From an uncultured Bacteroidia bacterium (GTDB lineage: Bacteria; Bacteroidota; Bacteroidia; Bacteroidales; Prolixibacteraceae): 64,000 bases of DNA. Position 1 is the first letter of the stretch; each line of letters begins with the position of its first letter. Positions 1-64,000 of this stretch are shown here, piece by piece. A model generated the notes under the pieces. That model searched no databases. It had not been told where the DNA came from and saw nothing but the letters and a program-made list of their open reading frames with translations. Position numbers and translations under genes: made by a program. Where the stretch lies: contig CAIVGL010000060.1 in NCBI GenBank assembly GCA_903905505.1, positions 1-64,000 on the forward strand, written 5' to 3'.

Positions 1-115
1 AAAAAAATTTATTACTCAGATAGCTTTAAACGCTCATAATAACAAATAACAAGCAACCTATTTTAAAATTAGAAATCGAAGTCTTTCAAGGTTTTATTAA
101 ATTTAAATAAAATCT

Positions 116-322
116 TTAAAAGGATTGCTTCTCTGTTTTTAGCACCTGTTTATCATCCATTCCGCGCACTTGATGCGAGGAGAAATTAGTTACATTCTTA
201 AGTATAAACTGAGGTGTTCCATTTTCCTTCTGAGTATCGATGTTATCAAAATTAGCATCATGCACCTCATCCAAAATAAAGGCTGGACGCTCGTCGCGAT
301 TCATGTAGCGTAAAACGACAGT
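116..322 (-). pseudogene. 3' remnant of a GH28-type gene
   Basis: The minus strand encodes about 65 residues that align without gaps to the C-terminal end of the intact GH28 protein at 3272-4831. Shared blocks include VVLRY, DERPAF and PQFILKNVT. Homology continues upstream of the only ATG (302-304) to about position 320 and then stops; an in-frame stop codon lies a few codons further out. About 450 N-terminal codons are therefore missing, including all catalytic residues, so I read this as a truncated gene and not a small gene. The plus-strand sulfatase promoter begins directly at the break. Positions 1-115 hold only AT-rich sequence in which I see no feature. Confidence 0.8.
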
Positions 323-348
323 TACATTTATTACTTGAATTTAATTTC

Positions 349-356
349 TATATTTG
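349..356 (+). promoter_or_regulatory. Candidate promoter -7 element of the sulfatase gene
   Basis: TATATTTG matches the Bacteroidota -7 consensus TAnnTTTG exactly. A TTTA at 327-330, 18 bases upstream, is a 3-of-4 match to the -33 TTTG. The start site would be near 363, leaving a leader of about 60 bases. The element lies about 30 bases from the break in the GH28 remnant. Confidence 0.5.
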
Positions 357-422
357 AAGGAGTAGAATTAACTGAAAACCTTTATTGAAACAAATTAATA
401 AGAGTGTTAAGAACTTCTTATA

Positions 423-1832
423 ATGAAAAACTCACACAAGATTATTGCATTCATATTCAGCTTATTGTCTAACACTATTGCACCCTTGCAATCCTCAGTT
501 GCTGCAGAATTAAAGGTAAACAGTAAACCCAATTTTGTTATCATTCTAGCAGATGATTTAGGGTACGGTGATTTGGGTTGTTTTGGTCATCCAACTATAA
601 GAACGCCCAATCTGGACAGAATGGCCGCCGAAGGGCAAAAGTGGACAAGCTTTTATTCGGCAGCACCTGTATGCACGCCATCCAGGGCCGGATTAATGAC
701 CGGCAGACTCCCTATCAGGACGGGAATGACAAGTGATAGAAATCATGTCTTATTTCCGGAATCAAAAGGTGGGTTGCCTGAAAATGAGATTACTATAGCT
801 TCTGCTTTAAAAACTTCGGGATATTCTACGGCCTGTATCGGGAAATGGCATCTTGGGAATTTACCTCAATACACTGCAAATGCACATGGATTTGACTACT
901 TTTTTGGAATGACATGCGGCAATGACGAGTATTTGCAGGAAGGCAGAGATTACAAAACAAGTTTAATTGACCCTAAGGTCGAATATTTCAACGTTCCGCT
1001 AATGCGAAATACAGAAATTCTTGAACGACCTGCAGATCAAACCACTTATACCAGAAAATGCACTGAAGAAGCCATTAATTTTATCAAACAAAACAAGGAC
1101 AAACCATTCTTTTTGTACCTTGCACATACGGCGCCTCATGTGCCCTTATTCAGATCAACTAAATTCGAGAACAAAAGTCTCAGGGGTATTTACGGTGATG
1201 TTGTTGAGGAACTTGACTGGAGCGTAGGAGAGATTTTGGCAACCTTAAAAAAGAATGGGCTGGATAATAATACACTTGTTGTTTTCACGTCAGACAATGG
1301 TCCCTGGACCGGGTTTCAGGAACTGGGCGGCAGTGCCGGATTGCTCTCCGGGGGCAAAGGCAACGGTGGCACTTTTGAAGGAGGGATGAGGGAACCTACC
1401 ATTTTCAGATGGCCCGGAAAACTCAAGACAGGTGTTGTTATGGATATGGCTACAGGGATGGATTTATTTCCGACAATTTCAAAACTGGCAGGTGTGCCTT
1501 TGCCAAATGACAGGATATATGATGGTTATGATATCTCGCCTGTCATGTTTGGAACCGGGAAAGATCCCAGGGATGTTGTATATTATTATCGCGATGCCCA
1601 GTTATTCGCTATAAGAAGAGGTGAATTTAAGGTTCATTTTAAGATTCTGCCTGAAAATGGTCATGATTCTTTTACAAGCAAAGATCTACCATTGCTCTTT
1701 AATTTGAACATTGATCCATCTGAGAAACAAAATATCGCAGCTAAACATCCTGAGATCATTAAAGAAATTATTGAGATCCAAAAGCAACATCAGGCTACCC
1801 TGGTGCCGGTAGAAAATCAATTGGAAAAGTGA
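423..1832 (+). CDS. S1-family sulfatase, exported
   Basis: This is a Cys-type sulfatase that removes sulfate esters, probably from a glycan in the periplasm or outside the cell. A signal peptide covers about residues 1-28. The active-site motif C-T-P-S-R starts at C84, the Cys that is converted to formylglycine in this family. Metal and substrate residues of the family are visible: D44-D45, K141 and H143 in GKWHLG, H235 and H239, D291-N292 in TSDNG, and K312. The length of 469 residues is normal. It is the only sulfatase in the window and the only plus-strand gene in the first 16 kb. The maturation enzyme (anSME) is not in view. A 6-bp inverted repeat (TAAGAA-C-TTCTTA, 408-420) sits just before the ATG. 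Substrate and S1 subfamily cannot be read from the sequence. Confidence 0.93.
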   Translation: MKNSHKIIAFIFSLLSNTIAPLQSSVAAELKVNSKPNFVIILADDLGYGDLGCFGHPTIRTPNLDRMAAEGQKWTSFYSAAPVCTPSRAGLMTGRLPIRTGMTSDRNHVLFPESKGGLPENEITIASALKTSGYSTACIGKWHLGNLPQYTANAHGFDYFFGMTCGNDEYLQEGRDYKTSLIDPKVEYFNVPLMRNTEILERPADQTTYTRKCTEEAINFIKQNKDKPFFLYLAHTAPHVPLFRSTKFENKSLRGIYGDVVEELDWSVGEILATLKKNGLDNNTLVVFTSDNGPWTGFQELGGSAGLLSGGKGNGGTFEGGMREPTIFRWPGKLKTGVVMDMATGMDLFPTISKLAGVPLPNDRIYDGYDISPVMFGTGKDPRDVVYYYRDAQLFAIRRGEFKVHFKILPENGHDSFTSKDLPLLFNLNIDPSEKQNIAAKHPEIIKEIIEIQKQHQATLVPVENQLEK

Positions 1833-1855
1833 GAGTTAAGAAGGATTTAGAGTTA

Positions 1856-3136
1856 TTACCTGTAGGCAGGCTCCGAAGGCTTTGGCACTCCCTCGAAGGT
1901 AAGCTCAATAACGTTTAGATAGGTGTCTGGAGGCAATTCAGGGAGGTCGTGCAGCCATACCCGGTCACCTTTTTGCTCGATCCGGGCATATTCCCCCGTA
2001 GCAAGCAAGCGGGCCGATTTGACTTTGCTGCCACACCAGGCCAAGGGGACTGAAGAGCCCGGCCAGCGCTGAATCAGCAGATAAACTTTATCTTTCACAC
2101 GTGTTGTCATGCCCATGTTGGCGGCAATTATTGGTGATGGTCCGGCACCATAAATAGCCATGCCGTTAACCTTCATCCATTTCCCGATATTGCCCAGTAT
2201 CTCTGCCTGCTCGATGGGAAGTATTCCATCGCCATCCGGACTTACATTGAGAAGAAAGTTCCCTTTTTGTGAGGCGCAAGAGACCAGTAAACGCAAAAGC
2301 TCGTGCACGGGCTTATAGTTACGGTCATATTTGGCATATCCCCAGGTTCTGTTCATGCAGAAGCACGATTCCCAAGGTGTGGTTTGAGCAGTAACATGGT
2401 TTTCGGGAGTAGCGAAATCACCGGGAATACCTGAGCGGTCATTGATAAGTACACTAGGTTGTAATTTACGAGCCATGGCAAGAAGCTCTTCTGACCGCCA
2501 CCCCACAGGATCGTTAGGCGCTAAGCCATCAAACCACAAAATATCGACTACACCATAGTTAGAGAGCAGCTCGCGCACCTGCGCATGAGCCTGATCGACC
2601 AATAGTTTCATCGTGGATTTCGACAGTGGATAGCCTTGAGGCAGAACGCCCGGGAAATGCCAGTCGGTAAGCGAATAATAAAATCCCATGCGCATGCCGG
2701 CCTCATGACACGCGTCGGCAAACTCTTTAACGAAATCGCGTTTCGCACCGGTTTTTGTAGAGGTAAAATCGGAAACCTTACTATCGAAAAGACAGAATCC
2801 ATCGTGATGACGGGTGGTTAGCACGACATATTTCATCCCCGCCTCCTTCGCTTTGGCAACCCACTGCCTGGGATTAAAATCGCGCGGATTAAATTGATCT
2901 GCCAGATTTGCATACTCTGTAAATGGCACATGCTCCTGATACATAAGCCATTCGCCCCGTCCGGGAATTGAATAAACCCCCCAATGGATAAACATGCCAA
3001 AACGGGCCTCTTGCCACCACCCCATATCGGGATGATTTTGCCCCTGCGATGGTGATGTTTTCACTGTTTGAGCAATGACATTGATCGAAATGGCTAAACC
3101 AAGGAATACTATCAATCTCAATTTCTTCATCTTCAT
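1856..3136 (-). CDS. GH29 alpha-L-fucosidase, copy A
   Basis: An exported retaining exo-alpha-L-fucosidase. The signal peptide ends near residue 22 (VIAQ). The GH29 barrel follows, with FIHWG at 49-53, RHHDGF from 110 and WFDG at 201-204, in which D203 is the expected nucleophile. It is 426 residues long, with the barrel plus a short beta-rich C-terminal part. It is well over 80% identical by eye to copy B at 4862-6130, with the GH28 gene between them. Copy A uses visibly more G and C at third codon positions than copy B, so it may not be a simple recent local duplicate. The 135 bases upstream (3137-3271) hold no clear promoter, so it may be read through from the GH28 gene. Linkage specificity is unknown. 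Confidence 0.93.
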   Translation of the reverse strand: MKMKKLRLIVFLGLAISINVIAQTVKTSPSQGQNHPDMGWWQEARFGMFIHWGVYSIPGRGEWLMYQEHVPFTEYANLADQFNPRDFNPRQWVAKAKEAGMKYVVLTTRHHDGFCLFDSKVSDFTSTKTGAKRDFVKEFADACHEAGMRMGFYYSLTDWHFPGVLPQGYPLSKSTMKLLVDQAHAQVRELLSNYGVVDILWFDGLAPNDPVGWRSEELLAMARKLQPSVLINDRSGIPGDFATPENHVTAQTTPWESCFCMNRTWGYAKYDRNYKPVHELLRLLVSCASQKGNFLLNVSPDGDGILPIEQAEILGNIGKWMKVNGMAIYGAGPSPIIAANMGMTTRVKDKVYLLIQRWPGSSVPLAWCGSKVKSARLLATGEYARIEQKGDRVWLHDLPELPPDTYLNVIELTFEGVPKPSEPAYR

Positions 3137-3271
3137 TAGGTAGTTAAGTGTATCGTATTATCTAATATAATTTCAGAATCACAAAGGTTAACCATCCTTA
3201 CCTATTCTGTTTGAAAGCAAAGTCATTTACTCTGCAGATGAATCTTGAGAGGCTGATTTAGCTAAACTTGA

Positions 3272-4831
3272 TTACTTAAGCTCTCTTTTAACTGTATGGT
3301 CAATACTCACATCTTCAAGACCCTTAATCTGATGGGCTGTGAATTTGGTAACATTTTTAAGGATAAACTGAGGTGCTCCATCACCTTTTTGAGCATCGAT
3401 ATGAGAAAAATCAACATCCTGAACGTCATCTAATACAAATGCAGGTCGTTCGTCATGATTCAAATAGCGTAAAACAACATCGCGTACTCTGAGTCCTTTT
3501 ACATAACGGAAATACATTCCATAAGCGGGTAACGAATGCCATCGGTAAGGATCGGGATAAGAGTCGATATTCTGAGCTACCTCCTTCTCGATTGCCTCTT
3601 TTGAAGCCCCTCCACGGTAACTGATCCGGATATTACTCAATGACAGATCCTCGATATAGTGACCTGGAATACCCATTACCATGGCGGCACCTAGCTCGGA
3701 AAACTTCGGCCTTCCACCCACATCATAAACATTTATATTGCTAATCATTATGCGTCTGCAACTACCCACAGCTATTCCTTCGGGTCCTCTCATGCGTGCG
3801 TTAAGGCGTATAAAGAAAGGGGTATCGGTTACATCGCGCATTGTAATGTTATTAATTACAATATCCTCGATAGTGCCTCCATCAGTTGTTTCGATGCAGA
3901 ATCCCCTTGAATGCTCGAAAACGCAGTTTGTTACTGCAATATTTCGGAACCCTCCATTCGATTCAGTCCCCAATTTTAGACGGCCCGTGATGCTATGTTT
4001 TGCTCCCGGATCTTCGTCTTTAAAGTTCGTCGTGAATGTTCCGTTCATCAAAGAGCCATGATCATACCCATAAACCTGACAATTGGTAATCGTTACATTT
4101 TCGGTTGCACGTGCATAACCTAATCCAAACGAAGATTTCAAACACAATCCATCGTCAGTGGGAGAGTTAATCGTACAGTTTGAAATATTCACATTCTTGC
4201 AACAGTCTATATCAAATGCATCACGATCGGCATCAGCACGCACATTATCGATAGTCAGATTATCGACACCAGTAGCCAAAATACAGAAGTGTCCTCCATG
4301 TAAAATCGAGATATCCTTAATGGTAACATTGTAGCAATTCTTTAAGCCAATAGCCTTATTCCCTGATCCCTTAATGTTAGGTTTATCATAGGTATACAAC
4401 CCTCTTCCCCAAATCATTCCGTGACCTGTGATACCAATATCATGGAGGCTATCACCGTAAATCAGACTATTCTTCCAGTAGCTATGACCGTAATCTTGAA
4501 ACTTTTTATACCACGCATCCTCTTCGGGAAGATCGTAGCCCACTCCATCAACCTCCTGATCGCCAATTAATCGGCAACCTTGTTCAAGATTGAGTGTAAT
4601 CTTACTTTTCATCCGAATGGTGTAGGACAAGAAGTCTCCGGCAGGAAAATAAACAGTTCCTCCGCCATTCTTAGAGGCACTCTCAATAGCCGCATTAATT
4701 GCTTTGGTATTGTTCGTCTTGCCATCCCCTTTGGCACCAAAATCGACTATATTATAAATCGTTTGCTTCGCGGAGGTGGGAAATCCAGCCAAGACAATCC
4801 AGATTAAACTAAGGGTAATTGTTTTATTCAT
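3272..4831 (-). CDS. GH28 polygalacturonase-like beta-helix hydrolase
   Basis: An exported right-handed beta-helix glycoside hydrolase. A signal peptide covers residues 1-21. The pectate-lyase-superfamily opening VDFGAKGDGKTNN is at about 29-41. The GH28 catalytic Asp residues are present: D207 and D209 in DAFDID, and D226-D227 in PTDDG. The DHGS segment downstream corresponds to the family HG motif. GH28 enzymes are inverting hydrolases of galacturonan, rhamnogalacturonan and related polymers, but this protein is far enough from textbook members that the substrate is open. It lies 30 bases downstream of GH29 copy B, so the two are probably co-transcribed. Its last 65 or so codons have a partner in the remnant at 116-322. 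Length is 519 residues. Confidence 0.85.
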   Translation of the reverse strand: MNKTITLSLIWIVLAGFPTSAKQTIYNIVDFGAKGDGKTNNTKAINAAIESASKNGGGTVYFPAGDFLSYTIRMKSKITLNLEQGCRLIGDQEVDGVGYDLPEEDAWYKKFQDYGHSYWKNSLIYGDSLHDIGITGHGMIWGRGLYTYDKPNIKGSGNKAIGLKNCYNVTIKDISILHGGHFCILATGVDNLTIDNVRADADRDAFDIDCCKNVNISNCTINSPTDDGLCLKSSFGLGYARATENVTITNCQVYGYDHGSLMNGTFTTNFKDEDPGAKHSITGRLKLGTESNGGFRNIAVTNCVFEHSRGFCIETTDGGTIEDIVINNITMRDVTDTPFFIRLNARMRGPEGIAVGSCRRIMISNINVYDVGGRPKFSELGAAMVMGIPGHYIEDLSLSNIRISYRGGASKEAIEKEVAQNIDSYPDPYRWHSLPAYGMYFRYVKGLRVRDVVLRYLNHDERPAFVLDDVQDVDFSHIDAQKGDGAPQFILKNVTKFTAHQIKGLEDVSIDHTVKRELK

Positions 4832-4861
4832 ATCGTGGTCTATATTAAACTTGTTTTTGAA

Positions 4862-6130
4862 TTATCGATAAGCAGGTGTTGAAGGTTTAGGCTCCCCTTC
4901 GAAGGTAAGCTCAATAACGTTTAGGTATGCGTCCGGAGGTAATTCAGGGAGGTCATGAAGCCATACTCGGTCGCCTTTCTGCTCAATTCGAGCCATCTGA
5001 CCGGTTGCTAGCACACAAGCTGATTTCACCTTACTTCCAACCCAAGCCAATGGAACGGTAGAACCTGGCCAACGTTGAATAAATAGATAAACTTTATCTT
5101 TTACACGACTTGCCATACCAAGATTAGAGGCCGCAATCGGAGAAGGACCGGCACCATAGATCCCTTTACCATTACGCTTCATCCATTTGCCAATATTCTC
5201 GAGATTTTCGAGTTGCTCTTTAGGTAAAGTACCCTCTCCATCTGGACTCACATTTAAGAGAAAATTTCCCTTTTGTGAGGTACAGGATACAAGAAGTCGT
5301 AGGAGCTCATCGACTGGTTTATAGTTCCGATCATAGGGAGCATAGCCCCATGTCCGATTCATGCAAAAACACGATTCCCATGGTCTATCCTGCGCAGTTA
5401 CCGAATTTTCAGGGGTGCCGAAATCACCGGGAATACCAGAGCGATCATTGATTATAATATCAGGCTGGAGCTTACGTGCCATCGCCAAAAGCTCTTTCGA
5501 ACGCCATCCCACAGGATCATTGGGAGCCAAACCATCAAACCAGAGGATATCAACCTTCCCATAATTTAACAAGAGTTCGCGAACTTGAGCATGTGCTTGA
5601 TCAACTAATAATTTCATAGTTGATTTTGAAACTGGATAACCTTGTGGCAGCACACCTGGAAAATGCCAGTCGGTAAGCGAATAATAAAATCCCATTCGCA
5701 TGCCAGCCTCATGACAAGCATCGGCAAATTCGCGAATTAAATCACGTTTAGCACCCGTTTTAGGTGCAGTAAAATCAGAGACCTTACTATCAAAAAGACA
5801 AAATCCGTCATGATGACGCGTTGTAAGAACGACATATTTCATCCCGGCCTCCTTCGCTTTGGCTACCCAAGCCTTTGGATTGAAATTTTTAGGATTAAAC
5901 TGGTCAGCTAGCAAGGCATATTCTTTGAATGGCACATGCTCTTGGTACATCAGCCACTCACCTCGACCAGGAATTGAATAGACACCCCAATGGATAAACA
6001 TTCCAAAACGAGCCTCCTGCCACCAAGTCATATCTGGCTTATTGGTTAATGAAGTTGGTTTTTGAGCAAGACTATTCAACGAAAGTGAAAGTGCAATCCC
6101 CATAAAAAGCAATCTAATTTTTAAGCTCAT
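4862..6130 (-). CDS. GH29 alpha-L-fucosidase, copy B
   Basis: The second exported GH29 fucosidase, 422 residues. The signal peptide ends near residue 22 (SLAQ). Its active-site segments match copy A: FIHWG at 45-49, RHHDGF from 106, and WFDG with the expected nucleophile D199. It differs from copy A mainly at the N-terminus and in scattered surface positions. Its codons are more AT-rich and closer to those of its neighbours, so it looks like the resident copy. It begins 11 bases after the six-hairpin/GDPD fusion gene and ends 30 bases before the GH28 gene, which supports one transcript. Two near-identical fucosidases beside one GH28 gene suggest either dosage or divided linkage specificity. 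Confidence 0.93.
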   Translation of the reverse strand: MSLKIRLLFMGIALSLSLNSLAQKPTSLTNKPDMTWWQEARFGMFIHWGVYSIPGRGEWLMYQEHVPFKEYALLADQFNPKNFNPKAWVAKAKEAGMKYVVLTTRHHDGFCLFDSKVSDFTAPKTGAKRDLIREFADACHEAGMRMGFYYSLTDWHFPGVLPQGYPVSKSTMKLLVDQAHAQVRELLLNYGKVDILWFDGLAPNDPVGWRSKELLAMARKLQPDIIINDRSGIPGDFGTPENSVTAQDRPWESCFCMNRTWGYAPYDRNYKPVDELLRLLVSCTSQKGNFLLNVSPDGEGTLPKEQLENLENIGKWMKRNGKGIYGAGPSPIAASNLGMASRVKDKVYLFIQRWPGSTVPLAWVGSKVKSACVLATGQMARIEQKGDRVWLHDLPELPPDAYLNVIELTFEGEPKPSTPAYR

Positions 6131-6141
6131 CCTAGTTTAGT

Positions 6142-8271
6142 TTATTTGCGTTTATTCAAGAAATCAATTAAAGCAGCGGGGTCATCGGTTTGAATTCCAT
6201 CGGTGCCCCACTGGATAATTTTCTCCCATTCGGCAGGTGTCCCTTGTTTCTCATCAACAAAAACTTTAGCCTTTATCGCATGAGCTGATTTTACAAAGCT
6301 CTCGCTAAGTTGTTTCATATCGCTTGCAAGTATTCGTGGTCGAAATAACTGCTCAACCTCCGCAATGTTTTTTTCAGGACCTGGATCTGGCGTGGCCACA
6401 CATTTATAACATAAATCTTGAAGCTCTTTAATGATTTCAACCTGAGAGGCTGGGATATACCAAATGATATCCCTTTCCATATCGTATTTATGGATGATCC
6501 GAAGGAGCTCAGGAACTAAAGGCTCTTTAAGGTCGAGGTAGATGCCAATCTGGCCACGACACAACTGTAAGATATCTTCAATGCTTGGGATTCTCGTATT
6601 TTTCCATTCGGGACCTAACCGTTCGCCAATATCTAATTTTTTGATCTCTTCAAGGGTAAAATCTTTTACCTTTCCAGTTTTTCCAATCACATAGCGATCC
6701 ACATCAGCATTGTGCACACTAACGATACGTCCATCTTTTGTTGCTCGGGTGTCGATCTCCACAAAGTCACATCCCAGATCAATCGCCTTCTGAATCGCCT
6801 CTAATGAATTCTCAGGGATGCCAATATGGGCTCCTCGGTGCGCAATGACATACGTATTCCCGTGCTTGGGTTTGCGAAAATAATCTTTAACTTTTGCTTG
6901 TTCCGATCCACTTGAATTTTTTGAAGTGCTCCATTCGGGAACGGCTTTAAGTGCGTCCATAAAATTGTGGATCACATCAGTATGACAGTCTTCAACCCAA
7001 CCACCTTCTCTAAGCCAATGCCACTCTCCCGTCTGATCACAAACTACCCCATCCTCGCGGATAAAATAAGTAATCCACGAAAGTGTTCGAAAGGCCATAT
7101 CACGATATTTCTCCCCGCCGCCTGCAGCATAAAACATGGCTGTTACAGCACCAAAGGTTGAATTAATGCCACCCCAAGCTCGTCTGTCGGTATCCTGCTC
7201 ACCAACACATTTAACACCACCTGGACGATCCATCCCAAAATTCGTTATGGCAAACTGGATGCATAATTCAGCATGCTCTTTCCACTTTGAATCTAGTTTT
7301 TCTTTCTTCTCGATAAGGTATCGTGCCATGTTTAGTGGCGACCAAGCATTGCGATTATTCTCGATCGAATGATCTTCAAAAAATTGAACCCAAAGCGTAT
7401 GCTCCTGATCTTCGGGAGCCTTAAATTGATACTCAATAATCCATGACCATAAAGCCTCACGTGGCTTCTTTAACTCCGAGTAACCCATCTCCAGCAGACT
7501 ATCAAAAAGTCTCAAGATATAAACCATGTTACCACTACGATCGCCCCAAAACTTTCCAGTTATAGCGTCTACCCGAAATGGCCAAGGCGAATGAAGAGCA
7601 TCGCCAGCACGCATATTTTTTGCTAAAACACGGGCATTGTGAATCGCTTGATCCAAATACCGTTTGTCTTTTGTTGTTTTATAAAGTTCCAAAAGGGCAA
7701 ATCCGGCAATACCACCTTTGTCAGGTTCGATGGTATTCTTTCCATAATCCGCATCATTTTGTGCACTCTGCTTTAATGGCCATTCATTGATAATCCCTGT
7801 CGAACGGGTAAAACTTGGATAAGCCCCTTCGTTTGGGGTATTTGCCTCCACGATGAGATAATCACCCATTTTCTTAGCAAAGTCAAGGACTTTGTCATTG
7901 GACTTCCCTTTATACTCCCAATATTTCAAATACGAAATGATACCCATTCCATCTTGAGTGGCGGGGATAAAATCATTCCTGTATGGCTTATACTGTTCAT
8001 TCATAAAAGTAAAACAGACCCATGATGGGTAACCATGGTCGTTGATCGGAGCTTTTAGAAACCAATTCATCTCGCGCTCCAAGGCATTATCCCAGGTCGT
8101 CCAGGGAGTTAGCTTGGGCTCCTTTTTATTCTCATCATAGATCGCATCGTGCCATCCAATTTTCGAAGGGAGGTAATTAAAGGTGTCCTGAGCTTCTGCA
8201 GTCGAATGGCCTACCATTGAACAGATAGCAAGGACTGCAGCAACGAACAAGTTTCTAGATGAATAAATCAT
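6142..8271 (-). CDS. Six-hairpin glycosidase-like domain fused to a GDPD domain
   Basis: A two-domain exported protein of 709 residues with a signal peptide of about 27 residues. Residues 30-455 are rich in Trp, Tyr and helical segments and look like an (alpha/alpha)6 six-hairpin glycosidase; I do not recognise the family. Residues 473-709 form a glycerophosphodiester phosphodiesterase domain with the full active-site set H478-R479 (AHRG), E505 and D507 (EID) and H520 (VHN). GDPD enzymes hydrolyse phosphodiesters such as glycerophosphodiesters and teichoic-acid units. In this locus the protein might remove a phosphodiester substituent and trim the exposed glycan, which is inference. No frameshift separates the two parts. 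It ends 11 bases before GH29 copy B. The gap upstream (8272-8320) holds no clear promoter. Confidence 0.8.
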   Translation of the reverse strand: MIYSSRNLFVAAVLAICSMVGHSTAEAQDTFNYLPSKIGWHDAIYDENKKEPKLTPWTTWDNALEREMNWFLKAPINDHGYPSWVCFTFMNEQYKPYRNDFIPATQDGMGIISYLKYWEYKGKSNDKVLDFAKKMGDYLIVEANTPNEGAYPSFTRSTGIINEWPLKQSAQNDADYGKNTIEPDKGGIAGFALLELYKTTKDKRYLDQAIHNARVLAKNMRAGDALHSPWPFRVDAITGKFWGDRSGNMVYILRLFDSLLEMGYSELKKPREALWSWIIEYQFKAPEDQEHTLWVQFFEDHSIENNRNAWSPLNMARYLIEKKEKLDSKWKEHAELCIQFAITNFGMDRPGGVKCVGEQDTDRRAWGGINSTFGAVTAMFYAAGGGEKYRDMAFRTLSWITYFIREDGVVCDQTGEWHWLREGGWVEDCHTDVIHNFMDALKAVPEWSTSKNSSGSEQAKVKDYFRKPKHGNTYVIAHRGAHIGIPENSLEAIQKAIDLGCDFVEIDTRATKDGRIVSVHNADVDRYVIGKTGKVKDFTLEEIKKLDIGERLGPEWKNTRIPSIEDILQLCRGQIGIYLDLKEPLVPELLRIIHKYDMERDIIWYIPASQVEIIKELQDLCYKCVATPDPGPEKNIAEVEQLFRPRILASDMKQLSESFVKSAHAIKAKVFVDEKQGTPAEWEKIIQWGTDGIQTDDPAALIDFLNKRK

Positions 8272-8320
8272 ATTTTACACAATTTACAACATTTTAATAC
8301 TGACTTTAAAGAACTGGAAT

Positions 8321-8935
8321 TCAATTAAGAATCCCAATCTTCGAGTGAATTTTAGCTTCTAATTCCTTAACAGTTAACTCTTCCAGAGTGGCTTGCTCCG
8401 TATTGCTAAACCAACCACAGAAAAGTATTTTCTTAGTAGCAACCGACTGCACAACCTTCCAACAATAGGAAGGGACCGCAATCTTACCAATCTTTTTATT
8501 CCCAAAAAAACCACCGCAGATGATGTAAATTTTCTCCATTTGTGACCACTTTCGGACTTGAGTCTCATTTGTCTTCCAGACACCTCTATTCAGATTCGGA
8601 GTCTGAGGCAGGCAGTTGTAATATCGAAAGGTCAGCTCATCTTTTTCGCAGTCGAAGGCAAAATCTTCGGCATTAGCCAGGTGACCCTTATCGTAATGAC
8701 TTCCCTTATAATCTTCGTCAGTGGCGCAGAGCAGATTAGGCTCATCATTTTTAAAACGCAAACCAGTCCGACTGCAACTTCCGCCTCCTTTATAGAGGAA
8801 ATAGCTTACATACAATGGTTCGTGAAAGGTATTACTGAAATTTGCTTTATAAACCCCTTTATCTACAAGTATTTGCGCATAGCCAAGCGTACCTACAAAC
8901 AGGAAGAGTATGAGCGCAAATAGTATTCGTTTCAT
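8321..8935 (-). CDS. DNA/RNA non-specific endonuclease, exported
   Basis: A 204-residue secreted nuclease of the Endonuclease_NS (beta-beta-alpha-metal) family with a signal peptide of about 20 residues (GYAQ). The catalytic motif DKGH at 82-85 is the usual D-R-G-H with Lys for Arg and places H85 as general base. The metal ligand N116 sits in LNRGVWK, with E124 and the following VRKW completing the family signature. The family cuts DNA and RNA without sequence preference and is often periplasmic or extracellular. It lies between a DUF3089 hydrolase and the GDPD fusion, all minus strand and closely spaced. A nuclease inside a glycan locus suggests co-use of phosphate-rich or biofilm matrix material, which is inference. 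Confidence 0.85.
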   Translation of the reverse strand: MKRILFALILFLFVGTLGYAQILVDKGVYKANFSNTFHEPLYVSYFLYKGGGSCSRTGLRFKNDEPNLLCATDEDYKGSHYDKGHLANAEDFAFDCEKDELTFRYYNCLPQTPNLNRGVWKTNETQVRKWSQMEKIYIICGGFFGNKKIGKIAVPSYCWKVVQSVATKKILFCGWFSNTEQATLEELTVKELEAKIHSKIGILN

Positions 8936-8964
8936 CTGAGATAAATCTTGTTTCTTGGTTTAAC

Positions 8965-9972
8965 TTATTTCCGATGGGCAGTTAAAAAAGCATCGATACG
9001 CAATTTGATATTTTCACGAATGTTAAGCCAGAACAGATTGTAATCGTAGACGTGAAGATCTTTCATTCCTTCGCCCTTTTCATTTTTAAGTCCAGGAGCC
9101 TCAACCCAAAGAATTTTTGTGGATGGCTCAATAGCAGTAGCCACTGAATGGGCAATGATTGTTCTAAATCCATTCATAATACCTTGATGCAACTTTGGAG
9201 AAGCCTCACCTTCAGCGGTGGTCCACGTTAATGGGTTAACACAAATAGAGTTTCCTTTCTCTGCTGCTGCACCTTTAGGAATCTCGTCTTTTGCATAGCT
9301 CCTCCATCCAACAAAGCAACCAGTCTGATCAGCATGATCGCCTACTGGAAGGTGTTTAAAAGCATCTTTCTTAATCTGATAACCGATGACATAGGCACAT
9401 ACTAGGCGCTCTTGCAGCGGTGTTCCATCAAAAAATTCTTGCAAAAGACGAATGGCATGCAAAGTTCCTTGACTATGTGAAGCAATAATAATTGGACGAT
9501 TTTTATTGTCATGTTTTAAGAAATACAAAAATGCCGTTTTAACATCTTGATAGGCCAAGTCGAAAGCCTGATTGGCTACTGGTGTTCCGAAGACATAAAA
9601 AGCCCGCATATTACCCTGTCGATAACGAGGTGCAAAAACACGACAGCTCCCATTAAAGACCGTAGTTTGAAAAAGTATCGATCGAGAATCTGTATTGTTA
9701 TTAACCACCGTATCTTGCAAATCGGCATTCCAAGCTCCTTTGTCTCCATCAGTAAAGAAAGAAGTTGGATGGATAAAAAACACATCAGCGCGCGTGTCTC
9801 TAACCTCCTTACGCAAAAAGTCAGGGATACTATCGCTGGTATCTTCTTTAAATGGCGAAGCCGCCCAATTGGACAACAAACGGTAATTAGGCTTCGTGTT
9901 TTTGTCTTTTCCGAATGTTGTTAAAAGCGAAACAAAAACTAGGAACAATGGTAAAAAGAGAAATTTTTTCAT
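8965..9972 (-). CDS. DUF3089 alpha/beta-hydrolase, exported
   Basis: A 335-residue alpha/beta-hydrolase of the DUF3089 family with a signal peptide of about 21 residues. Family hallmarks are DVFFIHPTSF near 63-72, the paired RVFAPRYRQ segment near 111-119, and the nucleophile elbow SHSQG at 165-169 with S167 as the likely nucleophile. The biochemical role of DUF3089 proteins is poorly defined; an esterase or lipase-like activity is expected from the fold. It lies 20 bases after the membrane-anchored GH92 gene and 30 bases before the nuclease gene, which points to one operon. In that setting a carbohydrate esterase that strips acyl groups is plausible, but the sequence does not prove it. Confidence 0.8.
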   Translation of the reverse strand: MKKFLFLPLFLVFVSLLTTFGKDKNTKPNYRLLSNWAASPFKEDTSDSIPDFLRKEVRDTRADVFFIHPTSFFTDGDKGAWNADLQDTVVNNNTDSRSILFQTTVFNGSCRVFAPRYRQGNMRAFYVFGTPVANQAFDLAYQDVKTAFLYFLKHDNKNRPIIIASHSQGTLHAIRLLQEFFDGTPLQERLVCAYVIGYQIKKDAFKHLPVGDHADQTGCFVGWRSYAKDEIPKGAAAEKGNSICVNPLTWTTAEGEASPKLHQGIMNGFRTIIAHSVATAIEPSTKILWVEAPGLKNEKGEGMKDLHVYDYNLFWLNIRENIKLRIDAFLTAHRK

Positions 9973-9991
9973 TAAAAATAGAACTGGTTAA

Positions 9992-12358
9992 TTAATTAAT
10001 TTGTGGTTTATCGCTCATCTCGAAACGCAGGGTACCTCCTTGAATAATCTCTGAATGTTTAAACCAGAAACGATCTAGAAGTACATTATTCAGCCAAACT
10101 TTGCTCACATATTTATTCTCTGGAGCATAATTATCCGCTACAATAGTAAGTATTTTATCGCCTATTTTAATAGAAGCATTTTTAAATATCGGACTTCCGA
10201 TCTGGTATACATCAGAACCAGCGACAGGATATATCCCCAAAGAGCTCCAAATATACCACGACGAGAGTGTTCCAGCGTCGTCGTCTCCATCGATACCTTC
10301 ATAGCCAGCTCCATATTTATTGTCAAGAATCCAACGAACCCATTTCTGTGTTAGATCAGGGCGGCCAGCGGAATTAAAAAGATAGGCCGCATGCAAATCT
10401 GGCTCATTTCCATGCCAATAGTACGAGCCTGGACTAAAGGTCCCTCGCTTGGGATCAGAGAGTTCAAAAAAATCGTTTAGCTCATGGACGAAATATTCCT
10501 TGCTCTTAAAAAGTGAGACCAAACCCATCGGGTCAAAGAATAGTGCATAGCGCCATTGCAATGCCGAACCTTCCACATAGGCATTGGTATATTTATGATC
10601 AAAATCGAGATAGGTTAATTTTAACGGTTTAAAATCTGTCACAAATTCACCATTCGTCTTTCGGGGATGAAAATATTGCGTTTTAGGATTGAAAATATTG
10701 CGGTAAAATTTCGAATGTGCCTCAAATAAGACAGCATCCTCTTCGTGACCCAATGCATGCGCTAATTTTGAAACAGCATCATCGGCATAGGCATACTCTA
10801 ATGTTTTACTGACAGATCTATCCATCAGCTCATCTGGACAATAGCCATATTTTAAACATTCTGCCATGCCACCTCTGGGTTTAAAGCCCTCTCTCTGCTC
10901 CTCCATCCCAAGGGCAGCCTTGCGCATCGCTTGATAAACGGTCTCCGCATCGAAGTTCTGAATCCCTTTTAGATACGATTCAGCCAGGACAATATCGGCA
11001 GAGGCACCAAGCATCGAACCGGTATAACCATATCCCGAAGGCCATCGCGGAAGGACGCCACCCTGCTCACACATTTTCACCAGTGAGACCATCATATCAC
11101 GCTGATCTTTTGGAGCAATGAGTGTATATAGCGGATGAATAGTCCTGAACGTATCCCAGAGTGACAAGTCGGTAAAATAGCTGAAGTCTGTCGTCTGATG
11201 AACCTTTTTGTCGAATCCCATGTAGTCGCCATTCACATCATTGAAGAGGGTCGGCATCTGCAAAGAGTGATAAAGCGCAGTATAAAAAATATGTTTCTGG
11301 TCATCCGTTCCACCTTCAATATGGATCGTTGACAACCTTTCCTCCCAAGCTTGCTTCCCTTTTTCTACAATATTCAAAAAGCTGAACTGGTCGGTTTCGG
11401 TTTTTAAATTTAATCGTGCATTGTCAATACTCACATACGAGATACCCAATCGCAACTCAATTACTTGATCCGTTCCAGACTTAGCAAAGGAGAGGTCGGC
11501 ACCTAGCTTATCCCCTTTCCCTTCTAATTTATTGAGGTATGATTGCTTATTTTCCCAAATTGAATAACCCTTAAATGGCTGATTAAACTGAGCCACAAAA
11601 TAAATTTTTGCACCGCCATAACGACCTCCAAAAGAGCCAAAAGTTCGAATTGTTCCATTCACCTCTTGTTTCTGTGGAGAGATATGAACTTCACCCTCTT
11701 GGGTCTTTGCATGCCCAAGAGCACTGGCCACATCAATGATTAGATGAGGTGTTTCGCTACCCGAAAATGTGTACCGATGAAAACCGGTATGTGCTGAAGC
11801 AGTAAGCTCTGCCAGAACGCCTTGCTTTGGAAATTTAACCGCATAATAACCGGGGAATGCAACCTCATCTTGATGTGTAAAGGAATTAAATCGACCGGAT
11901 CGGTAGTTCCGCTGACTGTTCTCCCCTACAGATGGAAAGACTCTAAAATGACCCCCTTCATATGCTCCAGTGCCCACCAAACGAGTATGACTAAAGCCCA
12001 TGATCTTATTGTCGCCATAGTAGTAACCAGCTGTACTTATGCTTTTCCCCTCTGCAAACAAAGGGTCCATAAAAAATTCGGTGTCAGGACTTAGTCGCAC
12101 CATTCCAAAAGGAACCGTTACACCAGGAATGTCGTCAGCACTGGTATAGGTAGGGAAACCACCAGTTCCAATAAAGGGGTCAACCCATTGTCCAATCGCA
12201 CCTGGCTTTGGTGTTACGTGCATGGTCCCTTGATGAGCACCAACGGTAATTTGATACCGAGCATAAAACCAGACAAATGCACAAAAAAACAAGAGCAGAA
12301 CTGCCAGAACAGCCCACTTGACAATCTTTAAAACCTTCCGAAAGAGAGTTAAAATCAT
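9992..12358 (-). CDS. GH92 exo-alpha-mannosidase, membrane-anchored, no tail domains
   Basis: A 788-residue GH92 calcium-dependent exo-alpha-mannosidase. The N-terminus is one hydrophobic helix (about 13-33) after a basic stretch and lacks an obvious cleavage site, so it probably anchors the enzyme in a membrane. The N-terminal beta-sandwich starts at VDPFIGTGG, and GFSHTRLVGTG follows near residue 120. The catalytic acid motif WHGNEP places E652. The second acidic motif reads GIDGDDDAG, where the four other GH92 enzymes here read GNEDCGQ or GNDDAGQ. It has no chitobiase-C or PA14 tail. The start lies 4 bases after the stop of the propeller gene, so translation may be coupled. The linkage cleaved (1,2, 1,3, 1,4 or 1,6) is not evident. 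Confidence 0.92.
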   Translation of the reverse strand: MILTLFRKVLKIVKWAVLAVLLLFFCAFVWFYARYQITVGAHQGTMHVTPKPGAIGQWVDPFIGTGGFPTYTSADDIPGVTVPFGMVRLSPDTEFFMDPLFAEGKSISTAGYYYGDNKIMGFSHTRLVGTGAYEGGHFRVFPSVGENSQRNYRSGRFNSFTHQDEVAFPGYYAVKFPKQGVLAELTASAHTGFHRYTFSGSETPHLIIDVASALGHAKTQEGEVHISPQKQEVNGTIRTFGSFGGRYGGAKIYFVAQFNQPFKGYSIWENKQSYLNKLEGKGDKLGADLSFAKSGTDQVIELRLGISYVSIDNARLNLKTETDQFSFLNIVEKGKQAWEERLSTIHIEGGTDDQKHIFYTALYHSLQMPTLFNDVNGDYMGFDKKVHQTTDFSYFTDLSLWDTFRTIHPLYTLIAPKDQRDMMVSLVKMCEQGGVLPRWPSGYGYTGSMLGASADIVLAESYLKGIQNFDAETVYQAMRKAALGMEEQREGFKPRGGMAECLKYGYCPDELMDRSVSKTLEYAYADDAVSKLAHALGHEEDAVLFEAHSKFYRNIFNPKTQYFHPRKTNGEFVTDFKPLKLTYLDFDHKYTNAYVEGSALQWRYALFFDPMGLVSLFKSKEYFVHELNDFFELSDPKRGTFSPGSYYWHGNEPDLHAAYLFNSAGRPDLTQKWVRWILDNKYGAGYEGIDGDDDAGTLSSWYIWSSLGIYPVAGSDVYQIGSPIFKNASIKIGDKILTIVADNYAPENKYVSKVWLNNVLLDRFWFKHSEIIQGGTLRFEMSDKPQIN

Positions 12359-12361
12359 GAT

Positions 12362-13558
12362 TTAACGATTAGAAACCGATTTATGCATTAGCCGTCTAAA
12401 ATGAGAGATGCGATGAAAGGTTAGGTAGTTCGCATTGTGAAAATTATCAGCTCCACCATGATCATCATCCCAAGCTGTTCTGCACAAATAGATTACATCG
12501 GTGCCATCAAATTGCCAATCTACATATTGAAAACCATGCTTCAACACATCAGGATGAGAAAGTAGCACTTTATGAATTGTCCAATTTTTCAAGTCAGCTG
12601 AGCTTTTGATCACAAGCGTATTCCGGACTGAGCCAGCATCCATCTTTTTAAATTCTGAAGAGGTGCCATTACAGATTGTCCAATAACGTTTTGATTTTGA
12701 ATCATAGCGAATGGAGAATTTCTTTGCACCTCCAATAAAATCAAGGAATCCTGTTGCCGGATCAAAAGAGGCCGTCAACCCATCATCGCTAATGTTTACA
12801 ATAGCGGCAAGTTCTCTCCCTTTTTCGGAAGTCGCAACACGGAGATAATCGACTAATTTACCCTCTGGAGTGACGACGGCATTCCCTTCGATCCAACCCC
12901 CAAATCGAGCCTCTAAGTAGGCCGGATTATGCGGAAGAAAATTCGTGTTGGTCCAACTTGACCCATCCAAAAGATCGGCATCTAAGGGAGCAGAAATCAC
13001 CATGGCACTGTAACGAAGTCCCCACTTTTTACTTTCTGATTTTGCATTTTCAATGGCTCGCCAGATACGGTTGTTATGAATCAACATCGGCATTGGGGCG
13101 GTATGATACTCCCCCTCACGCAGCAACCCCGTTTTACTCGTGGCAGGTTCAGTCCACGTCTTACCACCATCGGCAGAGCGACGAATGATTAAGTTTCCAT
13201 GGTGCTTCCATGTTCCCATCAGATATAACAGCCCTTGATGGACAAAAAGATTCGACCAAAACTGACCATGGATAACAGCTATTTTGGACCACGATTTTCC
13301 TTTATCACTGGATTGATAAATTGCTGTGGTGGCTTGCTCATGTTCGTTTGAAGCAGGACCAAAATAATCATGTGAAGCAACTAATGTACCATCGATTAAA
13401 CTACAAAGACTTGGCGAACCAACATAAGTCTTCGTTGATGCTGGCACATAACTCACCACCACCCCCGGAACTTTAATCTTCTTTGCCTGAACAAACACAG
13501 CAGAAGCAAACAGCAACAAACCTAAAAGTAGGATCTTCTTTGATGGAACAAGTTTCAT
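12362..13558 (-). CDS. Asp-box beta-propeller protein, sialidase-like
   Basis: A 398-residue exported protein with a signal peptide of about 25 residues. Two clear Asp-box (BNR) motifs, S-x-D-x-G-x-S/T-W, lie at 83-90 (SSDKGKSW) and 128-135 (SADGGKTW), and a weaker third (SDDG) follows past the middle. These mark a six-bladed propeller as in sialidases (GH33) and related hydrolases. I cannot assign the sialidase Arg triad and nucleophilic Tyr with confidence, so exo-sialidase activity is not claimed. It sits between two GH92 genes, 23 bases after the first and 4 bases before the second. It could be a terminal-sugar hydrolase or a glycan-binding propeller. Confidence 0.7.
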   Translation of the reverse strand: MKLVPSKKILLLGLLLFASAVFVQAKKIKVPGVVVSYVPASTKTYVGSPSLCSLIDGTLVASHDYFGPASNEHEQATTAIYQSSDKGKSWSKIAVIHGQFWSNLFVHQGLLYLMGTWKHHGNLIIRRSADGGKTWTEPATSKTGLLREGEYHTAPMPMLIHNNRIWRAIENAKSESKKWGLRYSAMVISAPLDADLLDGSSWTNTNFLPHNPAYLEARFGGWIEGNAVVTPEGKLVDYLRVATSEKGRELAAIVNISDDGLTASFDPATGFLDFIGGAKKFSIRYDSKSKRYWTICNGTSSEFKKMDAGSVRNTLVIKSSADLKNWTIHKVLLSHPDVLKHGFQYVDWQFDGTDVIYLCRTAWDDDHGGADNFHNANYLTFHRISHFRRLMHKSVSNR

Positions 13559-13581
13559 AGCGTACAGATTAATTTTAAAAT

Positions 13582-16509
13582 TTAGAATGATATAAACAGC
13601 TCTTTAGCCTCAAATTCATGCTTTGACAGCCCCGGTCCCGACCAGCTAACTTTCAGCGCCTTACCGCCACCGCATTGGAAAAACTTAACCTTTATCTTAT
13701 GTAATCCAGCTTTCAAACCGACACTCCCTGGCTCCTCAACGGCACCATGATTGGCATCATTTTCAATCAACTCAGTATTGTCGATATACAAACGACTCCC
13801 ATCGTTAGAGATTAAATAAAAAGTGTAAATACCATCTTTTGGAATGTTGATGTAACCCTCGAAACGGTATCCATAATAATTTTCCTTTGGCGCCTTCTTG
13901 ATACTAAATAGGTCGGTAATACCAGAACTCAGTGGCTTGGTAACATCTAAATCAGCAGTCGTGACAAAAAATCGTTCAAAATAGTCATAAGCCAACCCTT
14001 GCTTGACATTTAGCTTGCCTGCAGAAGGAGTATAATTGGCTTTTTTAAGTTGTATCGTCACTGGGACGCTTGCCATAACACCCTTGCTAAAAGCAGACAT
14101 TTTGAGTGTGGTGGATTTTTGAAAACGAATAGGATTTACATAAAGCGTTGAATTAGAAGTTGGCTCAGTGCCATCTAAGGAATATCTGATTTCTGCATTT
14201 GGAGTGTCGCAAGCCAAAGTAATCTGTGTTGACTCATCAAAAAGAAGATCGCCAGACTTTACATAAGGGACCTTTGCTACCGGATCACCATTTTCGGAAT
14301 ATGGTCTTTGATTTATACTAGCACCCCATGATTTATTCGGCGTTGGTCCCATCTCAAAAACAAGTTCCGAACCGCTCATCACATCGTCGTGACGGAGATA
14401 CGAATTGGGATAAGCCACACCATTTAATTTTGTTGATTGGATATAGCAATTTTCAGGTGAATTGTTAATTGCACTTATCACAAATTTCTTCCCAGACTCT
14501 AGATTGATGGTGGCTTTTGAAAACAGAGGTGATCCAATGGCATAGATATTTTGTCCAGGGGCAACGGAGTAGAAGCCCAGCGAGCTTAAGATGTACCACC
14601 CTGACATTTGACCGCAATCTTCATTCCCAGCAAGTCCCTCTGGGGTATCTCGATAAAGTTCGGTCAATATGCGACGGGTTAAAGCCTGTGTTTTCCAAGG
14701 CTCTCCAACGTAATCGTAGAGGTAAGCAAGGTGATGACCGGGCTCATTGCCATGCCAATACTGACCGATTGAACCCCGTTCATCACTCCCCTTTTTTAAA
14801 GTAAAAAGGACGTCAAGCCATTTCGAAAATTTCGCATCGCCACCCTCCAGCGCAATTAATCCAGCTGCATCATGCGGGACGAACATATATTGATAGGCAT
14901 TTCCTTCGGAATAGGCTGAATTGACAAGTGGATCAAACGGAGTAAGCAGCGATCGATCGATTTTCTTACCTCGCATAAAACCGGTAGAAGCATCATAGAC
15001 ATTTTCGTAGTTATGTGCACGCTGGTGATAATTCAAATAATCGGTTTTCGATCCCATCTCTTTGGCCATCTGAGAGATGCACCAATCATCGTAGCAATAT
15101 TCGAGTGTTTTAGATACCGACTCCCCTTGTCGATCAGAGGGAAGATAGCCGATCTGCTTATAATATTTAAGACCTAGTTTATCCAGTTCTGCACTATGCT
15201 TAACCGCTTTGTAGGCCTTTTGAACATCGTAATTCCGAATCCCCTTTACATAGGCGTCTGCAATCACAGGCACGGCGTGATAACCCAACATATCGTCGGT
15301 ATAATTCCCCGCTAATGGCCACATCGGCAAACGACCCCCATCATCGTAAATCTGCAAAAGTGTTTTTACAAAATCGTTAGTTCGCTTATGATCAATAATG
15401 GTAAACAAGGGGTGCAGTGCGCGAAAAGTATCCCACAAAGAGAACACGGTATAATTAGTAAAGCCATTGGAATGATGGATCTTATGATCGGTCCCTCTAT
15501 AGTTGCCATCGACATCCATAAACAGGTTTGGATTTAAGAAGGCGTGATACATCGAGGTATAGAAATTCTTTTGATCTTCAAGTCGGCCCCCTTCCACATC
15601 GATTTTAGACAGCTCCTTATTCCAAGCAGTTTTGGCATCTGCGACAGTTTTATCAAAGTCCCACGCTTTGATCTCAGCTGTTAGATTTTTCCGTGCACCA
15701 TCGATGCTTACGGCAGATGTACCCACTTTTACTAGAATCGCTTCGCCGTTGGAGGTGGTGAAGTTGACAGATGCTTTTACATTTTGTCCACGAGTTTCAG
15801 AAGCACCCTTAACGATCAGGTCATTTAAGGCAATATCGACTGACGAAAATGGTTTTGAAAATCGAGCCACGAAATAGACATATTGATCCCAGGCCCAACC
15901 ATGAGAGCGCCTAAGTCCTTCAATTTCATTGTTTCCTACCTTTTTAATATACAATTCATCGGCCCCGCCTGGATGAGCTAGATCGATGATCACATGGGCT
16001 TTGTCGGTCTGAGGAAACGTATATTTATGAAACCCACACCGTGGCGTTACCGTAAGCTCCGCCTGCACACCATAGTCTTTTAGAAATACGGAATAGTAGC
16101 CGGGTGAAGCCGTTTCTTGCTTATGATCAAATGTGGATTGATATCCTGATGTAGCACCGTTCTCCATTCCGGAAAGGAGATGGACCTCACCAACTGTAGG
16201 CATAAATAATACGTCTCGATATTCAGGCTCCCCCACGCCACTCAGATGGGTATGCGAAAATCCTAAAATCGCGGAGTCTGAAAAGTAGTATCCCCCACAC
16301 ATCCCAGGACCGGTGATCTTTGTATCGGGACTTAGCTGTACTGAGCCAAAAGGGAAGGCCGCACCAGGGTAGGTATTTCCATCAGCCGCAGTTCCCATAA
16401 ATGGATTGACAAGTTTTGTATAGTCTCGCACTTGACCGCGAACGGGAGCATTAAAACAGAAAAAGCAGAGAGCGATTAAAAATTGAAGTACGTAATTAGA
16501 CTTTATCAT
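13582..16509 (-). CDS. GH92 exo-alpha-mannosidase with chitobiase-C-like and PA14 tail
   Basis: An exported GH92 enzyme of 975 residues when started at 16509. I prefer this ATG to one at 16605 because it begins a normal signal peptide (about 1-26) and because a consensus -7 element at 16554-16561 lies between the two. The GH92 N-terminal sandwich (about 30-270) starts VNPFMGTA, and the catalytic helical domain (about 290-740) holds HGNEP with acid E589 and GNEDCG with E630-D631. A chitobiase/hexosaminidase C-terminal-like domain (about 755-825, RYSLDGTEPT) and a PA14 domain (about 840-970, SNDGSRLYID) follow. It is the first gene of the block that runs down to the fucosidases. Confidence 0.93.
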   Translation of the reverse strand: MIKSNYVLQFLIALCFFCFNAPVRGQVRDYTKLVNPFMGTAADGNTYPGAAFPFGSVQLSPDTKITGPGMCGGYYFSDSAILGFSHTHLSGVGEPEYRDVLFMPTVGEVHLLSGMENGATSGYQSTFDHKQETASPGYYSVFLKDYGVQAELTVTPRCGFHKYTFPQTDKAHVIIDLAHPGGADELYIKKVGNNEIEGLRRSHGWAWDQYVYFVARFSKPFSSVDIALNDLIVKGASETRGQNVKASVNFTTSNGEAILVKVGTSAVSIDGARKNLTAEIKAWDFDKTVADAKTAWNKELSKIDVEGGRLEDQKNFYTSMYHAFLNPNLFMDVDGNYRGTDHKIHHSNGFTNYTVFSLWDTFRALHPLFTIIDHKRTNDFVKTLLQIYDDGGRLPMWPLAGNYTDDMLGYHAVPVIADAYVKGIRNYDVQKAYKAVKHSAELDKLGLKYYKQIGYLPSDRQGESVSKTLEYCYDDWCISQMAKEMGSKTDYLNYHQRAHNYENVYDASTGFMRGKKIDRSLLTPFDPLVNSAYSEGNAYQYMFVPHDAAGLIALEGGDAKFSKWLDVLFTLKKGSDERGSIGQYWHGNEPGHHLAYLYDYVGEPWKTQALTRRILTELYRDTPEGLAGNEDCGQMSGWYILSSLGFYSVAPGQNIYAIGSPLFSKATINLESGKKFVISAINNSPENCYIQSTKLNGVAYPNSYLRHDDVMSGSELVFEMGPTPNKSWGASINQRPYSENGDPVAKVPYVKSGDLLFDESTQITLACDTPNAEIRYSLDGTEPTSNSTLYVNPIRFQKSTTLKMSAFSKGVMASVPVTIQLKKANYTPSAGKLNVKQGLAYDYFERFFVTTADLDVTKPLSSGITDLFSIKKAPKENYYGYRFEGYINIPKDGIYTFYLISNDGSRLYIDNTELIENDANHGAVEEPGSVGLKAGLHKIKVKFFQCGGGKALKVSWSGPGLSKHEFEAKELFISF

Positions 16510-16553
16510 TTTCCTGAAATTATAAAATTCAAGTTTAGTTTTTGGATAGGAAC

Positions 16554-16561
16554 CAAATATA
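16554..16561 (-). promoter_or_regulatory. Candidate promoter -7 element for the GH92 block
   Basis: On the minus strand this reads TATATTTG, an exact match to TAnnTTTG. The start site would be near 16547, about 38 bases before the ATG at 16509. I see no convincing -33 TTTG at the usual distance, so an activator may be needed. Confidence 0.5.
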
Positions 16562-16631
16562 CCGTTGTCTAGAATTAAATACCTAACGAATATTGAAAAA
16601 AGCACATTAAATATTGCTAATTTAAACCCTG

Positions 16632-16647
16632 ATTTAATCGATTAAAT
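16632..16647. promoter_or_regulatory. Perfect 16-bp palindrome, candidate operator
   Basis: ATTTAATCGATTAAAT is fully self-complementary with a central CG, the layout typical of LacI-type operators. It lies between the divergent promoters of the GH92 block (-7 at 16554-16561) and the esterase gene (-7 at 16690-16697), so one protein could act on both. No LacI-type gene is in the window. AT-richness makes chance palindromes possible, but I found no other perfect one this long in the intergenic regions. Confidence 0.4.
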
Positions 16648-16689
16648 TTTGTTTCGAATGAAATATTCTGTTTTCTGAAAACTAATAAA

Positions 16690-16697
16690 TACATTTG
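16690..16697 (+). promoter_or_regulatory. Candidate promoter -7 element of the esterase gene
   Basis: TACATTTG matches TAnnTTTG exactly. TCTG at 16667-16670, 19 bases upstream, is a weak -33 candidate. The start site would be near 16704, about 40 bases before the ATG at 16744. Confidence 0.5.
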
Positions 16698-16743
16698 ATT
16701 CAACCAACGGAAATTAAAATTAAACTTCCTAAGAACTAGACAT

Positions 16744-17979
16744 ATGCGAAAGTTGCTTTTTTCAATCCTCGTTTCACTTTCATTCCAGCTAACGGCTCAA
16801 GAATATAGTATTAAACTTGACCCTGAGAATGTCAAATTCAAAGAGGTCGAATACAGTATTTGGATACCCTCACAAGTCAAAACGATCAAAGGGATTATTT
16901 TTCATCAACATGGCTGTGGGGAAACAGCTTTTCGATCGGGACGTAATGCCTACCGCGATTTGCAGTGGCGTGCCTTAGCCAAGAAGTGGGATTTCGCTTA
17001 TATGAGTTCTTCCATTACTAGCACTAAAGATTGTCACGACTGGATCGAACCTGAAGAGGGTTCATACCTCACTTTTACCCGAGGCATTTCCGCTTTGGCA
17101 AAGCTATCGAATCATGCCGAATTAGAGCAGGCGCCGTGGGTGATTTGGGGTCATTCCGGAGGTGGTCACTGGGCCTATAAAATGGTTTTACAACATCCCG
17201 ATAAGATTATTGGTGCGGTACTAAAATCACCAGCATGGACCGACACCTGCAGTTTAGGTCTTAAAGTCCCAACGCTCTGCCTGCTAGGGGTTCAGGAGAG
17301 TTACGATGTATATAGCAGTTTTGTATGGAACCCAGCCATCACTGCCATGAAATACCGAATCAGCAAAGGAGCACCAGTATGCATTGCACCAGATCCGACC
17401 TCAGGGCATGAGAGCGCAAAGTCACGCTTGCTGGCAATCTCCTTTATTGACGAGCTATTAAAGCTTCGAGGAAGCGATGCATCGACTGAAATCGACACGA
17501 GCAAGCAATGTTTTATAGACCTCGATAATTTCAAGGTTACCAATACACTAAAAGAGTCGAGCTTCAGAAACAAAGGAAACTGGTTTCCTACAAAACCTTT
17601 TGCTGAGAAATGGTCTGAATTTGTTCGGACCGGAATTGTCACAGACGAGACGGCTCCTGCAGAGGCACCCAATACCCTTAAAGCACTTCGAGAAGGGTCG
17701 TACAATGTGCTAAAATGGAGAGCCATAGCGGATGTCGAAGGGGGCATAATTGGATTTAAAATCTATCGCGACCTGAAGTTAATCAATGCCGACTCGATCC
17801 AATCGAACTGGAATTTTAGAATTGATTACCACGATAATCCACTGTATTTATCAGATACATTTGAATACATCGACCGCCAAGCAAAGCCAAACAAGAACTA
17901 TTCGTATCAAGTTTCGCTAATCAATCAGTTCGGAATAGAATCACCCAAAAGCGAAGCCGTTCGTATCAAGAAGAAGTAA
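16744..17979 (+). CDS. Exported alpha/beta-hydrolase esterase with C-terminal Fn3-like domain
   Basis: A 411-residue exported hydrolase with a signal peptide of about 18 residues (LTAQ). The alpha/beta-hydrolase part (about 35-250) has a HQHGCG oxyanion-type loop near 54-59, the nucleophile elbow GHSGG at 136-140 with S138, and a late SGHES segment that probably supplies the catalytic His. After about residue 295 a beta-rich domain resembles fibronectin type III (LKWRAIADVEGGIIGFKIYR). This architecture suits a carbohydrate esterase or dienelactone-hydrolase-like enzyme; the ester it cleaves is unknown. It is transcribed away from the GH92 block through a shared control region and converges on the permease gene at 18007 with only 27 bases between them and no visible terminator. 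Confidence 0.8.
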   Translation: MRKLLFSILVSLSFQLTAQEYSIKLDPENVKFKEVEYSIWIPSQVKTIKGIIFHQHGCGETAFRSGRNAYRDLQWRALAKKWDFAYMSSSITSTKDCHDWIEPEEGSYLTFTRGISALAKLSNHAELEQAPWVIWGHSGGGHWAYKMVLQHPDKIIGAVLKSPAWTDTCSLGLKVPTLCLLGVQESYDVYSSFVWNPAITAMKYRISKGAPVCIAPDPTSGHESAKSRLLAISFIDELLKLRGSDASTEIDTSKQCFIDLDNFKVTNTLKESSFRNKGNWFPTKPFAEKWSEFVRTGIVTDETAPAEAPNTLKALREGSYNVLKWRAIADVEGGIIGFKIYRDLKLINADSIQSNWNFRIDYHDNPLYLSDTFEYIDRQAKPNKNYSYQVSLINQFGIESPKSEAVRIKKK

Positions 17980-18006
17980 CCGACCAAGTGTAAACTAAAC
18001 GATGCC

Positions 18007-19398
18007 TTATTTCTCGTGGAAGTCGATCATCACATTGGTTTCCTTAAATCCTTTTGAGCGGAATCCAAGGTAAATAATCCCTGCAAGTGTCCAAATACCG
18101 CCAATCACAAATGTTTTCAAAGGCAAGTTAATCCAGATCCCAAGACAGAATGCAAATCCTATGGCAGGAGGAAGGAAATCGATTAGAAACCCTTTGACAG
18201 TTTTAACTTTCGCTTTTAGGAAGTACTCTCTTAGTGCGGCCAAATTAACTCCCATAAACGCAAAGAAAGCTCCGAAATTAATCAGTAAGGCAGACTGCTC
18301 AAAATTTAAGGTTGCGGCGCCAATCAAAACAAGACAACCCACAATCATGACATTATAACTCGGAGAAGCATGTTTCTTATCGAGATGCCCAAATATTTTT
18401 TTCGGAATGACACCATCTCGTCCCATCCCATAAAGTAAGCGGGAAGCACCCAGCTGTCCGGCAGCTCCTGACCCAATGCTTCCAAGAAGCAGAATGATGG
18501 TTAGCGAACCATCGAGAAGTGCTCCGCCTATGCGGTTGGCTATTGTTATGATCGCTGTATCCAAGGCATTATTTTGGGCCACAGGATCGGATAATCCTTG
18601 AGTGATCGAAGCCCAGTCAGGCCATGATAATTGGGCTAGATAGATCTGCGAGCCGCTCCAAATACCTGTTATCAGACACGTTAATAAGGCACCAAGCATA
18701 ATATTTTTTCGAGGATTTTTCACCTCTTCCGATAAGGTCGTGATACCATCAAACCCAATATAAGTCAAGGCTGCCAATGCGGTAGCTGAACCAATTGCAC
18801 CAAAGGAAAAAGTCTCTGGATTGTAGAATGGACGAATGGAGAGCAGTCCTCCCATCCCATTTTGAAGAATGATATAACGAATGGCAGCAGCCATAAAATA
18901 AAATACGACTACGCTCATCACGATCATCAGAATATTATTGGTCCGAGAGGCCATTTTAATTCCCATCAGATTGAGCCAAGTAAAGCCAATGACAAAGAAG
19001 ATAATCCAGAAGGCATATGGGATGAATGGCAGCATATGATTTGCCGTTATACTCGCATAGATGGTACAAATTATTGGGATAAACATATAATCCATAAACA
19101 TCGACCAGCCCGAGACGAAACCAAGATAGGGATGCAACCCTTTCCCAACGTAGGTATAGGCAGATCCGGCAGATGGATATAAGTTAGCCATCTTGCCATA
19201 GCTTATGGCGGTAAAGATCATCGCCACCATCGCGATTAAAATAGTCGTTACAGCATGTCCTTTTGAGATATCGTTCGCATGGCCAAACAATGGCATTGCA
19301 GCCACTGGCTGGATTAAAATAATGCCGTAAATAACTATATCTCGTAGGGATAAAACCCTGAGTAATTTACCTTCTGAATTTGTTTCTTGATTAGACAT
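18007..19398 (-). CDS. APC-family amino-acid permease
   Basis: A 463-residue integral membrane protein with about 12 hydrophobic helices. The first helix carries the unwound IILIQPVAAMPLFG segment, and a Gly-rich region with TYIGFDGITTLSEEVKNP near 210-228 is typical of APC amino-acid permeases. Such proteins import amino acids or polyamines by proton symport or exchange across the inner membrane. A 189-base gap separates it from the GH92 gene upstream and holds a possible promoter, so it may be its own unit. Its place at the end of the glycan block fits recovery of amino acids from a glycoprotein, but the substrate is not readable and the link is inference. Confidence 0.88.
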   Translation of the reverse strand: MSNQETNSEGKLLRVLSLRDIVIYGIILIQPVAAMPLFGHANDISKGHAVTTILIAMVAMIFTAISYGKMANLYPSAGSAYTYVGKGLHPYLGFVSGWSMFMDYMFIPIICTIYASITANHMLPFIPYAFWIIFFVIGFTWLNLMGIKMASRTNNILMIVMSVVVFYFMAAAIRYIILQNGMGGLLSIRPFYNPETFSFGAIGSATALAALTYIGFDGITTLSEEVKNPRKNIMLGALLTCLITGIWSGSQIYLAQLSWPDWASITQGLSDPVAQNNALDTAIITIANRIGGALLDGSLTIILLLGSIGSGAAGQLGASRLLYGMGRDGVIPKKIFGHLDKKHASPSYNVMIVGCLVLIGAATLNFEQSALLINFGAFFAFMGVNLAALREYFLKAKVKTVKGFLIDFLPPAIGFAFCLGIWINLPLKTFVIGGIWTLAGIIYLGFRSKGFKETNVMIDFHEK

Positions 19399-19471
19399 TT
19401 TTTATTTAAAAAATTTAGATTTCACAGGGGTTAGCTGTCTAGTAGTTTTTCTAATATTCTAACAATGGTTA

Positions 19472-19479
19472 CAAATGTA
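19472..19479 (-). promoter_or_regulatory. Candidate promoter -7 element of the permease gene
   Basis: The minus strand reads TACATTTG, an exact TAnnTTTG match, 74 bases before the permease ATG. The start site would be near 19465. The -33 region is weak: a TTG lies slightly too close. Confidence 0.45.
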
Positions 19480-19587
19480 TCAAATCTTGGTTATCAAGGA
19501 AATTTCTGACCTAAGATTGGCTGTTTTTATTCTAATTTAGACACGATGAGGTAAAATCAATGACTAAGATGATTTGAATATAGGAAC

Positions 19588-22461
19588 TCAATGAAAAAGT
19601 GCTTCGGCAGGTACTTGCTGAAATTTCACCCCCGGGCCTTCCCAGGTGAGGATAAGGCTTTTCGCAAATCCCTGTTGGAAATAATCGACGTTTATGGGAT
19701 GCCATCCTTTTTTTAAACCAATCTTCGTATCAAGCTTCTGTGCCCTATGACCTCCGTCATTATCAATGATCATCTTATCATTTAAAAGTAAAACGGCACC
19801 ATCATTAGCCTCCAGAGAGAAGGTGTAAACCCCTGTCTCAGGCACTTTTAAATAGCCCGAAAAATTATATCCAAATTGCCGCTCATCTTTGATTTTGTTG
19901 ACATTAAATGTCTCGAGCACACCTGTTTCCAATATCGGAAGTCGTTGTAGTAACTTGGTATTCATCACATCGCCCTCCCTGTAACTATATTTCACTCCGG
20001 GTTTTAGATCGGCTGCCTCCACAGCTTCGAGCATATCAATCTTTCTAAAATTTACGGTCGTTGGATAACTGGGTTCTAACCCCTGAACAAAGGTTCGGGC
20101 TTTTAGCTGAGTAGATTCAGTAACGGTGATTGGCGTTTTAAATAGCATAGATTGTTCTGTTGGTTCAGAACCATTCAGCGTATAATAGACCTTTGCGCCG
20201 GGCTCTGTAGCAGAAAGTGTTATCGTTCGGCTATCCAGAAAGAGGATATCCGAAAAATCAATCTTTGGACTCTGGGCATAGCTAAATTTTTTGGCTGGGA
20301 AATAAGGACGGCTTGTAATGCTAGCTCCCCATGATTTATTTGGCTGACTACCCATCTCAAAAACTAGCTCTCCACCATTCTGAATCTCGCTATCCTTGAG
20401 ATAAGTCATGGAATAAGGTTTGCCATTTAAGCGTGCTGAGCGGATAAACATATTCTTGTCGCTATTTTTATCAGCCCTAATAACAAAGCTCTTTCCATTT
20501 TCAAGGTTGATCTTTACCTTTTCAAATAGCGGACTTCCGATGGTATAATACTCCAACCCCGGAGTAACAGAATAGATCCCCATGGCGCTCATCACATACC
20601 AAGCAGACATTTGTCCGCAATCTTCATTACCATCAATACCATCAGGGGTATTTTTATACAAGGTAGTGAGTATCTGGCGAACTATTTTCTGGGTTTTCCA
20701 GGGTGCTCCAACATAATTATATAAATAGGCAATATGATGACTCGGCTCATTTCCATGGGCATACTGGCCGATAAGTCCCGTAACATCGCGCAAATTAATT
20801 TTTGAATAGTCTGTCTTTGCACTAAAGCATGAGTCGAGCCACGCCTCAAAAATCTTGTCACCTCCCATGAGAGTTTTTAGTCCGCCAATATCCTGAGGAA
20901 CAAATGTGGAGTACTGCCAGGCATTGGCTTCGGTATAATGGTTTATTGTTTCGTTCGGATCGAAATCGGATACAAACTGAAAATTGCTTTTACGCCCTCG
21001 CATAAAATTAACCTCCTTCGAAAATACGTTGGTATAAAAATCGCCACGTTGCGTAAAGTAGAGGTTATCTTTTGCACTAAAATCCTGAGCTAGTCTGGTT
21101 ACACACCAATCATCATAGCTACACTCCAGGGTTCGCGATACAGACTGCCCTTTAAGGTCTGACGGGATAAAGCCGTACTGCAGGTATAGCTTATTCTCAG
21201 GACGTATAGAGTCATTCGGCACTCTCTTCATCGCTTCATAGGCCTTAGGAACATCATAATTTCGAATCCCTTTTACATACGCGTCCGCGAGAACAGATAA
21301 GCTATGATATCCGATCATCGGGGGCTCAGCACCTTCGACACCATCGAACTCCATAATCAACATCCTTCCATTATGATCGTAGCGTTCGAGGAAAGTGCGG
21401 ATAAACTGTGAAGTTCGAGCTCTGTTGATGATGGTATAGAGGGGATGTAATGCCCTAAAAGTATCCCAAAGCGAAAAATTGGTATAATTATCGAAGTTGG
21501 TTGCGGCATAAATTTTCCCATTTGTACTGCGGAATTTCCTGTCGTAATCCATAAAGATATTGGGATGGATCATCGAATGATACAGCGATGTATAAAATAG
21601 TGTTTGCTGCGTTTGTGTTCCCCCTTCGACCTCGATTTTCCCGAGCTCCTTGTTCCACGCTTTTTGAGCATTTTCTTTCACTTGATTGAAATCCCATCCA
21701 ACAAGTTCATTATCCAGGTTATTTTGTGCCCCCTCAACGCTGACCATCGAAATCGCCACTTTAATAAGTATCGGTTCTGCACCGGCATTATCAAACCTGA
21801 AGAATCCCTTAATATCGGCTCCCTTAATCGTATTGGTCTCTTTAACTAACTTATTATTCGAAGTAAAGAGGAAGCTTTTAAAAGGTCTAGAGAATTTGGC
21901 GACAAAATAAACCCTGTTATTATTACATCCAGAGAGCTCATCCCCATTAACGCGAAGTTCTCCATTCTCAAGTTTTAATAGTATATCGGCATGGTCAGAT
22001 TTCTGAAAGGTGTATTTATGAAGTCCCACTCGTGTTGTCGCTGTTAGCTCAACATCGATAGGATTGTCGTCAAGAAGCACCTTGTAATATCCAGGCTGAG
22101 CCTTTTCATTGATGGTTTGAAACTTTGAATTTAGGTGGATATCATCATGAAGAGGGAGAAAGAGAATATCTCCCGCAACGCCATTCCCGCCACCTGCCAT
22201 GCCACTTAGATGAGTGTGACTGAAGCCATAGATAGTCCCCGATTTATGATCACTACTATAGGATAAATAGGGACCCAACTGAACCATGCCATAGGGAAGA
22301 ACAGGCCCGGTAAATGTATTTCCGCTACCCACGGTGCCAATAAATGGGTTAACGAGCTTAGTGAAATCACGCGGCTGAGCTTTAAGCTGAATAATGCTGG
22401 CAAGAACGCTAATAAGCAATAAAAAGGCACTAATTTTCAGTTTGATTATTGGTTTAATCAT
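19588..22461 (-). CDS. GH92 exo-alpha-mannosidase with chitobiase-C-like and PA14 tail
   Basis: A 957-residue exported GH92 enzyme with a signal peptide of about 28 residues (LKAQ). The mature part begins with VNPFIGTVGSGNT and GFSHTHLSGMAGGG. The catalytic region holds HGNEP with E572 and GNEDCGQMSAWY. The tail has the chitobiase-C-like repeat YYTLNGSEPT and a PA14 domain with EANDGAVLLLND. Compared with the other tailed copies its N-terminal domain is shorter, and near the middle it has an insertion with MEFDGVEGAEPPMIGYHS where the substrate pocket is built, so its linkage preference may differ. Its ATG overlaps the GH78 stop codon (ATGA, 22458-22461), so the two are probably translationally coupled. 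Confidence 0.93.
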   Translation of the reverse strand: MIKPIIKLKISAFLLLISVLASIIQLKAQPRDFTKLVNPFIGTVGSGNTFTGPVLPYGMVQLGPYLSYSSDHKSGTIYGFSHTHLSGMAGGGNGVAGDILFLPLHDDIHLNSKFQTINEKAQPGYYKVLLDDNPIDVELTATTRVGLHKYTFQKSDHADILLKLENGELRVNGDELSGCNNNRVYFVAKFSRPFKSFLFTSNNKLVKETNTIKGADIKGFFRFDNAGAEPILIKVAISMVSVEGAQNNLDNELVGWDFNQVKENAQKAWNKELGKIEVEGGTQTQQTLFYTSLYHSMIHPNIFMDYDRKFRSTNGKIYAATNFDNYTNFSLWDTFRALHPLYTIINRARTSQFIRTFLERYDHNGRMLIMEFDGVEGAEPPMIGYHSLSVLADAYVKGIRNYDVPKAYEAMKRVPNDSIRPENKLYLQYGFIPSDLKGQSVSRTLECSYDDWCVTRLAQDFSAKDNLYFTQRGDFYTNVFSKEVNFMRGRKSNFQFVSDFDPNETINHYTEANAWQYSTFVPQDIGGLKTLMGGDKIFEAWLDSCFSAKTDYSKINLRDVTGLIGQYAHGNEPSHHIAYLYNYVGAPWKTQKIVRQILTTLYKNTPDGIDGNEDCGQMSAWYVMSAMGIYSVTPGLEYYTIGSPLFEKVKINLENGKSFVIRADKNSDKNMFIRSARLNGKPYSMTYLKDSEIQNGGELVFEMGSQPNKSWGASITSRPYFPAKKFSYAQSPKIDFSDILFLDSRTITLSATEPGAKVYYTLNGSEPTEQSMLFKTPITVTESTQLKARTFVQGLEPSYPTTVNFRKIDMLEAVEAADLKPGVKYSYREGDVMNTKLLQRLPILETGVLETFNVNKIKDERQFGYNFSGYLKVPETGVYTFSLEANDGAVLLLNDKMIIDNDGGHRAQKLDTKIGLKKGWHPINVDYFQQGFAKSLILTWEGPGVKFQQVPAEALFH

Positions 22462-25400
22462 TTTGATTGAAATAAGATTGATGCAGGAATAGACTGATAG
22501 TTGATCTCATCAGAGCTATAGGAGACGGATAAAAATTTTCCGCCACCTCCCTGAAAATACTCAACGGTAATCAGGTGTCTGCCCTTCTGCAGATACGCAG
22601 AATTACTCATCTCTTTTGCCCCATGCTCCCCATCGTTATCGATAAACAGATCATTGTTAAGATACAATTTACTTCCATCGTTCGAGGTGATATAGAGGGT
22701 GTATTTGCCAGGCTTATCAATCTGAAGATAGGTTTTCAGTTGAAGTACAAAATCATGTTTCGGATTTTCAATCTTTGCAAGATCAAATTGATAGGCTTTG
22801 CCATGACTAGACGGATTTAATTTGCCAAGGTCAGGAATACGAATATACTTCCCTTTATAGAGTGACCAGAGGATTCCATTTTGATCTGGAATAATATAAT
22901 CGATAAACACTCTAAGCTGATTACTCGAATGATAACCCTCGCGAAAAGCCTGAGCTCGCAGCTCCGTTTTGACCGATATCTCTAATGGATTTTTATAAAC
23001 AGGGGATGAATTAGTCAGTTCGGAACCATCAATAGAATAGCGAATTACAGCCGCTGTATCGGCACAGGATATTTTCACATCAACCTTCTTGCCGGCAGTT
23101 AAGACAGTATCGGAAGGGGTTATCACGGGTGTGGCAACATAGGGTTCTGTGATGATTTGCTGCACCCCATCCGAAGAGAAAGTGTAATTTCCGGCCATTA
23201 CCTCAAAGAGGGCCAGAGTCCCTTCCCAACGAAGAAATTTTATCCCCTCGCTAGCGGAAGCTAACTTATTACCCTCTTTAACCTCCTCCTTATTTAGGGT
23301 TGGAACATAAACCGTGGCCGAAGTATTGGCGGGGATAGAGATATCCCATTTGAATTTGCTATTCTCCAGTCTCCAGGCGCTTGATATCTCACCATAGCTA
23401 GATTTATACGAGGCCTTAACATGGGTTAAATCACCTAATACATAAGGCTTCATAATGATATGTTTGAACGCCGGATTTAACGGATCGGGTTTGATGCCAG
23501 CGAGATTTTCGTAATACCAGATTATCAGATCTCCCAATAGCATTACATGATTACCAGAATTCATCCCTGGGTCGCCATATTCTCCGTTCCAAAGCTCCCA
23601 GATCGTTGTGGCTCCTTGTTTAACCATATAACCCCATCCCGGATAGGTCGATTGAGCAGCCAAGAGATAGGCAATATCCGCGTGACCTGAGGTTGTCAGA
23701 GCTCGCATAAGCCATTGTCCTCCAATGATACCATGACCAATATGCCCCCCATTCTCGCTTAATGTTTTCTGAAGTAAATTTTCAACAATTCTATTTTTAA
23801 ATTCTTCAGGCACGAGGTCAAAAGCAAGGGCTAAGATATTAGCCGTACACGTATTATTGCTATACCTAACGACACTTTTATCCAGAAATTTTGTGTTAAA
23901 TGCTGTTTTCATCTCTTGTGCCGTCTTAGCATATCCTTTAGCATCAGATTCTTTACCCTGCAGTCGGGCAAACTTCTCCATCAGTTTTAATTCTCCATAG
24001 AAATAGGTCGTTCCGATAAAGTCGGCTCGGGTGATTCGTTGTGGATCGTTTGAGTTGGTGAGTTTAACATTTTCGGGAGGGACACACCAATCACCATACG
24101 TATCTTTCAGCATAATGCCATTATTCAAGAACTGACTCATGTGGGATATCCACCTCTGCATAGCCGGATAGTTACGTTGAATCGTTTTTAAATCGCCATA
24201 TTGGGTATAAAGCATATCAGAAGCAAAGAGCAACGTGCCGGGCCATGTGGTGTTATCAGTATAGAAGGGCCAATAAGATGGAGCCACATCAGAGATACTA
24301 CCACTCTCAAGCTGCGTGTCATTAATGTCCGTAACCCATTTATTATATAGCTTAGAAATATCAAAGATATAGCTCTCGCCGGTACATTCGGCAGAGCGGT
24401 CTCCAAGCCAACCTTGCCGTTCATCACGTTGAGGACAATCGGTGGGTATGCTCCGGTAATTACCTCTGATTCCCCAAAAAGCATTCTTATAAACACTATT
24501 CATCAAGGTGTTAGAACAACTGAATGATCCATTTACATCAAGGGCATCGTGGATGACCTTCCCTTTTATCGAAGAGAGCGTAGGAGCCCCCGGAAAACCA
24601 ACCAATTCGACATAACGAAACCCATGATAGGTAAAGCGAGGTTCCCATATTTCCTCTCCATCACCTTTCAAAATATAGGTATCCGTAACTTCTGCTGTGC
24701 GGATATTAGCCAAGAACAGCGTACCATCGTCATTTAGTCGTTCGGCAAACCGCATCGTTACTTTATCGCCTGCTTTTCCTTTTACCACTAAGGCAGCCCA
24801 TCCCACCATATTTTGTCCCATATCATAAATAAACATCCCCGGTTTTACCTCCTTAATGGCCACAGGGGTGATCTGATCCATAATCTTAATCGGATCGATA
24901 GGCTCAGAAACCAATTTCTCACCAGGCTTATCAACCACAAGTGCATTGATCCATCCGGAATCGTCGAAGTTATTTCTACTCCACTCCTTGAGTTCCATTC
25001 GGGCATCATAGTATTCGCCATCATACTCGCTGTTTTTACGAATTGGCCCCGAGGTCGTCAGCTTCCATGTTTCATCCGAGATGATGGTACTTACCGTTCC
25101 ATCCTCGTACTCAATTTCCAATTGGCAGATCATCTTTGGAAAACCATACGTTTTTGTCCGTTCAGTGCCGCCGGCTCGAGGGGCAAAGAAACGTCCGTTA
25201 CCCAGCACTACACCAATGGTATTCATATCAGGCTGTAAATTCTTACTCACATCGAACGTAAGGTAGAATGTCCTTTTGTTATACTCGGTCAACCCGGGAG
25301 CCAACACCTGATCTCCAATTTTTTCTCCGTTGAGATAAAATTCAAATAGGCCTAGTCCGGAAATAAATGCAGTAGCCGATTTTATCTTTTTATCAACCTT

Positions 25401-25925
25401 AAATTCATGTCTGAGCATTCGTGCAGATAGAACTTTACGAGCAGCATTTGTGTCATCATTACCTACCGCTTTATCCAAACCAATCCATTTTGCCTTCCAA
25501 TCGGTCTCATGCAATAATCCGGTAGTCCAAAAGGCCGGAGCACTCGTGTAACCGTTACCATTACTATCCCAGACTTTAACTTTCCAATAATATTTTTGAT
25601 TGCTCTGCAGTGTATTGCCTTCATATTCGACCTGGATAGATTTATCAGATGAGATTTTTTTGCTCTCCCAGACATCAGCACTATTCTCATTCAATTTTTG
25701 CAAGCTGGAAGCGACAAAGATCTGGCAAGCTGATTGCGCCGCACCACGATAATCAGCCTCCATATTCCAACTAAAACGCGGCTTCTCACTATCGACACCC
25801 AGAGGGTCAACCCTATAGTCGCACTTGAGTTGAGTGATAGTTACCTTCTGACTTTCACTGCACGAACACATAAAAAGCAGAAGAATAAAGAATCTAAACA
25901 GTGATTTGATCAACGATATTTTCAT
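22458..25925 (-). CDS. GH78 alpha-L-rhamnosidase lipoprotein with chitobiase-C-like and PA14 tail
   Basis: An exo-alpha-L-rhamnosidase of 1155 residues. I start it at 25925 because that ATG begins a compact lipoprotein signal ending CSC near residues 20-22, and a -7 element at 25944-25951 would lie inside a longer version begun at 25946. The N-terminal Ig-like domain starts CDYRVDPLGVD. The GH78 catalytic segment DERQGWLGD begins at 501, and the second acid E777 lies in IWELWNGEYGD. From about 920 onward the same chitobiase-C-like plus PA14 tail as in four GH92 enzymes follows (RYSIDGSELT, TSNDGSKLYLNN). Probably surface-exposed. The 4-base overlap with the next GH92 gene suggests matched production. 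Confidence 0.93.
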   Translation of the reverse strand: MKISLIKSLFRFFILLLFMCSCSESQKVTITQLKCDYRVDPLGVDSEKPRFSWNMEADYRGAAQSACQIFVASSLQKLNENSADVWESKKISSDKSIQVEYEGNTLQSNQKYYWKVKVWDSNGNGYTSAPAFWTTGLLHETDWKAKWIGLDKAVGNDDTNAARKVLSARMLRHEFKVDKKIKSATAFISGLGLFEFYLNGEKIGDQVLAPGLTEYNKRTFYLTFDVSKNLQPDMNTIGVVLGNGRFFAPRAGGTERTKTYGFPKMICQLEIEYEDGTVSTIISDETWKLTTSGPIRKNSEYDGEYYDARMELKEWSRNNFDDSGWINALVVDKPGEKLVSEPIDPIKIMDQITPVAIKEVKPGMFIYDMGQNMVGWAALVVKGKAGDKVTMRFAERLNDDGTLFLANIRTAEVTDTYILKGDGEEIWEPRFTYHGFRYVELVGFPGAPTLSSIKGKVIHDALDVNGSFSCSNTLMNSVYKNAFWGIRGNYRSIPTDCPQRDERQGWLGDRSAECTGESYIFDISKLYNKWVTDINDTQLESGSISDVAPSYWPFYTDNTTWPGTLLFASDMLYTQYGDLKTIQRNYPAMQRWISHMSQFLNNGIMLKDTYGDWCVPPENVKLTNSNDPQRITRADFIGTTYFYGELKLMEKFARLQGKESDAKGYAKTAQEMKTAFNTKFLDKSVVRYSNNTCTANILALAFDLVPEEFKNRIVENLLQKTLSENGGHIGHGIIGGQWLMRALTTSGHADIAYLLAAQSTYPGWGYMVKQGATTIWELWNGEYGDPGMNSGNHVMLLGDLIIWYYENLAGIKPDPLNPAFKHIIMKPYVLGDLTHVKASYKSSYGEISSAWRLENSKFKWDISIPANTSATVYVPTLNKEEVKEGNKLASASEGIKFLRWEGTLALFEVMAGNYTFSSDGVQQIITEPYVATPVITPSDTVLTAGKKVDVKISCADTAAVIRYSIDGSELTNSSPVYKNPLEISVKTELRAQAFREGYHSSNQLRVFIDYIIPDQNGILWSLYKGKYIRIPDLGKLNPSSHGKAYQFDLAKIENPKHDFVLQLKTYLQIDKPGKYTLYITSNDGSKLYLNNDLFIDNDGEHGAKEMSNSAYLQKGRHLITVEYFQGGGGKFLSVSYSSDEINYQSIPASILFQSK

Positions 25926-25943
25926 GATAATTATTTTAAAAGT

Positions 25944-25951
25944 CAAATTTA
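25944..25951 (-). promoter_or_regulatory. Possible internal promoter -7 element before GH78
   Basis: The minus strand reads TAAATTTG, an exact TAnnTTTG match, 18 bases before the preferred GH78 start. The leader would be only about 12 bases and no -33 match is visible, so this is a weak call in AT-rich sequence. Confidence 0.3.
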
Positions 25952-26025
25952 TTACGTTTTATTTTTTTAATAATCCAGATATGAACTACGTTCTAGGTGC
26001 CAGATCTATCAATGAATTGCGGTCA

Positions 26026-27021
26026 TCATTTTTTCGTATCATTGGAATAGACCAGCCCCCAAGGTTTACGAATCCGATCCATAAGCTCCATGATCTGTAT
26101 CGATTCGTCGAGTGGCATAAACGGTGACTCTTTTAATCCGAGTCGTAGGCATCGCATAACCTCTTCGGCCTCATAGTTAAGCGCATTGCCCACTATTGGT
26201 TCTTCTAAAACGGCCTCCTCGACTTTATTAATCACCAAGGTGGCCTTGGTGGGAACGGCAAAGACATCATCGATTTTGATGTACCCTTTGGTGCCCAAGA
26301 CATAAGCCTCATTGGATGCTGCTGTTCTCAAAGCAAACGAGAGATCGGCCATCTCACCTTGGTCATATTTAAAAATCGCCACCCCTTGTTCGTCTGAACC
26401 CCAATCCCCAATATGACTTAGGCCGATCACCTCGACAGGAAATTTCTGATAGATCATCGATGCAAACGAGATCACATAAATACCCACGTCGAGCAAGCTG
26501 CCACCACCTAGATCAGGGTTTAGCTGACGAGCTCCAGGGGGGAACTCACCCCGTGCACAACGGGAGGCTTTCACCATTCGAACCTCCCCAATACGACCAT
26601 CGGCTATCCATCCCTGCACTTTTTTCATCAGAGGGACATGACGCGTAATCATTGCTTCCATCAGGAAAACATTCTGTTCGCGCGCCACACGCACCATCTC
26701 TCTAGCTTCAGCTGCATTGATGGTCAAGGCCTTTTCGCACAATACCGCTTTCCCCTTCAACATACACATCACGCTATTTTCGAGATGAAAAGTATGTGGA
26801 GTGCCGATGTAAATAACATCGATATCGGGATCGTCAGCAAGCTCTTGATAGCTCGAATAAGCTTTTGGAATTTTATATTTTTCTGCAAATTGATTAGCCG
26901 AATCAGCAGTCCGTGAAGCCACGGCTGCCAAATCGGCCTCTGGCAGGATCGCCAAAGCATCGGCAAACTTCTTTGAGATATGTCCAGTACCCAGAATACC
27001 CCATCTTATTTTATCGGTCAT
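26026..27021 (-). CDS. Gfo/Idh/MocA-family oxidoreductase
   Basis: A 331-residue cytoplasmic NAD(P)-dependent sugar oxidoreductase. The Rossmann motif GILGTGHIS is at about 8-16. The family EKP motif reads E96-K97-A98 (CEKALT), with Ala where Pro is usual; the catalytic Lys is kept. The C-terminal alpha/beta domain carries GGGSLLDVGIY. Family members oxidise or reduce sugars, inositols and glycosides, and the product cannot be told from sequence. The gene lies 12 bases after a GH92 gene and about 100 bases before GH78. It is only distantly related to the second family member at 45702-46706. Confidence 0.88.
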   Translation of the reverse strand: MTDKIRWGILGTGHISKKFADALAILPEADLAAVASRTADSANQFAEKYKIPKAYSSYQELADDPDIDVIYIGTPHTFHLENSVMCMLKGKAVLCEKALTINAAEAREMVRVAREQNVFLMEAMITRHVPLMKKVQGWIADGRIGEVRMVKASRCARGEFPPGARQLNPDLGGGSLLDVGIYVISFASMIYQKFPVEVIGLSHIGDWGSDEQGVAIFKYDQGEMADLSFALRTAASNEAYVLGTKGYIKIDDVFAVPTKATLVINKVEEAVLEEPIVGNALNYEAEEVMRCLRLGLKESPFMPLDESIQIMELMDRIRKPWGLVYSNDTKK

Positions 27022-27032
27022 GATTAACTTCT

Positions 27033-29984
27033 TTAATTCTCATTGTAGAATAGCACCGCAGGAGAAATAACCTGCTTCGAAATTCCTGGTCCTTTCCAAC
27101 TTAATATATTGGTAAAGGCACCTCCCATCTGAAAATATTTCTCTTGAATCTTATACGTTCCCGCTTTTATCCATACCATTCGTGAAGAGGGCGTAGCGGT
27201 ATGAGGTCCGTCTGCACTAATAAACGGTTTGTCATCTAGGTAAAGCACCCCGCCATCGTTGGTGGCAAGATAAAACGTATAAACGCCATCGGTAGGAATT
27301 TTGATGTAGCCCCAGAAATCAAAAGCAAATAGCCCATCATTCTCCCGCTCATCGATGTTGAAACCACTTGTGACACCGCTCTTCTTCGGCTTAAGCGGAT
27401 CGAGTTCCGCAACATGCATCACATGATCTTCGTAATATTTATACCGCAAACCGGTCTTTACCTTAAGTGAGGAGTAATCTTTAAAGTCAGCCCGATCAAC
27501 ATGGCCTAGTTTCTCAACTTTTACTTCGACAACTGTGGTGGTTAATAAACCCTCCTTCTTCGCGAAGAACTTAAGATCTGAAGTTTTATCGAGTACAATT
27601 GGACTGCTATACACCTTCGAATTCACAGTAGGCAACGTGCCATCGATGGTATAATAGATCTTCGCATCCTTCGTTTCACTTCCCAGCGTGATGGTCGCTT
27701 TATCGATGAAATAGTCCTCCTTAATCTTATAAAATGGCATCGAAACAGCACTCGCTAATTTCTTTGTTGCAGGCCGATCGGCTTTAGATGTTCCCCAGCT
27801 TGCATTTGGATGAGGACCCATCTCAAAACTCAGCTCCCCTCCTTGAGCAATCGCACTATGCGAGATCCACGATTTGGTATAGGGTTGTCCATTTAGTCGA
27901 GCCGATTGAATGTAAAAATTGGATTCGGAAACCTTATTGGCTTTAATGGTAAAATGTTTCCCATTTTCAAGGTTTAAAGTCACCTTATCAAACAGAGGGG
28001 TTCCAATGTTATAGGTCGGATCGCCTGGCAAGACGGGATAAATACCCATCGCGCTCATGACATACCATGCGGATATTTGTCCACAATCTTCATTTCCACT
28101 AAGTCCTGCAGGAGCATCATCATAAAGATTGTTAAGAATATTTCGGACATATTTCTGAGTCTTAGGTGCAGCGCCTGCATAATTATACAGATAGGCTATT
28201 TCGTGACTCGGCTCATTACCGTGGGCATACTGTCCCATTAAACCACTAGCGTCGACCACATTTTTATCAAATCGACTCTTATGTGTAAATAGGGTGTCTA
28301 ACCACGTTTCAAATTTAGCATCACCACCCAGCATCTTAATCAATCCATTGACATCTTGCGGAACAAATGCGCTATATTGAAATGCATTTCCTTCGACGAA
28401 ATAGCCAGTCGGTTCTGCAGGGTCGAAAGGCTGAACCCAGCTATAGTCTTTATTCTTAGGACGCATAAATCCGGTAGAGGCATCGAAATGATTTTTATAA
28501 AACTGAGCACGTTGTTGGTAACGTAAGAAATCCTCTTTTTTATTCAAAATCCTAGCCATCTCAGCTAAACACCAATAGTTGTAAGCATATTCCATCACTT
28601 GAGCCACCGAACCACCAGTCCCTTCAATGTCGCCAGGGATAAAACCCAAATTGTTGTAATAAGGAATATTCTCCATTCGTTCTTGCATCCCCTTATAGGC
28701 TAATGGCACATCGAAATCACGAATGCCTTTGACATAAGCATCCAAGATCAGCGGCAATGAATGGTACCCGATCATGTTTTCTGAAAGCGTTCCATGAATC
28801 TCAAATCGAGCCAAACGACCACCTAGACGATACATCTCGATTAAGGACTGAATGTAATCGTTCATCCGAGCGGGCTCAATAATGGTCAGCAGAGGCATCT
28901 GCGTGCGAAAAACATCCCACAGCGAAAATATCGTATAGTTAGTAAAGCCTTTGGGTTTATGAACCAGATGATCAGTGCCTCGGAAATCACCATTTTTATC
29001 CATAAATAGATTTGGAGCAAGTGCTGCATGGTATAACGAGGTGTAAAAGATCCGTCTTTGCTTCTCTGTCCCACCTTCCACGGAGATTTTTGATAGATAA
29101 GCATTCCAATCCGCCCGAGCGAGATCTTTAATCTTCTGGAAATTCCATCCTGTATTTTCGGCTTCCAAATTATCTTTAGCCCCTTGAACACTGACAGCAG
29201 AGATACCAACCTTCACTAAAATTTGCTCTTGTGACTTCGTCTTAAAACTTACAAAGGCTTTAATATTTTTCCCTTCAGCCTTCGTAATCTTTTTGACCAA
29301 GGTATCATTTAACGATATTCCGAAGCTTGAGAAGGATTTTGAAAACTTCGCATAGAAATAGATGTGTTTTTGAATTGCCCATCGCGTGGTTAAGGTAAAT
29401 CCAGTGATGGTTGAATCATTAAGCACTTGAATCGTTGAGTTCACCATATGACCTCTATGTTTTAGGTCGATGATGATGTCTGATTGATCCGATTTCGGGA
29501 ACGTATACCGATGAAAACCAGTCCGCTCAGTGGCAGTAAGCTCAGCTGATACGCCCGAATCATCGAGAAGGACTTTGTAATATCCCGGGGAAGCTTCCTC
29601 ATTTTTATGTTGATACGAAGAGCGATAACCTGACTTTGGTTTATTTTCATCTCCAGCCACCAAGATAGGATCCCCCACCATTGGCATAAATAAAATATCG
29701 CACAACTCAGCAGATCCTGTACCACTTAGATGGGTATGACTGAATCCCATAATGGTTTTGTCAGATTCGTGGTAGCCCGATGAACCATCCCAATTGTCCA
29801 TTCGGGTATCGGGACTAAGCTGCACCATGCCATGAGGCAAGACCGCACCTGGATAGGTGTGACCATGGTCTCCAGTACCCATAAATGGATTAACATAACT
29901 CGCCAGATCGACGCGCTGAGCAGAGGCAACACTTATGATTAATGAACAAGCAATTGCACTAAATAGGGTCTTAAAAAATCGCAT
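27033..29984 (-). CDS. GH92 exo-alpha-mannosidase with chitobiase-C-like and PA14 tail
   Basis: A 983-residue exported GH92 enzyme with a signal peptide of about 22 residues (ASAQ). It opens with VNPFMGTGDHGHTYPGA and GFSHTHLSGTGSAE. The acid motif is HGNEP with E591, here followed by SHE where the other tailed copies have a different residue pair, and GNEDCGQISAWY supplies the acidic base region. The tail has YYTIDGTLPT in the chitobiase-C-like domain and TNDGGVLYLDD in PA14. It ends 12 bases before the Gfo/Idh/MocA gene and starts 69 bases after another GH92 gene. The pair looks like an old tandem duplication that has diverged in the pocket. Confidence 0.93.
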   Translation of the reverse strand: MRFFKTLFSAIACSLIISVASAQRVDLASYVNPFMGTGDHGHTYPGAVLPHGMVQLSPDTRMDNWDGSSGYHESDKTIMGFSHTHLSGTGSAELCDILFMPMVGDPILVAGDENKPKSGYRSSYQHKNEEASPGYYKVLLDDSGVSAELTATERTGFHRYTFPKSDQSDIIIDLKHRGHMVNSTIQVLNDSTITGFTLTTRWAIQKHIYFYAKFSKSFSSFGISLNDTLVKKITKAEGKNIKAFVSFKTKSQEQILVKVGISAVSVQGAKDNLEAENTGWNFQKIKDLARADWNAYLSKISVEGGTEKQRRIFYTSLYHAALAPNLFMDKNGDFRGTDHLVHKPKGFTNYTIFSLWDVFRTQMPLLTIIEPARMNDYIQSLIEMYRLGGRLARFEIHGTLSENMIGYHSLPLILDAYVKGIRDFDVPLAYKGMQERMENIPYYNNLGFIPGDIEGTGGSVAQVMEYAYNYWCLAEMARILNKKEDFLRYQQRAQFYKNHFDASTGFMRPKNKDYSWVQPFDPAEPTGYFVEGNAFQYSAFVPQDVNGLIKMLGGDAKFETWLDTLFTHKSRFDKNVVDASGLMGQYAHGNEPSHEIAYLYNYAGAAPKTQKYVRNILNNLYDDAPAGLSGNEDCGQISAWYVMSAMGIYPVLPGDPTYNIGTPLFDKVTLNLENGKHFTIKANKVSESNFYIQSARLNGQPYTKSWISHSAIAQGGELSFEMGPHPNASWGTSKADRPATKKLASAVSMPFYKIKEDYFIDKATITLGSETKDAKIYYTIDGTLPTVNSKVYSSPIVLDKTSDLKFFAKKEGLLTTTVVEVKVEKLGHVDRADFKDYSSLKVKTGLRYKYYEDHVMHVAELDPLKPKKSGVTSGFNIDERENDGLFAFDFWGYIKIPTDGVYTFYLATNDGGVLYLDDKPFISADGPHTATPSSRMVWIKAGTYKIQEKYFQMGGAFTNILSWKGPGISKQVISPAVLFYNEN

Positions 29985-30053
29985 AATCTAACTTTTTAAT
30001 CTATTAATTTCAACTTCTCTCTTTGACTGAAGCCTCTCGAGGAACTCCAGAAT

Positions 30054-32981
30054 CTATTCGTGAAACAAGGCCGAAGCAGGAATCTCTTCCTTAATTTTAT
30101 TTGGCTGCTCCCAACTTACAGATAGTGCCTTGGCACCGCCCATCTGAAAATAGTACAGCAATATTGGATGATAGCCTTTTGACAGCGCCACCTTTTTCGA
30201 TTTCTCTTGTGTTCGATGGAAACCATCATTATCGATGATCTGCTTGCCATCAACCGACATGATACCTCCGTCATTGGAGTTTACATAAATCGTATAAACA
30301 CCCGTTGAAGGGGCATAAAGATAACCCTTATAGGTATACCCAAACGAACGTTTATCTGTGATGGCAGAGATATTAAAGGTAGCAATAGTCCCGGTACTCA
30401 TTGTTGGATATTTCTTCATATCGACAACCTTCACACAATACCCCTCGAGATAATCGTAGTGTAAGCCAGGCATCGGATTCTTTAGCATAAAAGCTGGCGA
30501 AGGGGTCATTTTCTCCAGTTCAAGAACGGTCGTATAGCTTGAATTTTGACCAGCACGATAACTTCTTGCTTTGACTATCGCTGAATGATCGATTACAAAT
30601 GGGTTTTTATATAACGTTGAAGTCTCAGTCGGCTCAGATCCATCGGTGGTAAAATGGAGGTCTGCAGATTGATCGTCGCAAGTTATTTTTACAGTTGTTG
30701 ACTTTAAAAACGAGCGTTCCTGCGGCTCTATTCGAGGCATTGGCGGAGAGTCATAATTGGGCGTACGAGGACGATCTTCTGGTTTGCTTCCCCAGTTTTC
30801 ATTTGGCTTATCACCCATCTCAAAAACTAGCTCACCACCTTTAACGATATCCTGATGGTTGAAATAGCTTTTTGAATAGTTGATCCCATTTAGTTTAGCC
30901 GACTGCACAAATAAATTCGTTGCACTATTGTTATGGGTTGTGATGGTAAAGTGTTTTCCATTTTCGAGGTTAAGCGTCACTTTGTCAAAAAGCGGTGACC
31001 CGATGACATAATTAGCTAGTCCAGGTGTTGCTGGATAGAAACCCATCGAGGTAAAAAGATACCAAGCCGAGATCTGGCCTGCATCGTCGTTCCCACATAA
31101 CCCAGTTGGTTGGTCATCGTAAAACGAGTCAGTAATTTGCCTTGCTTTCTGCTGAGTCTTCCATGATTTGCCGATAAAACTATAGAGATAAGCCATGTTA
31201 TGACTTGGTTCATTCCCATGCGAATACTGACCAATTAGACCGGTAAGATCCTGGAGATTAGCAGCAGAAGGGTCAGTCTTAAGCGAGAAACAAACATCCA
31301 GCCAACGATCAAACTTTACCTCGCCGCCCATCAACTGAATTAATCCATTGATATCATGAGGAACAAAAGTGCTATACTGATAGGCGTTGCCTTCTGTAAA
31401 ACCTGTTCCGTCAAGCGGATTAAACCCTTTTAGCCACTGATAATTTTCGTCGCGCGGTCGCATAAATCCCACAGTTGGATCGTAGAGATTTCGATAAAAC
31501 TGTCCTTTTTCGGAATACCGATGAAAATCTGATTTATTAAAATCATTAGCCACTCGAGAGACGCACCAGTCGTCGAAAGAGTATTCAAGAGTTCGAGCCA
31601 CCGACTGACTCTCGGCCTCATAAGGGATAAAACCGATCTTTTTATAGATCTCTTTACCATCGCGAAACCCTTCTGAGAGCCTCTTCATCCCTTCATAAGC
31701 CGCTTTCACATCATAATCACGAATCCCCTTAACGTAAGCATCGGCAATAAGTGGCAACGAGTGGTAACCAATCATGGCAAACCCTTCATTACCCCCAAAC
31801 TCCATGATTGGCAGACTTCCAAAGTGCTGATCGCGTTCAATAAAACTACGTATAAACTGATTCGTTCTTTTGGGTTCGATGATCGTATAAAGGGGATGTA
31901 ATGCGCGGAATGTATCCCACAGAGAAAATGTAGTATAGTTATCAAAATTTTTAGCCTCATAAACCTGATGGTCGGTACTTCGGTAACGTCGATCGAAATC
32001 CATATTTATATTTGGGTGAACGAAGGCGTGGTACATTGCCGTATAAAAAGTGCGTTGTTGAGCAGCCGTTCCACCTTCAACAGAGATCCGTTCGAGCTCA
32101 TTCTCCCACTGTTGTGCGGCCTTTTCTCGAACAGCTTGAAAATTCCAATCGGGCAGTTCACCTTTCAGGTTTTTCTCAGCACCCGCAAAATCGACTCTTG
32201 AGATAGCCACTTTCACCAATACCTCTTTTATTTTTTGGGTGTTAAAAGAAAAGTGAGCCTTAATATTTTTCCCTCCGGCCTGAGTGGTACCATTAGCTAG
32301 CTTGTCGTCACGATACAATCCATATTCAACCATCGGCTGCGAAAATTCGGCAACGAAATAAATAATCCGATTCCCATCTAATCCTCCGGAAGAGTGTCGA
32401 AATCCTTGAATCTTCGTCTCAGATAGCCGTTGGATAAATAGCGAATCATTTGAATCGTTAATGCCATGGGTGAGATCAAGGATGATATTCCCTTTTTCGA
32501 CATTCGGGTATGTATATTTATGCAGTCCTGTACGCAAGGTAGCTGTTAGCTCAACTTGGATCTTATTTTCAAACTTAACCTGGTAATACCCTGGTGAGGC
32601 TGACTCCTGTTGATGCGAGAATTTTGCGCCATAACCTGCGACCACCGAATCGCCTACGTTAAGTTTAATTGGACCTAGAGTGGGCATCAATAAGATGTCG
32701 GCACCTCCGCCACTCCCTACGCCACTGTAATGGATGTGGCTAAAGCCCATGATGCGGTTATCGGAATAATGGTATCCCGAGCAGCCATCCCAGGTGGTAA
32801 CGCGGGTATCGGGGCTCAGCTGAACCATTCCATGAGGCAAGGTCGCACCAGGAAATGTATGGCCATGACCATCGGTCCCGACAAAGATATTTACCTGCTT
32901 GATCCGTTCTGGGGCCTTCGCCGTAGCAAAACCAGAAAAAGCAAATAAGCTTATGTATAAAAATACAACCCGTAACTTCAT
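30054..32981 (-). CDS. GH92 exo-alpha-mannosidase with chitobiase-C-like and PA14 tail
   Basis: A 975-residue exported GH92 enzyme with a signal peptide of about 22 residues. It opens with VNIFVGTDGHGHTFPGA and GFSHIHYSGVGSGGG. The catalytic acid is E591 in HGNEP, followed by SHNMAY, and the second acidic motif reads GNDDAGQISAWY, between the GNEDCG of its tailed relatives and the DDDAG of the anchored copy. The tail has HFTTDGSEPT and a PA14 domain with VNSNDGGIMSVDG. Its start is 6 bases after the PhyH stop codon, so the two are almost certainly on one message. The motif differences suggest that the five GH92 enzymes divide the work on different mannose linkages. Confidence 0.93.
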   Translation of the reverse strand: MKLRVVFLYISLFAFSGFATAKAPERIKQVNIFVGTDGHGHTFPGATLPHGMVQLSPDTRVTTWDGCSGYHYSDNRIMGFSHIHYSGVGSGGGADILLMPTLGPIKLNVGDSVVAGYGAKFSHQQESASPGYYQVKFENKIQVELTATLRTGLHKYTYPNVEKGNIILDLTHGINDSNDSLFIQRLSETKIQGFRHSSGGLDGNRIIYFVAEFSQPMVEYGLYRDDKLANGTTQAGGKNIKAHFSFNTQKIKEVLVKVAISRVDFAGAEKNLKGELPDWNFQAVREKAAQQWENELERISVEGGTAAQQRTFYTAMYHAFVHPNINMDFDRRYRSTDHQVYEAKNFDNYTTFSLWDTFRALHPLYTIIEPKRTNQFIRSFIERDQHFGSLPIMEFGGNEGFAMIGYHSLPLIADAYVKGIRDYDVKAAYEGMKRLSEGFRDGKEIYKKIGFIPYEAESQSVARTLEYSFDDWCVSRVANDFNKSDFHRYSEKGQFYRNLYDPTVGFMRPRDENYQWLKGFNPLDGTGFTEGNAYQYSTFVPHDINGLIQLMGGEVKFDRWLDVCFSLKTDPSAANLQDLTGLIGQYSHGNEPSHNMAYLYSFIGKSWKTQQKARQITDSFYDDQPTGLCGNDDAGQISAWYLFTSMGFYPATPGLANYVIGSPLFDKVTLNLENGKHFTITTHNNSATNLFVQSAKLNGINYSKSYFNHQDIVKGGELVFEMGDKPNENWGSKPEDRPRTPNYDSPPMPRIEPQERSFLKSTTVKITCDDQSADLHFTTDGSEPTETSTLYKNPFVIDHSAIVKARSYRAGQNSSYTTVLELEKMTPSPAFMLKNPMPGLHYDYLEGYCVKVVDMKKYPTMSTGTIATFNISAITDKRSFGYTYKGYLYAPSTGVYTIYVNSNDGGIMSVDGKQIIDNDGFHRTQEKSKKVALSKGYHPILLYYFQMGGAKALSVSWEQPNKIKEEIPASALFHE

Positions 32982-32987
32982 TGTTTT

Positions 32988-33875
32988 CTAATCTTCTAAA
33001 GGATATAACAACGGAAAGAACTTACCCTCCATTTTTTGTCCCTTTTTAATGATAGGAACACTTGCTAGCAACTCTTCATCTGTTTTAGAGCAAGTTCCAT
33101 CGGCAAAAACATTCAAAACAAATGCTCTTCGTGGTCGGTCTGAATTATTTTCAAATGAACCATGAACTAACAGCGGGTGGTGAATGGAGGCAAACCCCTT
33201 TTTCATCTCTATCGGAGTAGGGTGATCTAATTGTTTTGTCTGCTCCTCATTTAAAAATGCTTTTAATCCCACCATATCCCCAGTAAGAACAGGCTTTTCG
33301 AGTAAGCCCCATCGGTGGGATCCCGGAATATATTGCAAACACCCATTCTCCTGGCTGACATCATCTAAGCCCACCCAAACGGTAAGATGCTGCATCGGAG
33401 TGGTACGAGTCCAGTAGGAAAAATCCTGATGCCAAGCTACCACACCACCGTGTTTAGCTGGTTTACAAAATAGTTGATCGTGCCAAAAACGAACACCCTT
33501 CTCGCCTAGCAGCTGATGAGCCGCCATCAGAAACGCAGGATTCCAAAGGACATCATGAAATCCGGGAGTCAGGCGCCAATGTCCTAACGAATGGAAAACA
33601 ATACGATCGGGATCTGTCGATTCATTGGAATGAAATTCATAAAACAGATCATGATCTGGATGGTTAGGATCCATGACCTCTGCTAACTCGCGATTCAATT
33701 GATTGATCTGTTCCTCATTTAGAAGTTTTATTCCCGAGACATAACCATGCTCATGGAAAAATTCAACCTGCTCGTCGCTCAAACGATACTCTTGCCACTC
33801 TTCGTCACTTTTCGGAGTGAGAAACATGCCAGTAACCATTCTATGATGATCAGCTAAATCACGTGATAATTTCAT
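32988..33875 (-). CDS. PhyH-family Fe(II)/2-oxoglutarate dioxygenase
   Basis: A 295-residue soluble protein of the phytanoyl-CoA dioxygenase family. The Fe(II) triad is visible as H149-x-D151 (AWHQDF) and H238 (LLVHGS), and R249 or R250 is placed to bind 2-oxoglutarate. Bacterial family members hydroxylate or demethylate a wide range of small molecules, so no substrate can be named. There is no signal peptide, so it acts in the cytoplasm. It lies 6 bases upstream of a GH92 gene. An oxygen-dependent enzyme inside the operon suggests aerobic growth and a modified sugar or aglycone. An inverted repeat lies in the 80 bases upstream. Confidence 0.85.
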   Translation of the reverse strand: MKLSRDLADHHRMVTGMFLTPKSDEEWQEYRLSDEQVEFFHEHGYVSGIKLLNEEQINQLNRELAEVMDPNHPDHDLFYEFHSNESTDPDRIVFHSLGHWRLTPGFHDVLWNPAFLMAAHQLLGEKGVRFWHDQLFCKPAKHGGVVAWHQDFSYWTRTTPMQHLTVWVGLDDVSQENGCLQYIPGSHRWGLLEKPVLTGDMVGLKAFLNEEQTKQLDHPTPIEMKKGFASIHHPLLVHGSFENNSDRPRRAFVLNVFADGTCSKTDEELLASVPIIKKGQKMEGKFFPLLYPLED

Positions 33876-33906
33876 TCTAAATTAGTTGTTAGTTAGAACC
33901 CTAGAC

Positions 33907-33926
33907 GATTAACCTTCCCGTTAATC
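33907..33926. promoter_or_regulatory. Inverted repeat upstream of the PhyH gene
   Basis: GATTAAC (33907-33913) and GTTAATC (33920-33926) form perfect 7-bp arms around CTTCCC, 32 to 51 bases before the PhyH start. It could be a protein-binding site or a small mRNA hairpin within the operon. No T-run follows on the transcribed strand, so it is not a classic terminator. Confidence 0.3.
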
Positions 33927-33955
33927 AATATCTGTAATTATTTATCTTCAAAAGA

Positions 33956-34942
33956 TTAGGTGGTCAAAAATATTTTCCAAATCCAATCGACAAGGGTATG
34001 GACGAGTATGGCCGCTAAGATATTATTTCCACTCTTTCGATATGCCCAACCATAGCCCATTCCAGCAATGGCCGCTAAGCTGACATAGGTGATTTGGGTG
34101 GATAAGGAATGTACATTATTCCAATGCATCAGTCCAAAAGCGAGAGAAGAGATCACCAGAGGGATCCATTTTTTCGAGAACATCTTGTCAAGTCCACCAA
34201 GTAATATTCCCCTAAAGAAGAGTTCCTCAGGTAGAGCAACGGTTAAAAATAGCCCCACAAAATGAAGGATCATCTTAGGCACATTATACGACTCAGGCAT
34301 CGAGAAAGTCAAAAAGCCGGTTAACAATCCAGGAGGAAGCACGAAGGCCATGATGATCAGCAAGGAGAGTAAGACAACGCGAAGATCTTTAAGCTTAGGG
34401 ACTAGATTATACCCGATTTCGGCACTGCGATAACCATTCCAACCAATTACCGCAATCACAGAAATAGCAACTGAGAACCAGGTATACGAGTCACTACCAG
34501 CAGGAAGCATATCCATATACCAGCGAAGATCGAATGGAATCCAAAGAACGAACCAAATCAATAAATCGGTCCAAGTGAGTGTGAATTCCTTATTTTTAAG
34601 CTGCTTTAAGGCGCCTAATACAGCAAAAGTTAGCACCGAAAAGATGGCTGCCAAATAGGGATCAAACCTGAGCGTTAACAATCCTGGCAACATAAATAAG
34701 ATCGATATTCCTCCTGCCACATAGGCATGGGAGTTCTTTTCGCTTTGTAACCATGCATTAAATTGGTTTGCCGCTTTAACAGAACCTAAGGTCAGCATGA
34801 GTCCAAGTAATGGCGACAGGCTTAACATGTTCGCGATAATTGAGACTAGCGTATTCTTCGGGTCCGATGACGAGATCCCATAAACCAATGCTGCTCCGAA
34901 CAGCGTCCAAATTGACCAGAGAATACCAAATCTACTTTTCAT
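33956..34942 (-). CDS. CPBP-family intramembrane metalloprotease
   Basis: A 328-residue membrane protein with about eight hydrophobic helices. The CPBP (Abi/Rce1) signature is present: E239-E240-x3-R244 (PEELFFRG), then FGLMHW with a metal-binding His, and VHTLVDW near the end. Family members are membrane-embedded proteases or prenyl-protein processing enzymes; in bacteria their roles include bacteriocin immunity and membrane-protein processing. It sits between the beta-helix gene and the PhyH gene with 27 and 80 bases on each side. Its role in a glycan locus is unclear; processing of a surface or signalling protein is one possibility. Confidence 0.85.
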   Translation of the reverse strand: MKSRFGILWSIWTLFGAALVYGISSSDPKNTLVSIIANMLSLSPLLGLMLTLGSVKAANQFNAWLQSEKNSHAYVAGGISILFMLPGLLTLRFDPYLAAIFSVLTFAVLGALKQLKNKEFTLTWTDLLIWFVLWIPFDLRWYMDMLPAGSDSYTWFSVAISVIAVIGWNGYRSAEIGYNLVPKLKDLRVVLLSLLIIMAFVLPPGLLTGFLTFSMPESYNVPKMILHFVGLFLTVALPEELFFRGILLGGLDKMFSKKWIPLVISSLAFGLMHWNNVHSLSTQITYVSLAAIAGMGYGWAYRKSGNNILAAILVHTLVDWIWKIFLTT

Positions 34943-34969
34943 AATTGTCTATTTTAATTAGTTTCTAGA

Positions 34970-37930
34970 TTACTTTTTCTCAACCGACAGTTGGAAATCT
35001 TCAAACGTCACAGTTGAGACTTTCTGATCGTTTGCCCCTCCCGCTAATCCAATATCCATCTTAGCGGCCATTCCTGGTATATCGCCCGACTCGCGTGATA
35101 CGATCCAAGTTTTACCATCTAAGCTGAAATATCCAGTAAAGCTATTGCCATGACGAACAAGTTTAATCCAAGCAGGGATTGGATTATCCACGCCATAATT
35201 TTTCGATTTGGTATTGTGCATACAACCATCACCAAACTCATCCCATTGTGCTCCACAACGTTTTGTAGTCGAAAAGAGTAAGAAAGAGCCTAAGGTGGCA
35301 GGTTTCTTACCGTCACCTTTTGTTAAGTCATTTCGCACAAAGATCCCAGCCCTAAACCACTCGCTAATCCCTTCGCTAAATCCGACCACCTTAACAGTAG
35401 CCACAAAATTTCCTTCAATAGCCTGCTTAAGATATATGGCTCCATAGGAATCTTCCGCATGCAAAAAGTCTGTCCCAGCTGCAGTGATCTCAAAATGATT
35501 TTGGGGTGCATTAAAATTAAACTTACTTGGCTTAGCTGTGGTGGTGCAGAAAGTTAAGAATTGAGCTTTTGCGATGTCAATTTTTTGCACCGGATATACA
35601 TGAACCGGAACTGGTGGCTGATCGCCAATCGTTATCGCGTGTTGTCCCAATGTTGGAAGCACGGAGAAGGTAATCTGTTTTGTCTCGTTCTCCTGAAAAC
35701 CGACCGCTTTAGTCGCAATAACTTGACCATCAATTTTAAGGACAACATTTTGCGTTAACCTTTCAGCTCTCATATTTAAAGCTTCTGAGCTAATCTCTAA
35801 GGAATCACCTACCGGGATCTCTTTAACTTTTGATTTTAAGTTACGGTAAATAATATAGATCGGATCACCTTTAACAACGACCTCTTTAGTCGATGATTTC
35901 CCAATCGCAACGAGATGCTTTCCGGGATCACAAAACTTATATTTAAACTCGATCAACCGCTCATTATTCGAAATAAATGGAAGCTTCTTCGTGCTTACCA
36001 CTTTCCCATCAACATATAGATAGATCTCTTCCATCCCCGTTGATCCCGAATTTGAAATCTTAGCCGTCACTAAAAATTCGTGACCGGTACTCGGCACATC
36101 GAGAGGCTTAACCTCCAAATTAGTATAGGATAATTTTGCGGAACCTTCAATAATGTCTTCGGGCTGATTAATCGGAGTCTCAACGATTATATTATTCTCG
36201 TATGAATTATCAACCAGGTAACAAGCGCAAAGCTTCATCTCACCTTGTTTTAGGTTGTAATAGGTGTTGTCATAAACTTTCCATCCGGAGGACATATTCT
36301 GGAAAAACAAGGCCACATTCTCATTCGTTGCTGCTGGGTGAACATCATGGATCAAATTATTTCGAACTACTGAACCTGGGCTTAATCCATAAACGGCAAT
36401 ACCCCCTTCATCATCTCGCTTCATATTTGTATACGAAACATGATTATATTCTGCCAGATGACTTCCATCGCTAGTCTCTTCGATATTGGGCCAAGAGCCT
36501 AACGTGATCCCATAACTGCCAACGTTCTTGATGTAGTTATGAGCCACAGTGCTTCGGATTGAATTATAGGTTGATATCCCTGTTGCAGAAATCTGGATAT
36601 TCGTAATCTTATTGTACGAGATCTCATTATCACTCACTACATCATCCCAGTTTTCTGGCTTAGGAGTACCAGCAACAATGATACCACTCCCTTTTGAGTC
36701 GTTAATCACATTTCGACTAATTAAATTATGATAACTGCCAATGCCAAAATGGATAGCCGCCTGACTCACATTTTCTATTCTGTTCTTCAATAGTTCACAG
36801 TTTTTCGCATATTGAAATGCCACAGTACCCGAGCCACCAGCTAACGTATTTTGAAAATTAAGGTTGTAAAAACGGAGATTCCGAATAGGTTTTTCACGCG
36901 TGCCACTCGCAGATATCAGATTACTAATCTTTGGAAAAAAAACTTCCGAGACATTTGGATCTTTAATCTCGGCATTGGGAATAAACCGGATCGTTTTAAG
37001 CTTCTTATTATAAAACCATTCATTTGCAGTATCCATCAAAGCCTCCACATTTTCGACATAATACTTAGGTGGAACAATAAGCATATCGGCTGATGGCGTT
37101 GACAAATAGGCCTTGTGATTTTTCTCGTCAACCTTTCCAAGGCTAGAATGAATAGCACTCCAGCGCACGGTCATGTGAATTCGGTTAGACTCTAAGTCGC
37201 GCCACGACTTTAGATCGCCTGGTTTAAATTGAAACGAAGCCGAATCTGTTGGCTGACCCTCCGTATAGAAATAGCCACTATTAGGGGTACGAGCCAAGGT
37301 TAATCGATTCCCATTTGCATACAAATCATTGATCTCCGCCTCATCTATTGAAGCCTTCCACGATCCATTTTTCTCTTTCTTCCACCCCGTAATTCGCGCT
37401 CCACCTGAAAGAATTGGTTTCTCCCCCGGATAAGCGGCGTAGGTGACGTAATAATCTTTAAGTTCGTGGTATTCAAAAGCACCAGTAGGCAGGTCCGTCT
37501 CGACCCTTTCGCCACCATCAGCAGCCGAAAACTCAAGTCCCTTATCTAACGAATAAACACCGCCACGGATCAGCACCAAGATATCACGACCCACTCCAAA
37601 TAGATGGGGCGTACCCTTGAACCTTTTATCGACTGCCTTTTTCTTGGGTTTATATACGGAATGCTTTAGTAAGTTAACCGCAGCCTGAGCTTTGGCAATG
37701 GTCGCAAACGGACCATCAGTACCCATTTTATTGGGTTCAGCTAGCTTACCTGACCAACCATCATTTCCTTTCGGGGAGACATAAAAGTCGGCCACATTAC
37801 TAGGCACCGTATACTCGGTTTTCTCCACACCTCGAACCAATCGACCTTGTGATCTGACCTCAACCTCAACTGAGATCAGCAAAAAAATCACTAATCCTAA
37901 GGTTCCAATTTTCTTTAGACAATTTCTCAT
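34970..37930 (-). CDS. Large beta-helix protein with Ig-like and concanavalin-like C-terminal domains
   Basis: A 986-residue exported protein with a signal peptide of about 27 residues. From about 48 it carries the opening FYVSPKGNDGWSG with GPFATIAKAQAAV, typical of large right-handed beta-helix glycoside hydrolases such as GH141 and GH120. Helix rungs with repeated N-x-I patterns continue to about 600 (HFGIGSYHNLISRNVI). Two beta-rich Ig or CARDB-like stretches follow (about 610-780). The final 190 residues resemble a concanavalin-like DUF1349 module (WFRAGIFVRND, WIKLVRHGNSF). A GH141-like fucosidase or xylanase role is possible but not shown. It lies 25 bases from the GH3 gene upstream. 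Confidence 0.75.
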   Translation of the reverse strand: MRNCLKKIGTLGLVIFLLISVEVEVRSQGRLVRGVEKTEYTVPSNVADFYVSPKGNDGWSGKLAEPNKMGTDGPFATIAKAQAAVNLLKHSVYKPKKKAVDKRFKGTPHLFGVGRDILVLIRGGVYSLDKGLEFSAADGGERVETDLPTGAFEYHELKDYYVTYAAYPGEKPILSGGARITGWKKEKNGSWKASIDEAEINDLYANGNRLTLARTPNSGYFYTEGQPTDSASFQFKPGDLKSWRDLESNRIHMTVRWSAIHSSLGKVDEKNHKAYLSTPSADMLIVPPKYYVENVEALMDTANEWFYNKKLKTIRFIPNAEIKDPNVSEVFFPKISNLISASGTREKPIRNLRFYNLNFQNTLAGGSGTVAFQYAKNCELLKNRIENVSQAAIHFGIGSYHNLISRNVINDSKGSGIIVAGTPKPENWDDVVSDNEISYNKITNIQISATGISTYNSIRSTVAHNYIKNVGSYGITLGSWPNIEETSDGSHLAEYNHVSYTNMKRDDEGGIAVYGLSPGSVVRNNLIHDVHPAATNENVALFFQNMSSGWKVYDNTYYNLKQGEMKLCACYLVDNSYENNIIVETPINQPEDIIEGSAKLSYTNLEVKPLDVPSTGHEFLVTAKISNSGSTGMEEIYLYVDGKVVSTKKLPFISNNERLIEFKYKFCDPGKHLVAIGKSSTKEVVVKGDPIYIIYRNLKSKVKEIPVGDSLEISSEALNMRAERLTQNVVLKIDGQVIATKAVGFQENETKQITFSVLPTLGQHAITIGDQPPVPVHVYPVQKIDIAKAQFLTFCTTTAKPSKFNFNAPQNHFEITAAGTDFLHAEDSYGAIYLKQAIEGNFVATVKVVGFSEGISEWFRAGIFVRNDLTKGDGKKPATLGSFLLFSTTKRCGAQWDEFGDGCMHNTKSKNYGVDNPIPAWIKLVRHGNSFTGYFSLDGKTWIVSRESGDIPGMAAKMDIGLAGGANDQKVSTVTFEDFQLSVEKK

Positions 37931-37955
37931 ATCGAATTATTTAGCTATTAATCAA

Positions 37956-40571
37956 TTATTTAATGGTAGTCTTTCCCGCAGATCGGATATCCACTGATGA
38001 ACTTCCAACCATCAATTTAAATTCACCAGGCTCTACTACAAAACCATTTGTTGTAACACTCCAAAAAGCTAGATCTTTAGCTGGAAATTCAAGTTCTACA
38101 ACTTTACTCTCGTTTGGCAACAAATGAATTCGCTCAAAGCATACCAACTGCTTTTCAGGTCTTTGCACGCTTGATTTTTCATCATGAGCATAAAGTTGAA
38201 CCACCTCATCACCTGCACATTTACCACTATTTTTAATTGCAACTCGAGCTTTTATCGTCCCTTTTGCGTCAATAGTTTTCGTAAGTATTTCCAATTTACC
38301 ATAACTAAACTGAGTATAGCTCAGTCCATATCCAAACGGATAAAGCACTTCACTAATCTTGGAATTATCCTTTGTGCTATTGCGATACATATAAGTTCTC
38401 CCTTTGCGGATGTCGTAATCGCTGAATGAAGGGAAGTTTTCGGATGATTTGTAATATGTAAGTGGCAATCTGCCTGCAGGATTGTAATCTCCAAATAACA
38501 CATCAGCCAATGCATTTCCGCCCTCTTCGCCATTAAACCAGGTTTCAAGAATTCCAGGGACATTAGCTTTTAACCAAGTTACTGACATCGTACTGCCATT
38601 TTGCAAGACCACAATAGTTTTTGGATTTGCCTTAAATACGGCCTTCACAAGATCTTCTTGATCACCTGGCAGATTAAGGTCTGGACGATCGACGCCCTCT
38701 TTTTCTACCGTATCATCGGTGCCCAACACCACGACGGCGACATCTGCATTTCGGGCAGCATCAGCAGCCTCGTTAAATTTAGTTGGATCTTGGGGAGCGC
38801 CCCAAAGTTTAACCTCCGCATTATACCATTGTTGTGTGTATTCGAGTTTCAAGTCATACTTCTTCCCCTTTTCGACCTCAATTTTTGCCACCTCCGATGA
38901 TTTATTTCGGTTTATTGTGCGGTCGATCAGTAACCGACCATTGACTGATAACTTGATTGCATCATCAAATTGGCCTCCGATATAATACGGACCTGTACAT
39001 GGGGCAATGAATTCGCCTGTCCACCTGATTGAGTAATAGGTAGCTGGTAAGCCTGCAATAGGAGCACTTCTGCCAAATTTAAAATCAATTATTGAGTCAA
39101 TACGAGTTATCACAGGTTCGCCTGAACAATCGACACCTTTAAAATACTCCCCTTTTAATCCATGTTCCCCAGGCTTTCCTCCTGCAGGAATCAAATATTC
39201 GCTTGGGATTACTGGCAACGTAATTTTCACATCAGTTCCTTTTACGTAATGAACTTTTGTGCTGTCAAGTTTATTCTTAATCCCCTGCAGAGGAGAGATA
39301 GCCTTCGAATGACCGCCTGTATAACCACCCAATTGGGCAACTGCAGCGATAGGTCCGATCACGGCAATCGATTTAGTTTGCTTCAAATCAAGCGGAAGCA
39401 AGTGATTCTCATTCTTAAGCAATACAATTGTTTTCTGTGCGGCTTCTCGTGCTACGGCCCGATGTTCAGGACTATCAAGGACCGAATGAGGGATCTTTGT
39501 GTATGGCACCCGGTCAGCAGGATCATAAAGTCCTAGTTTAAACCGAGGAAGAAGAATTCGAGTTATAGCCGTATCAATTGCAGCCATTGAAACAAGTCCC
39601 ATTTTAACAGTCTCTGTCAAATGATCTCGAAAACAATCGCCACACTCAATATCCATCCCCGCATTAATGGCTAAGGCAATCGCTTCTTGAACAGTGGCCA
39701 CATATTTATGCCCCTCGAAAAGATCTCTAATCCCATTACAATCAGAAACGATATTTCCTTCATAACCCCATTCACCGCGAAGAATATCGGTTAATAATTT
39801 TTTGTTGGAAATACAGGGCACGCCATTCAGTCGATTGTAGGCCGCCATGATCTGCAAAACTTTTCCCTCTTGAACCATCGCTTGATATGGGCGCAGGTAA
39901 TATTCGTGTAGAAGTTGATCATCCACATCCGACGTTCCGTTATGTCGGTCCCACTCTTCGTTGTTGAGTGCAAAATGTTTTGGTCCAGCTGTTGCCTTAA
40001 GATAGTTTGGATCGTCACCCTGAAGTCCTCGAACAAAGGCTAAACCCATCTGAGAGGTTAAGTATGGATCTTCACCATAGCACTCTTCTGTGCGGCCCCA
40101 GCGCGGATCACGAGCCATCTCTATAACTGGAGACCAGAATGTCAAGGTTGCTTTTGGGACATTGCCATTTACCCTTGCCCTAACCTCGTCCGACATGATA
40201 TCGGCTAACTTATGAACAATTTTCTTATCCCAGCTTGCTGCTTGAGCAATAGGGACCGGAAAGACTGTTGCCGCTTCCCCTGCAGGTACCCCAACGCAAT
40301 GACCATCCCCAGAACTACTCCAAAGAAAACCTGGAATACCTAACCGTTTTATTGGCGAGGAGATGCGAGAGCTCATCTGTAATAATTTCTCTTCAAGGGT
40401 CATCCTCGACAAGAGATCGCTTATCCTTTTTTTTGTAGGCTGTGTATAATCGAGGTAAAGTGGCTTTTTGTCCGTTGTTTGTGCATTCATATTTAAACTC
40501 TGCAGGCAGAAAGTAAAAACGACAATCAAACATGCCAGTCCCTTAGTCTTGTTCTTTCGGTTTAGTTTCAT
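37956..40571 (-). CDS. GH3 glycosidase with inserted PA14 domain
   Basis: An 871-residue exported GH3 enzyme with a signal peptide of about 31 residues. The first GH3 domain carries KHFALNNEEWDRH and the nucleophile D277 in IVSDCNG. The second domain is interrupted by a PA14 module at about 470-600 (GEYFKGVDCSGEP, GGQFDDAIKLSVNG), then resumes with VVVLGTDDTVEKEG, and an Fn3-like domain closes the chain. This layout is common in Bacteroidota beta-glucosidases and beta-xylosidases that act on oligosaccharides. Its PA14 is inserted and not terminal, so it is separate from the tail seen on the GH92 and GH78 enzymes. It starts 9 bases after the MBL-fold gene. Confidence 0.92.
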   Translation of the reverse strand: MKLNRKNKTKGLACLIVVFTFCLQSLNMNAQTTDKKPLYLDYTQPTKKRISDLLSRMTLEEKLLQMSSRISSPIKRLGIPGFLWSSSGDGHCVGVPAGEAATVFPVPIAQAASWDKKIVHKLADIMSDEVRARVNGNVPKATLTFWSPVIEMARDPRWGRTEECYGEDPYLTSQMGLAFVRGLQGDDPNYLKATAGPKHFALNNEEWDRHNGTSDVDDQLLHEYYLRPYQAMVQEGKVLQIMAAYNRLNGVPCISNKKLLTDILRGEWGYEGNIVSDCNGIRDLFEGHKYVATVQEAIALAINAGMDIECGDCFRDHLTETVKMGLVSMAAIDTAITRILLPRFKLGLYDPADRVPYTKIPHSVLDSPEHRAVAREAAQKTIVLLKNENHLLPLDLKQTKSIAVIGPIAAVAQLGGYTGGHSKAISPLQGIKNKLDSTKVHYVKGTDVKITLPVIPSEYLIPAGGKPGEHGLKGEYFKGVDCSGEPVITRIDSIIDFKFGRSAPIAGLPATYYSIRWTGEFIAPCTGPYYIGGQFDDAIKLSVNGRLLIDRTINRNKSSEVAKIEVEKGKKYDLKLEYTQQWYNAEVKLWGAPQDPTKFNEAADAARNADVAVVVLGTDDTVEKEGVDRPDLNLPGDQEDLVKAVFKANPKTIVVLQNGSTMSVTWLKANVPGILETWFNGEEGGNALADVLFGDYNPAGRLPLTYYKSSENFPSFSDYDIRKGRTYMYRNSTKDNSKISEVLYPFGYGLSYTQFSYGKLEILTKTIDAKGTIKARVAIKNSGKCAGDEVVQLYAHDEKSSVQRPEKQLVCFERIHLLPNESKVVELEFPAKDLAFWSVTTNGFVVEPGEFKLMVGSSSVDIRSAGKTTIK

Positions 40572-40580
40572 GGATTAGTT

Positions 40581-41690
40581 TTATTTAGCAGATTTAGAAG
40601 GATTGTAGTGATACGATTCGCCCCAAATTAAGACGAGTACCGGGTATTTCGATTTTTTTAACTCGGCATAATTAAGCTCTAAATATTTATCATCACCCCA
40701 ATAAGGAAGTCGATCCCATACCGTATGACCCAATTCTAGTTCATGACCTGGCACCACCAGTTTTGGATTGAAACCTCGCGCAATGCGTGAGATATCCATG
40801 GTCCAAGCATTGGGCATTAGGATGTCAACTTTATGATTCTTGTATACCTGATCCATCCATTCAAAGTCAATCATCATCTCCCCTTCGTTGATCTCGTCAC
40901 CAGTATGAACGACAGAAATACCCTCTGGGGTAGTGACTAGCGATACATTATTATCGGCTGAATGCAGTTGATGACCCGGATAAATAATGGTGTCAAGCAC
41001 CTTCCCGTTCAAGAGTTTTACTTTCTGGTTCTTCTCAGCGACACGCTCTAAATGCGTAATCTGAGCAAAGATTGGATCGTCTTTCCAAACCTCTTCGGGT
41101 GCAACTACCGGTTTTCCGGCTTGGATAAATCGACTAGCCACTTCTTTATCGGCATGATCGCCATGCTTATGACTAATAAACAAAACATCACATTGGTTAA
41201 TGATTCGATTCATTTCACCATCAGAAAGTGCAAAATCAGCAGAACGTGATGAGGCACCACGAACTAAATCAAAGGCCAGGGTAACACTTTTGGTGCGAAT
41301 GATAAAGCCCATGTTGTAGACTTTCCAAATCATTGCCCCCTTAGTCACCTTAACCTCTTCAAGTTCTTTAATGACTTTGGCCGACTGGCTATGAAAAAAT
41401 TGCTGTGGAGGAAGTCGGAAAGCTGCAAATTTTTCATGAAAAACAGCATCCATAAGTAGTTTCGCAGTCGTTCGTTCTCGTCCGTCACGGATAACAGGAG
41501 GATACTTCGCAAGGATGGACTGCACCGTATCGAGAAAGACTTTCGCCTGTCGATCGAGATAATCATTATCTTTTTGGCTTAGTTGAGGGTCAGGAATACC
41601 TCCAGTTTTACCGTTAGACATCTGCTGAGCATCAACTTGCTGAAAAATCAGCAGCCCAAAAACCAAAAAACAGAAAAACTTTATTCGCAT
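40581..41690 (-). CDS. Exported MBL-fold metallo-hydrolase
   Basis: A 369-residue protein with a signal peptide of about 21 residues (VDAQ). The metallo-beta-lactamase fold is marked by H174-x-H176-x-D178-H179 (SHKHGDH), a later VVHTGDE with a metal-ligand Asp, and VPGHELELGH near the C-terminus. The core resembles UlaG/RomA-type lactonases and phosphodiesterases more than true beta-lactamases. It lies between two GH3 genes with 9-base gaps on both sides, so it is part of the operon. A sugar lactonase or phosphodiesterase role would fit the context, but neither is proven. Export is unusual for UlaG-like enzymes. Confidence 0.85.
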   Translation of the reverse strand: MRIKFFCFLVFGLLIFQQVDAQQMSNGKTGGIPDPQLSQKDNDYLDRQAKVFLDTVQSILAKYPPVIRDGRERTTAKLLMDAVFHEKFAAFRLPPQQFFHSQSAKVIKELEEVKVTKGAMIWKVYNMGFIIRTKSVTLAFDLVRGASSRSADFALSDGEMNRIINQCDVLFISHKHGDHADKEVASRFIQAGKPVVAPEEVWKDDPIFAQITHLERVAEKNQKVKLLNGKVLDTIIYPGHQLHSADNNVSLVTTPEGISVVHTGDEINEGEMMIDFEWMDQVYKNHKVDILMPNAWTMDISRIARGFNPKLVVPGHELELGHTVWDRLPYWGDDKYLELNYAELKKSKYPVLVLIWGESYHYNPSKSAK

Positions 41691-41699
41691 ACGGAATGA

Positions 41700-44072
41700 T
41701 TATTTCTTACGTTGACTAAGTTCTTCCATGGCAAAATTAGGATACAGCACATCGTGTACCTTTTCAACCGTAATGTACTTCGGAAGATTAAAAGAGGCAT
41801 TCAATTTAATGTCTTTAGAGGAGGCACCAATGCGAACTTGATAGTCGCCCTTGTCGGCAATCCAAGCACTAACGCCGCTGTGGAATGAGGCTAATAACCG
41901 AGAGTTTAAGACAAAGAATAACGTCTGACTTTCCCCTGGTTGCAATAACTTTGTCTTTGCAAATCCTTTAAGTTCTTGAACTGGTTTCTCAAGATCCTGA
42001 GAAGGGGCCGAAAGATAAAGCTGCACGACCTCTTTACCGGCTACTTGTCCGCTATTTTTCACGGTAACGCTTACCGTAATCGGACGCACATACGTTGAGC
42101 TGCTTAAGGTTATGTTACTATATTCAAATGTGGTATAAGATAGTCCGTAACCAAACTCATACGATGTAGGCACTTTAAACGTGTCGTAATAACGATAGCC
42201 AACATAGATGCCTTCTTTGTAAAATGAGTTCACTGGGTTGTCTGCTGGCTCTCCGGGGAAGGTTGATGCTGAAGGGACATCACTATATTTCAGTGGGAAT
42301 GAATCAGGTAGTTTACCCGATGGATTAACAGCGCCTTTAAGCACATCAGTAATGGCATCACCACCCTCTTGACCAGGCTGCCAAGCTAGAAGTATAGCAT
42401 CAGGCATGCTTTTCCAACTTGCAGTCTCGCACACACCGCCTACATTTAAGACCACCACAACTTTTTTACCCGCTTGGTGATAGACATCGCAAACATTTTT
42501 CACCAGTTCAACCTCTGCCGTTGAAGTTGGGATATAGCCATTTTCATAATTTTCGCCTCCCGAACGACCGAGTGTGATCACAGCCACATCCGTTAAGGCC
42601 ACTTGTTTTTTAATATCCTCGATAGTCATGGGCATCTCCTCATGAAAAGGGATTAGCCGCTTCTTAAAATGACCAGGTGCTTTATTCGTCTTTACGCCAT
42701 TATCGGCAAGCATCTTCGGGGTCATGAAATAATCAGGAACAAGATTATTTTCCATGATCGAAGCATTAAAAGCGGTGTACGAATCTTCCAGTTCTTTGAT
42801 CACGTTAAAGCCCGCATTTTTCAATCCATCGTTCACCGAGGTGGCATATTTATTACTGCGAATACCTCCGCTGCCTGTTCCGGCCTCAATCAAATAATAG
42901 GATATCTTACCAAAGACAGCCACATTCTTAACGGCATTAAACGGAAGTGCTTGTTTCTCATTTTTCAATAAGACTAGCCCTTCGCCAGCTGCCTCACGGG
43001 CTAGTTTGGCATGAGCAGCCAAGTCAGGTTTAAACGTAGGAATATACCCTTTCGCTCTCGGAGCGTCTAACTTCTGCTGTAAGTTATAGACGAGATTTCT
43101 GTTCAACATAGATTCATCAAGCGATTTATCTTTCAAGGCAGCTGTAAGCTCTTTAACCTCATCTTTACTGCCACCCATCAGCATATTATTCCCTGCACGC
43201 ACTTTGGCGACAGCACTTCCATAACCATCAAAATCGGTCATGTAAACCCCTTTAAAGCCCCACTCTTTGCGAACGACATCCTGCAGAAGCTCTAGATTTT
43301 CAGCTGCATAGTATCCATTTACTTTATTATAAGAGGTCATGATGGATTTAGGATTCCCCTCGCGCACGGCAATCTCAAACCCTTTCAGGTAGATCTCGCG
43401 CAAGGCACGCTGGCTGATCACGGCGTTATAAGTCCGTCGATTGGTCTCCTGGTTGTTACCTAAGAAATGTTTTATGCAAGCGCCAATGCCATTCGATTGT
43501 AATCCTTTAACCACTGATGCGGCCATCTTGCCAGAGAGCATAGGATCTTCGGAATAGTATTCAAAGTTCCGACCGCAGTTCGGATTTCGGTGTAAGTTAA
43601 GGGCTGGCATTAAAACCATGTCGTAATCGTAAGTTAGCACTTCATTACCAAATGCCTGTCCCACTTGTTCCATAAGCTCAAGGTTCCAGGTTGCAGCCAG
43701 ACAAGTTGAAGTTGGGAATGCCGTTGCATAGGTATAATCATTCGCTCCTGCTGGATGTGGATCTCTATTGACCCCTGAAGGACCATCAGTCAAAGGCGAT
43801 GATGGGATCGCAAGACGAGGAATCATAAGCTGAGAATTCTGATTCGCAATAATAATTCCTGTCCCCTGCTCGATATTTTTTACTTGTGCCGCCGGCAGAA
43901 ATTTACCATCGCCCACAGAGAGCCCAATCTTTTCGTCGGATGTCATCGCGGCAATAACTTTCTCTATTCGGTCTTTACCAAACTGAGGCAGATGATTATC
44001 GGAGCAGCTCTGAGCGGCAAAGAGTGAAGGGAGGACCATCGTCAATCCAAGAACTAGATTTTTAAGTTTCAT
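41700..44072 (-). CDS. GH3 glycosidase, probable lipoprotein
   Basis: A 790-residue GH3 enzyme. The N-terminal signal ends at AAQSC, giving a likely lipidated C23. The catalytic TIM-barrel domain contains KHFLGNNQETNRR and the nucleophile D280 in YMTDFDG. The second domain (GLVLLKNEKQALPF onward) and an Fn3-like C-terminal domain (VTVKNSGQVAGKEV) complete a standard three-domain GH3. It has no PA14 insert, unlike the GH3 at 37956, and the two are not close relatives. It probably acts as a beta-glucosidase or related exo-enzyme. It lies 10 bases after the membrane-protein gene and 9 bases before the MBL gene. Confidence 0.92.
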   Translation of the reverse strand: MKLKNLVLGLTMVLPSLFAAQSCSDNHLPQFGKDRIEKVIAAMTSDEKIGLSVGDGKFLPAAQVKNIEQGTGIIIANQNSQLMIPRLAIPSSPLTDGPSGVNRDPHPAGANDYTYATAFPTSTCLAATWNLELMEQVGQAFGNEVLTYDYDMVLMPALNLHRNPNCGRNFEYYSEDPMLSGKMAASVVKGLQSNGIGACIKHFLGNNQETNRRTYNAVISQRALREIYLKGFEIAVREGNPKSIMTSYNKVNGYYAAENLELLQDVVRKEWGFKGVYMTDFDGYGSAVAKVRAGNNMLMGGSKDEVKELTAALKDKSLDESMLNRNLVYNLQQKLDAPRAKGYIPTFKPDLAAHAKLAREAAGEGLVLLKNEKQALPFNAVKNVAVFGKISYYLIEAGTGSGGIRSNKYATSVNDGLKNAGFNVIKELEDSYTAFNASIMENNLVPDYFMTPKMLADNGVKTNKAPGHFKKRLIPFHEEMPMTIEDIKKQVALTDVAVITLGRSGGENYENGYIPTSTAEVELVKNVCDVYHQAGKKVVVVLNVGGVCETASWKSMPDAILLAWQPGQEGGDAITDVLKGAVNPSGKLPDSFPLKYSDVPSASTFPGEPADNPVNSFYKEGIYVGYRYYDTFKVPTSYEFGYGLSYTTFEYSNITLSSSTYVRPITVSVTVKNSGQVAGKEVVQLYLSAPSQDLEKPVQELKGFAKTKLLQPGESQTLFFVLNSRLLASFHSGVSAWIADKGDYQVRIGASSKDIKLNASFNLPKYITVEKVHDVLYPNFAMEELSQRKK

Positions 44073-44082
44073 TAGGGCAGTT

Positions 44083-45489
44083 TTAGTTTATTCGTTTTTT
44101 TAGAATCACAAAAGATATCCAGGTGCAATAAATTGCAGAAATAGTAAAGACGAGATGAACAAAGAATCTTCCAAAGATCAGATCGGCAAGCGAAAGTCCA
44201 GTGAGATTCAACAGCTCTGGTTTAAGCGTTAACCGCGAAAATGCCACGATCACGGTCGACCAAATTAAAAGGAGAAACATTCGATGTAAAACATTTGCAT
44301 GCCGCTGCAAATAATAGGTTGCCAAGGCCACAATAGTGGAAGAAGAAAATACAAAGAAAAAACTCGGAGTTAGAAGTGTATTGCTTGGGGAATCAGGATA
44401 GACGCTATCCATCAAATCAATAACTGTATGAGAAAACGTTAATGTTATTGCAATCTGCCAAGCAAGATTAGGATATTGGATGACAGCAATGATCATGATC
44501 AGTCCATAAAAAGCGTAGTTGGAGAGCATCTTTGCCAAATCAGTCCAGTTGACCATTGAGAAATCATGGTTCATCTTTCCGGCGTCCACCACTGGTTCAA
44601 GCCATGCGGAAAAAAACCAAAAGATTAAAAACCCAATAATCAAGGAGCCCAAAAGCTCTATTGTGGTTGTTTTTAGTTTCGAGTCAGGGTATGGGGTATT
44701 TATTTTCGTCTCTGGATCAAGGTCCTGTCGACTAAGCCATGCCGCGCGTCCATAGGCTGCTCCAAGTAATAGTCCGAATGTGAATTCCATCATTTTCCAC
44801 CAACTTTGAAATACACCATCTTTGGGAAGCTGACTGCCTAACACCATCCAAAATCCTCCAAGTCCAAAACCAAGTGCTCCTCCCAAGAGTCCCCAAAGAG
44901 CAAATCGTTTGATCAATTTAAAACTTGCCATCTCTATCTTCGTTCGAAGGTAGAGCAAAAGCACTAAAGAGCCCACGAGTAAGGCAGCCCATGATTCAGG
45001 TCTAGGTTTGGCTGGATCAGAAAAATAGATCACCATCGGCTGATTAATTAATTTGAAGCCGATCAGCATTCCAAGAAGTAATAAGAGTAACGTATAGATG
45101 ATCACTTTCTTAGGCACTCTATGGTAGAGAAGACCTAATCCCATGATAATTCCACCGAGCAAACCCCAGGCTCCCCCTTTTACCGTCGTGCCAATTGTGC
45201 CCCACCAAACGGTTTCTGGATGTCTTAAAAATCCAAGAGTTTGTCCATAAGTCATCTCTCCTCCTAGGCCAATGCCAACAACACTAAACACCGCAAACAT
45301 AGCCGCAACGGCTGGAGGAAGATCCAGCAATAACGAGAGACTTATGGCAACCATTGCACCTGGAATCATTGCCCCAAATGGCCCACCTCCGATATATCCT
45401 CTTAATCCCCAGCCTAATAGCATGGCGATTGCAGGAAATACGATAAAATGCCATTGGGAATAGATCGATTTTTTATTTTCAGCTTTCAT
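44083..45489 (-). CDS. Polytopic membrane protein of unknown function
   Basis: A 468-residue protein with about 12 hydrophobic helices that I do not recognise as a known transporter family. The first third is very Gly-rich, with GGGPFGAMIPGA near residue 35, GIGLGGEMTYGQT near 72 and GGAWGLLGGIIMGLG near 106. A soluble acidic loop lies near the middle (RQDLDPETK) and a second half of five or six helices follows. There is no signal peptide and no catalytic motif. It is 10 bases upstream of a GH3 gene, and a 212-base gap separates it from the Gfo/Idh/MocA gene. Import of a sugar or oligosaccharide is a reasonable guess from position only. Confidence 0.75.
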   Translation of the reverse strand: MKAENKKSIYSQWHFIVFPAIAMLLGWGLRGYIGGGPFGAMIPGAMVAISLSLLLDLPPAVAAMFAVFSVVGIGLGGEMTYGQTLGFLRHPETVWWGTIGTTVKGGAWGLLGGIIMGLGLLYHRVPKKVIIYTLLLLLLGMLIGFKLINQPMVIYFSDPAKPRPESWAALLVGSLVLLLYLRTKIEMASFKLIKRFALWGLLGGALGFGLGGFWMVLGSQLPKDGVFQSWWKMMEFTFGLLLGAAYGRAAWLSRQDLDPETKINTPYPDSKLKTTTIELLGSLIIGFLIFWFFSAWLEPVVDAGKMNHDFSMVNWTDLAKMLSNYAFYGLIMIIAVIQYPNLAWQIAITLTFSHTVIDLMDSVYPDSPSNTLLTPSFFFVFSSSTIVALATYYLQRHANVLHRMFLLLIWSTVIVAFSRLTLKPELLNLTGLSLADLIFGRFFVHLVFTISAIYCTWISFVILKKRIN

Positions 45490-45701
45490 GACTAGATAAT
45501 TTAGTTAGACTATTCCCTCTCTCAACCTTTCAGCTGAGTCGATTGGGCGAATTCAACAAAAGAGTATACTAGAATGATTTTCCTAAATATACTCCCAAAT
45601 AAGTCCAAAATTTTAATTCTAACAAGCTGCGATCCTCAATGATAAGCCAGAGAAGAATAAGTTAGTTTAGTGTCGCGAGTTAGACCTCATAAGGTTTTCA
45701 A

Positions 45702-46706
45702 TTACAAATTCACCACTTCACCAGTCTGTGCTGATTTATAGGCGGCGTCAACGATATCCAAAATGATTTGTCCCACTTCAAGTCCAGGAACTGGCTGCTT
45801 GCGTGTGACGATGCAATCGACAAAATATTCCATTTGTCGATTATACATCGTTGGGTCGCAATGTTCAGTTCTGACAGGCAAGTTAGGCTCAAATTTTTCT
45901 GGTGTATTGTCAACTTTATATTTTAGATAAGTCGGAAAAACATTGGCATACCCTTTTGTCCCATAGATGCCAGTTGCGGCTTCGGGACCATCCATATGAG
46001 GCTGCCACCATCCACTTTCAATTAACGACTCAGCGCCATTATCCCACGAGATTAGGATAATACCAGAATCATCAACATCGTAGCTCCCATAATGTGTTCC
46101 GATCTTTGCATATACTTTTTTGGGTAGCGGATCACCGATAATGTACCGTGCAGTATCGATAGCATGAACGCCCATGTCGGCGAGAGCACCCCCGCCAGCA
46201 AGCTCTTTCTGAGCAAACCATCCAGCAGGACCCCAATTTTCATGAATCGCATACCCTTTAGTCTTAACAATTTTACCAATCCGACCTGAGTCAACGGTCT
46301 GCCTAACAAAATTGACATCGTTGTCGAAGCGCCACATATGACCCACCATCACCAGCTGTTTGGTCGCATCTGAGACTTTTTTAATCTCAACACCTTCACC
46401 GCCATTCATCGCCATTGGCTTTTCTAGAAAAACATCCTTGCCATGGTTCAGAAATTCGATGGTATATGGAGCATGAAACTTATTCGGAGTCGAGATCACT
46501 ACCGCATCAAGATCTTTGCGATCATATAGGGTGGTGACATCAGTAGTAGCCTCTGCGATATTGTATTTATCAGCAAATGCACGAGCCGTCTCGATGCGTG
46601 CTGCAACTACAGCTACGATCTCAACATTAGGCAAAAGCTGCAAGCCACGCGCATGGTAATGATTGATATATCCAGCACCAATAAGTGCAATTTTTATTTT
46701 TTTCAT
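45702..46706 (-). CDS. Gfo/Idh/MocA-family oxidoreductase beside an aminotransferase
   Basis: A 334-residue cytoplasmic NAD(P)-dependent oxidoreductase. The Rossmann motif ALIGAGYINHYH begins at about 7, the EKP motif is intact (E95-K96-P97), and GALADMGVHAIDTARY supplies the family Asp and His of the active site. It lies 30 bases downstream of a DegT-type aminotransferase. Such pairs occur in kanosamine and inosamine pathways, where the dehydrogenase makes or reduces the keto sugar that the aminotransferase uses. Here the surrounding genes are catabolic, so the pair may run toward removal of an amino group; that is inference. A 212-base gap follows downstream (45490-45701) in which I see no strong promoter or terminator. 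Confidence 0.9.
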   Translation of the reverse strand: MKKIKIALIGAGYINHYHARGLQLLPNVEIVAVVAARIETARAFADKYNIAEATTDVTTLYDRKDLDAVVISTPNKFHAPYTIEFLNHGKDVFLEKPMAMNGGEGVEIKKVSDATKQLVMVGHMWRFDNDVNFVRQTVDSGRIGKIVKTKGYAIHENWGPAGWFAQKELAGGGALADMGVHAIDTARYIIGDPLPKKVYAKIGTHYGSYDVDDSGIILISWDNGAESLIESGWWQPHMDGPEAATGIYGTKGYANVFPTYLKYKVDNTPEKFEPNLPVRTEHCDPTMYNRQMEYFVDCIVTRKQPVPGLEVGQIILDIVDAAYKSAQTGEVVNL

Positions 46707-46736
46707 ACTCCAGTTTCGAACTAAAAAGAATTGAAA

Positions 46737-48014
46737 TTAAAGACTTTCAGCGTTGTCGTAAACTTTGCGAATTGCTGTAGCAAGTAGGTCCATGTCGGCT
46801 TTAGTTCCCATTAAAACTTTATGATGAATACAGGCTGATGCTTCAAAATGAATCTTATCACAAACCGGAAGATCAAAACGTGTTGGATCAATTGCTGCCC
46901 AATATTCTGGATTTAACTTATGACGTGAAGGTTTTGTATGAGGCTGATAAAGGGAGCATTTATTTAGTGGGATATAACTAGCCACCACTTCAATACCGAT
47001 CTCGGCAGTCAGAGCGGATCTAAATTTTGCAACCGGCAATCCTTTGAATTCTGCCTGATTGTATCTAAATGAGAAGTTGAAATACGCCTCTTTCGTTTCG
47101 CGTGCATCTCTTCTGATTGGCGTAATTCCAGGCATCGAGGCTAGAAGGGAGTTCAAGTAAATTCCATTCTCATCTCTCACCCGATTTTGTTCTGGCAACC
47201 GTTTAAGACCTTCAATTAATATCGCAGCTTGAAACTCTGTGATTCGGAAGTTTCCAGACTGGCAGAAGTTACCTGCATCAAAATAGAGTCCTTCACCTTT
47301 ATCTCCTTGTGCTGCACTTGCGGGCTCTGGTCGACGACCACAGTTACGCAGTGCATCTAATTTTTCGTAAAGTTCAAAACTATTGGTCGTCACGGTACCA
47401 CCTTCACCAGCAGTAAGATGTTTTGACAACTGATAGCTAAAGCTTCCAATATCGCCTATGGTTCCAGCTTTTTGGCCATTCCATTCACCACCATGCTTAT
47501 GAGCACAATCTTCAATCACAAAAAGATTATGTTTCTTAGCGATACGCATAATCTCATCCATATCGGCAAAACTGCCATAAAGATGAACTGGGATGATCGC
47601 TTTAGTGCGTGGAGTGATGGCTTTCTCAACCTCTTTCGGATCGATACACCAGGTATCTTCGCAAACATCCACCAAAATTGGAGTCGCATTGACATCAATA
47701 ATTGTTGCCGCCGTAGCTTGCCAGGTAAGGCCTGGAAGAATGACTTCGTCACCTACACCGATCCCACAAGCTTCCAAAGCCATTTGTAAGGTTACCGTAC
47801 CATTAGCTGCTGAAATTGCATATTTAGCACCCATCTCTTTGGCGAAATTCTTATTAAACTCGGTCTCTTTTGGTCCATTGTACGACCAGACTCCGCTATT
47901 TAAAACTTCGATCAGGGCTTTTTCTTCATTCTTGTCCCAAACAGGCCACTTCGGCCAAGGATTAACTTTCGTGTCACGAACAGGCGAACCTCCAAGAACT
48001 GCTAACTTTGTCAT
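46737..48014 (-). CDS. DegT/DnrJ/EryC1/StrS-family PLP aminotransferase
   Basis: A 425-residue PLP-dependent sugar aminotransferase-like protein. The Schiff-base Lys is K198 in SYQLSKHLTAGEGG. The PLP-ring Asp is D169 in IEDCAHKHGG, where family members usually read EDAAQAHG. GLTWQATAATI near 95-105 forms the cofactor pocket. Family members add an amino group to keto sugars or keto cyclitols with Glu or Gln as donor. It is followed 30 bases later by a Gfo/Idh/MocA oxidoreductase and preceded by an MFS sugar transporter and a ROK kinase. No nucleotide-sugar biosynthesis genes accompany it, which argues for free or phosphorylated sugar as substrate. Confidence 0.9.
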   Translation of the reverse strand: MTKLAVLGGSPVRDTKVNPWPKWPVWDKNEEKALIEVLNSGVWSYNGPKETEFNKNFAKEMGAKYAISAANGTVTLQMALEACGIGVGDEVILPGLTWQATAATIIDVNATPILVDVCEDTWCIDPKEVEKAITPRTKAIIPVHLYGSFADMDEIMRIAKKHNLFVIEDCAHKHGGEWNGQKAGTIGDIGSFSYQLSKHLTAGEGGTVTTNSFELYEKLDALRNCGRRPEPASAAQGDKGEGLYFDAGNFCQSGNFRITEFQAAILIEGLKRLPEQNRVRDENGIYLNSLLASMPGITPIRRDARETKEAYFNFSFRYNQAEFKGLPVAKFRSALTAEIGIEVVASYIPLNKCSLYQPHTKPSRHKLNPEYWAAIDPTRFDLPVCDKIHFEASACIHHKVLMGTKADMDLLATAIRKVYDNAESL

Positions 48015-48077
48015 ACTAATAGGGTATTAAATTTTATATACTTAGACTTTTAAATCTGATTTTACTTATCGATAAAC

Positions 48078-49334
48078 TTATTTTTTGGCAAACAAACTTT
48101 TCAAGGTAAACGTCTGATTGTTCACCAACGGTTTAGCCCAGAAACTTAGGCTTAAGATATAACCTAGGGTCACGAAGATAAAGAGCATTCCTACTCTAAG
48201 CGATACCGCATCACTAATGGCTCCAATCAGTAGCTGTACAATAGCACCTCCTGCAATACCAGTCATTAGAATTCCTGCGAAGGAACCATGGTGTTTCGGC
48301 ACTGAGTTTAGACCTAACGAAACGATTACCGGGAACATCACCGATAGGAAGAATCCCGACATCGGGAAGGACCACAACGAGGTCTGAACATCTGCGAATA
48401 AGCCAATCGCCACACAAATCATAGCGAGGATGGTAAACCACCGTAAGATTGGTTTGCTATCGTAAAGTTTCATCAACACAAGCCCTAACATCCCGCCGAT
48501 AGTCATAAGTCCCCAGAAGTAGGACACTGCATCAGCACCAGCTACATCAGGATTTACATCATGATAGATCTTCAAGAATTTCGACATCCAATAGGAGATT
48601 CCTTGTTCAGAACCTACATAGGCGAAGATGCCTAAGAAATAAAGGATCACATATTTATTTTTAAATAGTTCGAGGTAGCTATCTTTTGACCCAACTTTTT
48701 CATCGTCCTGCAATTCAACTTTAGGAAAACGAACAAAGGAAATCAAGGCAACCATCAGGATAGCAATTAGTGCAAAAGCCCAATACACCGAGACCCATGA
48801 CATCGCTTTAGGGACCAAGCTGGTCATCAGCCCAATAAATGGCTTGCTCACATTTCCCGCATCGATATTCGTTACAAAATAAGTATACATCTGAGGACTA
48901 ATAAAAGAGGCTAATCCGAAAACTAACTGACCCATTACCGAGTTAAAAGCGTAGTTTACTTCGCCTCCCGAAACGCGCAATAGTGGATTAATAACCACTT
49001 GCAAAGCCGCCATTCCTGAGCCAATGGTAAACAGGGAGACAATAAACACATTAAAGGTTGGGAATTGGGCAAAACCCAAGGCTCCAATAAAAGCGAGTAA
49101 GAATGCTGAGATAATCATTTTCTTCTCTCCGTATTTCTCAGCCAGAAACCCAAATGGGATAGACATCACACCATACGCAATAAAAAATGCAAATGGCAGC
49201 AATCCCGCCATGGTCTCATTCAACGTAAAGCTTTGCGAGACTTTGTCGTTCAGAGCCCCTAAGATGTTCGTGAGAAATGAGATCACAAAAAAGACGAACA
49301 TGATTAGGACGACCAAAAAAATATTTCTTTTCAT
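48078..49334 (-). CDS. MFS sugar:proton symporter, FucP/GluP type
   Basis: A 418-residue inner-membrane transporter with 12 predicted helices. The N-terminal half follows the FucP/GluP pattern: an acidic LNDKV after the first helix, FAFFIAYGVMSIPFGFLAEKYGEKK across helices 2-3 in short conserved pieces, and GLALN-like Gly-rich helices later. Family members import fucose, glucose or galactose with protons. In this locus the likely cargo is a monosaccharide freed by the exo-enzymes: fucose (two GH29), mannose (five GH92) or an amino sugar (GH2). It lies 10 bases after the ROK kinase gene and 63 bases before the aminotransferase gene. The cargo cannot be decided from sequence. Confidence 0.88.
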   Translation of the reverse strand: MKRNIFLVVLIMFVFFVISFLTNILGALNDKVSQSFTLNETMAGLLPFAFFIAYGVMSIPFGFLAEKYGEKKMIISAFLLAFIGALGFAQFPTFNVFIVSLFTIGSGMAALQVVINPLLRVSGGEVNYAFNSVMGQLVFGLASFISPQMYTYFVTNIDAGNVSKPFIGLMTSLVPKAMSWVSVYWAFALIAILMVALISFVRFPKVELQDDEKVGSKDSYLELFKNKYVILYFLGIFAYVGSEQGISYWMSKFLKIYHDVNPDVAGADAVSYFWGLMTIGGMLGLVLMKLYDSKPILRWFTILAMICVAIGLFADVQTSLWSFPMSGFFLSVMFPVIVSLGLNSVPKHHGSFAGILMTGIAGGAIVQLLIGAISDAVSLRVGMLFIFVTLGYILSLSFWAKPLVNNQTFTLKSLFAKK

Positions 49335-49344
49335 TTATTTATAG

Positions 49345-50268
49345 TTAGTTACAGTTTCTAAAGACTAAAGATGCAGCTCCCATGCATCCAGCATTGTTTC
49401 CTAGGGTAGCTCCAATAACATCCGTAAATACGGAACAATCTGGCATTGCATAACTGAAAGTTGACTTCTTGATCATGTCGATATAGAACTGACCAGCTTC
49501 CGAAATGCCACCTCCAATAACCACTTTTTGAGGGGCGAAGGTATTCACAAATGAGGCGATGCCATGACCAAGGTAATCGGTATGCTCTTCCATACATTGA
49601 ACAGCAGCAGGCTCACCAGCATGAAATTTCTCAACAATTATGATCCCATTTATAGTCTCCTCAGGCAGACCGGAAAGCTCAGCATATCGCTGTATTAAAG
49701 CTGAAGTAGAAGCATACGCCTCCAAGCAACCTCGGCCGCCACAATTACAGTCTACACCTTTATGATCAACCGTAAAATGGCCTAGCTCGGCTCCTCTATT
49801 TTTATATCCGCCATAAAGCTGACCATTCATTACGATAGCACCACCGATGCCTGTTCCAACCGTGATAAAGATTACATCGGTACAATTTTGTGCCGCACCA
49901 AATACCGTTTCGCCTAGTCCCATAACATTCGCATCATTATCGGCAAAAACGGGAAGACTAAACTCTTTTGAGAAGATCTCGCCTAGTGGAACGTTCGACC
50001 AGCCATTTAAATTATCGGCTCCTCCAATGACCACCCCATCGTAGATGATTCCTGGTGATCCGATGCCAATACCGGACAACTGGTTTCCTTGCTCATCGGC
50101 AAAAGCCTTTATATTTTGAATCGCCTTTTTAAGTGTGTTTAAGATATCATCACGAGTAGCTTTTGAGCCAATCTCCAATTTATCTTTATAGGGGATCTTG
50201 CCATCTTCTGAGACAAGGGCGAACTTCACAAATGTGCCCCCTAGGTCAATCCCTGCAGCATATCTCAT
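49345..50268 (-). CDS. ROK-family sugar kinase
   Basis: A 307-residue cytoplasmic ROK protein without an N-terminal DNA-binding domain, so a kinase and not a repressor. The phosphate loop GIDLGGTFVK is at 6-15, the catalytic Asp is D112 in DNDAN, and the zinc site consists of H164 (ELGH) and C174, C176 and C181 in CNCGGRGC. ROK kinases phosphorylate glucose, mannose, fructose, N-acetylmannosamine or allose at the 6-hydroxyl. Located 21 bases downstream of the GH2 gene and 10 bases upstream of the MFS gene, it probably traps the sugar that the transporter brings in. Mannose and amino sugars are both compatible with the context. Confidence 0.9.
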   Translation of the reverse strand: MRYAAGIDLGGTFVKFALVSEDGKIPYKDKLEIGSKATRDDILNTLKKAIQNIKAFADEQGNQLSGIGIGSPGIIYDGVVIGGADNLNGWSNVPLGEIFSKEFSLPVFADNDANVMGLGETVFGAAQNCTDVIFITVGTGIGGAIVMNGQLYGGYKNRGAELGHFTVDHKGVDCNCGGRGCLEAYASTSALIQRYAELSGLPEETINGIIIVEKFHAGEPAAVQCMEEHTDYLGHGIASFVNTFAPQKVVIGGGISEAGQFYIDMIKKSTFSYAMPDCSVFTDVIGATLGNNAGCMGAASLVFRNCN

Positions 50269-50289
50269 CGTACTTAATATAATTTAAAA

Positions 50290-52986
50290 TTATTTTATGA
50301 CTTGCTTATCCACATTCCATCCTCTAACTTCAAGGACAGGCTTAGCTCCGTTTGAATCGGAAAGGAAATAACTTGCCTCGTAAGTGCGTTCTTCTCCTGG
50401 CAATAAAGTAACATAATTATCGTTCCAATAGATCGGCAAGATCGGCAGCTTCGTAGCTGGATTTAACACATCAAGAAACATAAAAAAGGCAATGGTCGAA
50501 GTCGGATTTTTCACCTTTAAACTAATTTTTCCAAACTTACCATCTTGTGCGTAAGAGTACGTGTAACCTAATTTTATCTTAGGAAGTTTGTCTAATGCGG
50601 TATAGTCAGCAAACTGGCTAGTTGGCGTATAGAATGGCCACGATAGTTTCTTATAGGCTTCGTAATCTAAAACATCTTTTTTCTCCGATAGCCAATAGAT
50701 ACTGTTATCAACTTCTTTGTTATTCTTGTCGTAGATCCTTAGATCAAGAAACCATACTGCGGTAAGATTTTTTATCGCAGGAATCTTATAGATAAACTTC
50801 GAGATATTTGATTTAACATCACCTTTCCATTGATCGGCAAAAATCTCTTTCGAATTCAGATCAAAGATTCGAACCTTCACCGTAAGCCCTTTTGCTTCTA
50901 GTAAATCCTCATTCGCTAAATAAATATCGTTAAAGCCATATCGATAAATCGCATGAAGTGGAGCACAACCCTTCTTGACACCATAAAACGAACCATTCGG
51001 CTGCAGATAAGTATCATAAAGCTGCCAGATCATCTTCGGCCATGCAGAGTTAAGTTGCCATTGCACCAATCCGGTACTCTTTGGCTTATGCGCCACAAAC
51101 GCCTCAAACTGAGGTCTCATGATCTCGTAATTATTTAGCTGTGCCTTATACGAGAACTCCTCAACACTCGAAGATTTGCCATATCTGCTATTAATGGCGT
51201 TGATATCCCGATCTAGCGAAGTAAACTCATTCCGGCCAGTATGATATTCCCAATAGGTCTTATCGATTGGCCATAAGCTAGCTTCCGGAAGCATCTTTTT
51301 CAAAGAAGCAAGAGGTGGGATCGTAGCACCTGGACAAGTCTCGGTATTAAAGCCCCATGCACCTCCAAGCTTGGTGTCGGTAAACCAGTAATGAGGAGGC
51401 GTCCAAGCATAAGGACCCATCATCTTCATCCCTGTTGGACCACTAATATCGCTAACCAATGGCACTGTTGCAACTACGTTATTTTCTTCTGTTCCAGCAC
51501 CTCCAGCAGAGGTTGTATAAGGTCGCGAAGGATCGTATTTCTTAAATAGCTCCACATATTTCAGCTCTAATTTCGGCGATGGAAGTTTATCGCTTCCCAA
51601 CATCCACAGGTAGATACTTGGGTGATTACGCAACCAGAGCATCTGATCTTTCCATGAATCGGAGAGCAAAGCGATATCTTCATCGTTTACAGCGCCGCCA
51701 TATTTCTCGTGACAGGTCTTGTGCAGATACTCCTCCCATTCCCAGATGCAGTTATATCCGATCATAATTAAGATTCCATACTCATCGCACAGGTCAAAAA
51801 GATTTTCATCTTTACCCCAGAACCCTTCGCAACGAATACTATTTAAGTTCATATGACGGATGTATCGCAATTGAGCCTCGACCGATTTACGGGTATCGCG
51901 CAAGAAAATATCATCAGCCCAACCGCCACCTTTAACCAGGATAAACTTGCCATTAATTTCAAAAGCTCTGTTCTTATCTTTATTCAGATAACTGCGCATC
52001 TCACGGATACCATACTTCTTATCGATCTGGTCAATCACCTTATTCTCAGCGATAAAAGAAGTTTTTAGATTGTACATCTTCGCATTACCCATTCCATTAG
52101 GCCACCAAAGCTCCACGTTTTTAACTTTTAGCTGCGGATATTCCTCCGGTGTAAATCGGTAGGACAATGTCTCGCCAGCTTTAACACTGACTTTCTTCTC
52201 GACTGCACCAAGCTCATAATTCACACGTAGCACGCCGTCAATGGCATGTGCCGTACTATTCACAAGCTCAGCCTGAATATAGAGATTAGCATTTTTCTTG
52301 GTCACCGTATCCACTTTGGAATATACAAATGGACTTCGGATCTTTAATCCTTCATTAATCTCCAAGAAGACTTCCCGGAAAATTCCCATGCTTCGATCAG
52401 AAGGAATCGGATTCCAGTCGCAAAACCCAAGTGAATATTCACCATAAGCGTATTGCGTAAGTTTTAAAGCCATGGTATTCTCCCCTTCATGTACAAAGGC
52501 ATTTACATTAAAGGTAAACATGCGATAGGTCCCCGCAAAAGCATCTTTCCCGACAACTTTCTTGCCATTGATCCAGAGGTCTGCACGATAGTTGATTCCG
52601 TTAAAATGGAGGGAGATATTTTTTGAGATATCGGTGCCATCGAGTTTAAAGGTTGTTCTAAACCACCAAGGTTTCTGGAATTGAACCGTATCCATGTTTT
52701 TCATGTTGATCCCAAAGGTTGGATCTTCAATCACATGTTTTAAGGCTAAACTACCTAATACGGTCCCTGGAACAACGGCGTCATACCAAGTTTTTGTATT
52801 AAAATTAGTTTTTGAGATCAAAGACTCATCAAGCTTTCCAAGCTTTTCTGATGCCTGCATCTTCCAGTTTTCAGAAATTGTGGTCACCTTATATGAGGAG
52901 CTCTTTTCAGCATTGCTACTCAACGAAGCAACGAAAGTAAACGTACTGAAAAGCAATAGGACAATCTTAAAGTTTAGTTTTTTCAT
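50290..52986 (-). CDS. GH2 exo-enzyme of the exo-beta-D-glucosaminidase type
   Basis: An exported GH2 enzyme of 898 residues. I start it at the ATG at 52986, which begins a clean signal peptide of about 26 residues; a TTG four codons upstream (52998) is less likely. GH2 domains run in order: sugar-binding jelly roll (35-215), Ig-like (220-330), TIM barrel (about 335-640) and C-terminal beta domains. The acid residue is D466 in LGSDKLP, in place of the NE pair of ordinary beta-galactosidases and beta-mannosidases, and the nucleophile is E549 in FNTETCPG. This matches the exo-glucosaminidase (CsxA) clade. It is the first gene of the long operon. Substrate could be glucosamine, mannose or a modified hexosamine. 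Confidence 0.88.
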   Translation of the reverse strand: MKKLNFKIVLLLFSTFTFVASLSSNAEKSSSYKVTTISENWKMQASEKLGKLDESLISKTNFNTKTWYDAVVPGTVLGSLALKHVIEDPTFGINMKNMDTVQFQKPWWFRTTFKLDGTDISKNISLHFNGINYRADLWINGKKVVGKDAFAGTYRMFTFNVNAFVHEGENTMALKLTQYAYGEYSLGFCDWNPIPSDRSMGIFREVFLEINEGLKIRSPFVYSKVDTVTKKNANLYIQAELVNSTAHAIDGVLRVNYELGAVEKKVSVKAGETLSYRFTPEEYPQLKVKNVELWWPNGMGNAKMYNLKTSFIAENKVIDQIDKKYGIREMRSYLNKDKNRAFEINGKFILVKGGGWADDIFLRDTRKSVEAQLRYIRHMNLNSIRCEGFWGKDENLFDLCDEYGILIMIGYNCIWEWEEYLHKTCHEKYGGAVNDEDIALLSDSWKDQMLWLRNHPSIYLWMLGSDKLPSPKLELKYVELFKKYDPSRPYTTSAGGAGTEENNVVATVPLVSDISGPTGMKMMGPYAWTPPHYWFTDTKLGGAWGFNTETCPGATIPPLASLKKMLPEASLWPIDKTYWEYHTGRNEFTSLDRDINAINSRYGKSSSVEEFSYKAQLNNYEIMRPQFEAFVAHKPKSTGLVQWQLNSAWPKMIWQLYDTYLQPNGSFYGVKKGCAPLHAIYRYGFNDIYLANEDLLEAKGLTVKVRIFDLNSKEIFADQWKGDVKSNISKFIYKIPAIKNLTAVWFLDLRIYDKNNKEVDNSIYWLSEKKDVLDYEAYKKLSWPFYTPTSQFADYTALDKLPKIKLGYTYSYAQDGKFGKISLKVKNPTSTIAFFMFLDVLNPATKLPILPIYWNDNYVTLLPGEERTYEASYFLSDSNGAKPVLEVRGWNVDKQVIK

Positions 52987-53036
52987 TCCAGGAATCAAGT
53001 TTATTTATATTTTGATAATCAATAAAATACAGCGAA

Positions 53037-53048
53037 TTAAACGTTTGA
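53037..53048. promoter_or_regulatory. Short palindrome upstream of the long operon
   Basis: TTAAACGTTTGA has a perfect AAACGTTT core with central CG, 51-62 bases before the GH2 ATG. The 287-base gap 52987-53273 contains no exact TAnnTTTG on the minus strand, so an activated promoter is likely. As an operator this call is weak because 8-bp palindromes are frequent in AT-rich DNA. Confidence 0.25.
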
Positions 53049-53273
53049 CCAATAAGAATCTAGCTGACGCCGATTTGTAATTATAACGAATTATACCTCA
53101 AAACAGAAGCGTATCAAAGAAAAAAAAATAGCCGATAAATAACTTCAAGTATTTTATTTAGTTTACATCTAATTTTAACCCCATTCTCCTTTAAAATCTG
53201 TAATTAAGACGGGAAAAGTTAAAATTCTTATACTGTGAATGTGGCTCTAATTTAGCTAAATCAACTCGTTTGA

Positions 53274-53975
53274 CTAGCCCTGTTTGCTAATCTTCTTAAG
53301 CTGTTCTAGATCAATGATTTTAATCTTTCGTCCATCCATGGCAATAACCTTTTCGGCAACAAATATGGAGAGTGTTCGAATGGCATTAGAGGAGGTCATA
53401 TTCGAAAGGTTGGCCAAGTCTTCACGAGGAAGATAGACTCGTAGCGTTTGATCATCATGTTCAAATCCATATTTCTCAATTAAGAGCAATATCGATTCAG
53501 CCAGTCGGCCGCGGATATGTTTTTGGGTTAAACTAACCGTTCTGTGGTGTGAAAAACCAAGTTCTATGGCAAGATCTTTAAGAAGTGCGAGTGCAAAATC
53601 GTGATTCCGCAACAACACATCATATAAAATAGCAGGGGGTATTGTGATGATCTCAGAGTTCTCAATCGCAATGGTGGTCCCATTATGCGCTTCGCCAGCA
53701 ATCAAGGAGCGGTAACCGATTAATCCATTCCGAGGAATCATTCGAATGATCTGATCACGACCACCAATGCCCTCTTTTATCAGCTTAACCATCCCCTCTT
53801 TTAGGTACTGCATCCCAATTGGCAACTCCCCTTCCCGGTAGATGAATTCGTTCTTCTTGTAGTGCCTTATTTCATGCGACTCTTCGAGAATAGCTTTCTC
53901 TGCAGGGGTCAAAAGATTAAATATACAATCCTCCTTAGCAAATTGAACCTCATAGAACCGACCAGCCTCTGCCAT
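53274..53975 (-). CDS. Crp/Fnr-family transcriptional regulator
   Basis: A 233-residue regulator with an N-terminal cyclic-nucleotide-binding-like domain (about 15-130; FIYREGE and GLIGYRSLI mark the beta-roll) and a C-terminal Crp-type helix-turn-helix (about 150-215, YLPREDLANLSNMTSSNAIRTLSIF). No Fnr-type Cys cluster is seen, so it is unlikely to bind an iron-sulfur centre. Ligand and targets are unknown. It lies 52 bases downstream of nadE on the same strand and 287 bases upstream of the glycan operon, which is also transcribed leftward. It could regulate that operon, but closeness alone is weak evidence. Confidence 0.9.
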   Translation of the reverse strand: MAEAGRFYEVQFAKEDCIFNLLTPAEKAILEESHEIRHYKKNEFIYREGELPIGMQYLKEGMVKLIKEGIGGRDQIIRMIPRNGLIGYRSLIAGEAHNGTTIAIENSEIITIPPAILYDVLLRNHDFALALLKDLAIELGFSHHRTVSLTQKHIRGRLAESILLLIEKYGFEHDDQTLRVYLPREDLANLSNMTSSNAIRTLSIFVAEKVIAMDGRKIKIIDLEQLKKISKQG

Positions 53976-54005
53976 TTGATCTATTAATTACCTGTTATAA
54001 AACAT

Positions 54006-54013
54006 CAAAATTA
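54006..54013 (-). promoter_or_regulatory. Candidate promoter -7 element of the Crp/Fnr gene
   Basis: The minus strand reads TAATTTTG, an exact TAnnTTTG match, 31 bases before the ATG at 53975. The start site would be near 53999. I see no -33 match, and co-transcription with nadE is also possible. Confidence 0.35.
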
Positions 54014-54027
54014 GAAATTTAATCGAA

Positions 54028-55680
54028 TTATAAGGCATATTTAGCGACCAAAGGCATCTTACGACCAAATCCAAAGGCTTTGGATGAAACGCGTAAAATC
54101 GGCGGGGTCTGGAACCTTTTATATTCGTTCCGATTCACTAATAAAATCGACCGAAAAACCGTCGCTTCATCATACCCTAAGGCAATAATCTCCGCTGGAC
54201 TATGAGCCAATTCGATATAGGCAAAAAGAATCTTATCTAAAATTTCGTAGTCAGGCAATGAATCTGAATCCTTTTGATCGGGCCTCAACTCTGCAGATGG
54301 TGGTTTTTCAATGGTGTTGATCGGAATAATTTCCGCCTCCCGGTTGATAAATCGAGCCAATTGAAAGACGTCGGTCTTATATACATCGCCGAGCACGGAT
54401 AATCCACCATTCATGTCACCATACAAGGTGCCGTATCCTACTGCTGCTTCGCTCTTATTGGAAGTATTTAAAAGAATATGCCCAAATTTATTTGAGAGTC
54501 CCATAAGGAGCGTTCCACGGATACGGGCCTGGATATTTTCTTCCGTAAGATCTGGTTTTTTACCCGTAAAGACTCCTGCCAGACCATCGTCAAAAGCGTC
54601 CACAATTTCATGAATCTTTAAAATATCATATTTCACACCTAAGTTTTCGGCTAAGGCAACTGCATCATCAATAGAGTGATCAGAAGAAAATTTAGAAGGC
54701 ATTAAGAGCACATGAAGGTTTTCGGCCCCCAAAGCCCGTTCCGCCAAGACTAGGGTTACCGCCGAATCGATACCTCCCGAAAGACCTAAGGTAGCCGTTT
54801 TAAATCCAGTCTTTTTAAAATAATCCTGAATACCCAGCACCAAAGCGTCATAAATAACGGCTATCGTCTCTTTCTCGGGTTGCAACTCTTGATGATGAAT
54901 GTTATTAGCTGTGTCTATTAGTGCAAAGTCAGGAGCAAAATACGCCATCTCACGCATCACCTCACCATGCTGATTGACGAATAATGAACCACCATCAAAG
55001 ATAAGCTCTGTCTGGGCTCCAATCTGGTTCACATAAACTATTGGCACTTGGTATTTCTTCGCATTATCTAATAAGATATCTTTTCGAAGTTTGGCTTGAT
55101 TGTATGAAAATGGAGACGCCGATAAGTTGATAATCAGGTCTGGATCTTGCTTGCAATAGGTCGATATCGGACAGAGTGCATAGAGATTTTCGCGACCAAA
55201 GGCGCTAAAGACAGGTTGATTGTACCAAAGATCTTCGCAAATGGTAACTGCAATTTTTAATCCACCCAACTCGATGAGGTTAAACTCTTGATTGGGTTCA
55301 AAATGGCGATATTCATCAAAAATATCGTATGTCGGCAACAACGTTTTATGGTGCACGCTTTTAATCTTCCCCTCTTGAAGAAAATAGGCCGAATTAAATA
55401 ACATCTTTCCGTTCGGGGAAGGATTTAAACTCGGCGAACCCACCAGGGCAGCAATGCCGACACAGTGCTTGGCAATTAAATTAACCGACTCGATGCACTT
55501 ATCGATAAACTCACGTCGTTCAAGTAAATCATTGGGGTAATAACCACACACGGCTAGCTCCGAAAAAACTACGAGCTCAGCACCCTGGACCTTCGCCTTT
55601 TCGATATGGTGAATGATCTGTTCCCGATTCGCTTCGAAATTTCCGATGTGATAATTTAATTGAGCCAGTGCAATCTTCAT
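54028..55680 (-). CDS. nadE: Glutamine-dependent NAD+ synthetase
   Basis: A 550-residue two-domain enzyme that makes NAD+ from nicotinate adenine dinucleotide with ammonia from glutamine. The N-terminal nitrilase-type amidase has the catalytic triad E41 (FSELAVCGY), K112 (HKTLLP) and C148 (TICEDLW). The C-terminal synthetase carries the ATP-pyrophosphatase loop SGGIDS at 301-306 and later NTSNKSEAAVGYGTLYGDM segments typical of NadE. Length and domain order are normal for the glutamine-dependent form, and no residue looks missing. It is divergent from gldB across 234 bases. nadE next to gldB is a familiar arrangement in gliding Bacteroidota. Confidence 0.97.
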   Translation of the reverse strand: MKIALAQLNYHIGNFEANREQIIHHIEKAKVQGAELVVFSELAVCGYYPNDLLERREFIDKCIESVNLIAKHCVGIAALVGSPSLNPSPNGKMLFNSAYFLQEGKIKSVHHKTLLPTYDIFDEYRHFEPNQEFNLIELGGLKIAVTICEDLWYNQPVFSAFGRENLYALCPISTYCKQDPDLIINLSASPFSYNQAKLRKDILLDNAKKYQVPIVYVNQIGAQTELIFDGGSLFVNQHGEVMREMAYFAPDFALIDTANNIHHQELQPEKETIAVIYDALVLGIQDYFKKTGFKTATLGLSGGIDSAVTLVLAERALGAENLHVLLMPSKFSSDHSIDDAVALAENLGVKYDILKIHEIVDAFDDGLAGVFTGKKPDLTEENIQARIRGTLLMGLSNKFGHILLNTSNKSEAAVGYGTLYGDMNGGLSVLGDVYKTDVFQLARFINREAEIIPINTIEKPPSAELRPDQKDSDSLPDYEILDKILFAYIELAHSPAEIIALGYDEATVFRSILLVNRNEYKRFQTPPILRVSSKAFGFGRKMPLVAKYAL

Positions 55681-55805
55681 GAAAGTAATCTTAAATATCC
55701 AAGGTAAAAAAGGAGTTAAGGATCAAAAAACTAGTCTGAAAACTAATGATAAATCAACTTAAATCTGTGTGTTGTTATTCCGCTCATTTTATACTTTTAC
55801 ACCAA

Positions 55806-55813
55806 TAAATTTG
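55806..55813 (+). promoter_or_regulatory. Candidate promoter -7 element of gldB
   Basis: TAAATTTG matches TAnnTTTG exactly, about 100 bases before the ATG at 55915. A second near-match, TACTTTTA at 55792-55799 with TTG at 55772-55774, is an alternative. The rest of the 55681-55914 gap shows no other structure. Confidence 0.4.
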
Positions 55814-55914
55814 TTCGCGTAAAAGTTGCGTCTAATCGAGGAATCAAATTCCGCACGGTTTTATTTGCGACGGATGAACAGAACAAATATAGTGAAAATT
55901 TAAAATGGTGATCC

Positions 55915-56919
55915 ATGGCTAAGCTATTCAGCCTTCTCCTTATACTGGCTGTCCTCCTATCTTGTCAACGTAATCGGTTAAAAGTCGACGTCTCATCCGT
56001 CGACCTAACGCTAAAGTTATCGCGATTAGACCATGAGTTATTTGCAGTAAACAGTCAGAATATCACCACACAACTGGCTAAGATTCAGAAGTCGTACGGT
56101 CAATTTTTTGAAGCCTATAACGAGAATGTTCTAGGACTTGGAAACTCAGCCGATCCAAATTATGCTAATTATTTAAAGACCTTCCTAACCGATTCTATAA
56201 GGCAAGCCTCGGTAAAACAGATCGACTCTGTCTATTCAGATCTAACTGAACTAAAGCAGAAGCTTGAATTAGGCTTTAAACACTACAAATATTACTTTCC
56301 AAACAAGACTATTCCAACGATTATAACGCTTGTCTCAGGTTTTAATCAATCTATTGTATTAACCACTGATGCTATTGGGTTAAGTCTGGATAACTATCTG
56401 GGTTCTTCGTGTACCTATTACAAGCAGCTTGGTATTCCGGCTTACAAAAGAGAAAATATGAGCCGTGAAAAGATCCCATCTGACATCATTTATGCTTGGG
56501 GAATCTCAGAGTTTGGCTTTGATGAATCAAAAGTAAATCTCATTTCTCAGATGATTTACCAGGGGAAGATGATGTTTTTTGTGGATGCGATGTTACCCGA
56601 TGAGGCCGATAATTTTAAGATTGGGTATTCACCCGATAAGCTAGCGTGGTGTTTTCAGCACGAGGCAAGCATGTGGACCTATCTGATCGAGCATAAGATG
56701 TTGTTTAATTCAGACAGGATGAATATCGTTCGGTTTATCAATCCAGCCCCTTTTACCTCGTGTTTCACGGCCGATTCACCAGGCCGAACAGGTGTTTGGA
56801 TGGGTTGGCAGATCGTACGGGCTTACATGAAAAAGCATCCAGAGATCTCAATTCCTGAGCTAATGGCCGAGAACGATTATCAAAAGATCTTAAACGAATC
56901 GGGCTATTCACCAGAGTAA
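55915..56919 (+). CDS. gldB: GldB-like gliding-motility lipoprotein
   Basis: A 334-residue lipoprotein with a signal of 16 residues ending VLLSC, so C17 is the likely lipid anchor. The family pattern is visible: an early DVSSVDLTLKLSRLDHELF stretch, a central region rich in YGQFFEAYNENVLGLG, and the conserved end PGRTGVWMGWQIVRAYMKKHPE. GldB is needed for gliding and for type IX secretion in flavobacteria. Here gldC does not follow; the next gene is a DUF1080 protein on the other strand. Related GldB proteins also occur in non-gliding Bacteroidota, so motility cannot be concluded. A strong bidirectional terminator lies 74 bases downstream. Confidence 0.85.
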   Translation: MAKLFSLLLILAVLLSCQRNRLKVDVSSVDLTLKLSRLDHELFAVNSQNITTQLAKIQKSYGQFFEAYNENVLGLGNSADPNYANYLKTFLTDSIRQASVKQIDSVYSDLTELKQKLELGFKHYKYYFPNKTIPTIITLVSGFNQSIVLTTDAIGLSLDNYLGSSCTYYKQLGIPAYKRENMSREKIPSDIIYAWGISEFGFDESKVNLISQMIYQGKMMFFVDAMLPDEADNFKIGYSPDKLAWCFQHEASMWTYLIEHKMLFNSDRMNIVRFINPAPFTSCFTADSPGRTGVWMGWQIVRAYMKKHPEISIPELMAENDYQKILNESGYSPE

Positions 56920-56992
56920 ATTTGAATGATCTGAATTGATCAAATTAATCTTTGTTGTATTATTATTCTCTTTTGCTATCATTGATACTATC

Positions 56993-57031
56993 AAAAAAAT
57001 AGGGTGACTTTTACAGCCACCCTATTTTTTT
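56993..57031. terminator. Bidirectional terminator between gldB and the DUF1080 gene
   Basis: A perfect 14-bp stem pairs 56993-57006 with 57018-57031 around an 11-base loop. The AGGGTG/CACCCT core is flanked by a run of seven A on one side and seven T on the other, so it can end transcription in both directions. Confidence 0.9.
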
Positions 57032-57048
57032 GAATCCGATTCAAGGAA

Positions 57049-57807
57049 TTACAACTTGCGGATTTTTATGTTGCGGTACCAAACATCGTTACCATGATCT
57101 TGGAAACCAATCACACCCGCCTTAGCTACGTTTGCCCAGTCAGGATTGTAGGTTGGAAACTTAGAGTTCTTCACTAACTCATTCCACTCTGGAGTCCAAA
57201 GGTGATACTCAAGTACGGTAGCGCCATTCATCTTATGAACGATAGTCCCTTGATACGAGATAATCTCAATACTGTTCCACTCACCTGCAGGTTTTGCATT
57301 TTGTGGTTTCGCTGGAATAAGATCATACAACGACCCAGCCTGACGATTACCATCCTTGCCTAACATCGCATCTGGATGACGATCGTTATCCAACACTTGC
57401 ATCTCAGGGGCAGTTCTCCAGATCTCTTTGCCAGGAATCTCCTGTGCTAAATAAAAGATCCCTGAGTTACCACCTTCTGAAATTTTCCACTCAGCTTTAA
57501 AAGCAAAGTTTGTGAATTTTTCTTTGCCATAAACTAAATCGCCACCATTTACAGAGCCAGCTTCTCCATTACCAGAACCTTTTAAATGGATCGCTCCATC
57601 CACAATATTCCAGTCACCAGGGAAAGTGGTTTTGTTATAACTTCTCCACCCTTCTGACGTCTTACCATCAAAAAGTAAAACATAACCTTGCGCCTTCTCT
57701 TGAGGCGTTAAGGTGTTAATCGCACCTTCTTGCGTCGACTGTGCAACAGCGGGGGTACCAAAAATAAAACAAACAGAAACAAGTAAAACTAAAAATGTAC
57801 TTTTCAT
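57049..57807 (-). CDS. DUF1080 (3-keto-glycoside hydrolase-like) exported protein
   Basis: A 252-residue exported protein with a signal peptide of about 22 residues (AVAQ). It is one DUF1080 concanavalin-like domain: GYVLLFDGKTSEGW near 40, WKISEGGNSGIFY near 105, EMQVLDNDRHPD near 135, GEWNSIEI near 180, and the closing GFQDHGNDVWYRNIKIR. DUF1080 proteins include enzymes that cleave 3-keto glycosides made by Gfo/Idh/MocA oxidoreductases. No oxidoreductase is adjacent, but two lie in the glycan operon 11 kb and more away. It is a single-gene unit bounded by a terminator and a long upstream region. Confidence 0.9.
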   Translation of the reverse strand: MKSTFLVLLVSVCFIFGTPAVAQSTQEGAINTLTPQEKAQGYVLLFDGKTSEGWRSYNKTTFPGDWNIVDGAIHLKGSGNGEAGSVNGGDLVYGKEKFTNFAFKAEWKISEGGNSGIFYLAQEIPGKEIWRTAPEMQVLDNDRHPDAMLGKDGNRQAGSLYDLIPAKPQNAKPAGEWNSIEIISYQGTIVHKMNGATVLEYHLWTPEWNELVKNSKFPTYNPDWANVAKAGVIGFQDHGNDVWYRNIKIRKL

Positions 57808-57871
57808 TGGGTAAAAGATTAATTTATAATTTAAATAATTAGTTATAAGTTGATTAGATCACTAATAATAT

Positions 57872-57889
57872 GATCTGTACCGTCAGATC
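57872..57889. promoter_or_regulatory. Inverted repeat upstream of the DUF1080 gene
   Basis: GATCTG and CAGATC form perfect 6-bp arms around TACCGT, 65-82 bases before the DUF1080 ATG. The two-half-site layout suits a dimeric regulator. It is short and unsupported by a second copy. Confidence 0.25.
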
Positions 57890-58232
57890 GTGAATGCAAA
57901 TTTTCAAAATTCTTTTGGATTTTAAATGCTATTTCGAAATAAATCAACTTTAAAGAGCGATAATTATGCTAAACTATTAATTATAAGTGAATTAAAAAAT
58001 CAAAATAGAACCGAATCCGAGATCCGCAGAGGTGATCAAATCAGACAGTTTATAGAATAGAGGTCAAAGCTGAGAAATGCGAAGAATGGTATTATTTTAA
58101 AATAAAAACAGATCACACTAAAAAAGATATTGGATTAAGTTCTATCTTCAACCAGATGATTAGCGGTAAAAAAAGAGCTAATTTAGGAGCGTAAAAGATG
58201 CCGATTTCAATCAAGAAAACTCAATTAAATCG

Positions 58233-58240
58233 TAGCTTTG
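58233..58240 (+). promoter_or_regulatory. Candidate promoter -7 element of pfkA
   Basis: TAGCTTTG matches TAnnTTTG exactly. The start site would be near 58247, about 50 bases before the ATG at 58298. The -33 region shows only a distant TTTC. Confidence 0.45.
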
Positions 58241-58297
58241 CACCAATAGGATAATACATTCAAAAAGATTACAAACGATACAAAATAGTTCAGGAAC

Positions 58298-59320
58298 ATG
58301 GGTAAGAAAATTGCAATTCTAACGGCCGGAGGAGATTGTCCCGGACTAAACGCCGCCATTCGAGGCGTTGGCAAAACGGCAATCATCAATCATGGCATGG
58401 AAGTAATTGGATTTACAGCGGGCTTTAGTGGTTTAATCCGCAAAGATTATGTGGAACTAGATGAGCCTAAATTATCTGGTATTCTTACTCTTGGAGGCAC
58501 GATCTTAGGAACCTCTCGGGAGAAACCCTTTAAGCTTGAAAAAGGATTGACCTACAACAACAAGCCTGGTTTAATCAAAAAGAACTATGAAGAGTTAGGT
58601 CTCGACTGCATCGTATGTATCGGTGGCAACGGAACCATGAAAACGGCCCATCTGCTATCGCTTGAAGGTCTTAATGTCATCGGAATTCCTAAAACCATCG
58701 ATAACGATGTGTTCGGCACCGAGTTGACTTTTGGCTTCGACTCCGCAGTAAGTATTGCAACCGAAGCCATCGACCGGTTACACTCGACAGCCAACTCGCA
58801 CCAGCGAGCCATGGTTATTGAGGTGATGGGGCATAATGCGGGGTGGATCGCCCTCTATGCGGGTATCGCCGGTGGTGGCGACATCATTCTAATACCTGAA
58901 ATCGAATTTGATATTAACAAAGTCTGCAAAACCATTGAAGACCGCTTCTCGAAAGGGAAAGTATCGGCCATTGTTGTGGTTGCAGAAGGGATTGAGAAAC
59001 CAGAAGGGATCTCCGCAGCATCATACTTAGTCTCTAAAATACAAAAGCTTACCAAGATCGAAGCTCGTGAAACACGACTAGGCTACGTGCAACGTGGAGG
59101 TAGTCCTTCGGCCATGGATCGGATCTTAGCCACTCGATATGGAGCATTCGCCGCCGAACTTATTGCTCAGGGGAAATATGGAAACATGGTGGCAATTCAT
59201 GGTGATAAATTAAGTGCGGTCCCTCTTGAAGAGGTGGGTGGCAAGCTTAGTCTGGTAGATCCAAACCATCAATTAATCGCTAAAGCGCGAAATATGGGTG
59301 TGCTATTTGGCGACGAATAA
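58298..59320 (+). CDS. pfkA: 6-phosphofructokinase with unusual donor-site residues
   Basis: A 340-residue phosphofructokinase that phosphorylates fructose 6-phosphate at C1 in glycolysis. GGDCPGLNAAIRG at 11-23 and the catalytic PKTIDND at 131-137 are clear. Two donor-site positions are notable. GGNGT at 109-113 has N111 where most enzymes have Asp, while G112 is the ATP-type residue. K132 replaces the Gly of classical ATP enzymes and is typical of pyrophosphate-dependent and some mixed-clade enzymes. The phosphoryl donor is therefore uncertain. The later segments MGHNAGWIALYAG and RETRLGYVQRGGSPSAMDR are standard. It is followed 35 bases later by the DUF1573 gene, so the two may share a transcript. 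Confidence 0.92.
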   Translation: MGKKIAILTAGGDCPGLNAAIRGVGKTAIINHGMEVIGFTAGFSGLIRKDYVELDEPKLSGILTLGGTILGTSREKPFKLEKGLTYNNKPGLIKKNYEELGLDCIVCIGGNGTMKTAHLLSLEGLNVIGIPKTIDNDVFGTELTFGFDSAVSIATEAIDRLHSTANSHQRAMVIEVMGHNAGWIALYAGIAGGGDIILIPEIEFDINKVCKTIEDRFSKGKVSAIVVVAEGIEKPEGISAASYLVSKIQKLTKIEARETRLGYVQRGGSPSAMDRILATRYGAFAAELIAQGKYGNMVAIHGDKLSAVPLEEVGGKLSLVDPNHQLIAKARNMGVLFGDE

Positions 59321-59355
59321 TTTAAAGTTTAGAAACACCTAAATCAATCACTGCC

Positions 59356-60447
59356 ATGAAAGCTCTACTTGTCATAGCTATCTTGATCACCTCATCACTC
59401 TTCGTGCAGAATACTCAGGCACAAGGGACCGCTAAAGTGAAATTCGAGCAGATGGATCATAATTTTGGCGTGATCAAAGAGGAGGCAGGTCCAGTATATT
59501 TCAACTTTCAATTTGTCAATACCGGCACTGTGCCTCTACTCATCCAACATGTGGAAGCTTCCTGTGGGTGCACCACCCCTGAGTGGAGCAAAGAACCCAT
59601 TCTTCCTGGTAAAGGTGGGTTTATTAAAGTCTCGTATAACCCCGAGCAGCGACCAGGGATCTTTAACAAAAACATCACCGTAACCTCAAATGCAGAAAAA
59701 GGAGTAATGGTGCTAACGATCTCCGGAGAGGTAACTCCTAGGACTTTATTGACCAATGATCTTTATCCGATCGACTTTGGGGCCGTACGGTTATCTGCTG
59801 AGGAGCTTTCGTTTTTACGAATAAAGGATCAGGAGATTAGCACGGATACACTAAAGGTTTATAATCCTGGCACCTCACCTCTAACGATTAACTACAAGAT
59901 TATACCGCCCCATTTATCGATTTCAACGATCCCCTCACCAATTGCACCAAAAGGCAAAGGGGTTATAATCGTCACATTTAACGCGGCTAAAAAACAAGAA
60001 TATGGTTTTGTGACCAACCGAATTTATCTAGGATTCAATCAAAAAGAACAGTATAAAGATGCGATTAAGGTAAGTGCAACCATTGAAGAGGACTTTTCAA
60101 AACTCAGTGCTGAAGAGATCGCCAATGCTCCACGGATCGGAATAAACAGCAAGATCTTTGACTTTAAAGAACTTGTCGAAGGGGAGTCGGCATCCTATAC
60201 TTTTATCCTATTCAACAAAGGAAAGAAGCCATTGATCATACGAAGCATTACAGCCTCTTGCGGATGCACAACAGCTAAGCCAAGCTCAAACATTCTTGCT
60301 CCTGGAAGTACCACCGACCTTAAAGTAACGTTTGACTCTCAGGGTAAGCTTGGGATCCAAAACAAAGTGCTGACTATTATTACCAATGATCCAGAACATT
60401 CCACTACCCTACTCCGCGTTATTGGGATTGTAAAATCAAAACCATGA
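59356..60447 (+). CDS. DUF1573 protein with two ASCGCT-type Ig-like domains
   Basis: A 363-residue exported protein with a signal peptide of about 22 residues (TQAQ). Two DUF1573 (ASPM/SPD-2/hydin-like) domains are visible at about 30-130 and 265-360, each with F-x-F-x-N-x-G and the motif ASCGCTT (near 70 and 308). A middle beta-rich domain lacks the Cys pair. Such proteins are common and abundant in Bacteroidota and are thought to bind proteins or the cell envelope; no enzyme activity is known. Its stop codon overlaps the MeaB start (ATGA at 60444-60447), so the two genes are translationally coupled even though they act in different compartments. Confidence 0.9.
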   Translation: MKALLVIAILITSSLFVQNTQAQGTAKVKFEQMDHNFGVIKEEAGPVYFNFQFVNTGTVPLLIQHVEASCGCTTPEWSKEPILPGKGGFIKVSYNPEQRPGIFNKNITVTSNAEKGVMVLTISGEVTPRTLLTNDLYPIDFGAVRLSAEELSFLRIKDQEISTDTLKVYNPGTSPLTINYKIIPPHLSISTIPSPIAPKGKGVIIVTFNAAKKQEYGFVTNRIYLGFNQKEQYKDAIKVSATIEEDFSKLSAEEIANAPRIGINSKIFDFKELVEGESASYTFILFNKGKKPLIIRSITASCGCTTAKPSSNILAPGSTTDLKVTFDSQGKLGIQNKVLTIITNDPEHSTTLLRVIGIVKSKP

Positions 60448-61553
60448 GCAGTCATCCAGAGAACGATCCAAAATATATTGGTCTGCAGGTGAATAGCGGA
60501 GTTGAAACTCCTGATTCTGTAAACAGTGAAGCTGTGAGTGAATTTTTAAAGCGTAACAAGCGAGCGGAACTTACCGCAGAAGCTTATGTCGCAGGTATTC
60601 GTCAGGGTGACATCTCTATTCTTAGTCAGGCCGTCACCCTTGTTGAAAGCAGCAATCCTGCACATCAGCAACTCGCGCAGGAAGTTGTTCTTCAGTGTCT
60701 CCCCTTTGCGGGTGATTCCATTCGATTAGGGATCACAGGGATGCCAGGTGCAGGCAAGAGCACCTTTATTGAAGCGTTAGGGAAAACGATTACTGGACAG
60801 GGTCGTAAATTGGCCGTCTTGGCGATTGACCCAAGCTCTGAAAAAACGAAGGGTTCTATTCTAGGCGATAAAACCAGAATGGAAGAACTGTCTGCTAATG
60901 CCAATGCCTATATTCGGCCTAGTCCAACATCAGGATCTTTAGGTGGAGTGGCTCGGAAAACAAGAGAGATAATTACCCTATGTGAAGCCGCAGGATTTAA
61001 CACCATATTAATTGAAACAGTCGGTGTGGGTCAATCGGAAACGGCTGTCCATTCGATGGTTGACTTCTTTGTGTTACTTCAACTGGCTGGTGCTGGCGAT
61101 GAATTACAAGGGATTAAAAGAGGCATTATGGAGATGGCTGACCTGTTAGTGGTCAACAAATCAGACGGTGATAACATCGACAAAGCTCAACTTGCTGCAG
61201 CTCAATATCGCAATGCCTTGCATCTGTTTCCTGCGTCTGATTCGGGATGGGACCCCAAAGTGTTAACCTGCTCTGCATTGGAAAACAAAGGAATCTCGGA
61301 GGTGTGGACTGCAATTCTTGATTATGCAAACGAAACCAACACCAATGGGTTTTTTCATAAAAGAAGGAATGAACAAGTTCGGTATGCCATGTATGAGACC
61401 ATCAATGAGATGCTAAAGAATAATTTTTATCAAAATCAAACAATTCAGCAGCTACTCTTGGCCTTGGAAAAACAAGTCATTGAGAATACCACTAGCTCAT
61501 TAACTGCTGCAAACCAGCTACTAGAGAGCTATTTTAAACTCAATTCAAAATAG
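60444..61553 (+). CDS. meaB: MeaB/ArgK-type GTPase, methylmalonyl-CoA mutase chaperone
   Basis: A 369-residue cytoplasmic P-loop GTPase of the MeaB family, which protects and reloads adenosylcobalamin-dependent methylmalonyl-CoA mutase. The P-loop GMPGAGKST is at 99-107. The switch regions DPSSEKTKGSILGDKTRM and RPSPTSGSLGG follow, ETVGVGQSE carries the Walker-B part, and NKSDGDN is the base-recognition motif. A helical arm at the N-terminus and a dimerisation segment at the C-terminus complete the usual length. The mutase genes are not in the window. The coupled upstream DUF1573 gene is an odd partner and may only reflect compact gene packing. Confidence 0.95.
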   Translation: MSSHPENDPKYIGLQVNSGVETPDSVNSEAVSEFLKRNKRAELTAEAYVAGIRQGDISILSQAVTLVESSNPAHQQLAQEVVLQCLPFAGDSIRLGITGMPGAGKSTFIEALGKTITGQGRKLAVLAIDPSSEKTKGSILGDKTRMEELSANANAYIRPSPTSGSLGGVARKTREIITLCEAAGFNTILIETVGVGQSETAVHSMVDFFVLLQLAGAGDELQGIKRGIMEMADLLVVNKSDGDNIDKAQLAAAQYRNALHLFPASDSGWDPKVLTCSALENKGISEVWTAILDYANETNTNGFFHKRRNEQVRYAMYETINEMLKNNFYQNQTIQQLLLALEKQVIENTTSSLTAANQLLESYFKLNSK

Positions 61554-61560
61554 CTCCTTT

Positions 61561-61590
61561 TTTGAGAGTCAAATTGTTTTAATACCTTTG
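61561..61590 (+). promoter_or_regulatory. Promoter of the TlpA-like gene
   Basis: TTTG (61561-61564) and TACCTTTG (61583-61590) match the Bacteroidota -33 and -7 elements with an 18-base spacer, the best full match in the window. The start site would be near 61597, giving a leader of about 46 bases. Confidence 0.6.
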
Positions 61591-61642
61591 TTCAACGATT
61601 TTAGTCACAGAACTTTAATAATCATCTTTAAATAAAACTTAA

Positions 61643-62737
61643 ATGAAACATTTTCTAATTATTGCGATGGCCTTGGCAGGATTATATTCTTGTGCAAAAC
61701 CAGTTGGATTTGTCATCAATGGTCAGATTAAGGGCAAAGACAGTGGAGCTATTCAGCTTATGAAATTTACAAATGGTAAATGGATTGCGGAGGACTCTGC
61801 CAAGATCGAAAAAGGAAAGTTTGTCTTAAAAGGGAAAGCCGATCTTCCTGAATTGCGAATTGTTTCAATGGGACCTCAGATGATGGTCGCTCAATTCTTT
61901 GCTGAAAATGGCACACTAACACTAAAAGCTGATGCTGATAGTTTAGCTAACTCTGAAGTACAAGGATCTAAATCGAATGATGAGTTTTCGATTCTTAAGA
62001 AAGAGTTAAAAAATATTGCGAAAGAGACGCAAGGGTTGCAACAAAAATACAATGATGCCAGGACAAGAGGCAATGAAGATGAGATGAAAAAAGCTCAGAT
62101 TGATTATGAAGCTATGATGGGAAACCAAAAAGTTTACTCTAAAAACTTCATCCGGGAGCATCCAAAATCAACGGTTTCTCCACTTATTGTGCTTATGCAG
62201 TTGGCTCAAGAGATGTCATCTCATGATATCGATACGTTGGTAGCCTTTCTTGACCCCTCTGTTCGGGCCTCAATTTATGTTGACGAACTAAAGAAATTAG
62301 CTGAAAAAATGCGTGTCACCAGTGTTGGTGGAGCAGCTGCTGATTTCACTCAAAATACACCTGAAGGAACTCCGCTATCGCTCTCTTCTTTGAGAGGTAA
62401 AATCGTCTTGCTTGACTTCTGGGCATCATGGTGCGGCCCTTGCCGCAGAGAAAATCCCAATGTGGTAAAAGCGTACCAACGTTTTAAAGACAAAGGTTTT
62501 GATATCTTAGGGGTATCCTTAGACAAAGAAAAAGAGCCTTGGGTTAAAGCTATTGCAGATGATAACCTAACTTGGCATCATGTGTCAGACCTTAAATTCT
62601 GGCAAAATGAAGCAGCCGTAAAATATGGTGTTCAATCGATCCCCTTTTCTGTCCTTATCGACAAAGATGGCAAGATCATCGCGAAGAACTTACGTGGCGA
62701 AGAGCTAGAAAAGAAGCTGGCTGAGTTATTACCGTAA
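61643..62737 (+). CDS. TlpA-like thioredoxin lipoprotein with DUF4369 domain
   Basis: A 364-residue lipoprotein; the signal ends LYSC with C17 lipidated. Residues 20-115 form a DUF4369 beta domain (FVINGQIKGKDSGAIQL), residues 115-225 a charged helical region with coiled-coil character, and residues 230-364 a TlpA/ResA-type thioredoxin domain with C264-G-P-C267 in FWASWCGPC and the cis-Pro segment GVQSIPFSVLID. Such proteins reduce disulfides in the periplasm, for example in cytochrome c maturation or envelope stress. It is a single-gene unit with a good promoter and a terminator. The partner that recycles its electrons is not in view. Confidence 0.92.
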   Translation: MKHFLIIAMALAGLYSCAKPVGFVINGQIKGKDSGAIQLMKFTNGKWIAEDSAKIEKGKFVLKGKADLPELRIVSMGPQMMVAQFFAENGTLTLKADADSLANSEVQGSKSNDEFSILKKELKNIAKETQGLQQKYNDARTRGNEDEMKKAQIDYEAMMGNQKVYSKNFIREHPKSTVSPLIVLMQLAQEMSSHDIDTLVAFLDPSVRASIYVDELKKLAEKMRVTSVGGAAADFTQNTPEGTPLSLSSLRGKIVLLDFWASWCGPCRRENPNVVKAYQRFKDKGFDILGVSLDKEKEPWVKAIADDNLTWHHVSDLKFWQNEAAVKYGVQSIPFSVLIDKDGKIIAKNLRGEELEKKLAELLP

Positions 62738-62753
62738 TACGTTTACATAAACA

Positions 62754-62796
62754 AAACAAAGGGGAGCAGTGATTAATTCGCTGCTTCCCTTTGTTT
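62754..62796. terminator. Bidirectional terminator between the TlpA-like and DedA genes
   Basis: A 16-bp stem pairs 62754-62769 with 62781-62796, with one G-U type mismatch, around an 11-base loop. GGGGAGCAG pairs with CTGCTTCCC, and A-rich and T-rich flanks give termination signals on both strands. Confidence 0.88.
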
Positions 62797-62815
62797 TTTA
62801 TAGCGGCCTTTTAGG

Positions 62816-63436
62816 CTAGATACGACTCTTCTTAAAGCTTTTAATCACAAGGAACAGAACATAAGAACAACCTAAAAATAAGAGAACGTAAACAACCTCT
62901 TTGTAATACTGATGCAGCAGTTCTTGTTGTGACGAGAACAGATAACCCAAAAGAGCCAAGATGATATTCCAAGCCGTTGCCCCGATAGCGGTGTAGAGAA
63001 TAAAATCGGAGAGCTTCATATTCGCAATCCCCGCAGGAATAGAGATCAGATGTCGAATACCAGGCAATAGTCGTCCAATAAGTGTTGAAGTCTTTGCATT
63101 TTTAAGAAAGTAATTCTCCGCTTTTTCTATCCCAGCTTGATTAACCATCATCAGATTTGCCAATCGGGTATTGACAAATTTAAACAATAACGTACGACCA
63201 ATAAATTTGGCGGCGAAATAATTAATTAGTGAACCGACTACCGCACCTAATGAACCCGCAAGGATGATTAAAAATATGTTCATTTCGCCATTAGCCGCTT
63301 TATAGGCAGCCGGCGGAATGACTAATTCAGATGGGAATGGGATGATCGTACTCTCAACGGCCATCAATAAAAATACCGTCGTATAGGTAATGTGATCCAT
63401 ATACCAACTTAAAACTTGCTCAAAAAGTGCTTCCAT
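62816..63436 (-). CDS. DedA-family membrane protein
   Basis: A 206-residue inner-membrane protein of the DedA (VTT/SNARE-associated) family with about five hydrophobic segments. Family marks are FPSELVIPPAAYKA near 35-48, the re-entrant segment AGSLGAVVGSLINYFAAKFIGR near 60-80 in short conserved pieces, and GRLLPGIRHLISIPAGIANM near 120-140, where the conserved Arg and Pro lie. DedA proteins are linked to lipid scrambling, including undecaprenyl phosphate recycling, and to proton-dependent membrane homeostasis. It converges on the TlpA-like gene across a terminator. A TAGTTTTG element (63451-63458, minus) lies only 15 bases before the ATG, which would give a very short leader. Confidence 0.92.
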   Translation of the reverse strand: MEALFEQVLSWYMDHITYTTVFLLMAVESTIIPFPSELVIPPAAYKAANGEMNIFLIILAGSLGAVVGSLINYFAAKFIGRTLLFKFVNTRLANLMMVNQAGIEKAENYFLKNAKTSTLIGRLLPGIRHLISIPAGIANMKLSDFILYTAIGATAWNIILALLGYLFSSQQELLHQYYKEVVYVLLFLGCSYVLFLVIKSFKKSRI

Positions 63437-63546
63437 AGAGATATTTTGGTCAAAACTAACCTTTTATTTTGAGGAAATAATAGGGTAATTAAAACAACTG
63501 ACAATCGGGTTAAAAGATTTTCTGCAGGGGATATTTTAAAACAATA

Positions 63547-64000
63547 TTAGGGGAAATGAAGACTATTTAGCCAATTGGTGATTAAGACAGCTTCACTTGT
63601 AAGATTATGAGTCTCTGTATCTCCTTGTTGGGAAAGGATAACTTCACGGAACTCATTAGGCGAAACACTTGGTTCTGAAACAATAGCCTTACATAGAGTA
63701 GCGCCCATGTCAGCACCGCGCATCAACAATTCACTCATCTTCCCATCCTTTGCCATGAATGCCAGACTCTGATAATGCGCTAAGACCTTGAGATTAATTA
63801 GTGTATCTCTCTTTGTTGAGGCTCCAATATTAGAGAGTAAATCGGAACGTTGGATATGATTAGTTACCGCAAAGATCCAGGGTGTTGATTTATCATAGGT
63901 AAAAACCTGTCCCGATGGGGTAATGTAGAATCCAGAATGGTTGAAACCCCAAGCATGATTTATATATTCAAATTGGAAATAGACCTCTCCCCGATACAGC
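63547..64000 (-). CDS. Unrecognised protein, C-terminal part, runs off the window
   Basis: The minus-strand reading frame is open from the right edge to a TAA at 63547-63549, giving about 150 C-terminal residues; the start lies outside the window. The segment contains GFNHSGFYITPSGQVFTYD followed by helical, moderately charged sequence (STKRDTLINLKVLAHYQSLAFMAKDG) and ends NWLNSLHFP. I do not recognise a family and see no membrane helix or catalytic motif. An internal ATG at 63754-63756 is not the true start because coding continues upstream with no stop. The 110 bases between this gene and dedA hold only the possible dedA promoter. Confidence 0.7.
   Translation of the reverse strand, partial: LYRGEVYFQFEYINHAWGFNHSGFYITPSGQVFTYDKSTPWIFAVTNHIQRSDLLSNIGASTKRDTLINLKVLAHYQSLAFMAKDGKMSELLMRGADMGATLCKAIVSEPSVSPNEFREVILSQQGDTETHNLTSEAVLITNWLNSLHFP

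Follow-up and report, generated by a model that had tools for sequence, protein, structure and literature searches.

A window of 64,000 nucleotides, comprising positions 1 to 64,000 of contig CAIVGL010000060.1 from an uncultured member of the Prolixibacteraceae, contains a run of five adjacent genes that on balance appears to constitute an amino-sugar utilisation operon, providing for release, import, transamination, reduction by a Gfo-type enzyme, and phosphorylation. This reading is built on features taken directly from sequence, namely the five genes themselves, the GH2_16 residues of the glycosidase, the catalytic residues of the Gfo/Idh/MocA oxidoreductase (Gfo), the linkage of GH2 and DegT genes, and the lack of recurrent biosynthetic genes.

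Organization and recurrence of the gene cluster

The five genes are transcribed from the same strand in the order GH2, ROK, MFS, DegT and Gfo (Table 1). Gaps of 21, 10, 63 and 30 bases in the list of open reading frames agree with the spacing of 10–63 bases reported in the initial annotation, and the family names given there were matched in Pfam and NCBIfam searches. It had also described the run as free of nucleotide-sugar genes, and none lie inside it. A scan of the locus for promoters and terminators gave no excess over shuffled sequences.

Table 1. Genes of the cluster and its flanks, with coordinates in the window.
Gene	Coordinates	Strand	Predicted product	Domain matches	Remarks
GH2	50290-52998; 50290-52986 from the in-frame ATG	-	GH2_16-type exo-beta-glucosaminidase	Ig_GlcNase PF18368 and GH2 domains	TTG start; in-frame ATG at 52986
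ROK	49345-50268	-	ROK sugar kinase, glucokinase-like	PF00480, E 4e-75	
MFS	48078-49334	-	MFS monosaccharide importer, GluP/FucP group	PF07690	
DegT	46737-48014	-	DegT-family PLP aminotransferase	PF01041, E 2e-93	
Gfo	45702-46706	-	Gfo/Idh/MocA oxidoreductase	PF01408, PF22725	
Membrane protein	44083-45489	-			Follows cluster in 11/79 loci; accessory
GH3	41700-44072	-	GH3 glycosidase	PF00933/PF01915	Downstream; kept in 13/79 loci
Regulator	53274-53975	-	Crp/Fnr-type regulator	PF00027, PF13545	Upstream; 6/79 loci

Orthologues of the DegT gene were collected from 80 genomes (Bacteroidota, Planctomycetota and one spirochaete), and neighbourhoods were counted over 79 loci; many of these come from close relatives (Arenibacter, Prolixibacteraceae), which makes the counts non-independent. 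Numerous bacteria from the sea and from lakes carry the gene set. Conservation of the five-gene order, which the initial annotation had proposed as a check, is seen in relatives, and of 74 loci in Bacteroidota and Planctomycetota where this could be judged, 73 have a GH2 gene together with DegT; in Planctomycetota the two genes are divergent, but still in one locus. Because the order is kept and the linkage of GH2 and DegT is so regular, chance grouping can be excluded. A full-length Gfo reading frame accompanies DegT in 66 of the 79 loci, and is missing next to it in about seven loci of sufficient length. Importers are common, with an SSS gene in 43 loci and an MFS gene in 22, and a SusC-like gene (recognised by its N-terminal sequence only) is found in 30; ROK is present in only 26, and 14 have a HAD hydrolase after Gfo. 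GH92, raised earlier as a possible companion of the five genes, is not a fixed one and lies within five genes in 10 of the 79 loci. At the spirochaete locus the DegT-Gfo pair is instead located behind an ABC sugar importer. A GH18-deacetylase-GT2 fusion adjoins one DegT locus.

No glycosyltransferase, epimerase, nucleotidyltransferase or nucleotide-sugar genes recur among the 25 commonest families listed for the 79 neighbourhoods. Together with the importer-linked context this favours the catabolic reading of the initial annotation, which had named residence of the DegT-Gfo pair mainly in polysaccharide-biosynthesis clusters as evidence against it; this orthologous group shows no such residence.

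Of the flanking genes, that encoding the membrane protein has no match in Pfam or NCBIfam. The GH3 enzyme may serve in accessory glycan trimming, and a tie between the Crp/Fnr-type regulator and the cluster is weakly suggested.

The glycosidase, importer and kinase

The GH2 protein matches CsxA (2vzs) at 480 bits and beta-mannosidase at 120 bits, and alignment shows that it retains the residues corresponding to CsxA E394, S468, D469 and E541. GH2_16 enzymes are distinguished by replacement of the NE acid/base motif by SD, and of the pocket His by Glu (PMC12243196). Serine and aspartate occupy positions 468/469 in the window GH2 and in 66 of 66 DegT-linked GH2s, whereas nearby paralogous GH2s have E. 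Glu is likewise found at E394 and at the nucleophile E541 in all 66, although at E394 it does not discriminate on its own, being also present in seven of eight paralogues. We take E394 to be the pocket Glu of the published criteria. A beta-mannosidase identity was rejected on both the scores and the residues, with SD and Glu replacing the NE motif and pocket Trp, and the initial assignment to the exo-glucosaminidase type stands by the same criteria (PMC12243196).

One loop, GPYDYVPP, reads GPYAWTPP in the window GH2, which differs from CsxA in loop 515-521; in the DegT-linked enzymes as compared with unlinked control GH2s, D517 is replaced by Ala in 62 of 65 sequences and V519 by Thr in all 65. 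Linked and unlinked sequences also separate in a GH2 tree, albeit with low support (0.14). The N-terminus is hydrophobic and was taken by eye for a signal peptide, from which a periplasmic location is predicted; a beta-linked amino sugar in terminal position is the likely product of the enzyme.

The MFS protein scores 112, 96 and 64 bits against the gluP, fucP and NagP models of NCBIfam, every one under its cut-off, and 92 bits against the FucP structure 3o7p. An SSS sodium symporter takes its place in Flavobacteriia and Planctomycetota (SSF E 3e-81 at locus L089). The top model for the kinase is TIGR00744 (ROK glucokinase), for which its 218 bits do not reach the cut-off of 260, and it scores 173 bits against the glucokinase structure 2qm1; it would work like a hexose kinase.

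The closest known parallels to this part of the cluster are the chitosan utilisation loci with CsxA-type GH2_16 enzymes. The GH2 subfamily is the same by its residues, and related MFS and ROK genes lie beside GH2_16 in chitinase-containing loci, but the window cluster adds DegT and Gfo, has no chitinase near, and differs in the loop described above. Control GH2_16 loci that have no DegT orthologue carry GH18 or GH20 with a related MFS and another ROK, and GH2, MFS and ROK can therefore serve glucosamine alone. NagB is present in the source genome, and a search of it detected neither GH18 nor GH46. A search for GH19 found no match anywhere, control loci included, and so carries no weight. Since NagB is present, GH18 was not detected and the control loci often have chitinases or hexosaminidases, DegT and Gfo appear to be an addition that serves some other amino sugar. 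A simple chitosan locus is not favoured, as the genome search detected neither GH18 nor GH46 and the control loci differ, and loss of NagB was dismissed as a reason for a bypass because the gene is there.

These data bear on a route for glucosamine itself, in which GH2 would free glucosamine, DegT would act at C2 to give 2-keto-glucose, Gfo would reduce this to glucose or mannose, and ROK would add the 6-phosphate, so that neither glucosamine kinase nor NagB is needed. The subfamily is one of glucosaminidases (PMC12243196), all of its residues are kept here, the relatives of Gfo include C2-acting 1,5-anhydrofructose reductases, and ROK is glucokinase-like. We nevertheless consider this route unlikely, given that control loci manage with MFS and ROK alone, that NagB is in this genome and no GH18 or GH46 was detected in it, and that linked GH2s have a loop of active-site type unlike that of the unlinked ones.

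The aminotransferase and oxidoreductase

Among solved structures, DegT matches 5w70, 5w71 and 2c7t best (304-310 bits), all others scoring 188 or less, and its nearest relatives there are glutamine:2-deoxy-scyllo-inosose aminotransferases. By this comparison the predicted enzyme is nearest to those whose substrate is a free ring ketone (2-deoxy-scyllo-inosose) and not a nucleotide sugar. The catalytic Lys is putatively placed in the motif SKHLTAGEGG, in keeping with the family. No aminocyclitol biosynthesis genes are among the recurrent neighbours of the orthologues (25 commonest families listed, 79 neighbourhoods).

The best NCBIfam model for Gfo is inositol 2-dehydrogenase (IolG), at 163 bits against a curated cut-off of 355, which it does not reach; UDP-GlcNAc 3-dehydrogenase follows at 136 bits, also under cut-off. 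K96 of the EKP motif, and D177 and H181 of the D-x3-H motif, are invariant across 25 orthologues. The predicted model (pLDDT 87.5) is nearest to structures of DgpA1, aldose-aldose oxidoreductase, KanD2 and GenD2, and the structure search agrees on the family, returning C3-acting relatives as well as C1- and C2-acting ones.

An inositol-type compound linked to a glycan (an inosamine), and not a hexosamine, could in principle be the substrate of the pair, as the relatives of DegT and the top model for Gfo might indicate. We regard this as highly improbable: the Gfo score is far from the cut-off, inositol-catabolism genes are unrecognised among annotated neighbours, and the linked GH2 and hexose-type kinase indicate a pyranose. 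GDPD neighbours and the inositol-like scores had prompted both this idea and that of a GPI-anchor source. GH2 enzymes cleave beta-linkages and the glucosamine of GPI is alpha-linked, and the GPI source was set aside on this ground and because no inositol genes were recognised.

Pairs of these two families are familiar from biosynthesis. KanD2 and GenD2 act ahead of 3''-amination in aminoglycoside synthesis. In KanS2/KanD2 and GenS2/GenD2, DegT and Gfo proteins act on a non-nucleotide sugar, and the Gfo model matches the KanD2 and GenD2 structures; the window DegT is presumed to resemble KanS2 and GenS2. Those pairs serve biosynthesis and are encoded in antibiotic clusters, whereas here the pair is found with a glycosidase and importers. 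In the NtdABC/KabABC systems of Bacillus, too, C3 of a glucose derivative is modified by a PLP aminotransferase and a dehydrogenase (PMC8788734), but these systems use glucose 6-phosphate and have no GH2 in the described operon. An NtdABC-type operon was rejected, there being no phosphatase in the window run and only 108 bits between NtdA structures and the window DegT.

Biosynthesis would run from imported glucose, phosphorylated or free, through Gfo oxidation at C3 and DegT amination, the product being kanosamine (3-amino-glucose) or some other amino sugar; Bacillus ntdCAB/kabCAB and aminoglycoside synthesis are precedents, and GH2 would be incidental or would activate a stored glycoside. 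Its enzymatic logic matches KabC/KabA and NtdC/NtdA (PMC8788734) and KanD2, and the HAD hydrolase found after Gfo in some loci recalls the phosphatase of the kab/ntd operons. We think it quite improbable, however, since the steadiest partner of the pair is a glycosidase of the amino-sugar-freeing type, accompanied by importers and SusC-like genes, since NtdA is so distant, and since no glycosyltransferase or nucleotide-sugar genes recur among the families listed.

GnnA and GnnB, which provide UDP-2,3-diaminoglucose for lipid A, belong to the Gfo and DegT families, and their substrates are UDP-sugars. These GlcN3N synthesis genes are present in a member of the Bacteroidota, Capnocytophaga canimorsus, the lipid A of which contains beta-1',6-linked GlcN3N (PMC3342949). 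One candidate activity for the window pair is their chemistry in reverse, with a free sugar as substrate; the pair differs in that theirs are UDP-sugar reactions and lipid A genes are unrecognised near the cluster.

Proposed pathway and its implications

In the utilisation pathway that we propose, the periplasmic GH2_16 enzyme would cleave the beta-linkage of an amino sugar in a glycan, and the MFS carrier, or the SSS symporter in other lineages, would move the freed sugar into the cytosol. DegT would transfer the amino group from the imported sugar to a keto acid and leave a ring ketone, which Gfo with NAD(P)H would reduce to an ordinary, neutral sugar (glucose, or glucosamine if there are two amines) for phosphorylation by the operon ROK or a housekeeping kinase. 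The chemistry would be of the KanS2/KanD2 or GnnB/GnnA kind, in the removing direction and on the free sugar. The presence of ROK in so few loci suggests that DegT and Gfo take the sugar in free form and turn it into a common one. Both reactions are reversible, and direction is not readable from sequence; we infer it, along with the order of steps, an unphosphorylated substrate and the carbon that bears the amine. The initial annotation had the sugar oxidised and then transaminated, an order that is probably reversed, as catabolically DegT must act first to give the keto sugar that Gfo reduces.

The released sugar is likely an unusual one. An amine at C3, as in 3-amino-glucose or the 2,3-diamino-glucose of some lipid A, is favoured over one at C2, as in glucosamine. 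GH2_16 enzymes recognise a C2 amine, and glucosamine or a 2,3-diamino sugar fits this better than 3-amino-glucose does. More tentatively, the cluster may represent a widespread catabolic pathway in which a specialised GH2_16 clade frees a 3-amino or 2,3-diamino hexose and a KanS2/KanD2-like pair, running in the removing direction, de-aminates it in free form to glucose or glucosamine for central metabolism, a candidate source of the diamino sugar being the backbone of lipid A from other bacteria. A literature search that covered few subscription journals found no relevant publication on catabolism of kanosamine or 3-amino-glucose, or on DegT in glycan-use loci, and no account of this gene set among the papers covered.

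If this is correct, free-living glycan degraders would gain carbon and nitrogen from amino sugars that NagB cannot handle, and the aminotransferase-dehydrogenase pair of antibiotic and lipid A synthesis would have a catabolic counterpart. An automatic label of cell-surface biosynthesis on DegT genes of this kind could then mislead, and GH2_16 beside DegT would be a marker of a glycan of lakes and seas that has been overlooked.

Gene cluster and glycan-degrading surroundings

The window comes from a draft genome (2.9 Mb, 97% complete). Metagenome-derived, uncultured Bacteroidia and Prolixibacteraceae are its near-identical relatives, and it probably belongs among them. The initial annotation recognised a run of five adjacent same-strand genes, encoding a GH2 enzyme, ROK kinase, MFS carrier, DegT aminotransferase and Gfo/Idh/MocA oxidoreductase (Gfo), and this is borne out by ORF coordinates, Pfam and NCBIfam, with intergenic gaps of 21, 10, 63 and 30 bases in the ORF listing. 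Domain searches show that the surroundings, which contain five GH92 genes, GH3, GH78, GH29, a GH28-like protein and a sulfatase, are a large glycan-degrading region. In four of the five GH92 proteins, and in the GH78 protein, the C-terminus bears CHB_HEX_C_1 and PA14 modules.

Features of the cluster and other genes in the window
Feature	Coordinates	Strand	Evidence or remark
GH2	50290-52998 (ATG start at 52986)	-	ORF; Pfam + NCBIfam
ROK	49345-50268	-	ORF; Pfam + NCBIfam
MFS	48078-49334	-	ORF; Pfam + NCBIfam
DegT	46737-48014	-	ORF; Pfam + NCBIfam
Gfo	45702-46706	-	ORF; Pfam + NCBIfam
468-aa membrane protein	44083-45489		no Pfam/NCBIfam match; follows the cluster in 11 loci
3-keto-disaccharide hydrolase domain protein	57049-57807		PF06439; near cluster
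Second Gfo protein	26026-27021		only 26% identity
709-aa protein	6142-8271		C-terminal GDPD domain; weak GH127-like stretch
GH92 (five genes)	within 9992-32981		domain searches

The GH2 enzyme and its unlinked relatives

Among solved structures the window GH2 best matches the exo-beta-D-glucosaminidase CsxA (480 bits over almost the full chain), whereas beta-mannosidases reach 120 bits at most. In subfamily GH2_16 the acid/base NE motif is replaced by a strictly conserved SD and a pocket His by Glu (2025 subfamily study, PMC12243196). Alignment finds the SD motif, this Glu and the nucleophile in the window GH2, and in all 66 alignable GH2s from DegT-orthologue loci (linked GH2s) CsxA positions 394 and 541 are Glu and positions 468-469 are Ser-Asp. 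Membership of GH2_16 is thus well supported by sequence, in keeping with the exo-glucosaminidase type first proposed. In several relatives the operon is followed by a second GH2, whose acid/base position is occupied by Glu.

A survey of 395 genomes of the class found GH2_16 without a DegT orthologue in seven other genomes. Several of these enzymes adjoin GH18/GH20 enzymes, an MFS carrier (42-54% identity to that of the window) or a ROK kinase (only about 25%), and from these loci we conclude that GH2_16, MFS and ROK can form a stand-alone chitin or chitosan module to which DegT and Gfo are an addition. The window's genome encodes NagB; GH18 and GH46 were not detected in it. Only four positions separate linked from unlinked GH2s, two of them in the GPYDYVPP loop: Ala takes the place of Asp517 in 62 of 65 linked GH2s, against an acidic residue in CsxA and the six unlinked enzymes compared, and position 519 is Thr in all 65 and Val or Ala in unlinked ones. 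These differences suggest that linked GH2s may act on another substrate.

The DegT-Gfo pair and the proposed order of steps

DegT scores 304-310 bits against three glutamine:2-deoxy-scyllo-inosose aminotransferases, whose substrates are free six-membered ring ketones, and 188 bits or less against all other structures, nucleotide-sugar enzymes included (108 bits for the kanosamine enzyme NtdA). No curated NCBIfam model matched Gfo above cut-off, the top models being IolG and UDP-GlcNAc 3-dehydrogenase. Lys96, Asp177, His181 and motifs such as HMWRFD and WGPxGWF are invariant among 25 orthologues. A structure search with an AlphaFold2 model (pLDDT 87.5) gave as nearest structures DgpA1, aldose-aldose oxidoreductase, KanD2 with 3''-deamino-3''-hydroxykanamycin A, and GenD2. 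KanD2 and GenD2 oxidise C3'' of an aminoglycoside sugar, enabling amination by a DegT partner. Because of these likenesses of both proteins, the pair resembles such a set, exchanging hydroxyl for amine, or the reverse, on a nucleotide-free sugar.

The catabolic reading of the initial annotation is mostly supported, although its order of oxidation and then transamination is probably wrong, as that would be the biosynthetic direction; we infer instead that DegT precedes Gfo. The GH2 would release an amino sugar in the periplasm and a carrier (MFS in the window) would take it into the cell, where DegT would move its amine to a keto acid, Gfo would reduce the resulting ketone with NAD(P)H, and a kinase would finally phosphorylate the product. 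The component families are already known, but this arrangement and direction appear undescribed, with no account of them in the literature searched.

Conservation of the locus and candidate substrate

A DegT-alignment scan of 84,980 species genomes gave 80 loci (58-99% identity) in Bacteroidota (Prolixibacteraceae, Arenibacter, Zobellia, Maribacter, Kriegella and others), Planctomycetota and one spirochaete. A GH2_16-type GH2 is present at 73; in six of the other seven the contig ends just upstream of DegT, so that among the 80 it is truly missing only from the spirochaete locus. GH2 and DegT are divergent in several Planctomycetota, and their link therefore outlasts rearrangement. Neighbour counts, inflated by loci from close relatives, are 66/79 for Gfo as a full ORF, 43/79 for an SSS sodium symporter, 22/79 for MFS, 26/79 for ROK and about 24/79 for GDPD-type phosphodiesterases; the families that recur in the 79 neighbourhoods include none of the nucleotide-sugar, glycosyltransferase or epimerase kind. 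That ROK occurs at just one locus in three suggests a free sugar as the substrate of DegT and Gfo, and a common product. The recurrent GDPD hints at a substrate bearing a phosphodiester. At one locus (L089:10339-12982) a GDPD phosphodiesterase and a purple acid phosphatase separate DegT and Gfo, and beside another cluster copy lies a 1120-aa protein in which GH18-like, polysaccharide deacetylase and GT2 domains are fused (L066:11533-14892).

Other arrangements were also seen. The Spirochaetales locus (L132:1289-11930), possibly a related catabolic route, combines DegT and Gfo orthologues with an ABC sugar importer, a G1P-dehydrogenase-like protein, two class-III aminotransferases and glycerate 2-kinase, and has no GH2. 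A class relative (7.2 Mb genome) has a DegT of 44% identity directly upstream of GH2_16, a second such pairing (L140:8418-12402), and elsewhere a GH20 hexosaminidase directly precedes a different Gfo-DegT pair (L047:5801-10865; Gfo 26%, DegT 42% identity to the window's). Neutral-ceramidase-like proteins, which one idea would make amino-sugar N-deacylases, adjoin DegT in several loci (e.g. L050:11354-13291), in one lying between GH2 and DegT (L088:1828-3081). L132, L140, L047 and L088 together suggest a broader class of hexosaminidase-linked DegT-Gfo pairs.

By analogy, the amine is more likely to be at C3 than at C2, since known examples of Gfo-DegT pairs on sugars (KanD2/KanS2, NtdC/NtdA, GnnA/GnnB) act at C3 and plain glucosamine requires no such pair. 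A C3 amine, together with a GH2_16 pocket recognising a C2 amine, would therefore indicate a 2,3-diamino sugar. We speculate that the substrate is such a sugar, a known example being the beta-linked 2,3-diaminoglucose of lipid A, present for instance in a member of the Bacteroidota (PMC3342949).
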